DNA of 64,000 nucleotides, from contig JAGRPB010000001.1 of NCBI GenBank assembly GCA_020439945.1, forward strand, positions 1 to 64,000, written 5' to 3'. The notes beneath the pieces are model-generated. The model saw nothing but the letters and a program-made list of their open reading frames with translations. It had not been told where the DNA came from and made no database searches. Positions 1 through 64,000 of this stretch are shown here, piece by piece. Positions within the stretch are counted from its first letter, which is position 1, and every line of letters starts with the position of its first letter. A program made the position numbers and the translations under genes. The DNA is from Verrucomicrobiia bacterium (GTDB lineage Bacteria > Verrucomicrobiota > Verrucomicrobiia > Verrucomicrobiales > DEV007).

Positions 1-356
1 AATTTCCAGTGGCGCGGACTGAAAAGGTTTCTGCGTTGGGCGAAGAGCGTGTTGAAGCCGGCTCCGTTCCATTCCACGCCGCTCGGGCCGTGATGCACGC
101 TGAAGGACATGGAGGTCGGCTTGGTGGGGACCTCCAGTTCCGCAAACAGGCGGGTCAGGTGAGGATAGGTGACTTCGTTGTAGACCATGAAGCCGGTATC
201 GATCGGCAATTCGCTGGTGCCTTCGGTGACGTCCACGGTATGGCTGTGCCCGCCGATGTGATCGTCGGATTCGTAGACAGTGATCTCGTGGCGCCGGTGG
301 AGGAACCAGGCGCAACCCAGGCCGGCGATGCCGCTTCCGATGATGGCGATGCGCAT
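1..356 (-). CDS. FAD/NAD(P)-binding oxidoreductase, N-terminal part (runs off the left edge)
   Basis: Reverse-strand reading from the ATG at 356 gives an uninterrupted frame to the window edge. It begins with a Rossmann dinucleotide-binding motif (GSGIAGLG, about residues 7-14), then an acidic residue after the second strand (VYES) and a GGHSHT motif. That arrangement matches the predicted NAD/FAD-binding amine-oxidase-like proteins of the COG2907 type. About 118 residues are visible; the rest of the protein is missing. It starts 8 bases after the desaturase stop, so the two are probably co-transcribed. COG2907-like proteins often sit with DUF1365 and cyclopropane-fatty-acid synthase genes, which would lie to the left if this locus follows that pattern. 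A role in modifying membrane fatty acids is inferred from this context only. Confidence 0.85.
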   Translation of the reverse strand, partial: MRIAIIGSGIAGLGCAWFLHRRHEITVYESDDHIGGHSHTVDVTEGTSELPIDTGFMVYNEVTYPHLTRLFAELEVPTKPTSMSFSVHHGPSGVEWNGAGFNTLFAQRRNLFSPRHWK

Positions 357-364
357 GGGGATTC

Positions 365-1327
365 TCAGGCCTTCTGATTCAGGGTTTGCGTTCGAGCTTC
401 TTCGTAGATATGGGCGGGCACCCCTCTCAGGTCCCAGATAAGACCCAGCCGGGCCATGATTTTGAGGATGTACCACGTGCAATCGACCTCATACCAGTAG
501 AAGCCCTGACGGGCGCAGTGGGAGAAACGGTGGTGATTGTTGTGCCATCCTTCACCGAGCGTTAGCAGGGCGAGCCAGAAATTGTTCCGGCTGTCATCGG
601 TGGTGTGGAAGCGCCGCGAACCCGCCATGTGGGCGAGACTGTTGATGAACAGCGTGCCGTGCAGCAGGACCACCGTGCTGATGAAAAAGCCCCAGACAAA
701 GAGTTGCGGGCCGTTGGTGCCAAGCGCGGGTGCCCAGGTCTGGAGCGCCCATCCGAACAACCAGAGCGCCGCGCCGAAAAGGATGGGCACGAGAAAGTCA
801 TGCCGGTTCAGGTAGACAAGTTCGGGGTAGGCGGCGAAATCCTTGACCTTGCGATAGTCGGTCGGGAAGTTTTTCCGGCTCGTCAGCCAGCCGATGTGCG
901 ACCAGAGGAAACCCCTTTGTACTGGGGAGTGCTTGTCGGTTTCCTGGTCGGAATGGTGGTGATGATGGCGGTGAGTGGACGCCCACCAGAGCGGTCCGCG
1001 CTGCATGGACGTGTTGGCAATTACCGCGAAGACGAATTGCCAGCCACGGGACGTGTGGAAGGCCCGGTGGGAAAAATAGCGGTGATAGAAGGCCGTGATC
1101 GCAAACATGCGGACCTGATAGAGTCCGACGGCCGTCGCCACGGCAAACCAGCTCCAACCAACCCAGAGGACCAGCAGGCAGCCCGCGTGCAGGAAGAGAT
1201 AGGGAACGAATCGGGAGAAATCGAAGCAGTCTTCCCCGGTGTCGGCTCCCGGTTCGGCGCCCGGAGGCACATAGTCGGCGTCCCACCATTGCCGGAGGGA
1301 GAGAAATGCGTTGGAAAAGTAGTTCAC
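365..1327 (-). CDS. Membrane fatty-acid desaturase (delta-9 type)
   Basis: This 320-residue integral membrane protein has the three histidine boxes of acyl-lipid/acyl-CoA desaturases: HRYFSH at 82-87, HRHHH at 119-123 and HNNHH at 262-266. These ligate the di-iron centre. Hydrophobic stretches near 42-70, 90-105, 180-197 and 208-228 fit the usual two pairs of membrane helices. The family inserts a double bond into acyl chains using O2 and an electron donor; delta-9 specificity is inferred from overall similarity. The downstream FAD oxidoreductase could be the electron partner or a later step in acyl-chain modification. A 12-bp inverted repeat lies just upstream of the ATG. Confidence 0.93.
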   Translation of the reverse strand: MNYFSNAFLSLRQWWDADYVPPGAEPGADTGEDCFDFSRFVPYLFLHAGCLLVLWVGWSWFAVATAVGLYQVRMFAITAFYHRYFSHRAFHTSRGWQFVFAVIANTSMQRGPLWWASTHRHHHHHSDQETDKHSPVQRGFLWSHIGWLTSRKNFPTDYRKVKDFAAYPELVYLNRHDFLVPILFGAALWLFGWALQTWAPALGTNGPQLFVWGFFISTVVLLHGTLFINSLAHMAGSRRFHTTDDSRNNFWLALLTLGEGWHNNHHRFSHCARQGFYWYEVDCTWYILKIMARLGLIWDLRGVPAHIYEEARTQTLNQKA

Positions 1328-1332
1328 GAGTA

Positions 1333-1381
1333 GTGTGAAGGATTCGCAGCCCGAAGGTTTTTGGATTCAATCCTTTCACAC
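1333..1381. promoter_or_regulatory. Inverted repeat in the desaturase leader
   Basis: Arms GTGTGAAGGATT (1333-1344) and AATCCTTTCACAC (1369-1381) are complementary apart from one bulged base, with a 24-base loop. The element ends 6 bases from the desaturase start codon, so it lies in its leader or promoter. It could be an operator for a lipid-responsive regulator or a leader hairpin. Nothing in the sequence decides between these. The remaining bases up to 1565 hold no gene that I can support. Confidence 0.45.
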
Positions 1382-1565
1382 AAAGTGGACGATTTTGAGG
1401 GAGCCCTCATCGCGACTCCGCCAACTGCGGCACGCGGTAAACCTCATTCCTTCGGGAACGTCGAAGGACTTTTCAGAAGAACGTTTTCCGCGGGCGAAAC
1501 GGCGTTCGCGCTGAGCTGAGGCGAACGTTCCCGATTTCGACTTTGGAGAAGTGCCGCGTTCTACG

Positions 1566-2084
1566 CTAAGGCAACCGCAGGGTCTGGCCGATCCGGATCA
1601 TGTCGGAGGTCAGACCGTTGGTGGCTTTCAGTTGTCCCACCGAAACCCCGTAGCGGCGGCTGACCGAAAAAAGCGTGTCGCCCTTTGCCACCGTATGGTA
1701 GCGGGGTTGCGGCTTTGGCGCCGGCGCGGGTGCCTGAACGGGGGCGGGTCGAGGCGGCGGGGGAGGCGTGTAGGACTGGGTTGGCGCCTGGGTGGGATAC
1801 TGGGGCGCCTGTGTCATCATCGGTGGAGCCGACTGGGCGGGAGCGGGCGTCGGGGACGGTTTCCAGCGACGCCCGCGCTTCGCGTTTTTGTCGGTCACCC
1901 AGTCTTTTCGATAGGTGCCGTCGTCGTCGAAGGGATAATCGTAGGCCGACAGGTTGTGTGGCGGCGTGGCGAGTTTGGCTTCCTCATAGCCGATCTGCTC
2001 GTATTTCTGCTTGGAGGCACAGCCGATCAGGGAAAGACCGGCGGCAGTTGCGAGCGACAAACGCGCGAACTTCGAGAGGGACAT
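1566..2084 (-). CDS. LysM-domain lipoprotein
   Basis: The 172-residue protein starts with a lipoprotein signal peptide ending in a lipobox (LIGC, Cys at about 22), so it should be lipid-anchored in the envelope. The middle (about 75-125) is rich in Pro, Ala and Gln, a typical flexible linker. The C-terminal 45 residues form one LysM domain (YHTVAKGDTLFSVSRRYG ... IRIGQTLRL), which binds N-acetylglucosamine in peptidoglycan. No catalytic domain is present, so it is probably a wall-binding structural or adaptor lipoprotein. It lies 114 bases downstream of the thioredoxin-like gene on the same strand, so co-transcription is possible. Confidence 0.88.
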   Translation of the reverse strand: MSLSKFARLSLATAAGLSLIGCASKQKYEQIGYEEAKLATPPHNLSAYDYPFDDDGTYRKDWVTDKNAKRGRRWKPSPTPAPAQSAPPMMTQAPQYPTQAPTQSYTPPPPPRPAPVQAPAPAPKPQPRYHTVAKGDTLFSVSRRYGVSVGQLKATNGLTSDMIRIGQTLRLP

Positions 2085-2198
2085 GGATGATGGAACGGAA
2101 TGGGGTTGATCGATGATGGCGCGACCCGTCGATACAACCCGCCGCCGAGACTTTCCTCCCGGAATGCCCGGCGACAGCGGGGAAAGATAGCGCGAAAC

Positions 2199-3299
2199 TC
2201 AGCGCGGCGAAAGATCTTCCTCCAGCTTGCGTGCTCTGAGTTGATCGAGCGCGGCCTGGGCTCGCTGGCCCTGGGGGGTCTTTTCGTCGACCTTCACGAT
2301 TTCCATCAGGGTGCGGACCACGTCCGGCAGATTTCCCTGTTTCTGCAGCACGCCGATCTTGTTGAACATCGCCTGCTGCCGTTCTGAACCCTGGAGATTG
2401 TTTTCGCGGATGTAGGCGTCCGTCAGGTCGAGCATCTTTGACCACTCGATTTGCTGTTCCAGTTTCTGCATCTGGTCGGCGTAGTCCACGTCGGCAATGA
2501 GACGCTTGCACTTCTCCACCTTGCCGGTCTCGTCCTGGGGATCGTTCGCGACGATGGTCTCGAGCTGGGGCCGGTAGTAGCGGGCGGAGAGATTGCCCGG
2601 CAGGTTGGGGACGCCTTTGACCAGCAGCTTCGCCTTTTCGACGCCTTCGGCGTTTTCCGCTTTCTCGAAATACTGATCGCGGAGCGTGCCCATCTGGCGC
2701 ATCGCGGTGATGATCTTGCCGTAGTTGGCGGGCGTCACGGCCTGGTAGCCATTGATACCGTAGGGACGACCGTCGGTGTCGGTCAGGAATACGGTGGGAA
2801 AAGCCGAGACCCGATAGGCCCGCATGAACATCTGGTTCTGGGCCGCGACCGGGGCGGGCAGGCGCTGTTCTTTCGGGAAATCGAAGCGGACGAGCACATA
2901 CTTCTCGGTCGCGGCGTCCACGAAGTCGGGCTGGTTGAGAATGTCGCGATCGAAAATGCGGCAGAGCGGAATCCAGTCCGACCCCGTGAAGAGCAGCAGC
3001 AGGTGTTTGCCCTGATCGATGGCCTCTTTCCGGGCCGCCTGGTAGTCGACGTGCCACGCCTTGTGGGGAGGTTCCGGGAGTTCCGGGGGCGGAAGAGTGC
3101 CGTCGGGAATGTCGGTATTCGCGGGCGGCGCATCCGGCGCGGGCGAAGGGAGAGTCGCCGGGGCGGGCGCGGTCGTTTCGGGAATCGGATCAGTCGCCGG
3201 CGCAAGGGTGGGGGGTGCCGGTGGAGCGTCCTGGGCCAGGAGCGGGCCGCCGGTCGCCAGGAGGCAAATGGCGAGGAGAATCGAGACGGGGAATTTCAT
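2199..3299 (-). CDS. Secreted thioredoxin-like protein with an altered active site
   Basis: I start the protein at the ATG at 3299, because a normal signal peptide (hydrophobic core about 6-22, ending LLAQ) begins there; an upstream extension of 34 residues is possible but lacks signal-like character. After a Pro/Ala-rich linker (about 24-80), residues 83-200 form a thioredoxin-like fold (LLLLFTGSDW ... RFDFPKE ... FPTVFLTD). In relatives the motif after the Trp is WCxxC; here it is WIPLC (109-113), so the first, nucleophilic Cys is Ile. The cis-Pro region (FPT) is kept. The remaining roughly 170 residues are helical with no recognised domain. A normal dithiol redox reaction is therefore unlikely; a chaperone-like or single-Cys role is possible. 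Confidence 0.82.
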   Translation of the reverse strand: MKFPVSILLAICLLATGGPLLAQDAPPAPPTLAPATDPIPETTAPAPATLPSPAPDAPPANTDIPDGTLPPPELPEPPHKAWHVDYQAARKEAIDQGKHLLLLFTGSDWIPLCRIFDRDILNQPDFVDAATEKYVLVRFDFPKEQRLPAPVAAQNQMFMRAYRVSAFPTVFLTDTDGRPYGINGYQAVTPANYGKIITAMRQMGTLRDQYFEKAENAEGVEKAKLLVKGVPNLPGNLSARYYRPQLETIVANDPQDETGKVEKCKRLIADVDYADQMQKLEQQIEWSKMLDLTDAYIRENNLQGSERQQAMFNKIGVLQKQGNLPDVVRTLMEIVKVDEKTPQGQRAQAALDQLRARKLEEDLSPR

Positions 3300-3432
3300 G
3301 AAAAGTGGAGGGGTGTTTCGGGAAATGGCGCGACGGACACAAACGCTCGTTTCGGTAAATTGTCGTTCGCGGTGAGCCGGTGACCGAAAAATTATCACCA
3401 ATTCGCTTTGGAGGAAACCCCGTGAGGCGGGC

Positions 3433-5061
3433 TCATTGGGTGGCAGCCGCGGGTGGGGGCGCGGGCGCGGACCAGGCGGGGGCGACGGCCGGGTCGATGT
3501 GAAACGCCCAGAAACCGATCGTGTAGAAAAGCCCGGTGATCACGATGATGCCGATCAGGTTGATGAAAAACCCGATTTTGACCATGTCGAGAATGCGGAG
3601 ACGACCGCTCCCGAAAACGATGGCATTCGGCGGTGTGGCCACCGGCATCATGAAGGCGCACGAGGCCGAAAGCGTGGCGGGAATCATCAGCAGATAGGGA
3701 TGAGTCTTCATCGCCACCGCCACCGAGGCCAGGATCGGCATGGCCATTTCGGTGGTCGCGGTGTTCGACGTCAGCTCCGTCATGAAGGTGAGCGTTCCAC
3801 TGACGGCCGCCACCACGGTCAGGGGAGGCGATCCCGCGAGAGCCGCAAATTTTTCCCCGATGAACTCGGACAGCCCGCTGGATTTGAACCCGCTGGCGAG
3901 CGCGAACCCCCCACCGAACAGCAGCACGATATGCCAGGGAATCTTGCGGAAAACCTCGAAATCCAGCACCCGATCCGGTGCGCCGGCATCTTTTGATCGG
4001 GACGGGATGAGGAACAGCAACAAAGCCATGGCAATGGCGATGGTGCCGTCGTCGAGCAGCGACTTGCCGTCGGCATCGAAAGCGATCGCGGGTAGCAGGC
4101 GCGACCATCCCGGCAGGGTGAATTCGCCGAGAGTGAGATCTTTTCGGAACACCCAGAGCAGGGCGGTCGCCGCAAAGACGACCATCACGGAGCCCTCGGA
4201 AAACCGGATCGGGCCCAGCGCCCGGTATTCATCCCGGATCACGGACGAAGCCAGTTTCAGATCGCCCGGGCTGCGGAAAAAGACCTGGGTCAGCAGCAGC
4301 CAGATGAAGGTCAGCATGATCAGCATGACCGGTACGCCGAGGAGCATCCATTGGGCGAAACCGACGCGCGCTTCCGGCGGTGTGTCGGGAAAGGCGATGG
4401 CGAACAGCCGCACGAACGAGAGATTCGGCGGCGTGCCGACCAGCGTGGCCATGCCGCCCACGCTGCAGGCATAGGCGATTCCCAACAGCAAAGCCACCGT
4501 CAGCTTGTGGGTGCGTTCCGTGCCGAATCGCTTTTCCTCCTCCGCCACGATCGCCATGCCGATGGCCAGCATCATGATGGCGGTCGCCGTATTCGAGATC
4601 CACATCGAGAGAAAGGCGGACGCCACCATGAAACTGAGCACGAGCCGGGCCGGACTGCTGCCGATCAACTGGATGATGCGCAGCGCGATGCGTCGATGCA
4701 GATTCCAGCGTTCCATCGCGAGGGCGATCATGAAACCGCCCACAAACAGGAAAATGGTGTCGTTGACGTAGATCGGTGCCGTCTCTTTGCTCGACATGAT
4801 GCCGAGAACCGGAAAAGCGACCAGTGGCACCAGCGCCGTGGCCGCGAGGGGAATTGCGTCCGTGATCCACCAGATCGCCATCAGGGCCGCGATCGCCGCC
4901 ATGCGTGAAACGGCCGGCTTATCCGGTTCGAGATTTCCCCAGATCAGGAGACCGAGAAAAGCCGCCAGCCCAAGCCAGAAACCGATCGTGCTGGCGATTC
5001 CCTTGGTGCCGCCGGCGCCCTCGACTTCGTGTGCGTTTGATGAACTCGAACCCTCTTTCAT
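3433..5061 (-). CDS. DASS-family sodium/dicarboxylate or sulfate carrier (SLC13 type)
   Basis: From the ATG at 5061 the protein has 542 residues; a start 36 bases upstream is possible. It has a polar N-terminus and many membrane segments. Both halves carry the SNT signature of the divalent anion:sodium symporter family (SNTATAIM in the first half, SNTATTEM in the second), which binds carboxylate and Na+ in known members. A cytoplasmic loop precedes the second half. Substrate (succinate-like dicarboxylate, sulfate or another anion) cannot be told from sequence. It is the last of four minus-strand genes with sugar-acid-type enzymes, which suggests uptake of a carboxylate substrate for that pathway. 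Confidence 0.9.
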   Translation of the reverse strand: MKEGSSSSNAHEVEGAGGTKGIASTIGFWLGLAAFLGLLIWGNLEPDKPAVSRMAAIAALMAIWWITDAIPLAATALVPLVAFPVLGIMSSKETAPIYVNDTIFLFVGGFMIALAMERWNLHRRIALRIIQLIGSSPARLVLSFMVASAFLSMWISNTATAIMMLAIGMAIVAEEEKRFGTERTHKLTVALLLGIAYACSVGGMATLVGTPPNLSFVRLFAIAFPDTPPEARVGFAQWMLLGVPVMLIMLTFIWLLLTQVFFRSPGDLKLASSVIRDEYRALGPIRFSEGSVMVVFAATALLWVFRKDLTLGEFTLPGWSRLLPAIAFDADGKSLLDDGTIAIAMALLLFLIPSRSKDAGAPDRVLDFEVFRKIPWHIVLLFGGGFALASGFKSSGLSEFIGEKFAALAGSPPLTVVAAVSGTLTFMTELTSNTATTEMAMPILASVAVAMKTHPYLLMIPATLSASCAFMMPVATPPNAIVFGSGRLRILDMVKIGFFINLIGIIVITGLFYTIGFWAFHIDPAVAPAWSAPAPPPAAATQ

Positions 5062-5109
5062 GCCCGGGAGGACAACAGAAAACGCGATGCGCCGCAAGCG
5101 TTGAACGCT

Positions 5110-5904
5110 TCAGGGCATTTCGACCTTCTTCGGCGGATTGCGACCAATGAAGGGATGTTGCTCGATGTCCAGCACGCTGCCGCTCATCGGCCCGCATTCG
5201 TCGCTGATGAAAAAGATCACCGCCGCCGCGATCTCCGCCGGATCAAAAATGCGACCGCTGGGAGCGAAGAAATCGCCCAGCAACTTCGGCCAGTCCTCGG
5301 GCAAACCCTGCTCCTGCTTCCGGATCCGTTCGTTTTCCGTGAGAATCCAGCCCGGATTGATCTGATTGATCCGGATCCCGCGTTCGCGATGCAGCGTGTC
5401 GCCGAGATTGCGCGTCATCGTCATCAGTGCGCCCTTCGAAATCGAGTAGGGTAACAAATCCGGCTCGCCGCAGTAGGCGTTCACCGACCCGATATTCAGC
5501 ACGCAACCCTTCGTCTGCTGGAGCGCGTCGAGGGCCGCCTGGATCAGGAAAAACGGGGCTCGCACGTTCGCCGCCACGAATCCATCGAACGCCGCCGGAT
5601 CCGTCGTTTCGATCTTTCCCGTTCCCACCTTGGCCGCGTTGTTGACCAGCGCGTCCAGTTTCCCGAAACGATCCAGCGCCGCCTGGATCACCCGTTCGGG
5701 CGCTCCATCGGCGGTCACGTCTTCGATCCAAATCCCGGTGCGCTCGCCACTCGGATCCAGGTCCGCGCGAGTCGCTTCCGCGAGATCGGTTTCCAGCCCA
5801 TGGATCAAAACTTCCGCGCCCTCCTCGAGACAACGTTGAGCGATGGCTTTGCCAATGCCGGTGGTCGATCCGGTGACGAGAACAGTTTTTCCAGAGAGGC
5901 GCAT
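5110..5904 (-). CDS. Short-chain dehydrogenase/reductase
   Basis: This 264-residue classical SDR has the cofactor motif TGSTTGIG (11-18), the NNA motif at 88-90 and the catalytic Ser140, Tyr153 and Lys157 (YSISK). The Rossmann fold spans nearly the whole chain. It probably oxidises or reduces a hydroxyl/keto group with NAD(P). Its substrate is unknown. It lies between the DASS carrier (48 bases downstream) and the zinc-type dehydrogenase upstream, separated from the latter by an inverted-repeat spacer. The grouping resembles catabolic units for sugar acids or polyols, where an SDR and an MDR act in successive redox steps. Confidence 0.92.
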   Translation of the reverse strand: MRLSGKTVLVTGSTTGIGKAIAQRCLEEGAEVLIHGLETDLAEATRADLDPSGERTGIWIEDVTADGAPERVIQAALDRFGKLDALVNNAAKVGTGKIETTDPAAFDGFVAANVRAPFFLIQAALDALQQTKGCVLNIGSVNAYCGEPDLLPYSISKGALMTMTRNLGDTLHRERGIRINQINPGWILTENERIRKQEQGLPEDWPKLLGDFFAPSGRIFDPAEIAAAVIFFISDECGPMSGSVLDIEQHPFIGRNPPKKVEMP

Positions 5905-5908
5905 GGTG

Positions 5909-6049
5909 GGACAGGATTAACAGGATTTGGAAGATTCTGACAGGCAAAGTGCGAACCGAAAGTCTGCGATGAATGAATGGGAGCGTTCGGGTCGCGTCTG
6001 TTTTTTGGGTTAGAAAAAGGAAATCCAAAAAATCCGGTTAATCCTGTCC
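5909..6049. repeat. Inverted-repeat spacer between two dehydrogenase genes
   Basis: The left arm at 5909-5930 reads GGACAGGATTAACAGGATTT, and the right arm at 6025-6049 carries the reverse complement with small changes (GGACAGGATTAACCGGATT on the minus strand). About 95 bases lie between the arms. The right arm overlaps the 3' end of the zinc-type dehydrogenase and supplies its last codons and TAA stop. The left arm ends 5 bases from the SDR start codon. It may be a small non-autonomous mobile repeat or an intercistronic hairpin. No coding capacity is seen inside. Confidence 0.6.
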
Positions 6050-7081
6050 GGGAATGAGGACGCTTTTCACCACCGCGCCGTGGTGCATTTTCTCGAAAGC
6101 CTCGTGCCAGTCTTCCAGCGACCATTGGCCGCCGATGATGGGCGCGACATCGAGTTCGCCCGAGGCGAGCAGCGCGATGACCCGCTCCCAGATGGCCCAG
6201 TTGTGTGAGAAGCTGCCCTGAAGCGTCACATTTTTTTGCACGATCGGGTCGAGCGAGAAATTCAGAGGCGAGCGGCCCCAGCCCACCTTGGTGATCCAGC
6301 CCGCGGGCCGAACCAGTTCCACCGCCAGTTTCAGAGTCGGGGAAACACCGGCCGCATCGATGATCAGGTCCGCGCCCAAGCCATCTCGCTGGCGGCACCA
6401 GGTTTCGGCGGCGTCGTTTCCGATCAGCGTTTCGCATCCGTAGGATTTCGCGATGTCCAGGCGCACCCGATCATTTTCCAGACCGAGCAGCGCCACTTCC
6501 GCGCCGTGCAAACGCGCCACCGCCGCGCAGAGAATCCCGATCGTGCCAGGGCCGATCACGAGCACGCGATCGCCCGGTTGGATGCGCGAGTTTTCCGCGA
6601 CCGCATTCCACGCCACGCAGCATGGTTCCGTGAGACAGGCTTTTTCCAGCGGCAGCGGATCGGGCACGCGATGCAGGCAACGCGCCGGGACCCGCACGTA
6701 GGAAGTCATTGCCCCATCGACGCCGTAGCCGAAGCCCTTGCGGGTCGGGTCGAGATTGTAGAGGCCGCGCCGACTCATCGGATTGTCCGGATCGATGACC
6801 GCTGCAGTCTCGCTGACGACGCGATCGCCCTCCGACCAGGTGCTGACGTTGCCGCCGGTCGCCGTGATCACTCCGCCGAATTCGTGGCCGAGGATCACCG
6901 GGTAGTTGACCGGCCACGAGTGATCGGCCGTCCACTGGTGCAGATCGCTCCCGCAAACACCGACCGCGGCGACTTTCAGGAGCACATCATTGGCGCCGAT
7001 CTCCGGCGGCGCGACTTCACGGATTTCCACCGAGCCGGGTTCGGGGGAGAAATTAACAACGGCAGCGTGCTGCTTGGACAT
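6038..7081 (-). CDS. Zinc-type medium-chain dehydrogenase (sorbitol/threonine-dehydrogenase-like)
   Basis: The 347-residue protein has the MDR catalytic zinc motifs CGSDLHQW and GHEFGG in the N-terminal GroES-like domain and a Rossmann fold at about 165-260 (VIGPGTIGILCAAVA). The segment that normally holds four Cys for the structural zinc is replaced by a short stretch without them (around 95-115), as in some sorbitol-dehydrogenase-like enzymes. It likely oxidises a secondary alcohol of a polyol or sugar acid with NAD(P). Its final residues and stop codon lie in an inverted repeat. It sits between the OMPDC-type decarboxylase and the SDR on the same strand, supporting a shared pathway. Confidence 0.9.
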   Translation of the reverse strand: MSKQHAAVVNFSPEPGSVEIREVAPPEIGANDVLLKVAAVGVCGSDLHQWTADHSWPVNYPVILGHEFGGVITATGGNVSTWSEGDRVVSETAAVIDPDNPMSRRGLYNLDPTRKGFGYGVDGAMTSYVRVPARCLHRVPDPLPLEKACLTEPCCVAWNAVAENSRIQPGDRVLVIGPGTIGILCAAVARLHGAEVALLGLENDRVRLDIAKSYGCETLIGNDAAETWCRQRDGLGADLIIDAAGVSPTLKLAVELVRPAGWITKVGWGRSPLNFSLDPIVQKNVTLQGSFSHNWAIWERVIALLASGELDVAPIIGGQWSLEDWHEAFEKMHHGAVVKSVLIPGQD

Positions 7082-7127
7082 GAGATGGGAAGGTGAAGAG
7101 TTGATTTGGAATCGGAAAAGTTCGAGA

Positions 7128-7168
7128 GACTCAACAGGGTCAAGTCCGCGACCTAACCCTGTTGGGTC
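7128..7168 (-). repeat. Palindromic repeat, copy A (core TCGCGGAYYTGA)
   Basis: On the minus strand the core reads GGTCGCGGACTTGA. It is flanked by arms CAACAGGGT and ACCCTGTTG, extending to 12 matches of 13. The copy begins about 8 bases past the stop of the decarboxylase gene and reads in the same direction as that gene. It is one of four full copies in the window found just 3' of genes. It could fold as an RNA hairpin and act as a terminator or mRNA-end stabiliser. Confidence 0.75.
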
Positions 7169-7175
7169 CGAGTCG

Positions 7176-7865
7176 TCAGTCGGCCTGCGCGTGGACCTTT
7201 TCGCAGATCAGGCGGAGTGAGGATTCCAGATCGCCATCGGCTGTTTTGAAAGCGTCCGCATCGATTGTCAGCGGCGCGCCGAGCACCACCAGCGGCGCGC
7301 CGTAGGCCGGGCACTGCACCGCTTGCTCGATCGTCAGGCCGCCGACCGCCTGTACCGGGATCTCCACCGCATCCACCACCTCGCGCAGCTGGTCCAGCGG
7401 ACTGGGCATCCGCTCGCCCCGAGCCGCGATGCCGCGTCGCTCGTCATAACCGATGTGATGAACGACGAAATCGCAACCGAGGCTCTCCAGCCGTCGCGCG
7501 CCCTCCACCATGTCCGGGCAGGCGAGATTGTCGCCCATTACCGCTGCGCCAAAATCTTTCCCGGCCTGGACGACGCACTTGATCGTTTCCTCGTGCGCCC
7601 GCGCCATCACCACCACGTGAGTCGCGCCCGCTTTCGCCATCATTTCCGCTTCCAGGTAGCCGCCGTCCATCGTCTTGAGATCGGCCACGATCGGCGTGTC
7701 GGGAAAGGCCTCGCGGAGCTTGCGAACGCCGTGAAGGCCTTCCGCGAGGATGAGGGGCGTGCCGGCTTCGAGCCAGTCAACACCGGCCCGCAGCGCCATG
7801 GCGGCCGTGTCGAGCGCCTCGTCGATCGAAGTCACGTCGAGAGAGATCTGAACAATGGGTTTCAT
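7176..7865 (-). CDS. OMPDC-superfamily decarboxylase / hexulose-6-phosphate-synthase-like
   Basis: The ATG at 7865 gives a 229-residue TIM barrel that starts directly with a first strand (IVQISLDV), the usual start for this family; a 17-residue upstream extension looks non-coding. The catalytic DxKxxD motif of the orotidine-5'-phosphate decarboxylase suprafamily is present as D62-x-K64-x-x-D67 (ADLKTMD). This motif is shared by 3-keto-L-gulonate-6-phosphate decarboxylase and 3-hexulose-6-phosphate synthase, which act on phosphorylated keto sugars with Mg2+. Either activity is possible. It is the first gene of the minus-strand unit with MDR, SDR and DASS genes. Its start lies 95 bases from an operator-like palindrome. 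Confidence 0.85.
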   Translation of the reverse strand: MKPIVQISLDVTSIDEALDTAAMALRAGVDWLEAGTPLILAEGLHGVRKLREAFPDTPIVADLKTMDGGYLEAEMMAKAGATHVVVMARAHEETIKCVVQAGKDFGAAVMGDNLACPDMVEGARRLESLGCDFVVHHIGYDERRGIAARGERMPSPLDQLREVVDAVEIPVQAVGGLTIEQAVQCPAYGAPLVVLGAPLTIDADAFKTADGDLESSLRLICEKVHAQAD

Positions 7866-7953
7866 GGGAGTGCGGCCAGCATGGCACGGCCCCGACCGCG
7901 CCCAAACCGAAAACACGAAACTGGCCGGAAAAAAATCGCGTCCCCCGAAAAAA

Positions 7954-7966
7954 TTTACCTTGTAAA
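7954..7966. promoter_or_regulatory. Operator-like palindrome 1 (TTTAC-CTT-GTAAA)
   Basis: A perfect 5-bp palindrome with a 3-base centre lies in the divergent spacer between the decarboxylase gene (start 7865) and the Verru_Chthon cassette (start 8112). A second site with identical half-sites lies 83 bp away centre to centre, close to eight helical turns. This suggests a dimeric or tetrameric repressor or activator serving one or both directions. No regulator gene is adjacent. Confidence 0.5.
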
Positions 7967-8036
7967 GACACGGCCGGAGACGCTAAAACGAGCGGAGAAA
8001 GATTTTTTCCTTGTATTGGCTTTGTATTTGCAAGAC

Positions 8037-8049
8037 TTTACAATGTAAA
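8037..8049. promoter_or_regulatory. Operator-like palindrome 2 (TTTAC-AAT-GTAAA)
   Basis: It has the same half-sites as palindrome 1. Counting the flanking C and G it is a 15-base palindrome at 8036-8050. It lies about 62 bases upstream of the cassette start, where a promoter is expected; the TACAAT inside it could serve as a -10 element. The AT-rich stretch 8005-8050 has two copies of TTGTATT. These are reading-level observations without experimental support. Confidence 0.5.
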
Positions 8050-8111
8050 GCCAGCCCCATTCGGGCTCTTTGGTTTCCCGCAAACACTCGCACCCTCATC
8101 GAAACGGAGAA

Positions 8112-11100
8112 ATGAAAACGCACTCCAAACCGATCACCCCCGGAAAATCCACCCCCCAGCGCCGCCGCGGCGTCGCCCTCCTGACCGTGCTGACCATCGT
8201 GTCGCTTTGCACGATTCTCGTGCTGACCTTCTTCCAGTTGGCGCAAAACGAGATGGTCGCCTCGAACAGTTACAACAATGGTCTCGAGGCGCAGCAGGTG
8301 GCGGAGCAGGCGGTGAATCTGGTGATTCGACAGATCCGGATGGCCACTTCATCCAATGAAAAAGCGTGGGCATCTCAGCCTGGCGCGATTCGCGTTTGGG
8401 ACGACAACGGAAAATTCGAGGCTGGTTACAAACTCTACTCCGATGACAACATGGTTGTCACCTCTGAGGCTCAACTGGTTACTCAAGACTATCCGGAATT
8501 GGCATTATGGGACACGAAACCCTGGAAGTTTGTGGACCTCAATGAACCGGTGGTTCGGGGGGACAAGGTTTACTATCCGATTGTCGATCCCACCGCGAGA
8601 GTGATTCCGAAATGGAACAAGCCCCTCGGCGATGACACTGAGGGAATCGAGGGGTTCTTCACTTATCCCGAAGATGGGGACAAGAACTCCCTCAAATTCC
8701 TGGCAAATCAGGAGATGGACCTTGGTCCAATGCAGTCGGCTTTGCGGGAAGTTGATCCTTCTGACAGAATCCCGCGAAAGCCGCTTCCAATGCCGGCTAC
8801 CTGGATTTATCAGCTCAAGGACGGGACGATCGGGTTCCTGGATGACAACAAGCGTTTTCAAGCTTCGGATGGCGGAGGGGGTGGTGCGACGGTGCAAAAT
8901 CCGATCGTGGCACGAGTCGCATTTTGGGCGGATGACGAAACCACCAAACTGAATCCCAACGTTCATGCGGGCGGGGCGGCATGGGGAACGCCCCTTGCCG
9001 GGGGAGATATCGATCGGGGGCTTGGAAAATTCCAACCCGCGCAGCACGAGTGGCAGCGCTACCCGGGGCACCCGGCCACCACCCATCTGGCTCCAGTGAT
9101 CGCGCCCGGCATCCCTGACATCACCTACAGCGCGGATACCATGGAATTGATCTTCGATCTGGTTCCTCGAGTTGTTGGGGGTGGTTCGATGTCGGGGACG
9201 ATCAAGGTTAATACCAAGGATGAGGCAGAAATGAACGGGCTCATTCCCGACAAAGATCGCCTCTATGCCTCTCTGGATGAGTTCCTCCTAGAGCCGGGGC
9301 CCAAAGGCCAGAGGGATGATTTTCGGGAGCCCAACATATTTCCTGACCCCAACAATCGTTTTGGGCAATCCAAGAATGCCAAGGAAATGCAGGAACATCT
9401 GGAGCGTTCCAAATTTTTTCTCTCCGTGGTGAGCAAGGCTCCGGAAACGACGCTCTTCAACACGCCCAGAATCAGTATCTGGCCAACTCATTGGGATAAG
9501 GCGCCGAATCATTCCAGCCGGCATTTTACCGCGTTCGATAAGTTGATACGCTTCTGTGCTGAGATTGGTGGCGATCAGGCCAACCGCTATCAATATCATT
9601 TTCAGCGATTCAATGCCGACAGCACGACCGAGGATTACACCGAAATCAAACGTAACCGGGAGTTGATGGATTACCTGGATGATCTGACCAGCCGAAAGAT
9701 CCCGGGTTTTGGGAAATCCTTTGCTGGAAAGTATTCGACGGAAACGAGACGGCAGATCCTGACGGAAATCTTCGACTATATCCGGTCGACCGATCTTCAC
9801 GACGATACCCTTTACGTCGACAATTGGCGTGAAGCCTTTACTCCACCCAAAGAAAACTCGCGGGATGTGTATACCTACACCAATGGACGCATGAACGACA
9901 ATGGTGAACGGAGGACGCATAAAGGGCATGGGCAGGTGACGCCAATTGAAATCGATTTCAAGGGGACTCCCACCAAGGGGTTTGGCCGCTTCTATACCTT
10001 GTCGGAGATGGGCGTGGTCATCATCTGTTGCGCGGATGCGGGTCCCGGAGTGCAATTCTTCAAGGATCATCCGGACGAGCAAATCTTTCCCGATGATCCG
10101 CGTTCGAATTTGTCGAGAGACTACAATCAAAAGCTCGCCATGAGTGTCGATCCCGAGGAAATCCGTCGGTTACGGATGGATTTGATGCTCGGGGGCGAGG
10201 GAATGTTGGCCAATCCGGGCACCAGTGTTTATGGCGGCGGAAAAGTCGAGGAGGTTGGTTCCATACCCTCCGCCGGAAATACCCTTTGGAACGAAAAGGT
10301 GCTCACCAGCCGTGAGTACGCCCAGATCGAAAAATACCAGGCGAGCAATATTCCGCCACTTCCAACCATTTCGCTCGACTTGATCAGGCAGTCCTATCGG
10401 CATCCGGAAACCAGCAGTCTTCCGGCTTGGTTGATGGAATTCCGGGACGTTGCGGATTTCTGGGACATCGACAAGAAGCCGCTTCCGGATTTCACGGAGT
10501 TGGGATTGGCGTTCTTCGAGAACAAGCTTCTGGACAAGGACAATTGGAATTATCAGTTGGCGTGGCTTGATTCGGGGGCCAATCCATCAAACAAATTCAG
10601 TTTTGAAGGAAATCCTGCAATCACTCGATTGCAGCCGGGGCAGCAACTGCTGCAGGCGGCTTTGGTTTGGAACATGTTTTGCCCCAGCGTGGGGTGGGTC
10701 CCGATCAACGTGGACATGATGTTGGACATCGCGATCAACGGGATGCGTTTCCAATCCGCCACCGGACCTGTCGAAATTGGCGCCGGCGCGTCCCTGCCCT
10801 CTTCTTTGAGCAACCAGCCGAGTGAGTATGCCTGGGCTTCCAATCGGCAGGAAGTGACTTGGCACGATCGACACTACGGCGGAATGAAGCCTTTCACCTA
10901 CTTCATGACGGCGAACAGCGACGTGGGTGGTACTCGAGTGACTGGATCGAATATTTACTCGGAATACTGGCCCGAGCAGACGAATCCATCATATCCTCCC
11001 GGAATTGGAAGAAACGGTCGGGTCTCTCCCGTTGACTATAACTTTGAAAATGGTCCCCAAGGCAAGAAGCAGTTCAATCGCTATTTCTGGGTTACCAAGC

Positions 11101-12959
11101 CTTTTGTGGTGAACAACTACTCGGTGTTCATGAACAATGGAACGGTCGACATGAATATCTATGCCTCGGGTTGGAACAATCGAGAAGAGGCGCACTCAGA
11201 CGGAACCGGGGTGGAGTGGAGCGCCTCGCAGGCCAGTGATGCGCAGTTGGTTCAATCAATTTCCGTTCCTTTCGACAGCTTCACGGTGAAAGCGCCGAAA
11301 TTGGCGAGTGGTCGGGAAACTTACATTAATGACGTGGGGGGGCAGGCTCCTGGGAAAACCGGTCCGATGGAGTATTGGTCCCTCACCAACGATGGCGCCA
11401 ACCCCAACGTAGCCAGTCGCGGCCGGATGGCCAAAATCAATGGGCATCAAGGAGGTCTGTTCTCCGCCGGAGACGTCGTTAAATCGGTGGGAATCCGACA
11501 CGGGGACGTCAGGGTCGCGGCGACCCGTCGCGTCATTGCGGCAAATGACGGATTGTATGCCAAACATGTCCGTTATGATGATCCAAACGAGCGAATGGCT
11601 CATGAATTCATGACCACGCCTGGGTGGGGATTTCCCGGGACCGACCTCTCGGACCGCTCTCGTTGGCTGGTCGATTCTCCGGACTCGAGATTTAAATATC
11701 ATTCTCAACGGACGCCAACCTTGATGTATTCGGATAGATCCAGAGAGGTTCAACTGTTTGGTGATTTTGACAGCGGCATGGGAAATTCCATCGATGGTCC
11801 CTATATCAACAAGCCAGACGAGGGGAACATCCATTCCTTGTTCAATCGAACCGATCCCACTGCGACAGGCTTGGGGCTTTGGGATCTGATGCGGGATTAT
11901 GGCGATTTTCCCTACTTCGTCAGGGATTATATTCATGAGTCAGGCACTCCTGCCTATTTCTCGCCCAATCGAATCATTGCTTCGCCGGTTCAATTCGGTT
12001 CGCTATCGGTTGGGAGTAATGAGGCTTGGAATGGCATGTCCGGTCGTCCGTGGACAACGCTTTTGTTTCGTCCCGATGTCGATGGGGGTATTTACACCAG
12101 TCACCCGGGGTCGTCGCGAGGTGGCGCCGTAATTCCGGATCACCTCCTGCTCGATCTGTTCTGGATGCCGGTGGTAGAGCCGTATGCCATCAGTGAACCG
12201 CTGGCGACGAGTGGGAAGGTGAATTTAAACTACCAAATCCTTCCCTATCATCATATCAAGCGCAACACGGCCATCAGAGGAGTATTCAAATCAGAGTACA
12301 TGCTATGTGTTCCGAACAGTCACACGAATGATTACAAAGTTGGATTTGGAAGGGGGATTGGCTATCATTGGCGAGATCACCCCTTTGACGGATCTCTCCA
12401 GAAGAAAAGTCTGAGGACGCTGATCCTGGAGGATAAAACCCTCTATCAATTCGAAAAGCGATTTTCGCAGAACGAGATCTTCAAATCCGCTTCTGAGATC
12501 TGTGATATCTATCTGATTCCGCAAGAAGTTTCGAAACGGATGGGATTCGGAGGGAGTGGGGGTTCCATTCAAACCACCGATTTCACCAACAAGACTCCCG
12601 AACAAGCGGTGCAGGCGATGAAGGACGGAAGTTATTGGAGTGATCATGCGGCTGTCGGTGATAATGGCAAGGAGCGTCCCTATTCGGACATTTACGGGCG
12701 CATTACGACGAAATCGAACGCCTACAAAGTTCACTACCGCGCCCAGATTCTCCGGAAGGCGAAAGGGACTACTCCCGATGTGTGGAATTCGGATGTGGAT
12801 CAGGTGGTGGCGGAATATCGCGGATCTTCAGTGGTCGAAAGATATGTCGAGCCTGGGGATCCGGACATCCCGGATTATGCAACGCAGATTGGAACGCCGG
12901 AAACCATCGACCAGTTCTACAAGTTCAGGGTGGTGAATCCCACGCGCTTCTCTCCGTGA
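8112..12959 (+). CDS. Verru_Chthon cassette protein A: giant GspK/PilX-like pseudopilin
   Basis: I start at the ATG at 8112, preceded by GGAGA at 8106-8110, giving 1615 residues; an in-frame start at 8070 lacks a better site. A basic N-terminus (QRRRG) is followed by a single hydrophobic helix (ALLTVLTIVSLCTILVLTFF, about 21-40) and then an amphipathic helix, the layout of PilX/GspK-type pseudopilins. Position 5 after the Gly is not Glu, as in GspK-like minor pseudopilins. The rest is a very large extracytoplasmic region with no domain I recognise. With the next three genes it matches the set that TIGRFAMs calls Verru_Chthon cassette proteins A-D, known from Verrucomicrobium and Chthoniobacter. 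Function is unknown; it may cap a pseudopilus or present a large surface domain. Confidence 0.85.
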   Translation: MKTHSKPITPGKSTPQRRRGVALLTVLTIVSLCTILVLTFFQLAQNEMVASNSYNNGLEAQQVAEQAVNLVIRQIRMATSSNEKAWASQPGAIRVWDDNGKFEAGYKLYSDDNMVVTSEAQLVTQDYPELALWDTKPWKFVDLNEPVVRGDKVYYPIVDPTARVIPKWNKPLGDDTEGIEGFFTYPEDGDKNSLKFLANQEMDLGPMQSALREVDPSDRIPRKPLPMPATWIYQLKDGTIGFLDDNKRFQASDGGGGGATVQNPIVARVAFWADDETTKLNPNVHAGGAAWGTPLAGGDIDRGLGKFQPAQHEWQRYPGHPATTHLAPVIAPGIPDITYSADTMELIFDLVPRVVGGGSMSGTIKVNTKDEAEMNGLIPDKDRLYASLDEFLLEPGPKGQRDDFREPNIFPDPNNRFGQSKNAKEMQEHLERSKFFLSVVSKAPETTLFNTPRISIWPTHWDKAPNHSSRHFTAFDKLIRFCAEIGGDQANRYQYHFQRFNADSTTEDYTEIKRNRELMDYLDDLTSRKIPGFGKSFAGKYSTETRRQILTEIFDYIRSTDLHDDTLYVDNWREAFTPPKENSRDVYTYTNGRMNDNGERRTHKGHGQVTPIEIDFKGTPTKGFGRFYTLSEMGVVIICCADAGPGVQFFKDHPDEQIFPDDPRSNLSRDYNQKLAMSVDPEEIRRLRMDLMLGGEGMLANPGTSVYGGGKVEEVGSIPSAGNTLWNEKVLTSREYAQIEKYQASNIPPLPTISLDLIRQSYRHPETSSLPAWLMEFRDVADFWDIDKKPLPDFTELGLAFFENKLLDKDNWNYQLAWLDSGANPSNKFSFEGNPAITRLQPGQQLLQAALVWNMFCPSVGWVPINVDMMLDIAINGMRFQSATGPVEIGAGASLPSSLSNQPSEYAWASNRQEVTWHDRHYGGMKPFTYFMTANSDVGGTRVTGSNIYSEYWPEQTNPSYPPGIGRNGRVSPVDYNFENGPQGKKQFNRYFWVTKPFVVNNYSVFMNNGTVDMNIYASGWNNREEAHSDGTGVEWSASQASDAQLVQSISVPFDSFTVKAPKLASGRETYINDVGGQAPGKTGPMEYWSLTNDGANPNVASRGRMAKINGHQGGLFSAGDVVKSVGIRHGDVRVAATRRVIAANDGLYAKHVRYDDPNERMAHEFMTTPGWGFPGTDLSDRSRWLVDSPDSRFKYHSQRTPTLMYSDRSREVQLFGDFDSGMGNSIDGPYINKPDEGNIHSLFNRTDPTATGLGLWDLMRDYGDFPYFVRDYIHESGTPAYFSPNRIIASPVQFGSLSVGSNEAWNGMSGRPWTTLLFRPDVDGGIYTSHPGSSRGGAVIPDHLLLDLFWMPVVEPYAISEPLATSGKVNLNYQILPYHHIKRNTAIRGVFKSEYMLCVPNSHTNDYKVGFGRGIGYHWRDHPFDGSLQKKSLRTLILEDKTLYQFEKRFSQNEIFKSASEICDIYLIPQEVSKRMGFGGSGGSIQTTDFTNKTPEQAVQAMKDGSYWSDHAAVGDNGKERPYSDIYGRITTKSNAYKVHYRAQILRKAKGTTPDVWNSDVDQVVAEYRGSSVVERYVEPGDPDIPDYATQIGTPETIDQFYKFRVVNPTRFSP

Positions 12960-12980
12960 TTCATTGGAAGGCATCCGATT

Positions 12981-13598
12981 ATGAAATTATCCTCCACAAT
13001 AAGAAAAGGCGCCACCGGAAGGTCCCGGGGCTTCAGTTTGGTCGAGGTGACTCTGGCGATCGGAATCACCGCCATCGCTCTCGTCTCGCTGATGGGAATG
13101 CTCCCGAAGGGGATGAAAACGCTGCAAAAGGCGAATGATGAGGCCGTGATGGGGCGGATTCACCAGCAAATCCTTGGAGAGCTGCAACTGACACCGTGGG
13201 AATCGGGTGGTGGCGGGGGGATGTCGCCGTTGGATTCCATGGATAAGACGGTCAGGTTCTACGACGATCAGGGGATTGAATTGCCCGATTCAGAGAAGGG
13301 TTCATTCAGTCATGTCTACACGGCGCGCATTACGATCGCTCGGTCAGGTGTGACTCTCCCCAGTAGTGTCGGCGGGGGAAGGCACCATGGAGTGACCATG
13401 CCTGGAGAAACTTCCGCAGGCGTTGGGGGAGATCCTGACAAGATCATGCGGTTGGTGATTGTGGAGGTAACGGGAATTACGGATCCTCGTTTTTTGGGTG
13501 GACTCCCTTTGAGTTTTGACATGAGTGAATATACCCATGCTATTGCAACCTACCGCACGATGGTCGTGAAGATGGGGCAGCAGTTCGGAAACTCGTGA
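12981..13598 (+). CDS. Verru_Chthon cassette protein B: type IV prepilin-like
   Basis: The 205-residue protein carries a class III (prepilin) signal: basic leader, cleavage after Gly17 before FSLVEVTLAIGI, with Glu at +5 of the mature protein (Glu22). A good ribosome site GGAAGG lies at 12966-12971, 9 bases before the ATG, and the gene starts 21 bases after cassette A. After the helix the globular part has a Gly-rich loop (GGGGG, about 77-81) and an immunoglobulin-like beta-rich section. It resembles GspI-like minor pseudopilins in size and layout. Cleavage requires a PilD-type peptidase, which is not encoded in the window. Confidence 0.88.
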   Translation: MKLSSTIRKGATGRSRGFSLVEVTLAIGITAIALVSLMGMLPKGMKTLQKANDEAVMGRIHQQILGELQLTPWESGGGGGMSPLDSMDKTVRFYDDQGIELPDSEKGSFSHVYTARITIARSGVTLPSSVGGGRHHGVTMPGETSAGVGGDPDKIMRLVIVEVTGITDPRFLGGLPLSFDMSEYTHAIATYRTMVVKMGQQFGNS

Positions 13599-13628
13599 TT
13601 CGCTATCCCGAGCGATTTGAATCAGGCG

Positions 13629-14675
13629 ATGAAAAAGAAAAATTCAAAATCATCAGGAAAGCTTGGCTTTACCTTGATTGAGTTGTTGGTCGCAATGTCG
13701 ATATTGTCGATTTTGCTCTTACTGTTATCCCAACTGCTGGATCAGGTACAAAAGACTTGGAACTATTCGGAAGGGCGCGTGTCTCAATTTCGAGAAGCGC
13801 GGGTCGCCTTTGACATTATTACCAAGAATCTATCCCAAGCTTCGCTGAATACCTATTGGGATTATGAGTACAAGAACAATCTGGTTTACCGCTACAAGCG
13901 CCAGAGTGAATTGCATTTCCTGACTTTGGATGGCAAGCAATTGAGTCGAGATGCTGGTAGAAATGGGGGAGTGGATGGCGATGTCGTGGGGAAGGCAATA
14001 TTCTTTCAGGCACCTTTGGGTGTTTCCAATGTGTATAGAAATTTAAACAACCTGTTTGTGGCCAGAGGTTACTATCTCGTTTTCGGGAATGATGACCGTT
14101 TCAAGCCCAGCATCATTGATTCAGCGGAAACAAATCGCTTCCGCCTGATGGAATATCGGCCACCTGCTGAACTCAATCAGATTTACATCGATGGCGACGA
14201 AGAACGTAAGGATGGGCGAGCTCCGGTCTACGATAAGTGGTATTGCTATGAAATGCCGAAATACAGTACGCCGCTTGCGGAGAATATCGTGGGGTTTGTG
14301 GTTGCTCCGAGAGACACGTTGATCAACGCCGGTGAGGCGCGCCGCAATACTTTCAGTCGAATCGCCAGTGATTACAACTTCGACTCGAACGAGCATACCG
14401 ACCCGAGATTTGTGCAACAGGTTCCGCCGCTTGTTCAGGTCACGCTGGTAGCGATCGACGAGGCGAGCGCTATTCGCCTGGAGGCGGAGAATCAAGACGT
14501 GATGCCGGATCTAGGTATTGATCGGCTCTTCTTCAATACGGGTCAATTCGATGAAGATGTTGAGAAACTGGAAGAAGAACTTTCTGGCAGAAACATCAGT
14601 CACCGGGTCTTTAGCACGTTGGTGTCGATACGGAGCTCGAAATGGAGCACGTACGTTCCAAGTGCGCCAAACTAA
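13629..14675 (+). CDS. Verru_Chthon cassette protein C: GspJ-like pseudopilin
   Basis: I prefer the ATG at 13629 (348 residues); a TTG at 13617 would add four residues. The prepilin site is Gly13 before FTLIELLVAMSILS, with Glu18 at +5. The helix is followed by QVQKTWNY... and a beta-rich domain, the layout of GspJ-like minor pseudopilins. It follows protein B by 30 bases. The coding sequence is markedly AT-rich (25 G+C in the 60 bases 13861-13920). It is probably co-transcribed with A, B and D, and the set may form the tip complex of a dedicated pseudopilus. Confidence 0.87.
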   Translation: MKKKNSKSSGKLGFTLIELLVAMSILSILLLLLSQLLDQVQKTWNYSEGRVSQFREARVAFDIITKNLSQASLNTYWDYEYKNNLVYRYKRQSELHFLTLDGKQLSRDAGRNGGVDGDVVGKAIFFQAPLGVSNVYRNLNNLFVARGYYLVFGNDDRFKPSIIDSAETNRFRLMEYRPPAELNQIYIDGDEERKDGRAPVYDKWYCYEMPKYSTPLAENIVGFVVAPRDTLINAGEARRNTFSRIASDYNFDSNEHTDPRFVQQVPPLVQVTLVAIDEASAIRLEAENQDVMPDLGIDRLFFNTGQFDEDVEKLEEELSGRNISHRVFSTLVSIRSSKWSTYVPSAPN

Positions 14676-14707
14676 GCGACTGCAGGACTTACCGATTAGA
14701 TTTTGAT

Positions 14708-15373
14708 ATGAGGAAGATTTTCGTTTCATCCTTGAGAAAGGACGGCTTCTCGTTGGTAGAGATGCTGATCGTATTGACAGTGTTGGGAATTCTGATGGCT
14801 CTCGCTGCGCCAAACCTTTTCACCTTGATGCAGTCGAGCACTCTCTCATCGGAAGGGAACCTGGTGCGGAACAAGTTGGCCCAAGCCCAGCAGTTGGCGC
14901 TTTCGAAGAACAGCGACATTGAGGTCAGGTTCTTCGAAATGGCAGATCCCAGCGCGGCCGAGCAGGAAGATGAATTCCGAGGCTTTCAGTTTTTCCAGTT
15001 TAATGATCTGGGGAAACTTATGCCGATATCGAAGTTCTATCGAATCAAGCCACCTGTGGTCATCAGCAAAGAACAAAGCACGCTCCTGAATCCTGGGAGC
15101 AATAAGGACGCGGAAGGCAAAGAATACGGGTTCCTCTCGCCAAGCGAGGGAACGTATCCGGTGCCGGTGGGGGATGATCAGATCGACGCAACTTATATTT
15201 CCTTTCGTTTTCGACCAGATGGATCGACGGATCTGCCGGGACGGACCGGTTCGGACGACACGTGGTATCTGACTTTGTTGCAAGGTGATAATCCGAGGGG
15301 CGAATTGCCGGCCAATTATTACATCGTTCAGTTGGATGCCTTCAATGGCCGGGTCAGTGTTTTCCGGCCATGA
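14708..15373 (+). CDS. Verru_Chthon cassette protein D: GspH-like pseudopilin
   Basis: The ATG at 14708 places the prepilin motif at the expected distance: Gly13 before FSLVEMLIVLTVLGILMA, with Glu18 at +5. The frame extends upstream to 14642, but that part overlaps gene C and is not needed. After the helix the protein (221 residues) has a GspH-like N-terminal region (AAPNLFTLMQ ... ARNKLAQAQQLALSKN type, about 33-62) and ends in a beta-strand motif (NGRVSVFRP). The stop overlaps the next gene's start (ATGA at 15370), so translation is probably coupled. Confidence 0.87.
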   Translation: MRKIFVSSLRKDGFSLVEMLIVLTVLGILMALAAPNLFTLMQSSTLSSEGNLVRNKLAQAQQLALSKNSDIEVRFFEMADPSAAEQEDEFRGFQFFQFNDLGKLMPISKFYRIKPPVVISKEQSTLLNPGSNKDAEGKEYGFLSPSEGTYPVPVGDDQIDATYISFRFRPDGSTDLPGRTGSDDTWYLTLLQGDNPRGELPANYYIVQLDAFNGRVSVFRP

Positions 15374-16656
15374 ATGACAGGCATCCATCGAAGATCCATG
15401 CCGGGTTCCGTAGGGGTGTCGGCTGTCGGATTGGAATCGCGGCACCACCGTACTTGTTGTCACTGGTTTTGTTTTTTTGGTCGATCGGCTCGATCAACCT
15501 GTTTTCGGTTCCTTTGAAAGGTGCGAATGGCAAGGTGGTGGATTTTGTTGGGATTAAATCGGGAGGACCCGATGGACTGAAGGTCCAACTGGTGGAAGAT
15601 GGCGATTCGGTAGACGTTCCCTGGGAGAAGTTTGACCTCGAGTCCCTGAAAAACGACCAGCCTGTGATTTTTAAAGCCTACGAAGCTTCAAAAGGTGGGG
15701 AAACAACGGTTCTCGATCTGGGTTCTTTCAAGCCGAACACTCCGAGCCCGTCGGCAAAGAACATGTCGAAGGGCGATGGACAAGGGGGATTGTTTGATCC
15801 GACGGGATGGGGAGAGTTGAAAGTGGGCGGCGGCAGGTTTGTGATGCAACTGCCTGAGGGAGACCCGAAAGGAGTGCTCTTGGTTTCAGTGGGAATAGAT
15901 GGGCGTTCCAGTCGTTATGTCGGTCGAGGCAGATTTGGAAAATGGGCTGAGTATTTTGAAAAATTCCAGTTTGCGGTGATGTCGTATGACTTTCCGATGT
16001 CGCGGGATTCCGGGGGAGCGGGAAAAGGCTATTTTCAGCCTGGGAACGCAAGTTTTGAAGCAACGATCGATGCGATAGCAAAGTTTGGAAGCCATCCCAG
16101 ATTTGCGAATGCGGAAAAGATCCCGATCGCGCTGTATGGTTTCGACGTTCCCGGTGCTGCATTCGCTTTCAATTTTGCCCAAAAATATCACGAGCGGGTT
16201 TTGGCGGCAGTGGTTGCAAAGGGGGCCTTTTACTCCAATGCCCTTTCTGCTGAGTCAGTGAAGGTGCCGCTTCTTTTGATTTCCGGGGAAAACGATATTG
16301 AAGTGAAAAGCTGGAAACCTGAAAACACCATGGAGGTCGTGTATCCCCAAGGCAGGGAATTGGGAGCCAATTGGGTTTATGCCAGAGAGCCTCGCGCAGG
16401 CAGCGGTGAAACGATGCTTTCAATGGGGTTCGCCAAGTTGTTTTTGCAGCGCATGATTCTTGCCAGACTAACACCAACGGGTGAAGTGAAGTCATTGGAT
16501 TCCGAAGATTCCTGGATCGGAAATCTGGAGACTTTTGAAATCGGTCGTCGGGAAGGATCCGAAACTCTGTCGCAGGAGTTGACGTGGCTTCCTAACGGGG
16601 AAATTGCCAAGGCTTGGGCAAATTTTTGTCAGGGGATAGACTTGGAGGGAGAGTGA
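15370..16656 (+). CDS. Membrane-anchored SHD1-like / degenerate alpha/beta-hydrolase protein of the cassette
   Basis: This 428-residue protein starts at an ATGA overlap with cassette D, so it belongs to the cassette transcript. A hydrophobic segment at about 25-45 is a signal or anchor. Residues 48-100 resemble the SHD1-type beta-barrel found in PVC secreted proteins (LKGANGKVVDFVGI ... VPWEKFDLESL). Residues 145-385 look like an alpha/beta hydrolase related to PHB-depolymerase-like esterases, but the expected nucleophile elbow GxSxG is replaced by GFDVPGAA, so the catalytic Ser is absent. An Asp there could act as nucleophile, as in dehalogenases, but a non-catalytic binding role is equally possible. 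I know of no characterised homologue. Confidence 0.75.
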   Translation: MNDRHPSKIHAGFRRGVGCRIGIAAPPYLLSLVLFFWSIGSINLFSVPLKGANGKVVDFVGIKSGGPDGLKVQLVEDGDSVDVPWEKFDLESLKNDQPVIFKAYEASKGGETTVLDLGSFKPNTPSPSAKNMSKGDGQGGLFDPTGWGELKVGGGRFVMQLPEGDPKGVLLVSVGIDGRSSRYVGRGRFGKWAEYFEKFQFAVMSYDFPMSRDSGGAGKGYFQPGNASFEATIDAIAKFGSHPRFANAEKIPIALYGFDVPGAAFAFNFAQKYHERVLAAVVAKGAFYSNALSAESVKVPLLLISGENDIEVKSWKPENTMEVVYPQGRELGANWVYAREPRAGSGETMLSMGFAKLFLQRMILARLTPTGEVKSLDSEDSWIGNLETFEIGRREGSETLSQELTWLPNGEIAKAWANFCQGIDLEGE

Positions 16657-16723
16657 AGGGAATCTGCTTGTCGATGTTCTGACGATATCGGGTAGATCGA
16701 CTTTTCTCCGAATTTGTCGAAAT

Positions 16724-18157
16724 ATGTGTGCGGTAAAGTTGTCATTGGCATCAATTTGCTTCTTCACATCGTTGATATCGGGGCTGGCAATTGAAAAGCC
16801 CAACGTCGTTTTCCTCATGAGCGACGATCTCGGCTGGGGGGACGTCGGGTTCAATGGCAATGAAATCATCCAGACGCCACATTTGGATGAGATGGCGAGT
16901 GCGGGACTGAAATTTCAGCGATTCTACTCGGCAGCGCCAGTCTGTTCGCCGACGCGCGGCAGTGTGGTGACGGGGCGGCATCCGTTTCGATACGGAATCT
17001 ACTTTGCCAATGTCGGCCACATGAAGGGGGAGGAGTTTACGCTCTATGAGGCCTTGAAATCGAAGGGATATGCGACGGGCCATTTCGGGAAATGGCATCT
17101 CGGGACTTTGACCACTGAGATCGCTGACGCCAATCGGGGGAAACCGGGAAACACGAGAGACTACTCGGCTCCCTGGCATCATGGAGTGGACACTTGCCTG
17201 GTGACGGAATCGAAAGTGCCTACCTGGGATCCGATGCTGGTTCCGAAATCCATCAAAAGTCGGAAAAACGGTTGGTTGCCTCTCGAAAAAAAACAGGTGG
17301 CGGATTTCTACGGCACTCACTACTGGAAAGGTGAGAACCAACCGGTTCCCATCGATTCTTCCGATCTGCGGGGTGATGATTCCATGGTGATCATGAATGC
17401 CGCCCTGGATTTCATCACCGGTGCGGTGAAGTCCGGCCAGCCATTTTTTTCCGTCATCTGGTTTCATGCCCCTCATTTGCCGGTGGTGGCAGGTCCGGAA
17501 TACCGGGCGCGGTATCCGGGCACGACTGACTACGAGGCGAACTACTATGGCTGTATCACCGCGATGGACGAGCAGGTGGGAAGACTGCGCGAAGCATTGA
17601 GGGCACTGGGAGTTGCGGAGAACACAATGGTTTGGTTTTGCAGCGACAACGGTCCGGAAGGTCAAAAAGGGAAAGCGCCGGGAACGGCGGGTTCGTTCCG
17701 GGGACGTAAGCGGGATCTCTATGAAGGGGGAATCCGCGTGCCCGCATTGCTGGAATGGCCGGCACGCGTTAAAGGTGGCAGCGCTACCGATTTCCCTTGT
17801 GGTACGATCGACTACTTCCCGACCGTGATGGCGGCCGTGGGTTTTGAGGTGCCAGATCCCGATCGGCCGATGGATGGGATCAATCTGCTACCGGTGATCG
17901 ATGGCGATCTCGAAGAGCGATCGTTTCCGATGGGCTTCCAATCTGCCAAGCAGTTGGCCTGGGTCGGGCAGCGTTACAAGCTCTACTCAAAAAACGGGGG
18001 CAAGGATTTTGAACTCTATGATCTCCTCAACGACCCGGCGGAATCAAAGGATCTCGCGAAGGATCACCCCGATGTTGTCAAAAGAATGACCGGCGAACTG
18101 GAACGATGGAGGGCTTCCTGCCGGTCCAGCGATGCTGGCGAAGACTACAAAAACTGA
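16724..18157 (+). CDS. Type I (formylglycine) sulfatase, secreted
   Basis: The 477-residue protein has a signal peptide (about 1-22), the metal-binding DD pair at 34-35, and the sulfatase signature C74-S-P-T-R-G-S, whose Cys is converted to formylglycine by an FGE-type enzyme. FGKWHLG (central) and GPEGQKGKAPGTAGSFRGRK-type segments complete the family pattern. It most likely removes sulfate esters from a polysaccharide in the periplasm or outside the cell. It lies 67 bases downstream of the hydrolase-like gene on the same strand and shares the lower GC of the cassette. The FGE-domain protein at 22578-25022 could be its activator, but that protein also looks like a structural fusion. Confidence 0.92.
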   Translation: MCAVKLSLASICFFTSLISGLAIEKPNVVFLMSDDLGWGDVGFNGNEIIQTPHLDEMASAGLKFQRFYSAAPVCSPTRGSVVTGRHPFRYGIYFANVGHMKGEEFTLYEALKSKGYATGHFGKWHLGTLTTEIADANRGKPGNTRDYSAPWHHGVDTCLVTESKVPTWDPMLVPKSIKSRKNGWLPLEKKQVADFYGTHYWKGENQPVPIDSSDLRGDDSMVIMNAALDFITGAVKSGQPFFSVIWFHAPHLPVVAGPEYRARYPGTTDYEANYYGCITAMDEQVGRLREALRALGVAENTMVWFCSDNGPEGQKGKAPGTAGSFRGRKRDLYEGGIRVPALLEWPARVKGGSATDFPCGTIDYFPTVMAAVGFEVPDPDRPMDGINLLPVIDGDLEERSFPMGFQSAKQLAWVGQRYKLYSKNGGKDFELYDLLNDPAESKDLAKDHPDVVKRMTGELERWRASCRSSDAGEDYKN

Positions 18158-18176
18158 TTGGGCTTTGCGACGCCGG

Positions 18177-18578
18177 TCAGAAGCCGTGCCTGGCGAGGTA
18201 GCTGTCCATCGCCTCGGTTTCAAACCAATCCAGTGTCCACGGTTCGTCACTGAGGCCCTCTCGAAACCGGGCTGGTACCACGTAGGCCTGGGACTGAACA
18301 GGGTTGCCTGTGGCATCCAACAGGGTTACCTCGCGTCGCTCATAGAAATCATCCTCGTAGGCATCGAGTCGGGCGAGGATCTCGTCGTCCAACCCGGAAA
18401 AGATTCGGCCAGGAACTGAGGACTCCGGCCGTGACTCGATGATCCCCGGGAAATCCGCCTCGAGAACTCGAAAAATCGCATAGCCCGGCAGGGTAGCGGG
18501 CTCGCTCGGGCAATCGCACCTGGTGACGGCTCGCCAGATCCGGGGAACCAGAAGCGTGCCGTAGGCGAAAAGCGTCAT
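18177..18578 (-). CDS. Gamma-glutamylcyclotransferase-like (AIG2 type) protein
   Basis: The 133-residue protein begins with the signature FAYGTLL (residues 4-10), the phosphate/substrate loop of the GGCT fold, followed by LPGYAIFRV and an acidic segment ending YEDDFYERREV, where the family has its catalytic Glu/Asp region. It is a small cytosolic protein that may open gamma-glutamyl or related amide-linked metabolites. It is convergent with the sulfatase (19-base gap). The coding sequence contains two AACAGGGTT blocks on the plus strand; see the repeat findings. Confidence 0.85.
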   Translation of the reverse strand: MTLFAYGTLLVPRIWRAVTRCDCPSEPATLPGYAIFRVLEADFPGIIESRPESSVPGRIFSGLDDEILARLDAYEDDFYERREVTLLDATGNPVQSQAYVVPARFREGLSDEPWTLDWFETEAMDSYLARHGF

Positions 18579-18638
18579 GGGCCGGCGATAGCGCGAATCT
18601 GAGAAACAGCCAGGCTCTGTTCGTTTTCGCTGAAAAAA

Positions 18639-19988
18639 TCAGGCGGACAACGCTTTGATCACTCCGGGACTGTCCTGGAACTCTGCGCCTTCGATGGGAA
18701 CTTCGAGCCGGTCGAGCATGGTCTGCCAGACGGACGATAACGGCGTATTGTCGGCCAGTTTCAAGTGTCCCTGGTGATCGATCCCCATGGCCCGACCGCC
18801 GAACATGGCGGTCGGCAGGCGATTCTTCGAATGACCGATTCCCATCCCGCTGGAGTAAGCCATCACCGTGTGATCGAGCAATGGGCGGCCGTCGGCCTCG
18901 GTGATCGATTTCATGCGATCGAGGAAATAAGCCCAGTGGTCCTGGTAGATCGTGTCCACCTTGGCCAGTTCTTCGAGATTCTTCGGATCGTTGCCATGAT
19001 GGCTGAGTTCGTGGTAGCCCTTGGAAACTCCGAACTCGGGAAACACACCTCCCGAACTTTCCTGCCGAACCACGTAGGTGATGACCCGGGTCGAATCCGT
19101 CTGGAACGCCAGGGTCACCAGGTCATACATGAGCTTGGCGTATTTCTCGTAGACGAACTGTCCGGCAGGCAAGTTGATCGAGTAGGGATCGGCGTAACGG
19201 TCGGCGAATTTCGGGTCGACCTCGGGCTTGGGTTTCACGCTCCAGTCCTCGTCACGCTCCAGTTGTTTCTCCACTTCCCGGACGGAATTGAGATACTCAT
19301 CCAGTTTTTCACGGTCGTTGGTGCCCACCTTTTTCTCCAATTGGTGAGCGTCTTCGAGGACGACATCGAGAATGCTGCCGCGACGCCGAAATCCGGCCTC
19401 GCGGGCTTCCCGTTCTTCGGGACTGTCGACCTTGAACAGCCGGTTGAAAATGACGTGCGGATCGTTCTCGGAAGCGAGCGGCACGCCGTTCCGATTCCAG
19501 GACAGGGTTCGCAGATTCGATCCAAAGCCGGTGCCGCGCTGGATGCAGAACTGCAGCGACGGATAGCGCGTATCGCGTCCGATCACTTCGGCGGCGATCT
19601 GGTCGCAGGACACGGCATTCTGAATCGAGCCGCCCTTCTTCGCTTCGACGCCGGTGAGGAAAGTGTAGTCGCCCTGATGGCCGCCCCCGTATTCGAGGTA
19701 GGTGCCCGAAAAGACGGTCAGGTCTCCGCGGTGTTTTTCCAGCGGCTTCAGGATGCGAGGAAACGTGAAATCCTTTCCTTCATCACTTGGCTCGAACTGG
19801 CGCATGTTCATTCCCGTGCCGAAGTAGAACCAGGCCCCTCGTCGCGGAATGGCGGCGGTGGCCGCGTCGGTCGAACTCAGGGCTGATTTCGGCAACATCG
19901 CTTCCAGAAACGGAAGTGAGAGCGTGGCACCGATCCCTCGCAGTGTCGTGCGGCGGGAGAGAGGCGTTCGCGGGATGAGAAAGTTCAT
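18639..19988 (-). CDS. DUF1552 secreted protein
   Basis: The 449-residue protein has a twin-arginine-like leader (SRRTTLRGIG followed by a hydrophobic stretch) and the DUF1552 fold throughout: FYFGTGMN near 55, LTGVEAKKGG near 115, and a C-terminal MAYSSGMGIGHSKN motif. DUF1552 proteins occur in PVC bacteria and myxobacteria next to DUF1592-type cytochrome proteins, as here. The family is predicted to share the alkaline-phosphatase-like fold of DUF1501 but has no known substrate. It lies 28 bases downstream of the cytochrome gene and is probably co-transcribed with it. Confidence 0.9.
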   Translation of the reverse strand: MNFLIPRTPLSRRTTLRGIGATLSLPFLEAMLPKSALSSTDAATAAIPRRGAWFYFGTGMNMRQFEPSDEGKDFTFPRILKPLEKHRGDLTVFSGTYLEYGGGHQGDYTFLTGVEAKKGGSIQNAVSCDQIAAEVIGRDTRYPSLQFCIQRGTGFGSNLRTLSWNRNGVPLASENDPHVIFNRLFKVDSPEEREAREAGFRRRGSILDVVLEDAHQLEKKVGTNDREKLDEYLNSVREVEKQLERDEDWSVKPKPEVDPKFADRYADPYSINLPAGQFVYEKYAKLMYDLVTLAFQTDSTRVITYVVRQESSGGVFPEFGVSKGYHELSHHGNDPKNLEELAKVDTIYQDHWAYFLDRMKSITEADGRPLLDHTVMAYSSGMGIGHSKNRLPTAMFGGRAMGIDHQGHLKLADNTPLSSVWQTMLDRLEVPIEGAEFQDSPGVIKALSA

Positions 19989-20016
19989 GGGCTTTCGAGT
20001 CAGGGTTGGGGGTGGC

Positions 20017-22581
20017 TCACTTTTCCGAAAAAGCTTCCGTTTCCGCGATCCCCTTGATCAGGCTTCGGAAGGTAAGATCGTTGCTTTTCATCGTCTCGAC
20101 AAGGTGATCGATCGTGCCACGGTCCGTCGATTCGATGCTTCGGCCGAGAGCGTAGGTGAGCATCTTTTCCGCCAGTCCGCGGAGAAAGCGGTCGCTCTGA
20201 CCGACCAGGCCGGCGCGGAATTCTGCGACATTCTCGTAGGGGCGTCCGTTGGGAAACGTGCCGGTGGGATCGATCCTGGCTTCCTTCGGCCAATAGCCTC
20301 GCTCGCCATCCTGCTGGGTGCGCCACTTTCCGATGACGTTGAAATTCTCCAGAGCCAGTCCGTAGGGATCGATCCGGGCGTGACAGGCCCGGCAGCTTTC
20401 GATGGTGCGATGCTGGTCCAGCCTTTGACGCACCGTCAGGTTTTCTCCCTGGACGTTGGGTTCGACCTCGCCGGCGTTCGGCGGCGGGGGATCGGGGGGA
20501 TCGTTGAAAAGCACGTCGAGCACATACTTGCCGCGTTCCACGGGCTTGGTGCGGTTGCCGTCGCTGCCCCATTTGTGGACCGCCGCCATGCTTACCAGCC
20601 CGCCCCGGTTTGAATTCGCCGGAAGAGCGACGCGACGAAAATCGGCGCCAGACACTCCGGCAATGCCATACCAGGCGGCCAGGGTTTCATTGGCCATGAT
20701 CCAGTCGGAATCGAGGAAATCGGTGGCGGGCAGATCGTGCTCTAGTACTTCGCGGAAGAAAGCCAGCGGCTCGGCGTTGATCGACTCGTTGAGTCCGCTG
20801 TTCTCGACGGCGTAGTAATCTCGATAGAGTTGCCGGTCGATGGCGAAGCGGTCGAACTCGGATGCCTTCAGCCATTGCGTGGCGAAACCGTCGACCAAAG
20901 CGGCCGCCCTGGGGTCCGCGAGCATCCGGTCGACTTGTTCGGCTCGCGTTCTTGGATCTGACAGTTTGCCCTCCTCCGCGAGGGTGAAGAGGGCTTCATC
21001 CGGAAGCGAACTCCACAGAAAATAACTGAGCCTGGTCGCGATTTCGTGGTCGTTCAGCGGACGCGCCTCGCTTTCCTCGGATCCCTCAAAGAGCAGCAGG
21101 AAACTGGGAGAGCAAAGCGTGGCGATGACTCCGGCCTTCACTGCTTCGGGGAAAGGCTCGCCGGCCTCCATCTCCGAAGCCATGATGCCGGTGATCCGAT
21201 CGATTTCCTCTTCGCTGACCGGACGTCGAAACGCTCGTGGGAGCAGCGAACCGAATATCTCCCGGGCGTAGTCCAGTCCCCATTGGGAACGATCTTCCAA
21301 GCCCCGGGTGAAAAGTGCCCCGGTGCTCTCCGGTGGCCACTGGTCGTAGAGGGGGCCTTCGACTTCGATCCAGTCAAAAAACACGCGGGGGAAATCGTCG
21401 GTCTCGCGGCTGTCAGGTTCTGGCCGAGATTGCCCGATCATCCCTTCTGCGCCGAGGCGAGCCCGGATTCGACCGCCAGCGGTCAGGTCACCCGACTTGA
21501 TTGCGTCGTCGGCAGCCTTGCTCATCTGGGTGTTGAAATAGTTGACCCGCTGAAAGTCGAGCGGGTTCTCGAAAGCGACCTGGATCTCGTCACTTCCGGG
21601 AACGTCGAACGGCCGCGTGATCTCGATGATCTGGGGTTTCTCGAGCGTGCCGGTGACCTTGCCCGCCCAGAGATCGCCGTCGCCATTCCGAGTGAGACGC
21701 AGGTAGATGGGTTCGCCGCGGGAGCCCGGATCGGCGCCCACCCGCAGCCGGACCGTGTAGGTGCCGCGAACCGGAATCAATTGATCGTTCCAGGGATGCC
21801 GGAGCATCTGATCGGAACGCATCCCGTGATTCATCGTGATGATGCCGTCGTCCGTGACGATGGTGTCGCGACCTTCCTTGATATACTGGATACCGCCGGA
21901 GGTATCTTCGTATTCCATCCGATTTCGTCGTGTCGGCACGGGAGGCGGTCCGGTGACGATGGCCTTGTCCGCGACGACGGCGGCAACGTCGAAATACTGG
22001 GACATCAGCGAAGGGTCCAGGAGCAGCGCTTTACTGACTTTGTCGAAACCTTCCAGGGTGCCGTCCGGCGGCAGGAGGTCGGCCGGACCTTCACCCGGCA
22101 AAAAATTCACGTGGAGCAGGTCGCGCACGGTGTTGGCATACTCGGACCGGCTCAGCCGGCGGATCATGACCCGCCCCCCGGTGCTTCGGGCTGCCTTTTC
22201 AGCATGTCTCACTTCGGCGGCAATCCAGTGGGCCACGGGACCGATTTCCTCGATTGAAGGGATCGGTTCGTCTTCCGGTGGCATCTCGCCGAGATTGATG
22301 TTGTCCATCACTTCGATCCATTTGCCGAGCAACTCGTGGTCGGCAAAATCGACCGTCAACGTGTCGAGCCTGAGATCGCCCTTTTCCTTCTCCGGGCCGT
22401 GGCATTTGACGCAGTGTTTCTCGAAGAAGGGAGCGACAGTAGCCTCGTAGGTGGCGGGGTCGGCGACCAGCGGTTCATCCGCCTGAGCCTGAGTCAGGCA
22501 CAGGACAGCGGTAAGACTCGAGAGCGCGAGGCGGACGAAACTTTTCGCCTTCAAATTGCTGCCGGGATGCTGCCTTCTCAT
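20017..22581 (-). CDS. Secreted multi-domain cytochrome-like protein (PSCyt1/DUF1587/1595/1592/1588/1585)
   Basis: From the ATG at 22581 the protein has 854 residues. This start overlaps the upstream stop as ATGA, which favours it over a start 18 bases upstream. After a signal peptide there is a CVKCHG haem-binding motif near residue 60. A second CRACH motif near residue 730 lies in the DUF1588/DUF1585 end. Between them are the DUF1587 (RRLSRSEYANTVRDLL), DUF1595 and DUF1592 regions and an inserted beta-rich carbohydrate-binding-like section (about 215-390). The family is typical of PVC bacteria and is suspected of oxidative breakdown of complex polysaccharides with the DUF1552 partner. That role is inference. 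Confidence 0.9.
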   Translation of the reverse strand: MRRQHPGSNLKAKSFVRLALSSLTAVLCLTQAQADEPLVADPATYEATVAPFFEKHCVKCHGPEKEKGDLRLDTLTVDFADHELLGKWIEVMDNINLGEMPPEDEPIPSIEEIGPVAHWIAAEVRHAEKAARSTGGRVMIRRLSRSEYANTVRDLLHVNFLPGEGPADLLPPDGTLEGFDKVSKALLLDPSLMSQYFDVAAVVADKAIVTGPPPVPTRRNRMEYEDTSGGIQYIKEGRDTIVTDDGIITMNHGMRSDQMLRHPWNDQLIPVRGTYTVRLRVGADPGSRGEPIYLRLTRNGDGDLWAGKVTGTLEKPQIIEITRPFDVPGSDEIQVAFENPLDFQRVNYFNTQMSKAADDAIKSGDLTAGGRIRARLGAEGMIGQSRPEPDSRETDDFPRVFFDWIEVEGPLYDQWPPESTGALFTRGLEDRSQWGLDYAREIFGSLLPRAFRRPVSEEEIDRITGIMASEMEAGEPFPEAVKAGVIATLCSPSFLLLFEGSEESEARPLNDHEIATRLSYFLWSSLPDEALFTLAEEGKLSDPRTRAEQVDRMLADPRAAALVDGFATQWLKASEFDRFAIDRQLYRDYYAVENSGLNESINAEPLAFFREVLEHDLPATDFLDSDWIMANETLAAWYGIAGVSGADFRRVALPANSNRGGLVSMAAVHKWGSDGNRTKPVERGKYVLDVLFNDPPDPPPPNAGEVEPNVQGENLTVRQRLDQHRTIESCRACHARIDPYGLALENFNVIGKWRTQQDGERGYWPKEARIDPTGTFPNGRPYENVAEFRAGLVGQSDRFLRGLAEKMLTYALGRSIESTDRGTIDHLVETMKSNDLTFRSLIKGIAETEAFSEK

Positions 22582-25022
22582 GACTCTTCCTTGTTCCAAT
22601 CCACCGTGTAGGGAATGACGCTCGTTTTCGGCATGAGGGGTTTGAGCGCGTTCATGCCGGCTTCGGTGAGCCCGGTATCGTTTCGCGGAAGCCAGAGTTC
22701 AGTGAGCCAGGTGGCTCGTGAAATGGCGGTCAATCCATCGTCGCTGAGAGCTGCTGGAGGACGCCACCCACGTTCCACCAGGCGCAGCTTCTTCAGGCTC
22801 CTGGCGCGGGCCAGTTGTTCAAAAACGACATTCGTCAGTTCCGGGCAACGCAGCCGAAGATCACGCAACTCTGGCAGACGGGTGATCGGTCCCAGGCCGG
22901 TGCCGGTGATCTTGCGTGAGCCGAGATCCAGCGTCTCCAGCCGATTGACTCGACCCAGGTATTCCAAACCGCGGTCGGTGGCGTCGCTGTTTTCGATGTA
23001 GAGACTCTCCAGGGAAAACGACTCGGTCAGCGTCGCAAATCCCTCATCCGTGATCTGCGCTGTTTCGGAACCGATCCGAAGGCTCTGGAGACGGGGAACC
23101 GCGGCAATCGCCGTCAGGGCCTTGTCGCCCGCGTGGGTGGCTTGAAGATTGAGCGTGCGGAGTTTCGCGAGCTTCCCGAGCGGTCCGAAACCCGAGGGTG
23201 AAAACCCGGTGCAACCGTGGAGTCCCAATTCCTCCAGTTGGGTCAAGTTGCCGACAGTTAACAGGGTTAGCTCGCTGAGCAAACCCTGTCCGTTCAGGAA
23301 CAACTGGGTCAGTCCGGGAAACCGGGCGAGCGCTTTGGCTTGTTCGTCGCCAAACACCGGGTTTCCCTGGTAATTGGAAGTGAAAGAGAGCGACCGCAGC
23401 GGGCAACCCGCGAAGGCTTCGAGGAAGGAGCCGTTGGCGGACGTTTCGAAAACCTCGAGGGTTTCGAGGGATCGATTGCCGGCGAGTTGGGTCAATCCGG
23501 CGTCGGTGATGTTGCCACTGGTGCCGTAGCAGCGGAAAACCTTCAGCGTTTTCAGGTTCGACAGCTCGGCCAGTTCGGCGTCGGAAACAGTCGTCGAGCG
23601 GGAAAAACTCACACTCTCCAGCGTCGGAAGTCGAGTGAGGATCGAAAGATCGGCTTCGGACAAATCGAAGCTGCCTTTGAAATCGAGTTGGCGAATGGAA
23701 GTCGCCTTGGCAATGGCTTCGAGATCGGCATTTGTCAGCGGCGTGGTTTTTCTCGGCCCCAGCGACAGCGAGTCGATCGAGGGAACTCGGGGAAGCATTC
23801 CCAGCACCGACAGGTCGATCGGGTCGCCTTCCAGAGAGACTTGCAGGGTGAGACCGTCGGCGGAGCGAAGTTCACCTCCGGAGTTTGTGACCGCGGCCAA
23901 TGCCTCGCGTTCGCGCTCGTAGGCTTCCCGCGCAGTGGTGGAAATGTTCGGGTCGGCTTCACGAACGACGCGAAAGCCGAGGTAAGCGGCGGCGTCAGGT
24001 TCGTCCCAATAAGTTCGATTGGAGGATCGGCAGATGACGGGACCATTGTACCAACTGCCACCACGGATGGTGCGAAATCGATTCGCCTCGGTCTGGGGTT
24101 CGCTCTCGTTGACCGGATCGACCGCGATGCCGCGCGGTTGTCCGCGATCGGGCCAGTCCCAATGATGGTAGTAGGTGTCGAGCCAGAGATCGGCGCACCA
24201 TTCCCAGACATTGCCGTGCATGTCATAGAGCCCGAAATCGTTCGGTTGATACTGTCCCACCGGGGCGGTGAAAACATGGCCATCGGCGGGTTCCGTGTCC
24301 CAATCCAGCAACCATTGGCGTTCGACGGAGTGCTTCCGGTGTTTCTCCAGTTCGACGTTCCCCAGATTGGCAAACTGATGGATCTGACCGCGAGGTTCGT
24401 CGCCAAAGGAAAACCAGGTGTCGGTTCCGGCGCGACAGGCGAACTCCCATTCCGCCTCGGTCGGGAGCCGGTATTTCACGCCTTCCTTCTTGCTGAGCCA
24501 GGTAAGGAAGGCCTGGACATCCTCCCAGCTGACGCCGACCACGGGATGGGAATCGTCCTGGGGAAAGCCGGGATTTTTCCAGGTGAATTCCGGTTTCCGC
24601 TCGAAATCGTGCGATTGGTAGAGTGGCGCCTCCTCGGGCGTGGGCGACCAGCCGATGATGCCTTCGCCGTTTTTTTCCGCCGAGGTGACGTGACCGGTTT
24701 CCGCGACAAATTTTTTCCACTGACCGACCGTCACTTCGGTGGCGCCGATCCAAAATGGTTTGGTGATCCAGGTGACGTGGGCGGGCGTTTCCGGATTGCC
24801 GAAAAATTGGGCATTCACCGAAAGTGGAAAGGCCTGGGCGAGCCCCCTTTCGCGGGCGTCGGTGCCGCACACGTAGCGCCCGCCTTCCAGCAGGCGGAGG
24901 GTCATGCCGAGAGAGTTGGTTTCCGTCTCGCTATCGGCTTCCGCCAGCGAAACCAGAAACGCGAAGACAAACAAAACGGCGGTGGCGAGATGCCACCGAA
25001 CATGGCGGGGGAGAGGGGGCAT
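22578..25022 (-). CDS. Secreted FGE-sulfatase-domain / leucine-rich-repeat fusion
   Basis: I start at 25022, where a signal peptide begins (hydrophobic core about 11-25); 814 residues. Residues about 38-365 form a formylglycine-generating-enzyme-like domain (SLGMTLRLLEGG, RLPTEAEWEFACRAG, DMHGNVWEW, IRGGSWYNG, CRSSNR, LGFRVV). Residues about 400-805 contain some 12-13 leucine-rich repeats of the LxxLxxLxLxxxxITDxGL type. The FGE fold is often reused as a binding or redox module, so sulfatase activation is possible but unproven. It shares an ATGA overlap with the cytochrome gene, so the two products are made together. A diverged copy of the palindromic repeat lies within its LRR-coding part (23258-23290). 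Confidence 0.9.
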   Translation of the reverse strand: MPPLPRHVRWHLATAVLFVFAFLVSLAEADSETETNSLGMTLRLLEGGRYVCGTDARERGLAQAFPLSVNAQFFGNPETPAHVTWITKPFWIGATEVTVGQWKKFVAETGHVTSAEKNGEGIIGWSPTPEEAPLYQSHDFERKPEFTWKNPGFPQDDSHPVVGVSWEDVQAFLTWLSKKEGVKYRLPTEAEWEFACRAGTDTWFSFGDEPRGQIHQFANLGNVELEKHRKHSVERQWLLDWDTEPADGHVFTAPVGQYQPNDFGLYDMHGNVWEWCADLWLDTYYHHWDWPDRGQPRGIAVDPVNESEPQTEANRFRTIRGGSWYNGPVICRSSNRTYWDEPDAAAYLGFRVVREADPNISTTAREAYEREREALAAVTNSGGELRSADGLTLQVSLEGDPIDLSVLGMLPRVPSIDSLSLGPRKTTPLTNADLEAIAKATSIRQLDFKGSFDLSEADLSILTRLPTLESVSFSRSTTVSDAELAELSNLKTLKVFRCYGTSGNITDAGLTQLAGNRSLETLEVFETSANGSFLEAFAGCPLRSLSFTSNYQGNPVFGDEQAKALARFPGLTQLFLNGQGLLSELTLLTVGNLTQLEELGLHGCTGFSPSGFGPLGKLAKLRTLNLQATHAGDKALTAIAAVPRLQSLRIGSETAQITDEGFATLTESFSLESLYIENSDATDRGLEYLGRVNRLETLDLGSRKITGTGLGPITRLPELRDLRLRCPELTNVVFEQLARARSLKKLRLVERGWRPPAALSDDGLTAISRATWLTELWLPRNDTGLTEAGMNALKPLMPKTSVIPYTVDWNKEES

Positions 25023-25099
25023 GAATCGATACCCGTGGAAGGTGCCAGAAAGCCATCGAAGGCTCAAGATCAGAACGGCATTGCCGAACCGAGTCCGCG

Positions 25100-25999
25100 C
25101 TATTTGCGAGGCATCAAATACTGCCGGAAGAATTCGAGCACCTGTGCTTTCACTTCGTCGGTCTGAAATTCTTTGCCACCGTGTCCGGCGCCTTCGACGA
25201 TGTGAAAAGTCGACGGCACACTGGCGGAGAGGAGTTTTTCGTGCAGCTTGCGACTCTGTTCCAAAGGAACACCGGGGTCGGCGCTACCATGCATGATCAG
25301 AAACGGAGCATCACCAGCCGAGACCTGATCCAGCGCGCTGGCGTCGCGGGCCTTTTCCGGAACGTCGCGCACGGTGGTGCCGAGGAGTTTGGCGCCGTTG
25401 GATTGGGAGACCTGTTCCAGGGTGCGTTTTTCACTGACCACATTCGGCGGCATGGAGAGCAGTTCGCTGGGGCCGAACCAATCGCAGACCGCCTGGACGC
25501 GGCTGGAGGTTTTTTCTTCGCCCGGATAGGTTCGCGTGCCCATCAGCGCCACCAGGTGACCGCCCGCGGAGGATCCCCACGCACCGATGTGTTCGGGATC
25601 GAGATCGTAGGGTTCCGAATTTTCGCGAAGCCAGCGGACGGCGGCGTAGCAATCGTCGATCTGGGCCGGCCACTGGGCGATGTCGGTAAGTCGATAGTCG
25701 ATGGAGGCAACGGCAAATCCCTCGGTCGCCAACCAACTGGCGGGGCATCGATCTTTGCTGCCGTTCAACCAACCCCCGCCATGCACCCACACCACGACCG
25801 GAAGCGCCGCACCCGATTCCCGTTTTTCAGGTCGGTAGAGGTCGAGCTTCAGAGAGACGCCATCGTGAACGGCATATTCCAGGTCGCGTGCCACTTCGAC
25901 GCCCTCTGGAGGCTCTGGCACTTTTTTCGGCTTGGGCTGCTGAGCGAAGCCAACGCTCGTGAATCCCAGGACAATGGGCAAAAGAACGAACCGTTTCAT
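25100..25999 (-). CDS. Secreted alpha/beta-hydrolase esterase (BD-FAE-like)
   Basis: The 299-residue protein has a signal peptide (1-19, ending GFAQ), the oxyanion motif HGGGW near 94 and the nucleophile elbow GSSAGG near 167. The acid and base follow in GSADPGVP and EGAGHGG near the C-terminus. These are the features of the esterase/lipase family that includes bifunctional feruloyl/acetyl-xylan esterases common in PVC and Bacteroidetes polysaccharide loci. It likely de-esterifies a carbohydrate in the periplasm. It lies 77 bases upstream of the FGE-LRR gene and 47 bases downstream of purT, on the same strand. Confidence 0.9.
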   Translation of the reverse strand: MKRFVLLPIVLGFTSVGFAQQPKPKKVPEPPEGVEVARDLEYAVHDGVSLKLDLYRPEKRESGAALPVVVWVHGGGWLNGSKDRCPASWLATEGFAVASIDYRLTDIAQWPAQIDDCYAAVRWLRENSEPYDLDPEHIGAWGSSAGGHLVALMGTRTYPGEEKTSSRVQAVCDWFGPSELLSMPPNVVSEKRTLEQVSQSNGAKLLGTTVRDVPEKARDASALDQVSAGDAPFLIMHGSADPGVPLEQSRKLHEKLLSASVPSTFHIVEGAGHGGKEFQTDEVKAQVLEFFRQYLMPRK

Positions 26000-26046
26000 G
26001 TCGAAATAATCTGCGCTTGTCTGCGTTCTCTGCGGTCAAAAAATTC

Positions 26047-27231
26047 TCACAGAGAAATCTGAACCGCCGCCGAAGCACGGCGCGCCTTTTCCCGAGCCTC
26101 GTCGATCGATCCTCCGCGAGCGATGCAAACGCCCATGCGGCGCTTGCCTTTGACGGCGGGTTTCCCAAAAAGCCGTAGCTGTGTGTCGGGCTCGGTGAGG
26201 GCGGCCTCGAGATTTCCAAAAGCGACCTGCTCGCTGTGACCCTCGACCAGGATGACGCAGGAGGCGGAGGGGCCATGCTGACAGATGTTCGGAATGGGGA
26301 GACCGAGAATGGCGCGGGCATGGAGCGCGAACTGCGAAAGGTCCTGCGAGATCATCGTGACCATGCCCGTGTCATGCGGGCGCGGGGAAACTTCGCTGAA
26401 CCAGACATCGTCGCCCTTGATGAACAACTCGACGCCGAAAATACCGCGTCCCCCGAGGGCGTCGGTGATGGCCTTGGCATACTCGCGCGCCTTGGTGAGC
26501 GCGGCGTCGGTCATTGGTTGAGGCTGCCAACTTTCGCGGTAGTCGCCATCCACCTGCACGTGGCCGATCGGATCGCAGAACGCGGTCCCGGTGGCGTGCC
26601 GGATGGTGAGTTGGGTGATCTCGTAGTCGAAGTCGACAAAGCCCTCGACGATCACCTTTCCCGCCCCGGCGCGCCCGCCTTCCTGGGCATATTTCCAGGC
26701 AGCTTCGACATCGGCTTCGGTCTTCACGGTGCTCTGCCCTTTCCCGGAACTGCTCATGATCGGCTTAACCACACAAGGTAGGCCAATCTCGGAGATGGCG
26801 GCGCGGTATTCCTCCTCGGTGGCGGCAAAGCGGTAGGGCGAAGTCTGGAGTCCGAGTTCCTCGGCGGCGAGACGGCGGATGCCTTCTCGGTTCATGGTGA
26901 GTTGCGTGGCTCGCGCCGTCGGAATGATGGTGGCGACTTTTTCACTCTCCAGCGCGGCGAGTGTGTCGGTGGCGATGGCTTCGACTTCCGGAACGACATA
27001 GTCCGGTTTTTCCAGTTCGATCACCCTGCGCAGCGCCTCTCCATCGAGCATCGAGACGACATGCGAACGATCCGCGACCTGCATGGCCGGTGCGTTGGCA
27101 TAGGCATCAACGGCGATCACTTCGACACCGTAGCGCTGGAGCTCGATGACGACTTCCTTGCCGAGTTCGCCAGAGCCGCAAAGGAGGACTTTCGTCGCGG
27201 TGGGAGAGAAAGGGGTGCCGATGGTGGTCAT
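26047..27231 (-). CDS. purT: Formate-dependent phosphoribosylglycinamide formyltransferase (GAR transformylase 2)
   Basis: The 394-residue cytosolic enzyme has the ATP-grasp layout and near-identical length of known PurT (about 392). Recognisable segments include the N-terminal [19 protein letters not shown], the ATP-grasp loop SSSGKGQS and [13 protein letters not shown]. It makes formyl-GAR from GAR, formate and ATP in purine synthesis, bypassing folate-dependent PurN. It is not functionally linked to the flanking esterase or MBL genes. There is a 47-base spacer to the esterase. Confidence 0.97.
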
Positions 27232-27279
27232 GATCCGGTGAGGATAAACATGACCCGGCCGGTTTGCTCACCCCTTTTT

Positions 27280-28224
27280 TCAAAAAGCCCACTCGGCCTG
27301 CTGCACGGTCGGATCCGCCACGGAAGCCGAATGACTTCCCTTCGAAGGCCTCGCCTTCGCGTTGTAGGGGCGGGCGGAGTCTTCGCGAACCACCGATTCT
27401 GCCAATGGCGGAGACGGAGCGACCGCTTGTGGACGCGCCGCCTCTCGGAGCGGCAATGGTTTTTTCTGACAGGCGCATTCCACCGACACATCGGGCCAGC
27501 CAGCCTTCGCGAGTTCGCGGTAAATGGTTTCGATCGCCACGTCGGGCGCGTTGCAGTCGCGGCTGAGGTGGCCGAGGACCACGCGGTGGAGGCGTTCGCT
27601 GGCGATGGAGAGGATCAATTCGGCCGTCTGATCGTTGGAAAGATGTCCGTGTCGCGAACTGATCCGCTGCTTGGTGGCCCACGGGCGCCTGGTGTCGTTC
27701 ACCAGCATGGTCTCGTCGTAATTGGCCTCGACGAACAGGGTATCCACCGCCTGCAACCGGTCGCGGATCAGGGTGGTGGCCTGGCCCACATCGCTGAGGA
27801 TTCCGACCGCGCAACTCCGGTCGGTGTCGCGAATCACGTAGCCGACAGGATCCACCGCATCATGAGGCACCGAAAAACTCTCGAAATGCAGCGAACCGAT
27901 CTCGAAGGCGGCTCCGGCCTCGAATTTCTTCCACGGCACCCGGCTGCGGGTGAGACCTTCGCCGACCACCGTGCAGGTGTCGCGCGTGCCATAGACCGGC
28001 AAGGGGCGTTTGCGGCAGAAAACGTCCAAACCGCCGCAGTGGTCACCGTGCTCGTGAGTCAGCACCACGGCATTGATGCTCTCCGGGTCAATCCCGATGG
28101 CTTCAAGTCGAAGAGTCAACTGCTTGGCGCTCAGGCCGGCATCGATCAGGACCCTCGTCTCACCATGACAGATCACGGCGCTGTTGCCCGCGCTGCCGCT
28201 GCCGAGAACCGAGAATCGCAACAT
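27280..28224 (-). CDS. MBL-fold metallo-hydrolase (YycJ/WalJ-like)
   Basis: Starting at the ATG at 28224 (314 residues), the protein opens with FSVLGSGSAGNS and contains the zinc motif THEHGDHCGG near 57-66, then further metal ligands (GHLSRDCN near 215). This is the pattern of YycJ/WalJ-type metallo-beta-lactamase proteins proposed as nucleases or phosphodiesterases. The last roughly 65 residues, after CACQKKP, are a low-complexity Pro/Ala/Ser-rich tail not needed for the fold. Cytosolic; 48 bases downstream of it lies purT. Confidence 0.88.
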   Translation of the reverse strand: MLRFSVLGSGSAGNSAVICHGETRVLIDAGLSAKQLTLRLEAIGIDPESINAVVLTHEHGDHCGGLDVFCRKRPLPVYGTRDTCTVVGEGLTRSRVPWKKFEAGAAFEIGSLHFESFSVPHDAVDPVGYVIRDTDRSCAVGILSDVGQATTLIRDRLQAVDTLFVEANYDETMLVNDTRRPWATKQRISSRHGHLSNDQTAELILSIASERLHRVVLGHLSRDCNAPDVAIETIYRELAKAGWPDVSVECACQKKPLPLREAARPQAVAPSPPLAESVVREDSARPYNAKARPSKGSHSASVADPTVQQAEWAF

Positions 28225-28339
28225 GATCGAATCGAGAGGTGGGAACGCCGAACCGAGAAATCCGGTCGGAAAGCCCATTCTAGATACTTAATTTTGTCGA
28301 AACAACCGAAAAGGCGGGTCGCGGAATAATCTAACGATT

Positions 28340-29389
28340 CTACATCGGCGCATTTTCAGCCCCAGCTTCGGATATTACGCGGTCCCGGCCTCGCCAGATC
28401 ACGGCGACGAAGCTGCCGATGAGGCAATGAAACAAAGCGCTGATGGCACTGGGGACCGGGGCCAGGGCTGCCTGGGCGACGTCGGGGAATTGGGCGGCGA
28501 ACTTGCCACTCGAGGCCAGGGTGCTGCCAAGACCGGAATTCTGCATGCCGACCTCGATGCTGACAGTGCGGCGATCGATCACGGGCAGACCCAGGAGTTT
28601 CGAGAGCAGGTAACCGAGCCCGAATCCCCCGGAGTGGAGCAAAAGCACCACGAACATCAGGATACCGGCATGCTCGCAGATGAGATCCTTCGTCGCCGCG
28701 ATGATCCCGCCGACAATCAGGACGATGATGACTACGGAAAGGACCGGCGACCACGGTGTGACGTAGCGGACCACCCTGGGGAAGAAGCGGTTGAAAAACA
28801 CGCCCGCCAGAACGGGAACCAGCACCACGCCGACCATGTCGAGAAACAGACTGACGCGATCGATATCGACGTAGGTTCCCGCCAACCAGCCGGTCAGCAG
28901 CGGTGTCAGGATGATGGCCAGCAGGGTCGAGGTCATCGTCATCAACACGCTGAGCGCGAGATTCCCGCGGGCCAGGTAGGTGACCACATTTGACGCCGTT
29001 CCTCCCGGACAGCAGGAAACGAGGATCAGCCCGACCGCCAGCCCGCTTGGCAGGGCGAATCCACGGGCCAGCGACACGCCCAGCAGCGGCATGATGAGAA
29101 ACTGGCAACCCACTCCGACGAGCACCTTTTTCGGCGTGGTCAGGACAGACCGGAAGTCGTCGGTCGTCAGCGTGATGCCCATGCCGAACATGATGAGTCC
29201 CAGGCCGATGCTGATCAATGGCACGTCGAAGATGCGGTTGCTGCGATCGACGAACCAGACAAAGTGATCGGGCACGAACCAGGCCCAGACACAGCCGAGC
29301 ACCGTCCAGAGGGCGAAAAGCCGGGTGATCTGTTCGAAAAAGCGGGTCACGACGTGGGGGAAAGCGGAGCCGCATGGTGGCCGATCCAC
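28340..29389 (-). CDS. Bile acid:sodium symporter (BASS) family transporter
   Basis: The 349-residue protein (GTG start at 29389; a GTG at 29350 would shorten it by 13 residues and is also plausible) has about nine to ten membrane helices. It carries the BASS motifs CCPGGTASNVVTYLARGN (after helix 4) and EVGMQNSGLG (second half), which form the crossed discontinuous helices and sodium sites. Members import organic anions such as pantoate, pyruvate or bile acids. The substrate here is unknown. It is divergent from ndk, with a 95-base spacer. Confidence 0.92.
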   Translation of the reverse strand: MDRPPCGSAFPHVVTRFFEQITRLFALWTVLGCVWAWFVPDHFVWFVDRSNRIFDVPLISIGLGLIMFGMGITLTTDDFRSVLTTPKKVLVGVGCQFLIMPLLGVSLARGFALPSGLAVGLILVSCCPGGTASNVVTYLARGNLALSVLMTMTSTLLAIILTPLLTGWLAGTYVDIDRVSLFLDMVGVVLVPVLAGVFFNRFFPRVVRYVTPWSPVLSVVIIVLIVGGIIAATKDLICEHAGILMFVVLLLHSGGFGLGYLLSKLLGLPVIDRRTVSIEVGMQNSGLGSTLASSGKFAAQFPDVAQAALAPVPSAISALFHCLIGSFVAVIWRGRDRVISEAGAENAPM

Positions 29390-29484
29390 AGGTCTCAGTC
29401 GATGCGGAATTTTCCCTTTCCAAGCGGGGGTTTCGAGCTACTGGTAACGCCCCTAAATTTCATCGACCCGAAACCCGAAATTCC

Positions 29485-29910
29485 ATGGCCACAGAGCGCT
29501 CCCTGATCCTCCTGAAACCCGATTGTGTGCAGAAAAAACTCTGCGGTGAAGTCATCAAACGATTCGAAGACGCCGGGTTCACGATTCGCGGCACGAAAAT
29601 GATGCGGCTGACGAACGAGTTGTTGGCCGAGCACTATTCCCACATCGCCGATCGTCCGTTTTTCCCCGAGATCGTCGAATTCATGCAATCCACGCCGGTC
29701 ATCGCGTTGGTGTTGGAGGGCGACGACGTGGTCGCCAAGGTGCGCGACATGCTTGGGCCCACGAATTCCAAGGAAGCCGCCAAGGGAACCATCCGCGGCG
29801 ATTTCGGTGGCGACATGATGGTGAATGTCTGTCACGCCTCCGATTCCCCCGAGAACGGCGAGATCGAGGTGAAGCGTTTCTTCGCTGATGGCGAAGTCTT
29901 CGATTACTGA
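29485..29910 (+). CDS. ndk: Nucleoside diphosphate kinase
   Basis: The ATG at 29485 starts a 141-residue protein matching the family length. SLILLKPD opens the first strand and the active-site loop NVCHASDS contains the phospho-His (His117). It exchanges the terminal phosphate between ATP and other NDPs. A longer frame to 29374 overlaps the divergent BASS gene and is not supported. Repeat copy B follows 23 bases after the stop. Confidence 0.97.
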   Translation: MATERSLILLKPDCVQKKLCGEVIKRFEDAGFTIRGTKMMRLTNELLAEHYSHIADRPFFPEIVEFMQSTPVIALVLEGDDVVAKVRDMLGPTNSKEAAKGTIRGDFGGDMMVNVCHASDSPENGEIEVKRFFADGEVFDY

Positions 29911-29932
29911 GTTCGCTTCGGCGGGTCGACTT

Positions 29933-29964
29933 GACCCTGTTGGGTCGCGGACCTGACAGGGTTG
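29933..29964 (+). repeat. Palindromic repeat, copy B (core TCGCGGAYYTGA)
   Basis: Arms ACCCTGTTGGGTC (29934-29946) and GACCTGACAGGGT (29950-29962) surround GCG and pair except for two positions that could be non-canonical. It lies 3' of ndk in the same orientation as ndk and before the AsmA-like gene. It may terminate ndk transcription or protect the mRNA end. Confidence 0.75.
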
Positions 29965-30032
29965 CCTCGATAGCCGCCGCCCCGGCTTGCGCTGGGCGAT
30001 GGATCGGGCGAGGCTTGGCACGCACGCGCGTG

Positions 30033-32561
30033 ATGCGAATCTTTCGTCGTTTTCTCCTGATCCTGTTGTTGCTGGTGGCCGGCGTGGCCATCTGGGGGGC
30101 GGTCTATGCGCAGAAGAAGGGGTTCACCCGCACCTGGCGCGAACTGGTGGAGGGCGAATTCGCCAAGCGTGGTTACTACGTCGATATCGGAAAGCTGACG
30201 CTCGGGCCGTTCCAGGGGCTGGTGGCGGAGGACGTGCGTTTTTTCCAGGATCCGCAGCGCCGCCGCGAATTGGCGTTCGTCGACAATGTGATCCTCGACC
30301 TCGACCTCAGCGACGTGCTGAATCGCGATCTGACCGTCAACACCCTGGACGTGCAGGACGCGCAGTTGACCCTGCCGCTGACGCCGGGGCGGCGAGACAG
30401 CGAATTGCTGAAGGTGAACGACTTCTCGGCGCGACTGGTGGTGACGGAAAGTCAGATCGAAGTGGTTCGCGCCCAGGCCGAGTTGGCGGGTTTCATTGTC
30501 TCGATGAAAGGGTCGCTTTATCGGCCCCCACGTCAGGTTACGCCCGCGGAGGAGACGGAGGAGGAATTGGAGGCCCAGCGAGAGCAGTTGTTGGAAATCC
30601 GGCGCCGGTTCGACCGGGTGCAGCGGGTGCTGGATGAGCTGAACACCTTTTCTTTTGCCAAGGACAACCCCCCGCGATTGGAAATCGAGTTCGCCGGCGA
30701 CCTGGCCGATCTTTCCCACCTGAAGACGACGGTGTTGCTGTCGGCGTCGGATTTTCGCCGCGAAACGGAGCGGGGTTTCTACGCGGTGAAGAAGCTGACC
30801 GCGCAGGCGGAGTACGACGGCGACAAGCAGCTCGGCCTGCTGAAAGACCTGCTTCTCCGGGACGATGTGGGTGACATTCGCCTGCGTGCGGAATGGCCGG
30901 TGGCGGAGAAGGCGATTCATTTCGAGGTGGAATCGTCGGCGAATCTCTCCGCGCTGGCGGGGTCGATCTGGACGAATCCGCAATTGGGCGAGGTCGTTTT
31001 CTACTCGGCGCCGCGGGTGAAAGCGGAGGGAACCCTGCACCTGGCTGAAGTGGGCCGGGTCGCCTGGCCGCGATTGCCGCTGAACATGATGGGGGAACTG
31101 CGTTGCGACCGATTCGGCAGTCGCGGGGCGGTCTTCGACGGGATGGAACTGCAATTCTCCGTTTCGGGTGACCGCTACTATGTGAGAAACCTGCGACTGG
31201 ACCACAAATCGGGGCTGATGTTGGCGAACCTGATGTTCGATCCGTCCCTGACCGATGACCGTTTCCGGTTCCAGAGCGAGATTCGGATGGATCCCTCCGT
31301 GCTGATGCCGTTCGTGACGTCCGAGCGTACCAAGCATTTTCTCTCCGATTGGCAGTTCGACGAAAACTCGGCCATCTACTTCGCGGCTCTCGGAGAGGGA
31401 ACCTCGATCGATCCCGCTTCCTGGAATACCCGTGGCGTGATCGATTTGCGACAGTTTCGGCGGCGCTCGATTTCGTTCGATCACCTGGAAACCGAATACG
31501 AGTCGAAGGATGCGGTGCACGATTTCCGCAACCTGACCGTGGAGCGTCCGGAAGGCCAATTGACCGCCGCACTGGTGAGGCACCGGGTGCGGGAGCGCAC
31601 CTGGGAGACGGAGGATCTCCACAGCACCCTGGACCTGATGGCCACGCTTCGGGCGGTGGCACCGTCGACGGCGAAAGCCCTCACCGCGTTTCGTTTCAGT
31701 CACCCGCCGGAGGTGAAAATGTCGGGCCTGGTGGACAGCCGCGAGCCGTCGGGCGACGGCGAAATGCCGCCGCCACGTCATGATTTCGAACTGAGCTTCG
31801 AGAGCGATCATCCGGCGACGTTCCAGTTTCTCGGTAGACCTCTGCCTCTCATGGCGCCGAAAGGAACGGTGCGGGCGGGAGACGGGAAGTTGCGTCTGGA
31901 GACGTTCGAGGCCGGATTGTTCGGCGGCACGGCGTCCGCGACCTTTGAGACGGATCGTCTCGAGTCGGATCGCACTTACCTCGCCACGATCTCCGGTCAG
32001 GATCTCGCCTACGGGGATTTGCTTCGGCTCTACGGAAACAGTGAACGTCCGGCGGAAGGAACCTGGAGTGGCCAACTCGACTTCTCCGGTCGTTTTGGTG
32101 ATCCGAAGTCGATGGCCGGAGATGGGTCGGTGACGCTGAAGGACGGGAATTTGCTGGCGATGCCGGTCTTTTCTCCGGTAGTGGATGGCCTGATGGCGTC
32201 GTTGGCGGCCCTGCGGACCCGGGAAATCGAAAAGCAGCAGGCCCGGGAGGCGGAGGCGGAAAAACCGGGGTCGGACGCTGTCGAATCGATTTCCGAAAAG
32301 CCCGACGAAACCGCGGTTCCGGTTGGTGCTCAGTCACGGGTAAAGCTGGCGGACGGGACGATCGCGTTTCCCGATCTGCGTGCGACCACCGATTTGCTGA
32401 AGATCGAAGGCATCGGAAAGGTGGACGGAACTTCGAAGACGGTTGATTTCGACCTCAACGCCAGCCTGCTTGATCTCCCGGGCATCGGCGTCGGCCTGAA
32501 GGGATCGGGTGCTCTCGCCGCGCCGGAGTGGCGCCTGAAATTGCCCGGGAAAGGCCGCTGA
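30033..32561 (+). CDS. AsmA-like membrane-anchored protein
   Basis: I start at the ATG at 30033 (842 residues), which places a basic residue cluster and one transmembrane helix (FLLILLLLVAGVAIWGAVYA) at the N-terminus. An extension to 29931 would read through repeat copy B. The long beta-rich body (YVDIGKLTLGPFQGL..., VEDVRF repeats) and the C-terminal section (VTLKDGNLLAMPVF ... IEGIGKVDGTSKTVDFDLNA) fit the AsmA/TamB-like superfamily, which bridges inner and outer membranes for lipid transport. A low-complexity KQQAREAEAEK segment lies near residue 735. It is followed 126 bases later by lepA. Confidence 0.82.
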   Translation: MRIFRRFLLILLLLVAGVAIWGAVYAQKKGFTRTWRELVEGEFAKRGYYVDIGKLTLGPFQGLVAEDVRFFQDPQRRRELAFVDNVILDLDLSDVLNRDLTVNTLDVQDAQLTLPLTPGRRDSELLKVNDFSARLVVTESQIEVVRAQAELAGFIVSMKGSLYRPPRQVTPAEETEEELEAQREQLLEIRRRFDRVQRVLDELNTFSFAKDNPPRLEIEFAGDLADLSHLKTTVLLSASDFRRETERGFYAVKKLTAQAEYDGDKQLGLLKDLLLRDDVGDIRLRAEWPVAEKAIHFEVESSANLSALAGSIWTNPQLGEVVFYSAPRVKAEGTLHLAEVGRVAWPRLPLNMMGELRCDRFGSRGAVFDGMELQFSVSGDRYYVRNLRLDHKSGLMLANLMFDPSLTDDRFRFQSEIRMDPSVLMPFVTSERTKHFLSDWQFDENSAIYFAALGEGTSIDPASWNTRGVIDLRQFRRRSISFDHLETEYESKDAVHDFRNLTVERPEGQLTAALVRHRVRERTWETEDLHSTLDLMATLRAVAPSTAKALTAFRFSHPPEVKMSGLVDSREPSGDGEMPPPRHDFELSFESDHPATFQFLGRPLPLMAPKGTVRAGDGKLRLETFEAGLFGGTASATFETDRLESDRTYLATISGQDLAYGDLLRLYGNSERPAEGTWSGQLDFSGRFGDPKSMAGDGSVTLKDGNLLAMPVFSPVVDGLMASLAALRTREIEKQQAREAEAEKPGSDAVESISEKPDETAVPVGAQSRVKLADGTIAFPDLRATTDLLKIEGIGKVDGTSKTVDFDLNASLLDLPGIGVGLKGSGALAAPEWRLKLPGKGR

Positions 32562-32687
32562 AGCCCGAATCGGCGCGTTCCGAGGGTTTCGCAGCTCCCG
32601 CTTTACTTTCGGACCCTGTCCACGTAGTTTCCGGCCCGCCAGACGGCCCTGCGATTGAGGGCGTGGCGTTGTTTTTCTCGTCCCTCC

Positions 32688-34487
32688 ATGTCGACTGAAC
32701 TGACACGAAATTTCTCGATCATTGCCCACATCGATCACGGGAAGACCACGCTCTCGGACCGGCTCCTCGAGTCGACCCAGACGATCACCCAACGGGAAAA
32801 GCAGGATCAGCTCCTGGATTCGATGGATCTGGAGCGCGAGCGCGGCATTACGATCAAGTCGCATCCGGTGACGATGAAATACCCGGCGAAAGACGGGAAG
32901 ACCTATCAGCTGAACCTGCTCGACACCCCCGGTCACGTCGATTTCTCCTACGAAGTCAGCCGGAGCCTGGCCGCCTGTGAAGGCGCGCTCCTGCTCGTCG
33001 ATGCCGCCCAGGGCGTGGAAGCCCAGACGGTGGCGAATGTGCACCTGGCCGATAAGCAGAATCTGACGGTCATCCCGGTGATCAACAAGATCGACCTGCC
33101 GGCCGCCGACGTGCCGAAGGTGAAAAAACAGATCGAGGACATCATCGCGATTCCCGCCGAGGAAGCGATCGAGGCCAGCGCCAAGATGGGCATCGGGATC
33201 GAAGATATCCTGGAAGCCATCGTCGCGCGAGTGCCGGCGCCGGACGAACCGGAAGACGACAAGCTGCGCGCCCTGGTCTTCGATTCCGTCTTCGATACCT
33301 ACCGAGGTGTAGTCAGCTACGTGCGGGTGATTTCCGGCGAGATCAAGCGCGGCACGCCGATCAAGATGATGAGCACCGGGAAAACCTACGAGGTCAAGGA
33401 GACCGGGGTTTTCACGCCGAAGATGCAGGCGCGCGACCGCCTGGTGACCGGTGACGTGGGTTACCTGATCGCGAACATGAAGACGTCGACCGAGGTGAAA
33501 ATCGGCGACACCATCACCGACTCGCGGTTCCCTTGTGAAGCACCGTTGCCGGGTTTCAAAGAGATCCAGCCGATGGTTTTCGCGGGGATCTATCCGGTCG
33601 CCTCGGACGATTTCGAACAGCTCAAGCTCGCCATGGGCAAGCTGCAGATTAACGACGCCGCTTTCACCTACCAGGCCGAAAGCTCGGCCGCGCTCGGCTT
33701 CGGATTTCGCTGCGGATTCCTCGGCCTGCTTCACATGGAGATCGTGCAGGAGCGCCTCCGTCGCGAGTTCGACATGGACGTGATCTCGACCTACCCGGGC
33801 GTGATCTACAAGGTGAAGATGACCGACGGCGAGGAGATCGAGGTCGACAATCCGAGTTACCTGCCCGAGCCGCAGCTGATCGAGGAGATTCGCGAACCCG
33901 TGGTGCGGGTTTTCATCATGGTGCCGAACGAAAACATCGGCGACATGATGCAGTTGGTGGCCGAGAAACGCGGCGAATTGGAAAACACCGAGACGATCGA
34001 CAGCGCACGCGTGATGCTGAAGGCGATCCTGCCGCTGAACGAGATCCTGGTCGATTTCAACGACAAGCTGAAGAGCGTGACGCGCGGCTACGGCAGCATG
34101 GATTACGAGCATGCCGGTTACCGTGCCGCCAAGCTCGTGAAGATGGAAATGATGATCAGCGGCGAGCCGGTCGATGCCTTTTCCACCATCGTGCATCGCG
34201 ACAAGGCCGAAGCGCGGGGACGTCATCTGGCGGCGAAGCTGAAGGAAGTGATTCCCCAGCAGATGTTCCAGGTCGCCATCCAGGCGACCATCGGCGGAAA
34301 GATCATCGCCCGCGAAACCATCCGGGCGATGCGGAAAAACGTGACCGCCAAATGCTACGGCGGTGACATCACCCGAAAACGCAAACTTCTCGAGAAGCAG
34401 AAGGAAGGGAAGAAGCGGATGAAGGCGATCGGCAAGGTCAACATCCCGCAGGAAGCCTTCATCCAGGTGCTGAAAACCAGCAACTGA
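32688..34487 (+). CDS. lepA: Elongation factor 4 (LepA GTPase)
   Basis: The ATG at 32688 gives 599 residues, the usual length. GTPase motifs are the P-loop AHIDHGKTT (13-21), [15 protein letters not shown] and NKIDLP. The C-terminal GYGSMDYE motif and the LepA-specific C-terminal domain ([19 protein letters not shown]) distinguish it from EF-G. It binds ribosomes and affects translocation/initiation fidelity. It is followed 31 bases later by lepB, the arrangement seen in many bacteria. Confidence 0.98.
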
Positions 34488-34518
34488 CCCCTTTTCCTGG
34501 AATCCAGAAAACCCCATC

Positions 34519-35724
34519 ATGGCCAGCGAATCCCAGACCAAGAAAGCCAACGACAAGAAGTCGCTCGAAGGACCCGCCACCGCCAAGCATCTCAAGGAAG
34601 GCAAACTGCTGCTCAAGGGGGTTCGGAAATTTCTCCGCTACAACGACGATCTCATTTCCGACGATCGAAAGGCGTTGATCGCCGAGGACGAGACCGAGTT
34701 TCGCGAGGCGCTCGATTCCAGTGGCGTGCAGGTCAAGGAACTGGAGGAAAAGGCCGGAAAACTGACCGAGACCTGTGAGAAATCGGTCAAGGGATACCAG
34801 CGCCCCTCGGCGATGAAGGAAAACATCGAGGTGATCTTCGTGGCCGTGGTGATCGCCATGGGCATCCGCGCCTATTTTGCGCAGCCGTTCAAGATTCCGA
34901 CCGGTTCCATGCAGCCGACCCTCAATGGGGTGATCGGTCATCCGGATGAGTCCATCAATCCAAATCACGAATACACGACCAACGCCGAGGAACCGGGCGC
35001 GCTGGAGCGGTTGTGGGAGAAATTCTGGTACGGGCGCACTTGGGTGAACATCGTCGCTGACCGGGATGACGTCGTTCTGCTCACCCCTCGAGCCGGTTAT
35101 CGCGAGGAGACGCATTTCAAATTCTTCACTCGCACCTATCTCCCCATGCAGAGCGGGAGCGTTTTCAAGATCCCCGGCACCATCACCAAGGTTCAGGACC
35201 TGATCAATCCTCGTCTCTATACGAATTCCATCGTGAAAAAAGGGGACGTCATCGCCCGCGGTTATGTCGAGACCGGTGACCAGGTGATTGTCGACAAGTT
35301 CAGCTACCATTGGATCCCCCCGAAACGCGGCGAAGTGTTCGTCTTCACCACCAACGACATTCCCTACATCCAGGCAGGGCTCGATCCGCCCGAGATGGGT
35401 TCCCAGCACTACATCAAGCGGCTGGCCGGCAAGCCCGGCGATCATCTTGAAGTGAAGGATGGCAAACTTTTCATCGACGGCGAAGTCGCCAAGGAGAAGG
35501 GGTTCCAGAAAGTGATGGAAGGAAAGGATGGCTATCGCGGCTATTCGAATTCGGGCAGCCACCGTGACGTCACGTTGAACCAGGACCAGTATTTCGCGCT
35601 TGGCGACAACAGTTACAACAGCTCCGACAGCCGGACCTGGGGCACCGTTCCACGGAAAAACATCGTCGGCAGGGCGCTGGTCGTCTATCTGCCCTTTGGG
35701 CATCACTGGGGTGTGATTCGTTGA
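34519..35724 (+). CDS. lepB: Signal peptidase I with long N-terminal extension
   Basis: At 401 residues it is longer than typical (about 250-325). A charged, coiled-coil-prone N-terminal part (1-100) precedes a single membrane helix (about 103-118). The catalytic Ser130 lies in TGSMQPTL and the general-base Lys300 in YIKRLAGKPGD; the GDNSxxSxDSRxWG motif is present near the C-terminus. A region of about 100 residues is inserted between the Ser box and the GDQVIVDKF segment. It cleaves Sec signal peptides at the outer face of the inner membrane. It is co-oriented with lepA and probably co-transcribed. Confidence 0.96.
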   Translation: MASESQTKKANDKKSLEGPATAKHLKEGKLLLKGVRKFLRYNDDLISDDRKALIAEDETEFREALDSSGVQVKELEEKAGKLTETCEKSVKGYQRPSAMKENIEVIFVAVVIAMGIRAYFAQPFKIPTGSMQPTLNGVIGHPDESINPNHEYTTNAEEPGALERLWEKFWYGRTWVNIVADRDDVVLLTPRAGYREETHFKFFTRTYLPMQSGSVFKIPGTITKVQDLINPRLYTNSIVKKGDVIARGYVETGDQVIVDKFSYHWIPPKRGEVFVFTTNDIPYIQAGLDPPEMGSQHYIKRLAGKPGDHLEVKDGKLFIDGEVAKEKGFQKVMEGKDGYRGYSNSGSHRDVTLNQDQYFALGDNSYNSSDSRTWGTVPRKNIVGRALVVYLPFGHHWGVIR

Positions 35725-35758
35725 CAGTGGCGTGCCCGAAGCGCTATACCGCAGTGAA

Positions 35759-36163
35759 ATGAATGCCATCCTGCGGTTCTTTTTTCCCCAAATGCTGGGA
35801 AGGGCTTCCTATTTCATTCGCCTCATCTTGGCAAATCTGGCGACGGCGATTCTCTATTTCGGAATCGAAGATGCCGAACACAAAGAGGAGGCGGGCTTCC
35901 TCGTTGGGGTGCTGTTGCTGGCGATGATTCTGCTGACGATCTATGCGGCGATCTACATCATCCTGCCACGAATCCGGGAAATCGGTCTTTCCGGATGGAC
36001 CCTGATCCTGGCCTTCATCCCGGTCGTTGCCGGATTTTTTGGCATGTCGCTGCTGTTTGTTTCCGGATCGAGATTGGGGAAATTCGGTTCGTTTGAAAGC
36101 GAAAGTACGGAGGTTCCGGAAGACGATGGGCCCGCTGATCAGGATAGTGCTGCTTTGGAATGA
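35759..36163 (+). CDS. DUF805-like small membrane protein
   Basis: The ATG at 35759 gives 134 residues; a GTG at 35732 is an alternative. It has hydrophobic segments at about 15-35, 48-70 and 83-105 and the DUF805-like motif PRIREIGLSGW, followed by an acidic C-terminal tail. DUF805 proteins are small inner-membrane proteins of unknown function. The stop overlaps the start of the next gene (ATGA at 36160), so it is translationally coupled to the presqualene synthase. Confidence 0.75.
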   Translation: MNAILRFFFPQMLGRASYFIRLILANLATAILYFGIEDAEHKEEAGFLVGVLLLAMILLTIYAAIYIILPRIREIGLSGWTLILAFIPVVAGFFGMSLLFVSGSRLGKFGSFESESTEVPEDDGPADQDSAALE

Positions 36164-37002
36164 CTGCGCCGCCGTCTGCTGCCGAGATCGTGCGAGCCGC
36201 CGGATCCAACCTGGCTTTTGCACTCGCGGTCCTGCCCCGGTCGATCCGGGCGGACATGCGGGTGTTCTACGCTTTTTGCCGGCAGGTCGATGACATCGTG
36301 GACGGCATCGAGGCGGCCGAGTCGGAAAAACGCGCCGCGCTGGAACGCTGGAGGCAAATCGTGCGGAGAGAAGAGGAATCGCTCGATCCGGCGCCTCGAC
36401 CCGGGCTGGAGCAGGAAATGACCGAGCTTTGCCGGCGTCGCCAACTGCCGGCGATTCACCTGGAGGAAATCATCGACGGCGTGGCCATGGATCTCGATCG
36501 GAATCGCTACGCGACCATCGAAGAACTGCTCCGCTACTGTCATGGCGTGGCCAGCGCGGTCGGGCTGGTGAGCATCGAGATCTTCGGGTGCCGCGATCCC
36601 GGCAGCCGGGTTTATGCGGTGAAGCTGGGGTACGCGCTTCAACTCACGAACATCCTTCGCGACGTGGGAGAGGATGCCTCGGAAGGGCGCATCTATCTGC
36701 CCCGGGAGGATCTGGAGCAATTCGGGATCGAGGAGGAAGGCATTCTGGAATGGAAACACGACGAGGCTTTCGCCCGGTTGATGGCGTTCGAATGCGAACG
36801 TGCCGAGGCCTTTTACGCGGAAGCGGTGGCGGTACTGCCGGAGATCGACCGGCGGTCGTTGCGATCGGCGGAACTGATGCGCGAGATCTATTCCCGCATT
36901 CTGGCCCGGATGAAGGCGGATGGATTTCGTGTTTTTGAAAAACGCTACCGGCTGCCGAAGCTCGAGATGATCGGGTGCCTGGGCCGATCCATTTTTGGCT
37001 GA
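36160..37002 (+). CDS. hpnD: Presqualene diphosphate synthase (HpnD-like)
   Basis: The 280-residue protein opens with AGSNLAFALAVLP and YAFCRQVDDIVDG, the HpnD form of the first aspartate-rich motif. The second such motif is NILRDVGEDASEGRIYLP. HpnD makes presqualene diphosphate from two farnesyl diphosphates, and HpnE reduces it to squalene for hopanoids or sterols. Other hpn genes are not in this window. A phytoene-synthase-like activity is an alternative. It overlaps the DUF805 stop. Repeat copy C begins 4 bases after its stop. Confidence 0.85.
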   Translation: MTAPPSAAEIVRAAGSNLAFALAVLPRSIRADMRVFYAFCRQVDDIVDGIEAAESEKRAALERWRQIVRREEESLDPAPRPGLEQEMTELCRRRQLPAIHLEEIIDGVAMDLDRNRYATIEELLRYCHGVASAVGLVSIEIFGCRDPGSRVYAVKLGYALQLTNILRDVGEDASEGRIYLPREDLEQFGIEEEGILEWKHDEAFARLMAFECERAEAFYAEAVAVLPEIDRRSLRSAELMREIYSRILARMKADGFRVFEKRYRLPKLEMIGCLGRSIFG

Positions 37003-37005
37003 CCC

Positions 37006-37042
37006 AACCCTGTTGAATCGCGGACCTGACCCTGTTGGATCG
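37006..37042 (+). repeat. Palindromic repeat, copy C (core TCGCGGAYYTGA)
   Basis: AACCCTGTTGAATCGCGG begins the copy, followed by ACCTGACCCTGTTGGATCG. Here the second arm is a direct rather than inverted copy (CCCTGTTG twice, 22 bases apart). The core reads in the direction of the upstream hpnD gene. It shows that the arm can occur in either orientation around a fixed core. Confidence 0.72.
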
Positions 37043-37102
37043 ATTCGGGCACGTGTTTCCGGGCTTGCGGCTTTTGGCGATTCAGGCGAGAAAGGCCGTC
37101 CC

Positions 37103-38821
37103 ATGAAATTCGAGGTCTCTCGCTTTCTTTCGATTCCGACATTGGCTGCTGTCGGTCTGTTTTCTATCGTCTCAGAAGTTCGAGCCGAACCTCCGGCCTG
37201 GTCGGGAAATCCCGACGCGACCTTCGTGATCAAGACCCTGCCGGGCATGATGCGCTACGACACGACCGAACTGTTCGCCGCGCCGGGTGATCGGATCAAA
37301 CTGTCGCTGGAAAACGATGATGATCTGCAACACAACCTGGTGGTCCTGAAAACCGATCCGAATGACAAGGACGGCCAGAAATTCGCCCAGGCCGTTTTCA
37401 CGAGTCTCGGAGACAAGGCCATCGCGATGGGTTGGGTGCCGCGTGACGATCCGAGGATCATCGTCGCAACGCAATTGCTCGATCCACACGCGAGCGAGGC
37501 GATCTATTTCGAGGCTCCCGAAGAGCCCGGTGATTACCCGTTCGTCTGCACCGTACCCGGTCACTCGTTGTTGATGCGCGGCACGATCCGTGTGCAGAAG
37601 GCGATCGAGGTACTGACGGATCTGACCTATTCGATCTACGAGGGGAAATGGGACAAGCTGCCCGATTTTTCGACACTGAAACCCACCAAAACCGGTGATT
37701 TGCCGAGCGGGAAACTGGACATCGGCGTTGCCAAGGACCTGAAAGGTGGCTTTGGCATCGTGTTCGAAGGGAAATTGCATCTGACGGATGAGGAAGACTA
37801 TCGCTTCTTCCTGGCTTCGGATGACGGGTCCCGACTGATCATCGATGGCGAGGGCATCATCGACAGGGATGGGGTGCATCCGATGGGCAGTCCGAAGGAG
37901 GAAATGCTGCGTCTCCAGGAAGGTGTTCACTCGCTGCGGGTCGTGTATTTCGAGAAGAGCGGTCAGCGCGGCCTGTCGCTGGCCATGCGATCGAAGAGTC
38001 TCGGCTGGCAGGATCTTTCGGTTCAGACCACCAACAAGAAGGCGCAAAAGGCTCCGCCCAAACCCATTCTCCTGACGCCGAAAAATGGCGAGGCGATCAC
38101 GTTCCGCGCCTTTCTCCCGGGAGTGAATCCCCGCAGCATCGCGGTGGGTTATCCCGGTGGCGTCAACCTGGCTTGGGATGCGGACGTGCTGAACCTGTCG
38201 CGGGTCTGGCGGGGTGGTTTTCTCAATGTGGCGTCGAACTGGGACGGACGCGGTTCGGGGAGCCAGATTTCCGGTTACGATCAGGCCGAAGCGAGCCACG
38301 GTTTTCCCTTCCAACAGCTGGAGAGTCTCGACGAACCGTGGATGACGGTTTCGAAGGCGAGCATCAAATACGAGCGCGACGTGGCCGATCCGCAGAAAGA
38401 GATTTCGTTCTATGTGAAGAATCCGGATTACCAGTTTGAAGGCTATCGGCTCGAGCCCGGGAATCGCTTTCCCACGTTCCGGTATCGCTATCACGATGTG
38501 GAGATCGAAGACACCTTTGCCCCGAGCGAGATCGATGGCCGCGAAGCGCTGGTTCGCACGGTGACGTTGCGGGGCAAGGTGCCGGAGAAGACCTATTTCC
38601 GCCTGGCCGATTCGGGTAACCTGGAAAGGAACGATTCAGGTTGGTATGCGATCGAGCCCGCCGTGTGGCTGAAGCTCGACAGCGGTGGAGAGCCGGTGCT
38701 GCGCAATGTGGAGGGAGGCAAGGACCTGGTACTGCCGATCGAGCCGGATACAGAAAAGACCGAGCTGAAAATGACCTACTGGTGGCAGACGAAAATCGGC
38801 GGGCGGGTGAAACCGGACTGA
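37103..38821 (+). CDS. Secreted cupredoxin-PA14 protein
   Basis: From the ATG at 37103 (572 residues) there is a signal peptide (1-28). Residues about 30-165 form an azurin/auracyanin-like cupredoxin domain (TTELFAAPGDRIKL...) with the copper ligand set H (QHNLVVL) and C-x4-H-x4-M (CTVPGHSLLM). Residues about 185-310 form a PA14 carbohydrate-binding domain (FFLASDDGSRLIIDG...). The rest is beta-rich, similar to domains seen next to PVC sugar dehydrogenases. It probably passes electrons from a sugar dehydrogenase. The gene after it (34-base spacer) encodes such a propeller enzyme. Confidence 0.87.
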   Translation: MKFEVSRFLSIPTLAAVGLFSIVSEVRAEPPAWSGNPDATFVIKTLPGMMRYDTTELFAAPGDRIKLSLENDDDLQHNLVVLKTDPNDKDGQKFAQAVFTSLGDKAIAMGWVPRDDPRIIVATQLLDPHASEAIYFEAPEEPGDYPFVCTVPGHSLLMRGTIRVQKAIEVLTDLTYSIYEGKWDKLPDFSTLKPTKTGDLPSGKLDIGVAKDLKGGFGIVFEGKLHLTDEEDYRFFLASDDGSRLIIDGEGIIDRDGVHPMGSPKEEMLRLQEGVHSLRVVYFEKSGQRGLSLAMRSKSLGWQDLSVQTTNKKAQKAPPKPILLTPKNGEAITFRAFLPGVNPRSIAVGYPGGVNLAWDADVLNLSRVWRGGFLNVASNWDGRGSGSQISGYDQAEASHGFPFQQLESLDEPWMTVSKASIKYERDVADPQKEISFYVKNPDYQFEGYRLEPGNRFPTFRYRYHDVEIEDTFAPSEIDGREALVRTVTLRGKVPEKTYFRLADSGNLERNDSGWYAIEPAVWLKLDSGGEPVLRNVEGGKDLVLPIEPDTEKTELKMTYWWQTKIGGRVKPD

Positions 38822-38855
38822 TCTGCTGACGGAAACCTGAACTTCTTTGATCGAG

Positions 38856-40361
38856 ATGAAACAGAACCATCCTGAATTACTTGCTCGGCTCTGCGTGGCG
38901 GCGATCGCCGCGGGAACGGGTTCGGTTTTTGCGGCCGACGAAGCACCCAAGGAATCGGATTACTACACCATCACCACCTTCGATGCGCCCGCGGAAGATG
39001 CGGTGATCGAGGGCGGGGCGGTCGAGTTGCTGCCCGACGATCGCATCGCGGTCAGCACGCGCCGGGGACAGATCTGGACGGTGGAGAATGCCTTCGAGTA
39101 TCCCGCCAAACCGGCGAAGTGGTCGGTGTTTGCCGAATACCTGCACGAGCCGCTCGGTCTCGCCTGGCGCGATGGCTGGCTCTACGCGGTGCAACGGCCC
39201 GAAGTCACCCGGATGAAAGATTCCGACGGTGATGGTCGCGCCGATGTCTTCGAAACCGTGGCCGACGATTGGGGCATCAGTGGCAACTATCACGAGTACG
39301 CTTTCGGTTCGAAATTCGATCCCCAGGGAAATCTCTACACGGTGCTTTGCCTGACCGGATCCTTCACCTCGGAGGCGCTGTTTCGCGGCTGGGTGCTGAA
39401 GATCACGCCGGACGGAAAAACGGTGCCGATGGCCTCCGGGGTTCGTTCGCCCGGCGGGATCGGATTCAATGCCGAGGGCGATCTTTTCTACACCGACAAC
39501 CAGGGCGCGTGGAACGGATCGAGTTCGTTGAAATGGGTGAAACCGGGAGCCTTCGAGGGCAACCCCAACGGCAACATCTGGTATCCCTACACCGAGGGCG
39601 CCATCGGGGAGCGTCCGGTGAATCCGCCACTGACGGAGGAAGGCAGCCGCACGGTGACCGAACGCGACAACATTCCGGAATATTTGCCGCCCGCGGTGAT
39701 ATTGCCGCATGGCAAGGTGGGCAATTCGCCGACAGGCATCGTGGCCGATCTCTCGGGGGGCAAGTTCGGTCCCTTCGCCGGCCAGGTGTTTGTTGGAGAA
39801 CAAACCCATTCCAAGGTTCACCGGGTTTTTCTTGAACAGGTGAACGGCGTCTATCAGGGCGCGATGTTCCCTTTCATGGAGGGCTTCGATTCCGGAAATA
39901 TCGGGCTGCTCCTGACGAAGAGCGGCGCGATGTTTACCAGCGGTTCCAACCGCGGCTGGGGGGCTCGTGGAACGAGGAACTGGAATTTCGAGCGCGTGAA
40001 CTGGACCGGGAAGATTCCCTTCGAAATTCACGAGATGCGCGCCCGTCCGGACGGTTTCGAATTGACCTTCACCGAGCCGATCGATCCCGAAACGGCGGTT
40101 GATGCTTCCTTTGAGATGGAAGCCTACACCTACATCTATCAGAAGGCCTATGGCAGTCCCGAGGTCGATCAGGTCACTCCGAAAGTGAGCGTGACCGGGA
40201 TCGGTGATGACGGAAAATCACTCGTGCTGAAAGTCGAACCGCTCACCAGGGGGCACGTTCACGAATTGCATGTGAAAGGACTCCGTTCGAAAGACGGTCT
40301 GCCCCTGTTGCATGACGTCGCCTATTACACCCTGAACGAGATTCCGGCTGCCAAGCAGTGA
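38856..40361 (+). CDS. Sorbosone-dehydrogenase-like beta-propeller protein, secreted
   Basis: The ATG at 38856 gives 501 residues with a signal peptide ending near residue 27 (SVFAAD); a TTG at 38847 is an alternative start. The propeller body resembles glucose/sorbosone dehydrogenases (DSDGDGRADVFE, SPGGIGFNAEGDLFYTDNQGAW, FVGEQTHSKVHR), followed by a fibronectin-like C-terminal domain. The family oxidises sugars, sometimes with PQQ; no cofactor motif is decisive here. Its pairing with the cupredoxin suggests a periplasmic oxidation module delivering electrons to copper protein. Convergent with the large gene at 40375. Confidence 0.85.
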   Translation: MKQNHPELLARLCVAAIAAGTGSVFAADEAPKESDYYTITTFDAPAEDAVIEGGAVELLPDDRIAVSTRRGQIWTVENAFEYPAKPAKWSVFAEYLHEPLGLAWRDGWLYAVQRPEVTRMKDSDGDGRADVFETVADDWGISGNYHEYAFGSKFDPQGNLYTVLCLTGSFTSEALFRGWVLKITPDGKTVPMASGVRSPGGIGFNAEGDLFYTDNQGAWNGSSSLKWVKPGAFEGNPNGNIWYPYTEGAIGERPVNPPLTEEGSRTVTERDNIPEYLPPAVILPHGKVGNSPTGIVADLSGGKFGPFAGQVFVGEQTHSKVHRVFLEQVNGVYQGAMFPFMEGFDSGNIGLLLTKSGAMFTSGSNRGWGARGTRNWNFERVNWTGKIPFEIHEMRARPDGFELTFTEPIDPETAVDASFEMEAYTYIYQKAYGSPEVDQVTPKVSVTGIGDDGKSLVLKVEPLTRGHVHELHVKGLRSKDGLPLLHDVAYYTLNEIPAAKQ

Positions 40362-40374
40362 CGGATTTCAACCA

Positions 40375-43300
40375 TCACGGCTGAGGCGTGAGGCCGAAGA
40401 ATCCGTGGGTATCAGGGGCGGCGGAATTTCCGGTGACCAGGTCCTGCCTCTGGAAGACGACCCCGTCCACGCGAATCAGCTGTCGGAGATTTCTTCCGTC
40501 TCCATCAACGTAGCGATTCACGAAGGTTCCCGAGATCCAGCCGGTTCTGCGATTGGCGTTCAGGCGGAAGATCCCGTCATCGGGAACGTCATCGGCAAAC
40601 ACGTTGCGATCATCCCAGTGGAGCGCCTGCCCGGGCACGGTGGGGTCGAAATTGCCCGTCACCTCCGCGGCGACTTCATCGGAGGCGCCGCCGGGAATGG
40701 GGAGCATCCGTTCACCCGGCACAAAGGCGTAGGCTGATCCCAGGACGGGGACCTCGACCGAGAAACCGTCGGGGTACCAGAGCTGACGTGAATGAGGGAA
40801 CCTTTGCCAGTGGGCCGTGCCCTGGAAATCGGCTTCACCGCTGACGGCAAAGACGACGCGTCCGGAGATCTGTCCCAGCCGCCATTGATCGTGGAAGCTC
40901 CAGCCCAGATCGTCGCCCGATCCCTCCAGTCGAGTCGTGAGACTGCGCCGCTGCCGGTCGGCCAGCAGAAGTTGAACATTCACGAGGCCGTTGGGACGGA
41001 TCAGCACCACCGCCACGCCGTCACCGGATGGATACCCGGCTCCGAGATCTTCCATCGCGGGAAGAATCATGGTGAATCGTCCCGTCTGAGAATCGGTGAT
41101 GTCGTCACGCCCGGTCGTGTGGATCAGGACGAGTGACAGGATTTCGCCCGATTCGATGTTTTCAAGATCGGCGGTGATGGCCGGAGTCCCACCATCGGTC
41201 AAGGTGACGAAGTGGAGATTGGAAAGGGTATGAGTGAGCGAGAGCGGTCCGCGAAAGAAAGTCACGGTCAGGCTGCCGTCCGTTTCCGCGGTGCCGCGAA
41301 AGCGGCCGAGGGCGCCGCCGATCCTGGCGGTGCCGGTGAAGAGGCCGACCGAGTTGACGAAGAGCGAGATTTCCCCGCCATCAGGTGTCAGGACGACGCC
41401 ACGGAACCAGCCGGAATGGATGGCGGGATCGAAGGTGCCCGTCGGTGTCGAGGAAAGGTCGACCGCCAGATCAGTCAGGGTACTGTCGCCGCCTTCGACA
41501 TTCGAAACGTCCGAGTTGGCGAGCCCGTTTCCGGTGAGTTGAATGCCGTAGGGATTGTGATCCCGATCGTTGGACAAAATCGTGAGATTGCCGAGGGCGA
41601 CCCCTTCTGCCGCCGGCACGAAACGGATCCGCAGGCAGGACGATTCACCGGGAGCCAGGTAACCGGCGCGGTCGGCGACCAGCGAGAAGCCTTGGCCGTC
41701 GAGTTGGGGAACGTCGGGCAGGAGGAGATTTCCGCCTCCCGTATTGACCAGTTCCACGATTCGTTCACCCACGCCTCCGTCGAGTCCGATATCACCGAAA
41801 TCCAGGATGGCTCCGGGAGCCAAGTCCACACCCGAGCCGTTCCGAAGGACCAGGGTCGGAGTGGCGGCGGGTCGCAGGGTGAAATGATCCGTCGCGCCCG
41901 GAAGGAGGGACAGGCCGGCCACGAGACCCTGTTTCTGAAGCGCAACGCCCCGGGTGACAATGCGGCGATTGACCGGTCTGCCGTTCGGGTCGGTGCCGAG
42001 TTGGTTGTGAATGGTGACCACCTGGCCCGTCTGGATCTGGAGCAGAACGCGAAGCCGTTCATCGCCATTGTTGAACGGCAGGAGGCGATTATCAGGCAAC
42101 CACGTGACGGGAATCACGCTCGGTGACGGATCGAGAAGCGACGTTCCCGTTTCCCAGATGGCGTTGTCCTCGCCGTTCGCCACCTGGCTGAGAACGCGCT
42201 CGCCGAGTCCCGGCACCTCATAGCGGGAACCGACCGCGTGCAGCGCCAGTTCGAAACCGAGAGGGTATCGGCTGAGGCGGTTGGGTCTGGGCTCGGCCTC
42301 TTTTTTCCAATGAACCGGACCGTCGAGATCGCCGACGTTGTCTTCGTTTCTGAAAATGAGCTGTCCCGCGATGAAGCCGCCGTTTCGCCCGTAAACCGGC
42401 TGAAACAGATTCCAGATGCCGTCACCATCGAGAAAGGTCGCGTCGGAGACCGGCGTGCCATCGCCGAGCATCAAGGTCGCCAGGATTCGGCCGTTGGGAA
42501 GCACCGTGACCAGGCCGAAGCCGTTGCCACCGGGAACAATTTGCGGGTCGACCGTCGGGTCGGTCGGAAGGACCAGAGTATAGCGACCGGGCTCCACGAG
42601 ACCGCTGGAGTCGGCCGGTGAAGACGAGTGGCTCAGAACAATGTCCAGGTTCTCGTCCCCGACCGCGACCGTTCCCGTGATCGCCGGTGCGCCGCTGCCG
42701 GAGGTGGCGAGTTGCATTTCGAGAGTGGGGGCGGAGCCATTCGCGGCCGGGTTCTCGATTTCCGTAAATTCACCGGTGTCTGAATCGAAAGTGCCACGAA
42801 TCACATAGCGACGCCCGTCGACAAGGAGAGTCACGGTGGCCAAACCCTGGGGAGAAACAAACCCGCGGATTTCCCCGGCAAACCGCGAACCCGGCTCGGT
42901 GATGAGTCCGATGTAGCGTCCCTGATGATCGGGAGTGAAACCGCTGTCGGTGTAGGTCGTACCGGGCGTGCCGGTTCCGGGCAGATCAATCGGTCCCGGA
43001 TTATTCGGGGGTGCCGTGGAGGTCCCGGTCAGGCCGGTGGCGTAGGTCCCACTGGCGCCGGGATCGCGAAGTGAGAATCCTCCGCCGTCGGCGGGACTCA
43101 CGAACGAAAGCGTGTGAACCCCGTGGCGGGCGGGGAGGGCAAAGATCATCTCGCCACCACTCCCGCTGTCGAGTTGATCGGTACGGAAAGATTCAAAGGT
43201 GTCGCCATTGGCAAGTCGTTCACCGGGTGCCAGATGATCGGGAAACCAGTAAAAACAGAGCGCGGTTCCGGGCGAAAGCTGGTGTGGTGGGTAGGGCAGG

Positions 43301-43650
43301 TTTCTCAGGATTCCGGTAAACCCGCTGCCCGGTCCCGCGAAACCCTGGTCGCTCGCCTGGACCACGCCGACGATGACGTCGTCGCTGAGACCCACCGCTT
43401 CGCCGACGGCGAGCCGGGTGCCGATGGCGGTCACGTGATTGAGTGGATGGAAACCGTTCCCGGCCCGGTCGGCGACGAGAATGCCCACCGTTCCCTCCGG
43501 CACATCGAGATCGCCGCCGAGGTAGATCTGGATGGTGGGACTGGCTTGCAGGATTCCCGCCGCGAAGCCGAACCACGCAAGACACACGCAAGCCGTCGCG
43601 GAGATCCGGCGTCGCCGCAAGCGTCGGAGGATTGAAGAGGGTAGACTCAT
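40375..43650 (-). CDS. Large secreted protein with an internal duplication and choice-of-anchor-D-like domain
   Basis: The 1091-residue protein starts with a basic leader (RRLRRRR) and signal peptide (to about 36). Two stretches repeat the same plan: G-R-Y/F-T-(L/M)-(V/I)-L-P, a PNG(R/L) block, IWNL/W-type then GxI(S/A)G, H-W-K/R, YxxP-type and a C-terminal GVxxQ(K/R)Q(D/G)LV(T/A)G motif. They lie at roughly 355-615 and 880-1091. Between them, about 625-730, is an ASPM-SPD-2-Hydin-like (choice-of-anchor D) domain. No enzymatic motif is seen. It is the last gene of the five-gene minus-strand unit. The duplicated part may be a surface or binding module. I do not recognise the family. Confidence 0.75.
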   Translation of the reverse strand: MSLPSSILRRLRRRRISATACVCLAWFGFAAGILQASPTIQIYLGGDLDVPEGTVGILVADRAGNGFHPLNHVTAIGTRLAVGEAVGLSDDVIVGVVQASDQGFAGPGSGFTGILRNLPYPPHQLSPGTALCFYWFPDHLAPGERLANGDTFESFRTDQLDSGSGGEMIFALPARHGVHTLSFVSPADGGGFSLRDPGASGTYATGLTGTSTAPPNNPGPIDLPGTGTPGTTYTDSGFTPDHQGRYIGLITEPGSRFAGEIRGFVSPQGLATVTLLVDGRRYVIRGTFDSDTGEFTEIENPAANGSAPTLEMQLATSGSGAPAITGTVAVGDENLDIVLSHSSSPADSSGLVEPGRYTLVLPTDPTVDPQIVPGGNGFGLVTVLPNGRILATLMLGDGTPVSDATFLDGDGIWNLFQPVYGRNGGFIAGQLIFRNEDNVGDLDGPVHWKKEAEPRPNRLSRYPLGFELALHAVGSRYEVPGLGERVLSQVANGEDNAIWETGTSLLDPSPSVIPVTWLPDNRLLPFNNGDERLRVLLQIQTGQVVTIHNQLGTDPNGRPVNRRIVTRGVALQKQGLVAGLSLLPGATDHFTLRPAATPTLVLRNGSGVDLAPGAILDFGDIGLDGGVGERIVELVNTGGGNLLLPDVPQLDGQGFSLVADRAGYLAPGESSCLRIRFVPAAEGVALGNLTILSNDRDHNPYGIQLTGNGLANSDVSNVEGGDSTLTDLAVDLSSTPTGTFDPAIHSGWFRGVVLTPDGGEISLFVNSVGLFTGTARIGGALGRFRGTAETDGSLTVTFFRGPLSLTHTLSNLHFVTLTDGGTPAITADLENIESGEILSLVLIHTTGRDDITDSQTGRFTMILPAMEDLGAGYPSGDGVAVVLIRPNGLVNVQLLLADRQRRSLTTRLEGSGDDLGWSFHDQWRLGQISGRVVFAVSGEADFQGTAHWQRFPHSRQLWYPDGFSVEVPVLGSAYAFVPGERMLPIPGGASDEVAAEVTGNFDPTVPGQALHWDDRNVFADDVPDDGIFRLNANRRTGWISGTFVNRYVDGDGRNLRQLIRVDGVVFQRQDLVTGNSAAPDTHGFFGLTPQP

Positions 43651-43692
43651 GGAAGGAAGAGGGTCTGGTGAGCGAGCGGGCCGGAGAAAAAC

Positions 43693-44799
43693 TCAGAGAT
43701 TGGGATCCTGGGTCCAGACGGTGGTTTGGTGATTGAGGGTGGGCGCCTTGCGAATCACGAACGATGCGCCGGCGGGCAGGGAATCGCCGGCGGCCGCCAC
43801 CGGCGGGCCTGTTTCCTCCACGCGGAACCATTCGCCGCCTTTCACGAAATACGTTGCCGCGGGTTCCGGATCGTGGGTCGGGACCGCGTTGGAGAAAACC
43901 AGCAGCAAATCGCGGCGCTGAGCCGGAGCCAATCCGGGGCTGGGGGCGAACTCTCTCGGCAGGAAATTCAGTTCGCCCAGCGTCGAAGGCAGCGGGCGAC
44001 TGAGGCTGAGGTGATGATCGAGCGTGTCGCCCCGGCGGCTTTCGAGGACGACTCCGCTGGGCGAGGCATTCACCAAGGCGGCCGGGCGAAAGATCGTGGC
44101 GTCAGCTCCGTCGGGGTGCCGGATGACCAGCACGGCGTGGGGCGGAATCACGGCATCGTCCGCAGCGGGAATCCCGGCGGCGGCTTCGAACCAACCGGTG
44201 GAGGTGAGAAAGAAGACGCGATCGGGCGAGGCGTTCGGTGCCACGGGCCCGGCCGGGTAGACGAACAATTCGCTGCCTCGCTGCCCCGGCAGCAGACCAC
44301 CGGACGGGTGCAGGGTCGCCTGGGTCGCGACTGGAAACAAGCTGGCGGGAGTCCAGAATGGAACGATGTCGACAGGATCGCCCGCTTCGGCATTCAGCGG
44401 GGGATGGCCTTCGGGAATCTCGATCTCGATTTCCGCGCCAGAGTTTCCGGCGACCGGGAATTGGCGTCCGGCGGCGTTTCCGTTGGAGAAACGAATGAAA
44501 TGCGTTCCCGCCAATGCGTCGGCGTTCCAGCCCGGATCGCCTCCGGCCAGAGTGATCACGAGGCTGCGAGCGTTGGAAGTTCCCGGGGCAACGGCTGCCG
44601 CGTTCCCGCGGAAGGCCACGGAGCGTTCAAAGGGAACCGAGATCACGGTGTCCGCGCTGCCCTGGCAATCAAATTCCTGGAACCCGGCCACGGGAGAGGC
44701 GGCGGTGTCCACCGGTTCCTGTGCCGCGGCTAGCGAGACGAGGAATGGGAAAATTGCGAGCTGATGGGCAAGTTTCATGGCGGGGCGGAAACGGATCAT
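43693..44799 (-). CDS. Secreted protein of an uncharacterised verrucomicrobial family (TIGR02597-like)
   Basis: The start at 44799 overlaps the stop of the upstream gene (ATGA), giving 368 residues; an ATG at 44778 is equally able to start the signal peptide (hydrophobic stretch about 15-26). The body is beta-rich with repeated motifs such as PVDIVPFWTPASLFP and FFLTSTGWFEA. These recall, from memory and not verified, a verrucomicrobial family often annotated TIGR02597. It has no catalytic motif. It lies 42 bases upstream of the large duplicated protein and shares the unit with DUF1800/DUF1501. Confidence 0.7.
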   Translation of the reverse strand: MIRFRPAMKLAHQLAIFPFLVSLAAAQEPVDTAASPVAGFQEFDCQGSADTVISVPFERSVAFRGNAAAVAPGTSNARSLVITLAGGDPGWNADALAGTHFIRFSNGNAAGRQFPVAGNSGAEIEIEIPEGHPPLNAEAGDPVDIVPFWTPASLFPVATQATLHPSGGLLPGQRGSELFVYPAGPVAPNASPDRVFFLTSTGWFEAAAGIPAADDAVIPPHAVLVIRHPDGADATIFRPAALVNASPSGVVLESRRGDTLDHHLSLSRPLPSTLGELNFLPREFAPSPGLAPAQRRDLLLVFSNAVPTHDPEPAATYFVKGGEWFRVEETGPPVAAAGDSLPAGASFVIRKAPTLNHQTTVWTQDPNL

Positions 44800-45473
44800 T
44801 CAAAATTCAGATCGAGACGAACGTCGTCGCCGGTGAAAAGCTGGTGGTCGGGGCCGGCGGAAGTCACATCCATCTCATCGCGACTGACAGGGTGGAAGAA
44901 ATAGGGCGTGCCCCACCGATCGAGCAGCTGTCCGCGTTGATTGATGGCCGGATGATCGGGTGGCAGCACGACGAGTCCCCGCGCGTTGCGGCCGGTGAGA
45001 CCGGCGACGATTTCTTCGTTTTCGCCACCGAAGGGATTCTCGTGAAACGCGGCCCGGTAGGTGTTGAGAGCGTCCTGAATGAACGCGAGATCGGCTTCGG
45101 GCGAGTGGTCCGCCTGGTTGAGGGTTTCCACGCTCGCGTGGGCGATGGGAGCGTAGGTGGGCTCCGGGATCTCGATGGGTTTTGTCTCACCGTTGCCGAG
45201 ATCGATCGACAGTTCCGGTGTGATGATTTCGAGATCGGGATTTGCGTCACCTTTCGGCGGCGTCTGAGTGATGGTCTTTTCCGGTGATTCGAGGTCCGCA
45301 AGGCGAGCCGGTTTTTCGGGAAGGCTCGATTCCTGGTTTTTCGCCGGTAGCGAAGGAGCGACCGGCGCGGATTTTTCCTTCAGATGGGACCAGCCAAAAC
45401 CGATGACCACCGCCATGGCCGCGAGGGGCAGGGCGAGCGCCAGTCTGGCTTTGGTCTGGTCGTCCATTTTCAC
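44796..45473 (-). CDS. Membrane-anchored protein with GspG-like C-terminal motif
   Basis: The 225-residue protein has one N-terminal membrane helix (about 11-28) without a prepilin cleavage site and then a Pro/Glu/Lys-rich linker (30-105). The last 60 residues look like the C-terminal part of GspG major pseudopilins: GQLLDRWGTPYFFHPVS, then TSAGPDHQLFTGDDV, corresponding to the DPWGNPY and SxGxDG...GDD motifs that bind calcium in GspG. Thus it is a GspG-like domain on a non-pilin anchor. It lies 10 bases after DUF1501 and overlaps the next gene, so it is part of the same transcript. Confidence 0.75.
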   Translation of the reverse strand: MKMDDQTKARLALALPLAAMAVVIGFGWSHLKEKSAPVAPSLPAKNQESSLPEKPARLADLESPEKTITQTPPKGDANPDLEIITPELSIDLGNGETKPIEIPEPTYAPIAHASVETLNQADHSPEADLAFIQDALNTYRAAFHENPFGGENEEIVAGLTGRNARGLVVLPPDHPAINQRGQLLDRWGTPYFFHPVSRDEMDVTSAGPDHQLFTGDDVRLDLNFE

Positions 45474-45483
45474 AGGATTGGAA

Positions 45484-46983
45484 TCAGGCGAAATTGATGA
45501 AATTGAGATTGGCCGAGGCGACGGAAATCGGATCGTCGAAACGCCCGAGGTTCGGGAAAATGGTTTCCATCGAGTTGGAATCGACGCCGAACCACTTGCC
45601 GATCACGGAGCCGTATTGGTCGACCGATGTCGATGGAATCCAGCGGCCGCGCGTTCCACCGGCGTCGTCATTCCCACCGGGCGAGGTATTGGGATGATGA
45701 CCGAACAGGTTCTTGCCATTGACGGGACCGCCCATCACCACTTTGTGACCGCCCCAACCGTGGTCGGAACCGGATGAATTGGCGTCGTTGCCGTTGGGCG
45801 TGAAGGTCCGGGTGAAATCCGAGCATTCGAAAAGCAGCACGTTGTCGGCGATGCCGAGCGCGTCGATGGAGTCCTGGAAGGCCTTCAGGCCCGTGCTCAG
45901 TTCGTCCATCAGGTTGGCGTGATTCGGCAACTGGGTGGCGTGGGTATCGTAGCCGCCGACCGAGCAGAAAAACACCTGGCGCCGGTTGCCCGAGGCTTCG
46001 CGTCCGGCGATCAAGCGCGCGATCATCTTGAGCTGATCGCCCAGGTTGGTTTGAGCATTGGCAAAGACGGCATCGAAATCCACGCCGGAGGCGTCCGCCT
46101 GGGTCATCGCGGAACCGACGGTACCCTCATAGTCCCGCGCCCGGCGGATGACCTGGGTGTAAGCCTCCTCCTGGAGATTGGTGTGGGAGAAATTCATGAT
46201 CTCCTCGTAGCGGCGGAGACGGTTGCCGGCCCAGTTGTTGATGTAGCTGCCGTCGGGGTTCAGCGCGTTCTGATAGCGATTGTCAGCCGGGCCGTATCCC
46301 CAGAGCGACGTGGCGCCGTTCTTGTCGACCACGTATTGAATGACTTCGCGCCCGACCTGAAAGCTGTTGATCCCGGTCAGAGAGATCGACATCGATACGG
46401 TGCCGTCGGCGTTATAGCCGGCATTCACCAGGTCAGCCAATCTTCCTCCCCAGCCGGTTTCATACGGTTTGTCGGGCACGGAACTCTGCCACTGGATCTG
46501 CTGGTCGGAGTGGGAGAAAAGCTGGGGCGGGAGTGGCACGTTGCCGCTCAGGTATTCGGTGCGATCGGCGATGGGATAGGTGAGCGTGCCGACATTCTGG
46601 ATCACGGCGAGCTTACCGCTGTTGAACAGGCTCGCCATGCCGGTGCAACTCGGATGCAGCCCCCAGGTGTCGCTCTCGTTGTTGGGGTGGATCCGCGCCA
46701 GATCCGAGGACGGAATGGCGAGAACGCCGCGCGCATTCTGGTAGGTGGTGCGTTGGGCTCCGCTGAACGGAATCAGGAGGTTGTTGGAATCATTGCCCCC
46801 GAATAGGAAGAGGCAGACCAACGCCTTGTAATCGGTCAGCCCGCTGGATTGGGCGTTCGCGGCGGCGGTGAAAAGCCGCATCTGCGACAGCGCATTCACG
46901 AGCCCGGCGTAGCCCAGTTGGGCACAGGCCGCCGACCGGAGGAAATTCCGGCGACTGAGGTGATCTTTGTCTCGTTGTCTCAT
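45484..46983 (-). CDS. DUF1501 secreted protein (partner of DUF1800)
   Basis: The 499-residue protein has a twin-arginine signal (LSRRNFLRSAA...) and the DUF1501 core: CLFLFGGNDSNNLLIP, WGLHPSC, GTHxL-type sections, FFCSVGGYDTHATQL, and the C-terminal SDHGWGGHKVVMGG. DUF1501 belongs to the alkaline-phosphatase-like fold; its substrate is unknown. It lies 31 bases downstream of the DUF1800 gene, the pairing seen in many PVC and proteobacterial genomes. A second, distinct DUF1501 protein lies at 61761-63212. Confidence 0.93.
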   Translation of the reverse strand: MRQRDKDHLSRRNFLRSAACAQLGYAGLVNALSQMRLFTAAANAQSSGLTDYKALVCLFLFGGNDSNNLLIPFSGAQRTTYQNARGVLAIPSSDLARIHPNNESDTWGLHPSCTGMASLFNSGKLAVIQNVGTLTYPIADRTEYLSGNVPLPPQLFSHSDQQIQWQSSVPDKPYETGWGGRLADLVNAGYNADGTVSMSISLTGINSFQVGREVIQYVVDKNGATSLWGYGPADNRYQNALNPDGSYINNWAGNRLRRYEEIMNFSHTNLQEEAYTQVIRRARDYEGTVGSAMTQADASGVDFDAVFANAQTNLGDQLKMIARLIAGREASGNRRQVFFCSVGGYDTHATQLPNHANLMDELSTGLKAFQDSIDALGIADNVLLFECSDFTRTFTPNGNDANSSGSDHGWGGHKVVMGGPVNGKNLFGHHPNTSPGGNDDAGGTRGRWIPSTSVDQYGSVIGKWFGVDSNSMETIFPNLGRFDDPISVASANLNFINFA

Positions 46984-47014
46984 CGTGGACGGGATTCGGT
47001 GGGGACGCGGTCGG

Positions 47015-50000
47015 TCATTTCTGAATGATGAACTCCGGCGAGGTGGTCAGCAGGTAGAGCAGATCCTTGACGGCGCGGTCGGTGCTGCCGGGGAGATTGC
47101 CGGGATTGTAGACGTAGGTCGCCATGGCGAGAATCGAGTCGCGCGGGTTGGGGGCCGCCTGGCCATCGTAACGGGCCTTGAGATTGCCGGCGCAGAGGAG
47201 CAGATCGAGTTCGTCGAGCAGCTTCTCGAAGGCGACTTGCTCGGAATCACCTCCGTTGATGTATCCCTGCACCTCGGCTTCGAGGGCGTCGATGTAGTGA
47301 TAGGCGCGGATGTTGTCCAGTTCGCCGTTGGTGTCGCCGCGTCCTCCGCTGGAGACCGGATCGCGCTGGAGCGGCATCTCCCGTGCGCCCTGCCAGGTGT
47401 TGTTGCAGAGAGCAAACGCGTAGTTCACCCAGCGCATCGCCTGATATTCGTTGGTGAGCGAAAACTCGGGTGCCACCAGACCGGCCTGCTGGAGCGGGCC
47501 GCCGACCTGATGATCGGGCAGGAACCAGTTGAACACCGTCGGCGCTCGCAGGTGCGACTGGTTCCACCAGCTATGGCCGTGGGTCGTCCAGCGGAGCATG
47601 GTGGCGTCGGGCGGAAAATTGTCGAGCTGGTTGGCGGGATAGCCGTAGCCGGACAGCTCGTTCAGTGGCAACTCGGATTTCGCTCCGTAGGCACGCATCA
47701 GTTGCACGTAGCGGATCAGGGGCTCTTTCTGTTTTCCGAAACCGATGTTGTCGATCTGAGTCAGACTGCGCGCCTCGTAGTCCAGCAGGATGGCGCGGAA
47801 CACTTCCTTCATCTGCTGCGAATTGCTGCGGTTGTTGTCGAAGGCCTGCGAAACGCGATAGATGTAGCCGGCGCTTGGGTTGGAAGTGACCAGCCGCTGG
47901 ATGAGCAGGCGGGCGATGAATGGTCCGCAGTTCTGGTGATTGAAAAGGATGCCGGTCGCCGAGTTCAGATCCTGATCACCGTTCTGACCGCCGGGAATGG
48001 CGCTGCCGAGGACGTTCTTCGCCGCGGTGTCATGGTAGCTGCTGAAATTTTTCATGGGATTTTCCCACGAAGCCTGGAAGTAGAGCGGACCGCCGTAGTA
48101 GTTGAAGTTGTTGTTGTTCTGCGTCGGATAACCACTGGCCTGGGATCCAACGCTCTTGCTGAAACTCCATCCGGTGAAGACCCGCGCCAACTCTGTGATG
48201 TCGTCGTTGTCGTAGGTCTGGATCGGGAGCCCGTCCTCGTTCAACACCAGCGATCCATCCGGGTGTTGGAAAAGCAGCCCGATGGAGAAGAGCTGCATGA
48301 TTTCGCGCGCGTAATTCTCGTCGGGAGCGATGATGATGTTCCCCTGACCATCGAGAACGGCCTTCCCGTTTTTCAATGAACTCAGGTACTGGCCCATGAT
48401 CGGGCTCTTCGAAACGTCGCGGAGCAGCGTCAGGTAGTTGCCGTCGGTATGATCGGCCAGCATGTCGTAGTATTTCGCGAGACCGTAGTGTCGGCTGGCG
48501 ACGAGCGCGTCGAGTTCGGACACCACCAGGACCTCACTCAGGGCGAACGCGGCCCGCTGCCGGAGTTGATCGTGAGCCTGACAGGCGATGTGCCAGAAGG
48601 CCGATTGCCGGTTGTTCTGACGAGGCTGCGGATCGCTGCCGGGATTGAGCCGGTTGGTGCCGTAGAGATCCCATTCTTGTTCGTCGGCGTAGTAGGTGAG
48701 GTCGTAGAAACGCGTCTGATCGAGCGCAAACTGGGCATTGATCCAGGCGGAGAATCCGGCGATGCGGTCGCCGCCGTGATTGTTCTCGATGTCCGCCACC
48801 AGTGCGTCGATTTCGGCCTGGGTCGGGCCGAAGGTCGCCTGGGTCAGGAATCGCGAGACGTCCCGCTTCAGGTCATTCCCCGTCAGCGGTTCGATTGCCG
48901 GCGGATCATCGGGAACCACGAAATCGGTCGTTCCGTGGCTCTCTTCGAAAAAGCCCCAGATTTCTCCACCCGGATTCTCCATCGTGTGGGCGTTGCAGTA
49001 GAGCGGCAGCTGACCGTTTTTCCGGTAGAGCGAGTCGATCAGATTCTGAGCGCTGTAGGCGCCGGTGCGATGAAAGTCCCAGACGTGATCGGTGAATTGT
49101 CCCAGCGGCAGGCTCTCGACGACCGGACCATTGATGATCGTGAGGTTATCCCCCGCGAGATTCGAGTGATGCACGTGGGCCGCGATCTGGGTCGATGTCA
49201 GTCCGCCGAACTGCATCGAAACCAGTGCCTGATTCTTCTTCCCGTTCAACCTGAGCCAGCCATAGCCGGTCGCGGATGTCTGGGCGCCCCGCTCGGACGA
49301 CATCTGGGCCAGGAAGGTGGTCTGGTTGGCCGGTATGTCCGTGGCGTCGTAGATGGTCAGATCGGCGCTGCCGTTGCCGACGAGGTAGTCGGAGTGCGGT
49401 TGGATTTCGAAAGTCACCGTGTTGGGAAACTCCGGCTCGTTGTCCGCCACGGCGGTGATCTCGATGTCGACGGAACTTTGACCGAATCCGAAGATCACCA
49501 CGCCGTTCGGCTGGGGCGTGTAATCCGTCGTCGTGGCCGGAGCATGATCGGGATTGGTCGAGCCGCCCACGTTGTAGAACACCGTCAGCGCCGCCAGCCC
49601 GCCGACACGCGAGATGCGGACCTTCCCGGTTGTGGGCGTGCCCGCCGGACCCTTCTCATACATCTCCGATTCGATCGCGGTGACGTGAACCGTTCCCGTG
49701 CTCCCCTGCAGCTGGGCGATCAGCGTGTCGCGATCGTTGCTCGCCGGATTGAGGCTCATGGGGTCGTTGGGATCGTAGCCATCGAGCTGCAACTCCGACC
49801 AGTCCCACAGTCCGTCGTTGTCCGAGTCGACATCCTCGACCGTGACCTGGAAAAAATTCGTTCCCACCGGCTTGGGATCGAGCGTGATCGAGAGATCTCC
49901 GCCATTTCCCATCGCCGAGTCGAGTTCCGTGAAATTGGAAGCGCTGGGTGTGGCGCCACCCTGGATACGGTAACGTTTGCCGACCTGACTCGGAAAACTG

Positions 50001-50263
50001 AGCGTGACGCCCGTGTCCGAAAAGGAAAACTTCGGCGCTTCCAGACGCGAATCGCGATCGAGCGGATCGGTACCGGCGCGCGACTCCGCGCCATTGTCTT
50101 CTCCGTCTCCGTCGCTGTCCTCATTGGCCACCAGACCCGCGGCGTCGTAGCGTTCTTCCCAGACATCGTCGAGGCCGTTCCCGTCGAGATCGAGATCCTC
50201 GGCCGATACCCGGCTGACAAACATCAACAGGCCGAAAAACAGGCAAAGCGAACGGCGGTTCAT
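47015..50263 (-). CDS. DUF1800 secreted protein with Calx-beta-like and CHRD domains
   Basis: The 1082-residue protein has a signal peptide (1-21) and two calcium-binding-type Asp-rich repeats (DLDLDGNGLDDVWEE near 24; DSDNDGLWDWSE near 147). A Calx-beta-like domain lies at about 205-310 and a CHRD domain at about 322-440. A DUF1800 domain (FLTQATFGPTQAEID onwards) covers about 475-1070. DUF1800 always pairs with DUF1501, as here, and neither has a known activity. It is the first gene of a five-gene unit (spacers of 31 and 10 bases, an overlap, then 42). The 166-base region upstream holds the likely promoter. Confidence 0.92.
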   Translation of the reverse strand: MNRRSLCLFFGLLMFVSRVSAEDLDLDGNGLDDVWEERYDAAGLVANEDSDGDGEDNGAESRAGTDPLDRDSRLEAPKFSFSDTGVTLSFPSQVGKRYRIQGGATPSASNFTELDSAMGNGGDLSITLDPKPVGTNFFQVTVEDVDSDNDGLWDWSELQLDGYDPNDPMSLNPASNDRDTLIAQLQGSTGTVHVTAIESEMYEKGPAGTPTTGKVRISRVGGLAALTVFYNVGGSTNPDHAPATTTDYTPQPNGVVIFGFGQSSVDIEITAVADNEPEFPNTVTFEIQPHSDYLVGNGSADLTIYDATDIPANQTTFLAQMSSERGAQTSATGYGWLRLNGKKNQALVSMQFGGLTSTQIAAHVHHSNLAGDNLTIINGPVVESLPLGQFTDHVWDFHRTGAYSAQNLIDSLYRKNGQLPLYCNAHTMENPGGEIWGFFEESHGTTDFVVPDDPPAIEPLTGNDLKRDVSRFLTQATFGPTQAEIDALVADIENNHGGDRIAGFSAWINAQFALDQTRFYDLTYYADEQEWDLYGTNRLNPGSDPQPRQNNRQSAFWHIACQAHDQLRQRAAFALSEVLVVSELDALVASRHYGLAKYYDMLADHTDGNYLTLLRDVSKSPIMGQYLSSLKNGKAVLDGQGNIIIAPDENYAREIMQLFSIGLLFQHPDGSLVLNEDGLPIQTYDNDDITELARVFTGWSFSKSVGSQASGYPTQNNNNFNYYGGPLYFQASWENPMKNFSSYHDTAAKNVLGSAIPGGQNGDQDLNSATGILFNHQNCGPFIARLLIQRLVTSNPSAGYIYRVSQAFDNNRSNSQQMKEVFRAILLDYEARSLTQIDNIGFGKQKEPLIRYVQLMRAYGAKSELPLNELSGYGYPANQLDNFPPDATMLRWTTHGHSWWNQSHLRAPTVFNWFLPDHQVGGPLQQAGLVAPEFSLTNEYQAMRWVNYAFALCNNTWQGAREMPLQRDPVSSGGRGDTNGELDNIRAYHYIDALEAEVQGYINGGDSEQVAFEKLLDELDLLLCAGNLKARYDGQAAPNPRDSILAMATYVYNPGNLPGSTDRAVKDLLYLLTTSPEFIIQK

Positions 50264-50398
50264 GGCAAAGGAAACTCGGGGAAAGCAGGGCGGGTAAGAA
50301 CAGCCCCGACTATCCAGTCGTTTGGATTCCCCGGAGGAAGGGAGGGAGGAGTGGGAATCAGACGACGGAGCGGCCTTTTCAGGGGGGCTCGGAAATTT

Positions 50399-50422
50399 CG
50401 CGGATTAAACCCGGTTTCCGCG
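50399..50422. terminator. Possible hairpin terminator after the redoxin gene
   Basis: CGCGGA (50399-50404) and TCCGCG pair, and inner AAACC/GGTTT bases extend the stem with a two-base bulge. The hairpin lies just past the stop of the minus-strand redoxin gene and is followed, in that direction, by a short AAATTT run rather than a clean U tract. It could end that transcript. The rest of the spacer (50264-50429) shows G-rich runs and no further gene. Confidence 0.35.
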
Positions 50423-50429
50423 GCCTAGG

Positions 50430-52247
50430 TCAATCCTTTTTTGATTGAGACAGAAGCACTTCCAACTCGCCAAGCAGCCATTCGGCTCGAAGAAAAGGCG
50501 TATTGCCCGTCTCCCGCCATCGCACGTTGCCGTCCGAGTCGATGAGGTAGGTGGCGTGAAGAGGGCGATCGAGGAATTCGTCGAAGGCCTCGTAGTCGCG
50601 AAATGCCTCCAGGTTCGGATCGGCAAAGAGCGGAATCGGAAAATCCGCCGCCGTTTCATCGGCTGAATCGGTGCTGATCCCGATCACCTCCACGCCGGCC
50701 TCGGCAAAGTCGTCGAGGTAGGGCAGGAAGGCCGTCAGTTGTTCCACGCATCGCGGACAACCCGCTCCGAGGAAGAAGATCGCGAGTGTCGCTTTTTCCT
50801 GCTTGCCGCCAAGATTGCGCGAAACGGCATCGCCACGTTTCAGGATTCGCTCCGGGGCTTTCGGGGCGTGCCATCTCAACGATTCGAGTTCGTTCCGACC
50901 CGTTTCCCTTTCGGCTGAAACCGGTTCCAGTTTCATTGCCGCCGCAATTTCAGAAAAGACCGGGCGATTCCGCCATGACTCGTCGGCGTTCGCCAACCGG
51001 CGCCGGAAACCTCGATCGAAGTCGAAAAGCGCCTCTTTCCGTTGGCCTTTCCGCCAGAGCGCTTCGATCTCGTTGGCTCTCGCATCCCAGGCGTGGGGAC
51101 GCGAAAGCCGATCCTCATGAGCCATCGCGAGGGCCGCGTCGAATTCGCCGGCGTCGATCGCGGTCCGGATTTCGGTGCGTCGCTTCTTTCGCGTTTCAAT
51201 CGATTCGATCGCTCGCGTGTTGGCTTCGCGGCAGGTGTCTTCGATGCGCCGCCACGGTTGGGTGGTGCCCGCGGCGCCGGGATGATAGGGCAGGTCGGCA
51301 AAGCGGCGAGCGATCGTTGTCGCCGCTTCCTCGCGTCCCAGGTCAGACAGCAGGGTTGCCAGGGCCGCCGAATCGGCGCCGAGGTTCTGCGCTTCGTCCG
51401 GCATCGCCAGGCGCGAGTCCAGCCAGTTCAAATCTGCCTGGACCGCTTTGGTGAAAAGTTCGAGCAATGCTTCCCATCGGTCGCGGCCCTTCTCGAACTC
51501 GCCGGCGATCCGCCAGATGTCCGCGTTCGACGTTTTGGGAACCGGCGGAAGGTTCGGAAGATCGTCCTTCGGTGGCTGATCCGCCCAGAGCAGACGCCGG
51601 TAGGTCGCGGCGGCCGGCGACTCGACCGAGACCAACAGCCGATCCCACGCTGCCCGGTCGATCGCGCCCTCTTTTCCGCGCTGAAAGTCGAGGATCTCGC
51701 CCCGAGCCAGCCACAGTGCCGGCAACGATTCCGTCGGATGCGTCGCCACCCGCTGTTCCAGGCGACGATGCCTCTCGCCCTCGTCGCCGATTTGCAGCAT
51801 CTCCAGCCACCAACGCGTGGGCTCGGAAAGATCCCGTCGATTGGCCGCCACCGAGGTCGCTTTCGCCAGAAAGGTCGCAAATCGGCGAGGACGCTCCGCG
51901 TTCGTCAGGGCCAATCCCAACAACGCATCGACCGAATCGGCATCCCGCTGGAACGCCTCGCGAAAGCATCGCTCCGCTTCCGCGTTCCAGAAACCGTGGA
52001 GCTTGGAGTAACCTCGATCGATCAGCGCTTCCGTGGTCATTTCGTTTTCCGAAATCCGCCGGAAAGGTCCGTCGAAAAAAGCTTCCTCGAACGCCAACGG
52101 ACCGTCGCCCGAGCGCGCCTGCTCCACCAGCGCGGCGAGACAGGGCAGCTGCAACAGCGGCTTCGGATTCTCGTCACCCTTCACTCCCGACACGGCGATA
52201 CCGAACGCCAGACCGGCGTGGAAAAAGGGAGGGAGAAACGACTTCAT
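50430..52247 (-). CDS. TPR-redoxin (peroxiredoxin/thioredoxin-like) secreted protein
   Basis: From the ATG at 52247 (605 residues) there is a signal peptide. Residues about 65-130 and scattered later helices look like tetratricopeptide-type repeats (DRGYSKLHGFWNAEAERCF, DADSVDALLGLALTNA). The C-terminal 140 residues are an AhpC/TSA-redoxin domain with CPRC near residue 500 (FFLGAGCPRCVEQ), VIGISTDS and a YLIDSDGNVRW strand. It is probably a periplasmic thiol-disulfide protein with a large helical scaffold. A diverged repeat copy (E) lies in the divergent spacer upstream. Confidence 0.85.
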   Translation of the reverse strand: MKSFLPPFFHAGLAFGIAVSGVKGDENPKPLLQLPCLAALVEQARSGDGPLAFEEAFFDGPFRRISENEMTTEALIDRGYSKLHGFWNAEAERCFREAFQRDADSVDALLGLALTNAERPRRFATFLAKATSVAANRRDLSEPTRWWLEMLQIGDEGERHRRLEQRVATHPTESLPALWLARGEILDFQRGKEGAIDRAAWDRLLVSVESPAAATYRRLLWADQPPKDDLPNLPPVPKTSNADIWRIAGEFEKGRDRWEALLELFTKAVQADLNWLDSRLAMPDEAQNLGADSAALATLLSDLGREEAATTIARRFADLPYHPGAAGTTQPWRRIEDTCREANTRAIESIETRKKRRTEIRTAIDAGEFDAALAMAHEDRLSRPHAWDARANEIEALWRKGQRKEALFDFDRGFRRRLANADESWRNRPVFSEIAAAMKLEPVSAERETGRNELESLRWHAPKAPERILKRGDAVSRNLGGKQEKATLAIFFLGAGCPRCVEQLTAFLPYLDDFAEAGVEVIGISTDSADETAADFPIPLFADPNLEAFRDYEAFDEFLDRPLHATYLIDSDGNVRWRETGNTPFLRAEWLLGELEVLLSQSKKD

Positions 52248-52260
52248 CGGCAGACACACT

Positions 52261-52296
52261 CAAGAGGGTTGAGTCCCGGATCATACCCTGTTTGGT
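52261..52296 (+). repeat. Palindromic repeat, diverged copy E
   Basis: Aligned to copy A read on its minus strand, 26 of 36 bases match. The outer arms (AGGGTT and ACCCTGTT) are kept and the core is diverged (GAGTCCCGGATCATA). It lies in the 117-base divergent spacer between the redoxin gene (minus) and the DUF3137 gene (plus), so unlike copies A-D it is not 3' of a gene. Confidence 0.5.
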
Positions 52297-52364
52297 GCCC
52301 GGGGTGCAATCGCTTCGGGCTTTTGTAATCGCGGGATCGCGGCAGGTTCGCTAGGGTCTGGTCC

Positions 52365-53054
52365 ATGAATGGAGCGGAATTCCCTTTTCCCATCCTGATT
52401 TTTGGCCTGGTGGCGGTCGTCGTCGTCGTGGTGATCATCCTGACGCACCTCCAGGAGAAAAAACGACGTGAGGAACTGGGAGCCTTGGCCGAGCGGTTCG
52501 GATTGCGGTTCTCTCCGGGCAAATATCGCAAGTTCGATCATCGCTATCCGGCCTTCCAGTTTCTCGGTACGGGGAGCAATCGCTACGCGGAAAACGTGAT
52601 TCACGGGAAGGTGGGCGAATTCGCCATCGAAGCTTTCGATTATCATTACGAAACGCATTCCACGGACGGAAAAGGGAATACCCAGACGCATCACCACCGG
52701 TTCACCGTGGTGGCCTTCGAAACGCCATTCCCGCTCGCAAACATGACGGTGCGACCCGAAGGCATTTTCGACAAGATTTCCGCGGCTTTCGGCTGGGATG
52801 ACATCGATTTCGAGAGCGCGGAGTTCAGTCGCCGATTTCACGTGAGTTCCTCGGACCGGCGCTGGGCCTACGATGTGTTGCACGCGCGCACCATCGATCT
52901 GCTGCTGAATTCGCCACGATTGCCGCTCTATTTCAGCGGCCGGAATCTGCTCATCAAGGGCGATCATCGTTTTTCCGCTTCCGAGTATCCGCGGATCTTC
53001 GAAGTCGGTCGCCGTGTTCTCGAGGGCATTCCGGAATTTGCGCGCGGAGCGTGA
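52365..53054 (+). CDS. DUF3137-like membrane protein
   Basis: This 229-residue protein has one N-terminal membrane helix (about 8-27) followed by a basic segment and a beta-rich cytosolic domain (FDYHYETHSTDG..., HHHRFTVVAFE) resembling DUF3137. Such proteins usually neighbour LemA genes, as here (20-base spacer). The function of the pair is unknown. Confidence 0.8.
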   Translation: MNGAEFPFPILIFGLVAVVVVVVIILTHLQEKKRREELGALAERFGLRFSPGKYRKFDHRYPAFQFLGTGSNRYAENVIHGKVGEFAIEAFDYHYETHSTDGKGNTQTHHHRFTVVAFETPFPLANMTVRPEGIFDKISAAFGWDDIDFESAEFSRRFHVSSSDRRWAYDVLHARTIDLLLNSPRLPLYFSGRNLLIKGDHRFSASEYPRIFEVGRRVLEGIPEFARGA

Positions 53055-53074
53055 TGCGTATCCTGTGACCTCGT

Positions 53075-53656
53075 ATGGACTCCTCCTTCATTCTCATCCT
53101 GGCAATCGCGTTTGCCGTGTTGGCGCTGCCGCTTCTCTGGTTGATCGGCACCTACAACGGATTCGTCCGCTTGCGAAATCATTGCCGGGAATCGTGGTCG
53201 GACATCGATACCGAACTGAAACGTCGGCACGATCTCATCCCGAACCTCGTCGAGACGGTGAAAGGCTATGCCGCCCACGAGCGCGAGACGCTGGAGCGGG
53301 TCATCGCGGCCCGGGATCGTGCCGGCGCGCCGCACGACCGCGTCCGCGAACAGGCGGGCGACGAATCGGCCCTGGTCCGGGAGGTGGGTCACCTCATGGC
53401 GGTGGCGGAAGGGTATCCTCAGTTGAAGGCGGACCGGAATTTCCTCCAACTCCAGCACGAACTGGTCAACACCGAGGATCGCATCCAGGCGGCCCGGCGC
53501 TTCTACAACGCCAACGTCCGCGACCTCAACAACCGCATCGAGATGTTTCCCTCCAGCCTGGTGGCGGGCTCGATGAATCTGGAAACCTGGGACTATTTCG
53601 AGATCGCCGATCTCGCCGTTCGCGTGGCGCCGAAGGTGGATGTGTCGGGAGAGTGA
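53075..53656 (+). CDS. LemA family protein
   Basis: The 193-residue protein has an N-terminal membrane helix (about 5-22) and the family motifs YNGFVRLRNHCRESWSDIDT, LKRRHDLIPNLVETVKGYA and a C-terminal ARRFYNANVRDLNNRIEMFPS. LemA proteins are membrane-anchored coiled helical bundles of unknown role, sometimes linked to envelope maintenance. It is preceded by its usual DUF3137-like partner and followed 24 bases later by the FAD oxidoreductase. Confidence 0.95.
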   Translation: MDSSFILILAIAFAVLALPLLWLIGTYNGFVRLRNHCRESWSDIDTELKRRHDLIPNLVETVKGYAAHERETLERVIAARDRAGAPHDRVREQAGDESALVREVGHLMAVAEGYPQLKADRNFLQLQHELVNTEDRIQAARRFYNANVRDLNNRIEMFPSSLVAGSMNLETWDYFEIADLAVRVAPKVDVSGE

Positions 53657-53680
53657 GCGTAGATTCGCGCTTTTACTCAG

Positions 53681-54760
53681 ATGACAGTCGATACCCTCAT
53701 CGTCGGCCAGGGATTGGCCGGTTCGTTGCTGGCCTGGGAGCTGCTTGAACGCGGGCAACGCGTGCTGGTGGTGGATCGTGACGAGGCGTTGACCAGTTCC
53801 AAGGTGGCGGCCGGTATCGTGACACCGATCACCGGGAAACGGCTGGCGCCGACGTGGCGCGGTGACGAGTTCTGGCGTTATGCGACGGCGGCCTACCGGC
53901 GGGTCGAGACGAAGTGTGGGCAATGGCTGTTCCGCCCGGTGCCGATCGCGCGCCTCCTGGCCAGCGAGGACGAGGCGCGGCGCTGGGAAAAGAAAAAGGC
54001 GGAAGCGGAGTCGGAACGGGGCCCGGGTCGGCTGCCGGCGGGCGCGGTGCCGCTGGAGATTTCCGAGGCGGTGTTTCATGCCGAGCGCGGCGGATTCGAG
54101 ATGCCGGCGGCGGGCTGGCTGGACGTGCCGGCATTCCTGGAGGCGACGCGACTGCACCTGCTGGAGCGACTCGGCTACGCGATCGGCACGGTGAATGCCG
54201 ACGATATCGACGTGGTGGCCGGAGGCGTGCGTTGGAAGAACATCAAGGCGAGCCACGTGATTTTCTGTCAGGGCTGGGAGGGAAACCGGAACCGCTTTTT
54301 CGACTGGGTGCCGTTCCGCAGCGCCAAGGGACAGATTCTCGATCTCGAGTGCCCGGCGGCGATGACGGAGACGCGGATCGTGAACCGGGCCGGCTGGCTG
54401 TTGCCGCTGGGCGGGAGAAAATTCCGCGCCGGGGCCACCTACGAATGGGACTTCGCGGACGGGGAGGCCACGGAGACGACTCGGGAAGGCCGGGCGGAGG
54501 TGGAGAAGAAGCTGCGCGGAATGCTCAGGGTGCCGTTCGAGATCACCGGACAGCGCGCCGCGGTGCGTCCGGTGATTCGCGAGAGTCGGGCTCTCATCGG
54601 GCTGCATCCGGCCACAGAACTCGAAAACCGCGTCGGCTTTTTCAACGGCCTCGGGTCGAAGGGCGTGCTCAACGGACCGTTCTTCGCGGCCCAGCTGGCG
54701 GATCATCTCGTCAGGGGCACTCCCTTGGAACCGGAGGTGGATCTCCGAAAAAATCTGTGA
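53681..54760 (+). CDS. FAD-dependent oxidoreductase, MnmC(o)/DAO-like
   Basis: The 359-residue protein opens with the FAD-binding motif GQGLAGS (9-15) and a strand ending VVDRD. The following SSKVAAGIVTPITGKR segment and the C-terminal GFFNGLGSKGVLNGP are characteristic of a DAO-superfamily subgroup related to the oxidase domain of MnmC. In bacteria lacking fused MnmC, a separate oxidase of this kind (MnmL in Bacillus) removes the carboxymethyl group from cmnm5-uridine in tRNA. The next gene encodes the matching methyltransferase and its nearest starts abut or overlap this stop. I infer tRNA wobble-uridine modification rather than amino-acid oxidation. Confidence 0.8.
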   Translation: MTVDTLIVGQGLAGSLLAWELLERGQRVLVVDRDEALTSSKVAAGIVTPITGKRLAPTWRGDEFWRYATAAYRRVETKCGQWLFRPVPIARLLASEDEARRWEKKKAEAESERGPGRLPAGAVPLEISEAVFHAERGGFEMPAAGWLDVPAFLEATRLHLLERLGYAIGTVNADDIDVVAGGVRWKNIKASHVIFCQGWEGNRNRFFDWVPFRSAKGQILDLECPAAMTETRIVNRAGWLLPLGGRKFRAGATYEWDFADGEATETTREGRAEVEKKLRGMLRVPFEITGQRAAVRPVIRESRALIGLHPATELENRVGFFNGLGSKGVLNGPFFAAQLADHLVRGTPLEPEVDLRKNL

Positions 54761-54771
54761 CGGACAGCTCG

Positions 54772-55353
54772 ATGGAATCGCGATCCGGGAAACCAAGATT
54801 GCCGCGCGCCACGGAACTGGCGCATCGGTTCGTGACCGAATGTCTCGGCCCTGGAGATCGCGCCATCGACGCCACGGCCGGCAACGGTCACGACACGCTT
54901 TTCCTCGCCGAATTGGTGGGACCCGAGGGCAAGGTGGTGGCCTTCGACGTGCAGCCGGAAGCGATCGAGGCGACGCGCGCCCGGCTGGAGGCGGGGGGAG
55001 TCGCTGACCGGGTGCGTCTGGTGCGGGAGTGCCATTCCCGGCTGGCGGATTCAATCGAAGGCGAATGGAACGCCGTCATGTTCAACCTGGGCTACTTGCC
55101 GGGCGGGGACAAAGCCACGATCACCCGTCCGGAGACGACGCTGGCCGCGATGGAGGCGGCGCTGAAAGTGCTGGCTCCGCGCGGACGGATGATGGTGGTG
55201 GTTTACCCCGGCCATCCCGGCGGCGAGGTCGAAGCCGAAATGGTCGAGCGTTGGGCGGCTGAGCTGGATCAGGCGCGCTTCAGCGTGGCGAGTTATGGAT
55301 TCCTCAATCAGACCAATTCGCCGCCGAGGCTCGTGGTGATCGAAAAGCGGTGA
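54772..55353 (+). CDS. mnmM: tRNA (mnm5s2U) methyltransferase, MnmM/YtqB-like
   Basis: The 193-residue class I SAM methyltransferase has motif [11 protein letters not shown] (near 32-41), an acidic residue after strand 2 (AFDVQPEA) and the signature of the putative-rRNA-methylase family, [11 protein letters not shown] (near 103-113) then PETT. That signature marks YtqB/MnmM, the Bacillus enzyme that methylates nm5-uridine at tRNA wobble positions using SAM. An in-frame GTG at 54757 overlaps the upstream stop (GTGA) and is an alternative start. Adjacency to an MnmC(o)-like oxidase gives both final steps of mnm5 formation side by side. Confidence 0.85.
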
Positions 55354-55408
55354 AGGACCCCATCGCGGAACGCTTGCCATCACGCTCCTCCGCGCCACAG
55401 TGGACGGC

Positions 55409-56404
55409 ATGAAGATTCTCGTCACCGGCGGCGCCGGCTACATCGGCAGCATCACCACGGAAGTGCTCATCAAGAGTGGCTATGAGGTCGTGGTCCTGGA
55501 CAATCTCTTCCAGGGACATCGCGCCGCGGTGCATCCCGATGCCGCCTTTGTTGAGGCCGATCTCGCCGACAAACCGGCGGTCGAGGCGGTGTTCAGGGAA
55601 CATCGGCCGCAGGGCATCATGCACTTCGCGTCCCGCACCCTGGTCGGCGAGTCGATGGCGGAGCCTTTTCTCTATCTCGGCGAAAATGTCCGCAACGCCC
55701 TGAACCTGCTCGAACTGGCGGTGGAATACGGCACCGAACGCTTCATTCTCTCTTCGACCGCCAACCTTTTCGACGACCCGGAGAAAATGCCGATCGCCGA
55801 AACGGAACGGATCGTTCCCGGCAGTCCCTACGGCGAATCGAAATTCATCATCGAACGATTTCTCCACTGGCTCCAGGTCACGAAAGGCCTCCGCTACGCC
55901 TGTCTCCGCTATTTCAATGCCTCTGGCGCGACCGAGGAACGCGGCGAGGATCATTTTCCCGAGATGCACCTCATTCCGCTGGTGCTTCAGGTCGCGCTCG
56001 GGCAGCGGGAAAACATCCGCATCTTTGGAGACGACTATGACACGCCGGACGGCACCTGTGTCCGCGACTACATCCACATCGCCGACCTGGCCCGGGCACA
56101 CATCCTGGCGCTTGAGGCCCTCTCAGGGAAACCCTTTCTCCGTTACAATCTTGGCAACGGCAACGGTTTCAGCGTGAAAGAGGTCATCGAAACCGCCCGG
56201 AAAATCACCGGTCACGAGATTCCCGCCATCATCGATCCGCGTCGTCCCGGAGATCCCGCCACGCTGGTGGCCGACAGCACGCGGATCCGCGAGGACCTGG
56301 GCTGGGAGCCGACCTATCCGACTTTGGAATCGATTATCGAAAGCGCCTGGTCCTGGCACCAGCGCCATCCGCAGGGGTACGGCGATCGCGATTCGGATTC
56401 CTGA
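55409..56404 (+). CDS. galE: UDP-glucose 4-epimerase
   Basis: The ATG at 55409 starts a 331-residue extended SDR with GGAGYIG (7-13) for NAD binding and the catalytic Tyr141-x3-Lys145 (YGESK); the Ser/Thr of the triad lies in LSSTAN near 116. Family motifs YFNASGA and [11 protein letters not shown] are present. It interconverts UDP-glucose and UDP-galactose for envelope polysaccharide. It is convergent with the mini-pseudopilin pair. Confidence 0.95.
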
Positions 56405-56422
56405 TGGCGGGTGTCGGTGCTC

Positions 56423-56818
56423 TCACCAACCGCGCGACGTTTTCGGCTCGTGGGTCGGCAGGTCGCAGTCGAGGTACAGATGGTTGGGCAGCGGCAGGGT
56501 GTTGCCAGAATAGTTGTAGAGTCCGCCGCCCGGGCAACTGGGCTCGAGCGGAACCAGCTTGTTGAAGCCGATGATCTCGTCTTTCAGATTCGGTATCGTG
56601 TCGCCGGGCCGTTTTCCGGCCAGGTTGCCATAGGAACGCACCGCCTTCTGCACCGAGGCGATGTTCTGTATGCAGTTCGCGCGATCGGCGCCGCGCTTGT
56701 AGGCCGTCACCCCCAGGAACAGGGCGGAGGTGAGGGCGAGAAGGATGGAAATCACGAGCGTGACCTCGATGAGAGTCATGCCGCGGGGCTTGATGAGGTT
56801 AAGTAGGGAGGACTTCAT
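56423..56818 (-). CDS. Mini-pseudopilin 2 (type IV prepilin-like)
   Basis: The 131-residue protein has a prepilin site: Gly13 before MTLIEVTLVISILLALTSALF, with Glu18 at +5. The helix is followed by YKRGADRANCIQNIASVQKAVRSYGNL, then a short loop-rich domain with three more Cys (PSCPGGG, YLDCDLP) and a terminal Trp. It closely resembles the upstream gene, sharing MTLIEVTLVI, YKRG-DRA-CIQNIASVQ, PGDT and the Cys pattern, so the two arose by tandem duplication. Spacing is 41 bases. A dedicated peptidase or assembly ATPase is not in the window. Confidence 0.85.
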   Translation of the reverse strand: MKSSLLNLIKPRGMTLIEVTLVISILLALTSALFLGVTAYKRGADRANCIQNIASVQKAVRSYGNLAGKRPGDTIPNLKDEIIGFNKLVPLEPSCPGGGLYNYSGNTLPLPNHLYLDCDLPTHEPKTSRGW

Positions 56819-56859
56819 GTTGTTGTTGGTTCAGAGGACTCTGAAATTTCTGGGAGGCG

Positions 56860-57255
56860 TCACCAGCCGGCCACGGAATTGGGGACGTGATCGCCGATGT
56901 CGCAGGTGAGATAGGCAGTGCCGGCCGACGGAATGGTGTCACCGGCGTAGGTGTAGTTCCCCCCGGCGCGGCATTCGGGCTCGTACTGGATGAATTTGTC
57001 CGAACCGATGATGTTGTCCCGCAGGTTGGTGACCGTATCGCCGGGGTTGTACTGGTAGAGATTGGCGTAAGAACGAATGGCTTCCTGGACAGAAGCGATG
57101 TTCTGGATGCACATGGCGCGATCGGAACCGCGCTTGTAACCCACGGCTCCCACGAAGAGAACGGCGATGAGTGAAAGCAGCACCGCAATCACCAAGGTGA
57201 CCTCAATCAGGGTCATTCCTCGGCGTGGTTGGCGATGGCGGAAGACGAATTTCAT
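56860..57255 (-). CDS. Mini-pseudopilin 1 (type IV prepilin-like)
   Basis: I use the ATG at 57255 (131 residues); a TTG codon just upstream is not needed. Gly13 precedes MTLIEVTLVIAVLLSLIAVLF with Glu18 at +5, a standard prepilin N-terminus. The short globular part contains CIQNIASVQEAIRSYANL, PECRAGG, LTCDIGD and a terminal Trp. The conserved Cys pair in both copies could be a disulfide. An AT-rich stretch at 57256-57300 is a likely promoter for the pair. Their function (minor pilins, adhesion or competence) cannot be told. Confidence 0.85.
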   Translation of the reverse strand: MKFVFRHRQPRRGMTLIEVTLVIAVLLSLIAVLFVGAVGYKRGSDRAMCIQNIASVQEAIRSYANLYQYNPGDTVTNLRDNIIGSDKFIQYEPECRAGGNYTYAGDTIPSAGTAYLTCDIGDHVPNSVAGW

Positions 57256-57451
57256 CAATTTGATCTATATTTTCAATAATTTTCATAAAAAGACAAGCCG
57301 TTTCTTGCTTTGGAGATCTTGATTGTGAGGAAATCTCTCTCATCATCGCTGGGACTGCTCTGCGGTGATTTTCGACTTTGATAAGTCCGCTCATCGGGTT
57401 TTGATGAATGGCAGTCATTGCAAACCCACAGACACACCCATCCAATACCCT

Positions 57452-57955
57452 ATGAAAAAGCCCGTCTCCCTGTTGTTGCTCACCCTTTCCGCCATCGGCG
57501 CGGTCGTAATCCTCGGCCGCAACGATGCCACCTCGGAAGAGAAAAAAGACGATCACGCCCATGGCGCCGCGGTCATGACCCTGCCCACCGGGCCGACCAA
57601 GCGGCCCGAAGACGCCAAGCTCTACATCATTTCGCCCAAGGACGGCGCCACGGTGAAACAGAACTTCACCGTTCGCTTCGGTCTGAAGGGAATGGGTGTG
57701 GCGCCCGCCGGCATCTACATGAGCGACGAAATGCCCACCGGCCATCATCACCTGATGATCGATTCCGATCTGCCCGACATGAAGCTCCCGTTGCCCAAGG
57801 ATGAAACCCATCTTCACTTCGGCGGCGGCCAGACGGAAACCAAGCTGACGCTCACTCCCGGAAAGCACACCCTGCAACTGGTGCTCGGCGATCACGCCCA
57901 CATGCCGCATGATCCGCCGCTGGTCTCGGACAAGATCACCATCACGGTGGAGTGA
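57452..57955 (+). CDS. DUF4399 periplasmic protein
   Basis: The ATG at 57452 gives 167 residues with a signal peptide (about 1-22). The body carries the DUF4399 pattern: IISPKDGATVKQNFTVRFGLKGM, then GHHHLMID, HLHFGGGQTET, and LTPGKHTLQLVLGDHAHMPH near the C-terminus. The many His residues could bind metal, but this family has no proven function. Repeat copy D follows its stop and has the form of a transcription terminator. Confidence 0.85.
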   Translation: MKKPVSLLLLTLSAIGAVVILGRNDATSEEKKDDHAHGAAVMTLPTGPTKRPEDAKLYIISPKDGATVKQNFTVRFGLKGMGVAPAGIYMSDEMPTGHHHLMIDSDLPDMKLPLPKDETHLHFGGGQTETKLTLTPGKHTLQLVLGDHAHMPHDPPLVSDKITITVE

Positions 57956-57996
57956 TCTTCGTCTGAAGGGGGATCAACGTCCCCAAACTAAAATTC

Positions 57997-58034
57997 AACC
58001 CTGTCAGGTCGCGGATCTGACAGGGTTCTTTTTT
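57997..58034 (+). terminator. Palindromic repeat, copy D, acting as a probable intrinsic terminator
   Basis: Arms AACCCTGTCAGGTC (57997-58010) and GATCTGACAGGGTT (58014-58027) pair along 14 positions with one mismatch, around a GCG loop. A CTTTTTT run follows. This is a textbook intrinsic terminator for the DUF4399 gene and the best-formed member of the repeat family (copies A-D). On the other strand it also faces the end of the sigma-factor gene. Confidence 0.8.
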
Positions 58035-58066
58035 GGGCAAGCGCGAGGCGCTGGTTCGCGTCTTCC

Positions 58067-58576
58067 TTATTTGCGAAGCGATTCAGCTTCGGTGGCGAGC
58101 TGGGATCTCAGGGCTTCCAGACCGTAGCGATACCGGGAAGCCGCGGTATTCTGGGAAATTTCGAGCGTCTCTCCGATCTGGGCGAAGGTCAGGTCGCCCC
58201 AGAGTTTCAGGGTGATGACTTCTCGAAACTTTTCAGGCAAGGCCGAGAGCGCCACCTGCAGGGCTCGGGTCTCATCGTCCTCGGGCAATTCGAACCAGGC
58301 CACCGGCGGACCTTCATCGGCGACCACGGTCTGTTCGCGCTGCTGTCGGCGATCGTGGGAGCGCGCCAGGTCGACCGCGCAGCGCCGGATGTTGGTGTAG
58401 ATGAGGCCCAGCAACTCCTCGCGTGGTTTGTCGCCGTGGCTCTTCCACGTCTTCACGAGCGCATTCTGAAGCACGTCCTCCGCGTCCGCCTCGCATCGAG
58501 TCTGCTGACGGGCATACAGCATGAGTCGCGAGCCATTCTCGCGCAGCCATTCTGACCATGTGGCTTGTTCTGCCAT
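58067..58576 (-). CDS. ECF-family RNA polymerase sigma factor
   Basis: The 169-residue protein has sigma region 2 (about 10-75, with ADAEDVLQNALVKTWK) and region 4 (about 105-160, with LPEKFREVITLKLWGDLTFAQIGETLEISQNTAASRYRYGLEAL). It has no C-terminal extension. No anti-sigma factor, FecR-like or LamG gene follows it; the next gene on this side is convergent. It lies 84 bases downstream of the PVC dehydrogenase gene and may be co-transcribed with it. Confidence 0.92.
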   Translation of the reverse strand: MAEQATWSEWLRENGSRLMLYARQQTRCEADAEDVLQNALVKTWKSHGDKPREELLGLIYTNIRRCAVDLARSHDRRQQREQTVVADEGPPVAWFELPEDDETRALQVALSALPEKFREVITLKLWGDLTFAQIGETLEISQNTAASRYRYGLEALRSQLATEAESLRK

Positions 58577-58660
58577 CAGCTTCTTAGACGTCCGAAAACC
58601 GGGTTTCCTTTGAAGAAAGCGCCGGAAATTTTCGTTTTTGTCTGAGAGACCCCCATTTTT

Positions 58661-61648
58661 TTAGTGGACCGGTGGCGGCAGCGGCGCCTGCTGAGTGCCG
58701 CTCAGGTAGGCGATCAGGTCGCGCACCTCTTCGTCGGTGAGGGTCAGCAACAGCCCCTCGGGCATCATCGAAGTTTTCATCTCCTCCCGTTTCACCACTT
58801 CGGTGGCGGGAATCACGATCTGCTCGTTGAGCGACTGCACGGTGATGGCGTTTTCGTTTTCGGAAACGATGAACCCACCCACGGTTCGACCGTTGGCGGT
58901 GGTGAGGGTGTTCAACCGAAAATCCTTTGAGACGACGAGGCTGGGATCGATGATGTTTTCGAGCAGGTAATCGAGGTTCTGGCGTTGCGAACCGGTCAGG
59001 TCCGGACCGATGGACCCGCCCTCGTCGTAGAGCCGGTGGCAGGCGAAACAGGTGCGCTGGAAGATTGCCCTGCCCTGGGACGGATCGGCGGCGGCGAGAG
59101 TTTCCGGCGTCAGTTCCTTGCGGAGCTTGTCGAGTAGCTTCGCCTTCTCGCCGCTGGTGGGGCGCTGTCCTCCCCAATTCGCCTCGATCCGTTTCTGTAG
59201 CGCCGGATCTTTGAGCGTGCTCATCTGCCGGACGGTGAAGGCGGTGATCGCGCGCCGTTCCACCTCGCCACTGTCCACCGCATCCAGCAAAGCGGTTGCC
59301 CAGGCCGGTCGGGAAGCGAGCGTCTGCAAGGCGTCCTGACGGGCTTCAGTCGACAGGGTGGAGAATCGCTCGAGGATTTCTCCCGCCGTGTCCGGCGCGT
59401 CGTATTCGGCCAGCCCGCGAATGGCCAGCGGTGCCATGGTTTCGTCGGCGAGCAGGGAAAACAGGAGCGGCTCCAGTTTTTCCGGCCGTCGATCGATCAG
59501 GGCTTTCAACGCAGTCTGGCGTCGAGCTGGATCCGCCGACGGATCGCCCGCGATTTTCTCGATGTCGGCGAGCGCCGCAGGATCGTCGAACAGCAACGCC
59601 AGGCGAACCGCTGCCTCCGGCAATTCGCCGCCTGCTTGGAGCGCCGCGTAAGTCTGGGACCAGTTCGCGGGAGCGGGAACGGTTCGGCGCCCGGCGAAGC
59701 CATCGAAGAGTCCCGCGAAGAGATCGTTGCGAAACTCGGGATCGTCGTGTTCACCGAGCAGCCGGACGATTCCCTCGATGCCGTGTTGCTGGGCCTCGCC
59801 GGTGAGCGAGGCGATCCGGTGGGCCGCATGAGTGCGCAGCAACGGGATGCGGGAATTTTCCGCCAGTGCGAGAAACCGATCCGGATCGTCATGAACCAGT
59901 GGTTCCACGCCATACCAGACCATCAGCGGAAGATTCTGGTCGTTGATGTCCTCGGCTCGCTGGGAGAGCGCCTCCGCGATCGGCCAGGCGGCGTCGAGAG
60001 ATAGCCGCTGGAGCGCGCAGGCCAGTTCGAGACGCACCACCGGGGAGCTGTCGTGCCTGGCCATGAGGGCAAACTGCTCCAACGTCTTTCCGTTGGGTGG
60101 CGGCGTCTCGCAGAGGAGTCGCACCGACCACGCCCGAAGGTGTTCGTTGGGATTGGCCAGTTGTTCCCGGAGGAAATCTTCGTCGATGCCGCCGATGACA
60201 TGCAACGCCCACAGCGCACGCAGACGCTGCGGGATGGAGTGTGTCCCCTCCGTGAGAACGCGAAGCAGCACGGCCCGGGCCTTCCCGAGATCCTCGCCCG
60301 CGGCGGCGCGTTCCTGCAGTTCTCGTCGGGCGTGGCGGACCCACCAGTCGTTGCGGTGCAGTTGGAGTTGAGCCAGTTCCCACGGATTCATCGTGGCGAG
60401 ATCGTAGTCGGGCTTCTTCGGTTGGCCGTAGGTGATTTTGAAAAGCCGGCCCGTCTCGCGCTGGGTGTTCTGGTAGCTGTGACACTCCCCGGTGTCCGAC
60501 CAGTCGCTGATGAATACACCGCCGTCGGGACCGTAGCGAAGCGTCACGCCCATGTACCACGGATCCTGCGAACGCATCAGGTCGCTGCCGTGCGAAGCCG
60601 TGTAGCCCGAACCGAGGGGCTTCGGGATGTCGTGATTGATCCGTCTGCCGTGAATGTTGTTCATGAAAATCCCGTTGCGGTATTCCTTCGGCCAGTTGTC
60701 GCCGAGATAGACCATGGTCCCGCAGTGGGCGTGACCGCCGCCGGCGATGTCTTCGGCGTCCGATCCCAGTCCCGAACGGATATCGTCGCCGCCCACGAAA
60801 TGCCGGTGATCGGCAATGGTGTCGATCCGTTGATACGCGAACTCGCTCGATTTTCGGCCGCGCCAGGGTTCGTAGTGGGCGCCCTGGATGACGTGGAACA
60901 GGTGGGGATTGACGCAGTTGGTCACGAATCCCTGGCCGTAGTCGTCCCAGTCGATACCCCAAGGATTGGTCGTTCCATCGGCGAAGGGTTCCCAGACTTT
61001 TCGCACCGGATGATAGCGCCACACGCCGCCATCAAAGCGGGCCCGCTCCTCTTCCGGGGTGCCCGGTTTCCCGATCATCGACCAGTTCGTGCGCCCATGC
61101 GTGCCATAGAGCCAGCCATCGGGGCCCCAGGCGAAACCGTTGGCGAGGTTGTGTGCATTGGAGTGATTGCCGAAGCCGTCGAGGACGACCTCCGGTTTTC
61201 CGTCGGGCACATCGTCGCCATCGCGGTCGGGAATGAAGTAGAAATACGGTGGCGACATCACCCAGGCGCCGCCGAAGCCCACCTCGATGCCGGTCACGTA
61301 GTTGAGTCCCTCGTAGAAAACGGTGCGCTTGTCGTGGCGGCCGTCGTTGTCGGTGTCTTCAAAGATCACGATGCGATCCGCCGCCGGTTGGTCGGTGTGA
61401 TTCGGATATTGAAAGGCTTCTGCCACCCAGATGCGTCCTCGGTCATCGATGCAGAAACCGATCGGTTGCTTCAGGTCCGGCTCACCGGCAAACAGCGTGA
61501 CCTGGAAGCCTTCGGGCACCTCCATGGTGGCGGCCGCTTCTTCCGGGGGCAGCGGTTTCTCGGCCGTGTGAATGATGGTTTTCTCCGCTCGGACGATTCC
61601 TGGCAAAGCAGTGAGAAAAAGGAGAACGGATGAGAGCGTTCGAGTCAT
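58661..61648 (-). CDS. PVC membrane-bound dehydrogenase with CxxCH haem domain
   Basis: From the ATG at 61648 (995 residues) there is a signal peptide to about residue 21. A beta-propeller dehydrogenase domain spans about 45-420 (GFCIDDRGRIWVAEAFQYPN, DRDGDDVPDGKPEV, NPWGIDWDDYGQGFVTN). A helical HEAT-like region follows (about 430-830). The C-terminal 130 residues contain CFACH near 867 and the SIGPDLTG motif of PVC-type haem-binding domains. The fusion is typical of Verrucomicrobia and Planctomycetes; it likely oxidises a sugar and passes electrons to the haem. A DUF1501 gene precedes it, with a large hairpin between. Confidence 0.92.
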   Translation of the reverse strand: MTRTLSSVLLFLTALPGIVRAEKTIIHTAEKPLPPEEAAATMEVPEGFQVTLFAGEPDLKQPIGFCIDDRGRIWVAEAFQYPNHTDQPAADRIVIFEDTDNDGRHDKRTVFYEGLNYVTGIEVGFGGAWVMSPPYFYFIPDRDGDDVPDGKPEVVLDGFGNHSNAHNLANGFAWGPDGWLYGTHGRTNWSMIGKPGTPEEERARFDGGVWRYHPVRKVWEPFADGTTNPWGIDWDDYGQGFVTNCVNPHLFHVIQGAHYEPWRGRKSSEFAYQRIDTIADHRHFVGGDDIRSGLGSDAEDIAGGGHAHCGTMVYLGDNWPKEYRNGIFMNNIHGRRINHDIPKPLGSGYTASHGSDLMRSQDPWYMGVTLRYGPDGGVFISDWSDTGECHSYQNTQRETGRLFKITYGQPKKPDYDLATMNPWELAQLQLHRNDWWVRHARRELQERAAAGEDLGKARAVLLRVLTEGTHSIPQRLRALWALHVIGGIDEDFLREQLANPNEHLRAWSVRLLCETPPPNGKTLEQFALMARHDSSPVVRLELACALQRLSLDAAWPIAEALSQRAEDINDQNLPLMVWYGVEPLVHDDPDRFLALAENSRIPLLRTHAAHRIASLTGEAQQHGIEGIVRLLGEHDDPEFRNDLFAGLFDGFAGRRTVPAPANWSQTYAALQAGGELPEAAVRLALLFDDPAALADIEKIAGDPSADPARRQTALKALIDRRPEKLEPLLFSLLADETMAPLAIRGLAEYDAPDTAGEILERFSTLSTEARQDALQTLASRPAWATALLDAVDSGEVERRAITAFTVRQMSTLKDPALQKRIEANWGGQRPTSGEKAKLLDKLRKELTPETLAAADPSQGRAIFQRTCFACHRLYDEGGSIGPDLTGSQRQNLDYLLENIIDPSLVVSKDFRLNTLTTANGRTVGGFIVSENENAITVQSLNEQIVIPATEVVKREEMKTSMMPEGLLLTLTDEEVRDLIAYLSGTQQAPLPPPVH

Positions 61649-61690
61649 GGGGCAAAAAGTTTCGAAATTGGGTTGGGGGCCAAGGCAAAC

Positions 61691-61755
61691 TTGGAGCGCG
61701 ACGATCCGTCGTCGCACTGGTCGACCGGGGCGACGAGGGATCGTCGCGCTCCCAA
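61691..61755. repeat. 65-base near-complete intergenic hairpin
   Basis: Outer arms TTGGAGCGCGACGATCC (61691-61707) and GGATCGTCGCGCTCCCAA (61738-61755) pair along 17 bases with one bulge. Inner arms TCGTCGC (61709-61715) and GCGACGA (61730-61736) pair too, and the tip contains GGTCGACC. Almost the whole element folds. It begins 5 bases past the DUF1501 stop and lies upstream of the dehydrogenase gene. It is unrelated in sequence to the copies A-E family. Confidence 0.7.
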
Positions 61756-61760
61756 TGCTC

Positions 61761-63212
61761 TCACGCGATCAGTTTTTCGACCACCTTTCCATACACATCG
61801 GTGAGCCGGTAGTCGCGTCCCTGGAATCGGAAGGTGAGTCGTTCGTGATCGAGACCGAGCAGGCGCAGGATCGTTGCCTGGACATCGTGGACGTGGACCG
61901 GATCTTCGACCGCGTTGAAACCCAGTTCATCGGTCGCGCCGAGCGACTGACCCGGTTTGATCCCGCCGCCGGCAAACCACATCGTGAAAGCCTGGGGATG
62001 GTGATCCCGACCCATGCTGCGACCCAGGGCGGCGCTGGCTTCGACCATGGGCGTGCGGCCGAATTCCCCGCCCCAGACGATGAGCGTATCGTCGAGGAGA
62101 CCGCGCTCCTTGAGATCCTGGACCAGGGCCGCGCAAGCCTGGTCAGTCAATCCGGCCTGGGTCTTGATGCCGTTTTCCACCTGCGAATGGTGATCCCAAC
62201 CCGCGTGGTAGACCTGCACGAAACGCACGCCGCGCTCGACCAGCCGCCGTGCCAGGAGACAGTTGTTGGCGAATGCCGCCTTTCCGTTCCCGGGTTTGGC
62301 GCCGTAGAGTTCCAACGTCTTGGGATCTTCGTTGCCGAAATCCATCAACTCCGGGGCGGCTGACTGCATCCGGTAGGCCATTTCGTAGGCGTTGATCCGG
62401 GTTCCGATTTCCGGATCGCCCACGGCCGCCAAGCGTCGCTCATTCATCCGGCGCAGAATATCGAGAGAGTCTCGCTGCGCTCGATCGTCGAATCCTTCCG
62501 GATTGGAGAGGTGCAGGATCGGGTCACCGCTTTCTCGGAAAGGCACGCCGGCGTGAGTCGTCGGGAGGAAGCCAGAACTCCACATCGCCGCGCCTCCACT
62601 CAGGTTGCCGCCGCTCTTCAGGACGACGAAGGAGGGCAGATCGTCGGCATCGCTGCCGATGCCATAGCTGAGCCACGACCCCATCGCGGGACGGCCGGGA
62701 ATGGGACTGCCGGTATTGAAAAAAATCTGGGCCGGCGAGTGGTTGAACTGGTCGGTATGGACCGATTTCACGAAGGCGATATCGTCGACGACCTTCGCGA
62801 GGTGCGGCAGTTGATCGGAGATTTCCGCGCCGCTTTCGCCGTGGCGATGAAATTCAAAACGTGGAGCCAGCACGGCGGCATCCGGTTGGATGAAGGCATA
62901 ACGTTGCCCCGCGATCACCGAGGGCGGGATCGGTTTGCCGTCCAGTTCGCGGAGCTTCGGCTTGTTGTCGAACAGCTCCAACTGACTCGGAGCCCCGGCC
63001 ATGAACAGATAGATGACCCGTTTCGCTTTTGGGGTGAAATGCGTGGTTTTCGGCGCCAGCGGATCCTCCCGCGACGACAGCCCAAAGGCGGAGGAGCGCG
63101 AGGCGCCGTTCGCCAGCAGGGAAGCCAACGCGATTTTCCCGAGCCCGACGCCGCAGGTCTCGAATAGCTGGCGACGGGTTTGGTGTTGGAGGAAGGGGAG
63201 ATCGGTTTTCAT
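61761..63212 (-). CDS. DUF1501 secreted protein (partner of DUF1553)
   Basis: The 483-residue protein has a TRRQLFE leader and hydrophobic segment, then DUF1501 motifs: RVIYLFMAGAPSQLELFDNKP, DQFNHSPAQIFFNTG, YHAGWDHHSQ, and WGGEFGRTPM near 385. This is the PVC subtype that normally follows a DUF1553/PSD1 gene in one operon. Here the tail of such a gene lies at 63912-64000 but a two-gene toxin-antitoxin module on the opposite strand intervenes. The DUF1501 substrate is unknown. Confidence 0.94.
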   Translation of the reverse strand: MKTDLPFLQHQTRRQLFETCGVGLGKIALASLLANGASRSSAFGLSSREDPLAPKTTHFTPKAKRVIYLFMAGAPSQLELFDNKPKLRELDGKPIPPSVIAGQRYAFIQPDAAVLAPRFEFHRHGESGAEISDQLPHLAKVVDDIAFVKSVHTDQFNHSPAQIFFNTGSPIPGRPAMGSWLSYGIGSDADDLPSFVVLKSGGNLSGGAAMWSSGFLPTTHAGVPFRESGDPILHLSNPEGFDDRAQRDSLDILRRMNERRLAAVGDPEIGTRINAYEMAYRMQSAAPELMDFGNEDPKTLELYGAKPGNGKAAFANNCLLARRLVERGVRFVQVYHAGWDHHSQVENGIKTQAGLTDQACAALVQDLKERGLLDDTLIVWGGEFGRTPMVEASAALGRSMGRDHHPQAFTMWFAGGGIKPGQSLGATDELGFNAVEDPVHVHDVQATILRLLGLDHERLTFRFQGRDYRLTDVYGKVVEKLIA

Positions 63213-63253
63213 CGGATTGAAAAGTGGGGCGGGGGCGTTACAATGGAGCAGTC

Positions 63254-63493
63254 ATGGCAACGCTGACGATAGAACTGGACGACGACACGCTACGCAAAGT
63301 CGAGCGCGCGGCCGAGCGTGAGCATTTGCCTGTCGATCGCTGGGCCAGTGAGCATCTGGCGGAAGCGGCGAGGGAAAAGACGTTTTCAGAACACTTGGCG
63401 GCGCATGCGGGCATCCTGGCGGATACCGATTTGGAAGTGCCTTCCGACGACGACATGCTTCCGTTGAATGACATTAATCTGGATGAAGATTGA
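63254..63493 (+). CDS. Antitoxin of a VapBC-type module
   Basis: The ATG at 63254 is preceded by GGAG at 63245-63248 and gives 79 residues. The N-terminal half (TLTIELDDDTLRKVERAAEREHLPVDRWASEHLAEAA) is a ribbon-helix-helix-like DNA-binding pattern. The acidic C-terminal half (EVPSDDD..., DINLDED) would wrap the toxin. The stop overlaps the toxin start by one base (TGATG at 63491-63495), as usual for such pairs. It probably represses its own promoter together with the toxin; no operator was identified in the 41-base upstream spacer. Confidence 0.85.
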   Translation: MATLTIELDDDTLRKVERAAEREHLPVDRWASEHLAEAAREKTFSEHLAAHAGILADTDLEVPSDDDMLPLNDINLDED

Positions 63494-63900
63494 TGGTCTA
63501 TCACTTCGATACCGACTTCCTGATTGCTCTGTTGCGAAATCGACAGCCAAGGATCGCTTTCTGGTGGGCCGAACTGGAATCGGGTGCGCGAGGAGTTTCG
63601 GAAATGGTTCGCGCGGAGCTGTTGGTCGGTTGCCTCAAAAGTAGCCAACCGCGATTGACTAATGATGGAGTCCGCAGTCTCCTCAGAGGATTCGAGTTGC
63701 TTCCCTTCGCCGGCGACGCAATCGAACATTACGCGGACATTCGTCACCATCTCGAACGTGAAGGCACGCCAATCGGTCCGAACGATCTCATCGTGGCGGC
63801 TACGGCTCGCGCGGCGAATGCGACGTTGATCACAGGAAATGTTCGCGAGTTTTCGCGGGTTCCGGATCTGGCTCTGCGCGACTGGCGCTCGGAAATCTGA
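63493..63900 (+). CDS. vapC: PIN-domain toxin (VapC)
   Basis: The 135-residue PIN protein has the expected acidic residues: Asp6 (HFDTD), Glu42 (RAELLVG) and Asp in PNDLIVAATA near 97. These bind Mg2+/Mn2+ for RNA cleavage in VapC toxins. It starts at the ATG at 63493, overlapping the antitoxin stop. It ends 11 bases before the DUF1553 stop codon on the other strand, so the genes are convergent. Confidence 0.93.
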   Translation: MVYHFDTDFLIALLRNRQPRIAFWWAELESGARGVSEMVRAELLVGCLKSSQPRLTNDGVRSLLRGFELLPFAGDAIEHYADIRHHLEREGTPIGPNDLIVAATARAANATLITGNVREFSRVPDLALRDWRSEI

Positions 63901-63911
63901 CGGGAGTGTTG

Positions 63912-64000
63912 TCATCCTTTCGTCACCGCTTCATCGAGATTGAGGATCACGCGGGCGACCATCGTCCAGGCGGCATGTTCGGGAGTGGCGGAGTCATTCC
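63912..64000 (-). CDS. DUF1553 (PSD1) cytochrome-family protein, C-terminal end
   Basis: Only the last 29 codons are visible, running off the right edge. They include HAAWTMVARVILNLDEAV and a TGA stop at 63912-63914. The AWTxVARVxLNLDEAVTK ending is characteristic of PSD1/DUF1553 proteins that partner DUF1501, which agrees with the DUF1501 gene at 61761-63212. The N-terminal part, with the expected cytochrome motif, would lie beyond 64000. Confidence 0.85.
   Translation of the reverse strand, partial: NDSATPEHAAWTMVARVILNLDEAVTKG

Follow-up and report, generated by a model that had tools for sequence, protein, structure and literature searches.

In a bacterium of the order Verrucomicrobiales, four consecutive genes for prepilin-like proteins, the first of them giant, are followed by genes for a hydrolase-like protein and a sulfatase. 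The question raised by this locus is what such a set of proteins does, and which of its neighbours belong to it. An initial annotation made from the sequence had put forward, as a testable idea, a pseudopilus tip complex with its own enzyme cargo.

The locus and its genes

The stretch studied covers positions 8112-18157 (+ strand) of contig C110 (141 kb), the first 64,000 nucleotides of which were analysed as a whole and are called the window here. The six genes lie where the initial annotation had placed them (a slash marks the prepilin cleavage point):

8112..12959, + strand: gene A, giant GspK-like minor pseudopilin (1615 aa plus stop; prepilin site RRRG/VALLTVL, without Glu+5)
12981..13598, + strand: gene B, GspI-like pseudopilin (205 aa; prepilin site G/FSLVE)
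13617..14675, + strand: gene C, GspJ-like pseudopilin (up to 352 aa; prepilin site G/FTLIE)
14708..15373, + strand: gene D, GspH-like pseudopilin (221 aa from the likely start; prepilin site G/FSLVE)
15370..16656, + strand: gene E, predicted exported protein with an alpha/beta-hydrolase fold lacking the catalytic triad; lineage-specific neighbour
16724..18157, + strand: secreted S1-type sulfatase (PF00884); species-specific neighbour, probably outside the cassette

Genes A to D are contiguous and co-directional (8112-15373, + strand). For gene C, the ATG at 13629 is a likelier start than 13617. The longest open reading frame of gene D opens at 14642, within C, and since the prepilin leader MRKIFVSSLRKDG begins at 14708, this latter position is the likely start. 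The ATG of E overlaps the stop codon of D (ATGA, 4 bp), as had been noted before. Scans for promoters and terminators returned matches no better than chance level, and an Rfam search returned no matches.

All of 8112-18157 is lower in G+C (0.48-0.55; GC3 0.54-0.64) than most of the genes that flank it (about 0.59-0.66; GC3 mostly 0.70-0.80). Since the cassettes of two relatives from the same genus likewise lie 10-14 points under their own flanks, the lowered G+C is a trait of this genus's cassette and not peculiar to the window.

A pseudopilin set with a giant GspK-like member

Each of the proteins A-D exceeds the curated cut-off of an NCBIfam model for a Verru_Chthon cassette protein: A that of TIGR02600 (858 bits versus 332), B that of TIGR02598 (70 versus 51), C that of TIGR02599 (294 versus 257) and D that of TIGR02596 (about 125 versus 70). 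They are therefore a genuine Verru_Chthon cassette, far beyond chance. The window has all four genes contiguously and is thus a member of this group, from whose models it differs in the length of A (1615 aa versus 1296 model positions) and in the addition of E downstream. The models themselves carry no function.

In the type II secretion system (T2SS), GspK is the only pseudopilin without Glu5. For complete cassettes (89-91 examples per protein), we scored residue +5 of the mature pilin. It is glutamate in 88/91 of the B proteins, 88/90 of the C proteins and 86/89 of the D proteins, but in 0/91 of the A proteins, which mostly have Thr, Ile, Leu or Met there. In the window, all four proteins have a prepilin cleavage motif, and Glu5 is missing in A alone. 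This pattern is the signature of GspK (A) versus GspI, GspJ and GspH (B, C and D).

The best similarities outside the family are to GspK for A, to XpsI/GspI for B, to GspJ for C and to GspH for D. The N-terminal 75 residues of A match the GspK model NF037980 with 27.7 bits (cut-off 130). Among relatives of B, XpsI is matched by 11/20 and GspI by 6/20, and there is similarity to PilV, too. The GspJ model is matched by 17/22 members of the C family, with the window's C reaching 34.3 bits (cut-off 64.85), and the GspH model by 18/21 members of the D family. Since all matches of A-D to the Gsp models stay below the equivalog cut-offs for GspH/I/J/K, the four proteins are relatives of this kind rather than members of those equivalogs. 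Taken together, the NCBIfam scores, the Glu5 pattern and the Gsp similarities bear out the earlier reading of a complete GspH-I-J-K-like set with a giant exported A. In its four prepilin-like proteins, their one-to-one similarities and the lack of Glu5 only in the GspK-like one, the set is like the T2SS tip GspH-GspI-GspJ-GspK (XcpU-V-W-X). It differs from that tip, whose GspK has roughly 300 aa, in the 1615 aa of A, in scoring below the equivalog cut-offs, in having no T2SS core genes nearby, in the many copies per genome in some organisms and in its variable gene order.

Gene A contains very conserved blocks, and sequence searches found no relatives of A or E in the PDB. A model of a 1200-aa piece of a shorter A relative (L181; pLDDT 82.9, pTM 0.89) shows an N-terminal helix of 44 residues, short strands, a mixed insertion of very large size and, at the C-terminus, further strands. 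A may hence be read as a pilin whose core is interrupted by a giant insertion, where GspK has a smaller one. A Foldseek search with this model gave no significant match, the GspK structure 3ci0_K coming at rank 17 (E 1.3, TM (target) 0.27).

Distribution and secretion machinery

Of 75 genomes from the window's family, 60 have a match to A that exceeds the cut-off and 67 (16/18 genera) a match of any strength. In a phylum-wide sample, the only matches exceeding the cut-off come from the window's order and from one more family of the class. Elsewhere in this sample, many genomes match A solely at the N-terminus, over about 60 residues and mostly in long ORFs. These long ORFs of Verrucomicrobiota outside the cassette-bearing families (L127 and the phylum-wide matches), often of 1,000-1,400 aa, share only the A-type prepilin N-terminus and perhaps form a wider family of giant GspK-like proteins.

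In total, 218 cassettes were mapped, 155 of them non-redundant at 85% identity of A. The window's own genome has a second, divergent cassette on contig C425 in the order D-B-C-A (L007:6869-12686, - strand), in which A stays below the TIGR02600 cut-off, and which comes without E or a sulfatase. Other genomes carry far more cassettes, about 21 in G292 and about 12 in G140 (Verrucomicrobiaceae-type) and about 7 in the more distant G152, and these numbers exceed those of their GspF genes (6, 5 and 2, respectively).

Cassettes also vary in make-up and position. In one large genus (L089, L144 and about 15 relatives), the position of the cassette is fixed: as judged by eye from the sequences, tyrA-like/aroA genes lie on one side of it and an alternative-complex-III-like operon on the other. 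Loci of a different genus (L047:3804-4649, + strand, and eight relatives) encode, directly upstream of A, a small exported protein whose match to SHD1 (PF03983) is sub-threshold, and have B and C on the strand opposite to A. Four loci (L036, L040, L219, L220) have A genes tandemly duplicated inside one cassette, and at L058:3265-12135 (+ strand), two A-like proteins are encoded in tandem whose match to the A model starts at about position 64 and thus leaves out the prepilin segment.

The initial annotation had seen no ATPase, secretin or peptidase locally, and had held that machinery from elsewhere would be needed. A profile search of the window's contig indeed returned no match to GspE, a secretin or a prepilin peptidase. 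The check for PilD and GspE in the same genome that it had proposed came out positive: there is one ORF for a prepilin peptidase (Peptidase_A24) on another contig, and several full GspE/PilB ATPases are encoded on other contigs. On both C22 and C309, GspF (T2SSF) proteins are encoded beside ATPases; the pair on C309 has a secretin nearby, and further secretins are found elsewhere. Because the machinery is absent from the window's contig but present elsewhere in the genome, and because GspF genes are fewer than cassettes, we infer that the cassettes share machinery encoded at a distance.

What adjoins the cassettes in other families

Immediate co-directional neighbours were evaluated in two families, f3 and f9 (Verrucomicrobiaceae- and Spartobacteria-type), plus more distant named loci. 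In this set, a PATR/PEP-CTERM gene directly adjoins 33/79 cassettes in the same direction. Such genes make up 35/86 flanking genes, as compared to 13/370 controls further out (Fisher p = 2e-18), and the odds of encountering one are about 19 times as high among adjacent co-directional genes as a few genes further along the same stretches. The adjoining PATR/PEP-CTERM proteins reach more than 3,000 residues, and their family assignment was confirmed for examples. Their genes are found both upstream and downstream of cassettes with the order ABCD, and downstream of DBCA, BCDA and BCAD, and the association requires 19 changes on the tree of A versus 29 expected for shuffled labels. The association is thus partly inherited and partly recurrent.

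Further neighbours of cassettes include GH38, GH2, GH5, alginate-lyase/LamG, CBM9, BNR, Ig/PKD-repeat, S41-protease and sulfatase proteins. Beside cassettes of the f3/f9 type, export is predicted for 51% of downstream and 65% of upstream neighbours versus 23% of controls; as the call uses a home-made signal-peptide rule plus the PATR/PEP labels, the contrast alone counts. Counted across all cassettes, the enrichment in signal peptides came out too high owing to an operon that is fixed in a single genus, and the figures given here leave that locus out. At the remaining loci, which mostly come from the window's family, PATR/PEP-CTERM occurs in 0/77 flanking genes, and the excess of exported neighbours over controls is not significant (46% versus 30%, p=0.08). 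A PEP-CTERM scan of the window's own genome gave no match, but the control set was equally silent.

At one locus (L229:8958-15182, - strand), a PEP-CTERM repeat protein (VPEPGRVLLLL...RRRR) runs in frame, with no stop codon, into a complete gene A, which is either an in-frame joining of a presumed client and its tip or the result of a lost stop codon.

A proposed giant-capped tip on shared machinery

On balance, we consider it probable, if by a modest degree, that A-D form a minor-pseudopilin tip with a giant cap that works on shared machinery, and that the cap determines which clients are served. Starting from what can be taken directly from the sequence, namely cassette identity, the Glu5 pattern, the presence of machinery genes and the neighbour statistics, tip assembly, machinery sharing and client recognition may be pictured as follows. 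The genome's single prepilin peptidase would cut the GspH-like D, the GspJ-like C and the GspI-like B, and these would pack via their N-terminal helices and Glu5 and so initiate a short pseudopilus or pilus. Lacking Glu5, A would cap it in the manner of GspK and would carry an insertion of 1,000-1,500 exported residues. The tips would have ATPase, platform and secretin in common, all of them encoded elsewhere. Since genomes hold one to about 20 such tips, specificity may come from the large domain of A, such that each tip would engage one or a few exported clients whose genes often adjoin the cassette. Giant PATR/PEP-CTERM surface proteins or secreted glycan-active enzymes would be such clients in Verrucomicrobiaceae- and Spartobacteria-type genomes.

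The two halves of this account differ in their footing. That A-D are a minor-pseudopilin tip with a giant cap appears well supported by sequence, whereas cap-dependent client specificity is suggested by the gene neighbourhood in other families, which is no proof of binding, and by the general view that the tip, i.e., the minor pseudopilins, binds substrates (PMC6211770). Counting against the account are the missing PATR/PEP-CTERM linkage at the remaining loci, mostly of the window's own family, the non-significant export enrichment there, the fixed position of the cassette in one large genus, the Foldseek result for A and the sub-cut-off scores with the Gsp models.

The main alternative is that the complex is the minor-pilin tip of a type IV pilus serving adhesion, motility or DNA uptake, with A as an adhesin in a PilY1-like role and with neighbours that are no clients. 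Such a function would suit a giant exported A, the resemblance of D to ComGC, ComGD and PilA-type pilins and of B to PilV, and the several PilB-like ATPases of the genome. However, linkage to PATR/PEP-CTERM proteins and secreted enzymes would be unexpected for a pilus adhesin, and up to about 21 cassettes per genome are many for one pilus. We regard this explanation as unlikely, though deserving of serious consideration.

The association with PATR/PEP-CTERM genes might also be hitch-hiking, with cassettes and repeat proteins duplicating in expanded regions of surface genes and no functional coupling between them. In fact, PATR genes are numerous in the genomes that show the association, both families being highly expanded there, and cassettes are also found near housekeeping genes. 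It is improbable, though, that this accounts for the roughly 19-fold odds of direct co-directional adjacency relative to genes only a few positions away, for the recurrence of the association across different gene orders and for the PEP-CTERM protein that continues in frame into A. The linkage rather suggests one secretion machine with many exchangeable tips, whose neighbours are candidate clients of the giant-capped tip.

Gene E and the sulfatase

What, then, of the two genes that follow the window's cassette? The initial annotation had called E an SHD1-like, hydrolase-related protein. The SHD1 assignment was not confirmed, with no match to PF03983 in Pfam even at E<=10. Its relationship to hydrolases held with respect to the fold: Pfam matches to alpha/beta-hydrolases are weak (E 0.004-0.006), but a model of E (pLDDT 70) retrieves many hydrolases in Foldseek at E<1e-5 (prob 1.00), and E is accordingly predicted to have an alpha/beta-hydrolase fold. 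With respect to activity it failed. Among 21 homologues, the nucleophile position is D, G, E or Q, the acid is often lost and there is no conserved His, and since the catalytic triad is lacking, E is probably not a hydrolase.

E adjoins a cassette in 4/155 non-redundant cases, namely in the window, in its congeners G061 and G062, and in G069, which belongs to a different genus; in G063, a third relative from the genus, the sequence ends inside A and is therefore outside this count. Full-length or nearly full-length homologues of E exist in about 25/75 genomes of the family, and no A-D genes are near E in 19/19 other E loci examined. We thus treat E as a non-catalytic, lineage-specific companion of the cassette. 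In the picture of a giant-capped tip, its role would not go beyond that of a local client or accessory, probably one that binds and does not catalyse.

The sulfatase matches PF00884 with 172.8 bits and carries CSPTR (the C-x-P-x-R motif); like E, it has a predicted signal peptide. It directly follows E in the window only; at the corresponding locus of the sister species G062, where A-E and the genes further downstream are as in the window, no sulfatase lies in between. As the window's genome (5.9 Mb) has about 130 sulfatase matches, a sulfatase is a cheap neighbour to have, and this one is most likely there by chance. The large number itself suggests specialisation on sulfated glycans.

The initial annotation had stated that the idea of a linked system fails if E and the sulfatase are absent next to most cassettes, and absent they are; a conserved module of this kind was rejected. 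A single secretion module made up of A-D, E and the sulfatase and dedicated to enzyme cargo is hence very improbable, in spite of the D/E overlap, the lowered G+C and GC3 common to all six genes as opposed to most flanks, the signal peptides on E and the sulfatase, a run A-A-B-C-D-E followed by a GDSL hydrolase and a sulfatase in G069 and a sulfatase after a cassette in L250, given the rarity of E beside cassettes, the sulfatase-free locus of G062, the missing triad of E, sulfatases that are just 30-33% identical and a genome so rich in them. The notion of a tip complex with its own cargo therefore does not stand for E and the sulfatase as partners; as a general idea, it is supported in other families by the PATR/PEP-CTERM proteins and secreted enzymes.

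Discussion

The cassette had been taken to be a family without described function, and in agreement with this, we found it only as names in NCBIfam. A literature search yielded no paper that uses the Verru_Chthon name, though works outside the searched literature may exist. With the same proviso, the Glu5 pattern and the linkage to PATR/PEP-CTERM genes appear to be undescribed, as does the observation that tips outnumber platforms.

Are there precedents among known systems? Like the cassette, HpsB and HpsC of the hormogonium polysaccharide secretion (Hps) system of cyanobacteria belong to a pseudopilin set that is tied to export to the cell surface, and the Hps system includes a large protein, HpsA. 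The match of the window's C to the HpsC model is weak (21.7 bits versus a cut-off of 200, E 1e-4), and no glycosyltransferase cluster was noted at the window's locus. Closer in phylogeny is Verruconatronum alginivorum, for which the available part of a recent report describes 67 PulG-like pseudopilins in one genome together with a T2SS, over-expression of a pseudopilin on alginate and a suggested export of alginases by the T2SS (PMC13274419, 2026). This resembles our case in the many pseudopilin copies of one Verrucomicrobiota genome, but those pseudopilins are PulG-like rather than A-D, and that part of the report makes no link between cassettes and clients (PMC13274419). As far as it goes, it fits the account of exchangeable tips. 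With regard to the presumed clients, V. spinosum, where PEP-CTERM proteins were first noticed, has 65 of them (PMC1569441), and the words prepilin and pseudopilin are absent from that founding paper.

A bolder version of the giant-capped tip can be put forward tentatively, as a possibility that we would not yet bet on. In Verrucomicrobiota, secretion would work by plug-in, with a few shared T2SS/T4P-like machines and many paralogous giant-capped tips, each dedicated to an adjacent exported client, including PATR/PEP-CTERM surface proteins of several thousand residues, and the window's tip would be a member with an inactive hydrolase-fold neighbour.

It has long been asked by what means type II secretion selects its substrates. 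If Verrucomicrobium-like bacteria do hold a dozen or more tips with neighbours of their own, then each pair would be a natural experiment on the recognition between tip and substrate. If true, this would also offer a possible export route for many PEP-CTERM proteins, and would give a function to named families for which none is described in the literature searched.

What the first reader, a model, noticed from the sequence alone, without database searches (positions are those of the whole stretch)
53681..55353. Side-by-side MnmC(o)-like oxidase and MnmM-like methyltransferase
The two reactions that turn cmnm5-uridine into mnm5-uridine are fused as MnmC in many proteobacteria and split in Gram-positives (MnmL and MnmM). 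Here an MnmC(o)-like FAD protein is followed by a methyltransferase with the YtqB/MnmM signature ([11 protein letters not shown]), which may even start at a GTGA overlap. This would give a two-gene split version in a Verrucomicrobiota genome, with direct operon evidence for the pairing.
Basis: partly seen in the sequence, partly recalled or inferred. Interest (0 to 1): 0.62.

Follow-up and report, generated by a model that had tools for sequence, protein, structure and literature searches.

The report
Oxidase-methylase pair for tRNA wobble uridine
Two neighbouring genes, one for a flavin oxidase and one for a methyltransferase, most likely carry out the last two steps of a tRNA wobble-base modification, and in several other bacteria the same two genes have merged into one, which makes the flavin oxidase a good candidate for a step still unassigned in these bacteria.

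Summary
The pair is real. P0002 (54757-55353) is MnmM by NCBI's curated model (229.8 bits, cut-off 135) and keeps the tested catalytic residues. P0001 (53681-54760) is a full-length DAO-fold FAD oxidase. It belongs to a distinct family: below the MnmC1 model's cut-off (73 against 174 bits), its own clade in trees, perhaps sister to MnmC(o). The functional link is strong. Among 194 Verrucomicrobiota genomes all 28 with MnmM carry the FAD family (6.1 expected); 25 of the 28 lack MnmL and none has MnmC. In Planctomycetota 8 of 8 FAD-family genomes have MnmM (12 of 199 have MnmM). In 80 fetched loci MnmM is adjacent in 42, fused into one polypeptide in 11, and 3.2 kb away in 1; the fused label needs at least 4 changes on the tree. 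Most likely the FAD protein turns cmnm5(s2)U34 into nm5(s2)U34 and MnmM methylates it: an MnmC-like module built from other parts. Enzyme activity is inferred. The MnmL paper (Jaroch 2024) was not held, so prior description cannot be excluded.

The parts
53681..54760 (+). FAD-dependent (DAO-fold) oxidase gene, proposed cmnm5(s2)U34 oxidase (P0001, 359 aa)
   Evidence: pLDDT 96.3; ThiO Z 35.8, MnmC Z 33.1
53705..53722 (+). Rossmann dinucleotide motif GQGLAG (residues 9-14), FAD binding
   Evidence: G9 and G11 align with E. coli MnmC G271 and G273
54566..54568 (+). Arg296, aligned with E. coli MnmC Arg567; proposed to hold the substrate carboxylate (inference)
   Evidence: 43 of 43 family rows, 7 of 7 MnmC, 5 of 5 ThiO rows
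54647..54664 (+). GLGSKG loop (residues 323-328), aligned with GSRG of MnmC(o), differs from GHF-type loops of ThiO
   Evidence: invariant or nearly so in A1 and A2, A2 loci being seeded by this motif
54757..54760 (+). GTGA: stop of the FAD gene overlapping a possible GTG start of mnmM (ATG alternative at 54772)
   Evidence: not conserved in L124 and L125
54757..55353 (+). mnmM gene, tRNA nm5(s2)U34 methyltransferase (P0002, 198 aa)
   Evidence: NF053511 229.8 bits, cut-off 135; YtqB structure 8h0s E 6e-42
55081..55113 (+). MnmM motif [11 protein letters not shown] with N110, Y113, K119 (B. subtilis N101, Y104, K110)
55204..55215 (+). MnmM motif YPGH with Y150 and H153 (B. subtilis Y141, H144)

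Best explanation
The two genes form a two-enzyme module for the last two steps of wobble-uridine hypermodification. MnmE and MnmG make cmnm5(s2)U34. The FAD protein then oxidises the C-alpha-N bond of the glycine-derived side chain, releasing (by hydrolysis of the imine) nm5(s2)U34, and MnmM methylates it with SAM to mnm5(s2)U34. It works like bifunctional MnmC but is built from a distinct DAO-type oxidase family plus MnmM, a methylase of another family; in some Planctomycetota and Verrucomicrobiota both are one polypeptide, oxidase first. Shown here: family identities, residue conservation, co-occurrence, adjacency, recurrent fusion. Inferred: substrate and reaction of the FAD protein, and action on tRNA in this organism.
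For: MnmM identity. Co-occurrence: 28 of 28 MnmM genomes among 194 Verrucomicrobiota carry the FAD family (42 of 194 carry it; 6.1 expected, Fisher p 1.1e-23, not corrected for kinship; 18 of 18 without the largest genus); 8 of 8 FAD genomes among 199 Planctomycetota have MnmM (12 of 199). Linkage: 7 of 28 Verrucomicrobiota MnmM genomes adjacent; of 80 fetched loci 42 adjacent, 11 fused, 1 at 3.2 kb; of the other 26, 19 genomes have MnmM elsewhere. Fused label: 5 changes on a 128-row tree, at least 4 forced. No competing source: 25 of 28 MnmM genomes lack MnmL, no MTase_30 and no MnmL in the own genome. Fold: full-length match to glycine oxidases and MnmC, whose chemistry on glycine-type C-N bonds fits. 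A separate ThiO over cut-off exists in 3 of 7 fusion genomes searched (G220, G221, G226).
Against: No activity data. P0001 misses the MnmC1 cut-off and a ThiO grouping is not rejected. FAD family without MnmM in 14 of 42 Verrucomicrobiota genomes; 6 of these have stand-alone MnmD, 3 only a TGT-MTase_30 fusion, 5 neither. Seven of 80 scanned genomes show FAD but no MnmM. Two Planctomycetota genomes have MnmM with neither FAD family nor MnmL (G298, G334). MnmE and MnmG were not found in the 1.70 Mb of 5.90 Mb of the own genome that I could read, which decides nothing. Two Gemmataceae fusions have eroded MnmM motifs.
Confidence: 0.82

Rival explanations
1. The FAD protein is a free amino-acid or glycine oxidase (ThiO-like) and its neighbourhood to mnmM is incidental.
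For: Best structural matches are glycine oxidases (Z 35.8 against 33.1 for MnmC); TIGR02352 matches P0001 weakly (59 bits); ThiO grouping not rejected.
Against: Far below the ThiO cut-off of 250.8 bits; own clade at 100/100; true ThiO coexists in several fusion genomes; incidental linkage does not explain fusion with at least 4 label changes and 28 of 28 co-occurrence.
Confidence: 0.06
2. The FAD protein acts on U34 of tRNA in the same pathway but on another step, for example a side product of MnmEG or recycling of an over-modified base, while nm5U comes from the ammonium branch of MnmEG.
For: MnmEG can make nm5U from ammonium without MnmC(o) (PMC3648344); two Planctomycetota genomes have MnmM with no detected oxidase.
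Against: DAO fold with the conserved Arg (P0001 R296) fits an N-substituted glycine; the FAD family also sits in 6 genomes with MnmD instead of MnmM, as an nm5U supplier would.
Confidence: 0.08
3. P0001 is simply a divergent orthologue of MnmC(o), that is, MnmC split with its methylase replaced by MnmM. (This differs from the best explanation in ancestry only, so the two confidences overlap.)
For: Branch joining the family to MnmC(o) with 88/93 support in one tree; in the other the DAO+ThiO clade is set apart from both at 96/89; shared GS[KR]G loop.
Against: Below the curated cut-off; separate clade; alternative not rejected.
Confidence: 0.3

Closest known systems
Bifunctional MnmC (MnmC1/MnmC2), E. 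coli
   Same: Same proposed two reactions; a DAO-fold oxidase plus a SAM methylase; aligned residues G271, G273, G287, S304, G518, R567, G578, G619 kept in P0001.
   Different: Two genes here, or fusions with oxidase first instead of last; methylase is MnmM (NF053511), not MTase_30; oxidase below the MnmC1 cut-off.
MnmM/YtqB (B. subtilis, S. aureus)
   Same: Same family, same catalytic residues.
   Different: Partner in Gram-positives is MnmL; here an FAD oxidase. The residue at the K11 position is His.
MnmL/YtqA (TIGR01212)
   Same: Would supply nm5(s2)U34 to MnmM.
   Different: Radical SAM protein, unrelated to the FAD protein and not found in this genome.
Glycine oxidase ThiO
   Same: Same fold, closest Z-scores, related chemistry.
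   Different: Below cut-off, different loop (GLGSKG against GHFR-type), different partner gene, and true ThiO present beside it in some genomes.

Membership tests
MnmM (NF053511) | Score over NCBI's curated cut-off, full length | tested here: met
   229.8 bits against 135, profile 3-183 of 183
MnmM (NF053511) | Residues essential in B. subtilis (K11, D34, N101, Y104, K110, Y141, H144) | tested here: met
   Six of seven identical (D46, N110, Y113, K119, Y150, H153); K11 position is H23, H in 88 of 112 distinct MnmM rows; the K11 alignment is by eye
MnmM (NF053511) | Methylation of nm5(s2)U34 in tRNA | not testable with these tools
   needs enzyme assay
MnmC(o)/MnmC1 (TIGR03197) | Score over curated cut-off | tested here: not met
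   73.4 bits against 174.2
MnmC(o)/MnmC1 (TIGR03197) | Conserved residues of the MnmC1 domain (PMC3648344 Table 2 and text) | tested here: met
   G271, G273, G287, S304, G518, R567, G578, G619 identical; R653 is K357
MnmC(o)/MnmC1 (TIGR03197) | Groups with MnmC(o) in a DAO tree | tested here: inconclusive
   joined at 88/93, ThiO alternative p-AU 0.37
Bifunctional MnmC | MTase_30 domain N-terminal to the oxidase in one protein | tested here: not met
   no PF05430 in the own genome; two genes here
MnmL/YtqA (TIGR01212) | Radical SAM domain | tested here: not met
   P0001 is PF01266 DAO with no Radical_SAM match; MnmL reference is Radical_SAM
ThiO glycine oxidase (TIGR02352) | Score over curated cut-off | tested here: not met
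   59 bits against 250.8
ThiO glycine oxidase (TIGR02352) | Oxidation of free glycine, thiamine gene context | not tested
   thi genes were not searched for; activity needs an assay

The most novel reading that the evidence does not exclude
A third, independently assembled enzyme system for cmnm5U34 to mnm5U34: a hitherto unassigned family of DAO-fold tRNA oxidases that pairs with MnmM (and in some genomes with MnmD), and that has fused with MnmM repeatedly to give a bifunctional MnmC analogue of reversed domain order. It would fill the missing MnmC(o) role in MnmM organisms that lack MnmL.
Probability: 0.6. Interest if true: 0.72.

Novelty: new variant of a known kind. Interest (0 to 1): 0.62.

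Why it matters
Cho et al. 2023 (PMC9976899, abstract and sections 15, 20, 21 and 22 read) state that the MnmC(o)-like enzyme of MnmM organisms was unknown and that they found no operon of the two activities in the genomes they compared. MnmL answered that for Gram-positives (recalled; NCBIfam name). In the 194 Verrucomicrobiota genomes surveyed, 25 of 28 MnmM genomes have no MnmL; this FAD family gives them a specific, testable candidate, with natural fusion proteins ready for a one-pot assay. It also shows modular swapping in one phylum: FAD+MnmM, FAD+MnmD, MnmL-MnmD fusions and MnmC, a clean case for studying how the same tRNA modification is rebuilt.

Tried and rejected
Rejected: P0001 as MnmL (radical SAM). 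P0001 as plain ThiO (cut-off, clade, separate ThiO). My own first reading of the ~690-aa MTase_30 ORFs in family f6 as MnmC: all 8 proved to be TGT-MTase_30 fusions; only G086/L072 is a true MnmC. Tree placement as proof of orthology: not decisive. The GTGA overlap as evidence: not conserved. P0001 against the plasmid collection: one weak match. Prediction that MnmM genomes without the FAD family hold MnmL: 2 of 4 Planctomycetota (G244, G285 yes; G298, G334 no). MnmE/MnmG in the own genome: not found in 1.70 of 5.90 Mb, inconclusive. Literature: searches gave no paper describing an FAD oxidase-MnmM pair or fusion; Jaroch et al. 2024 (PMC11025329) was not held, and I recall from its abstract that fusion proteins and alternate arrangements are mentioned, so it may describe this.

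Caveats on counts: the genome-contig scan was seeded by the motif [FLM][NS]G[LF]GSKG, so conservation of that motif in L124-L203 is by construction; it kept the best 80 of 419 relatives, ranked by likeness to P0001, so linkage counts lean to near kin. Fisher p values ignore kinship. In one search, rows under 280 residues and duplicates were dropped (154 hits to 128 rows). In tree 2 I dropped 17 rows of tree 1 and added 10. MAG labels of some loci (Bifidobacterium L189, Hyphomicrobium L150, Gammaproteobacteria L198) may be wrong.

Full report
What is there. Two same-strand genes sit at 53681-54760 and 54757-55353. The first encodes a 359-aa protein (P0001) with a DAO-type FAD oxidoreductase domain across its length. 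The second encodes a 198-aa protein (P0002) that passes NCBI's curated MnmM model (229.8 bits, cut-off 135) and whose nearest solved structures are YtqB/MnmM proteins (8h0s, E 6e-42). The genes overlap by GTGA if the GTG at 54757 is the start; an in-frame ATG follows at 54772, and relatives L124 and L125 do not keep the GTG.

MnmM. Cho et al. 2023 (PMC9976899; abstract and sections 15, 20, 21, 22 read) showed that K11, D34, N101, Y104, K110, Y141 and H144 of B. subtilis MnmM are needed. Six are identical in P0002; the K11 position is His.

The FAD protein. TIGR03197 (MnmC1) is its best NCBIfam match but at 73 bits, far under the 174 cut-off; ThiO is at 59 bits, cut-off 251. AlphaFold2 gave a confident model (mean pLDDT 96.3). 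Solved structures nearest to it are glycine oxidases (Z 35.8, rmsd 2.5, 337 aligned) and MnmC (Z 33.1, rmsd 3.0, 337 aligned), then sarcosine oxidases and relatives. Eight of nine conserved residues that I took from Kim and Almo's account of the MnmC1 domain (PMC3648344, passages and sections 9 and 17) are identical, including Arg567, here Arg296, present in 43 of 43 family rows. That Arg also aligns in ThiO, where it binds the substrate carboxylate (recalled). The loop GLGSKG aligns with GSRG of MnmC(o) and not with the GHFR-type loop of ThiO (noticed after the fact).

Trees. In two maximum-likelihood trees the family forms one clade at 100/100, apart from MnmC(o), ThiO and other DAO oxidases. 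Rooted on LhgD it joins MnmC(o) with 88/93 support; a grouping with ThiO is 5.4 log units worse and not rejected (p-AU 0.37). So it is a family of its own, possibly sister to MnmC(o).

Co-occurrence. The same 194 Verrucomicrobiota genomes were searched for the FAD family (42), MnmM (28), MTase_30 (55) and MnmL (50). All 28 MnmM genomes carry the FAD family, 6.1 expected. MnmM never meets MnmD or MnmC (0, 6.8 expected, TGT fusions set aside) and meets MnmL in 3 (7.2 expected). Of the 14 FAD genomes without MnmM, 6 have stand-alone MnmD, 3 only a TGT-MTase_30 fusion, and 5 no methylase found. Among 199 Planctomycetota genomes 12 have MnmM and 8 the FAD family, all 8 with MnmM; 6 are adjacent, 1 is fused, and in G251 the two lie about 131 kb apart. 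Of the 4 MnmM genomes without the FAD family, 2 have MnmL.

Linkage and fusion. A scan of public genomes kept 80 loci of 419 relatives. MnmM is adjacent on the same strand in 42, fused in frame to the C-terminus of the FAD protein in 11, and 3.2 kb away in 1; 19 of the remaining 26 genomes hold MnmM elsewhere, 7 do not. Of the 11 fusions I scanned 5 with NCBIfam: all 5 pass the MnmM cut-off, with MnmC1/ThiO-type matches in front. On a 128-row tree the fused label needs 5 changes, at least 4 forced by well-supported branches. A model of fusion L187 shows two folded domains and a loose linker at 346-358 (mean pLDDT 82.3). Neighbours beyond the pair change: lemA and galE of the window recur in 2 of 80 loci.

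Mechanism. Known chemistry: MnmEG makes cmnm5U34; an FAD oxidase (MnmC1) cleaves the C-alpha-N bond through an imine to give nm5U34; a methylase completes mnm5U34 (PMC3648344). MnmM does that last step in B. subtilis (PMC9976899). In this genome neither MTase_30 nor MnmL was found, so without the FAD protein MnmM would depend on the ammonium branch of MnmEG. The simplest reading is that the FAD protein is the cmnm5(s2)U34 oxidase. Its substrate is inferred, not shown.

Novelty. Cho et al. [quoted passage not shown] My paper searches turned up no description of this pair. Jaroch et al. 2024, the MnmL paper, was not held and may mention such fusions. I therefore call it a new variant of a known kind.

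Noticed in passing
L099, L100, L101, L102, L103, L104, L105, L106: Queuine tRNA-ribosyltransferase (TGT) fused to a Methyltransf_30 domain in one ~670-720 aa ORF, in eight Verrucomicrobiota genomes. Joins two wobble-position modification activities; function of the MTase part unknown.
   Followed up: partly
L073-L081, L084 and other places: MnmL (radical SAM) fused to MnmD-type MTase_30 in one ORF in 40 of 194 Verrucomicrobiota genomes (counted from the ORF lengths and places; one, L081, checked by profile): another bifunctional solution for the same two steps.
   Followed up: partly
L181:3998-5629, L183:3995-5617: Two Gemmataceae FAD-MnmM fusions have eroded MnmM catalytic motifs (e.g. FHFGPLPGGD), while the oxidase half keeps its motifs.
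   Followed up: no
genomes G298 and G334 (L258, L254): Planctomycetota genomes with MnmM but neither the FAD family nor MnmL: a further oxidase or the ammonium route may exist.
   Followed up: no
G088, G160, G169, G181, G091, G085 (L089, L041, L092, L090, L096, L097): Family f6 members of the FAD family lack MnmM; three of the six genomes have only a TGT-MTase_30 fusion as possible partner methylase.
   Followed up: partly
window 53075-53656 and 55409-56404: LemA family gene ends 24 bases before the FAD gene; an NAD-dependent epimerase (galE-like) follows mnmM, all on the + strand; this order is shared only by L124 and L125.
   Followed up: yes
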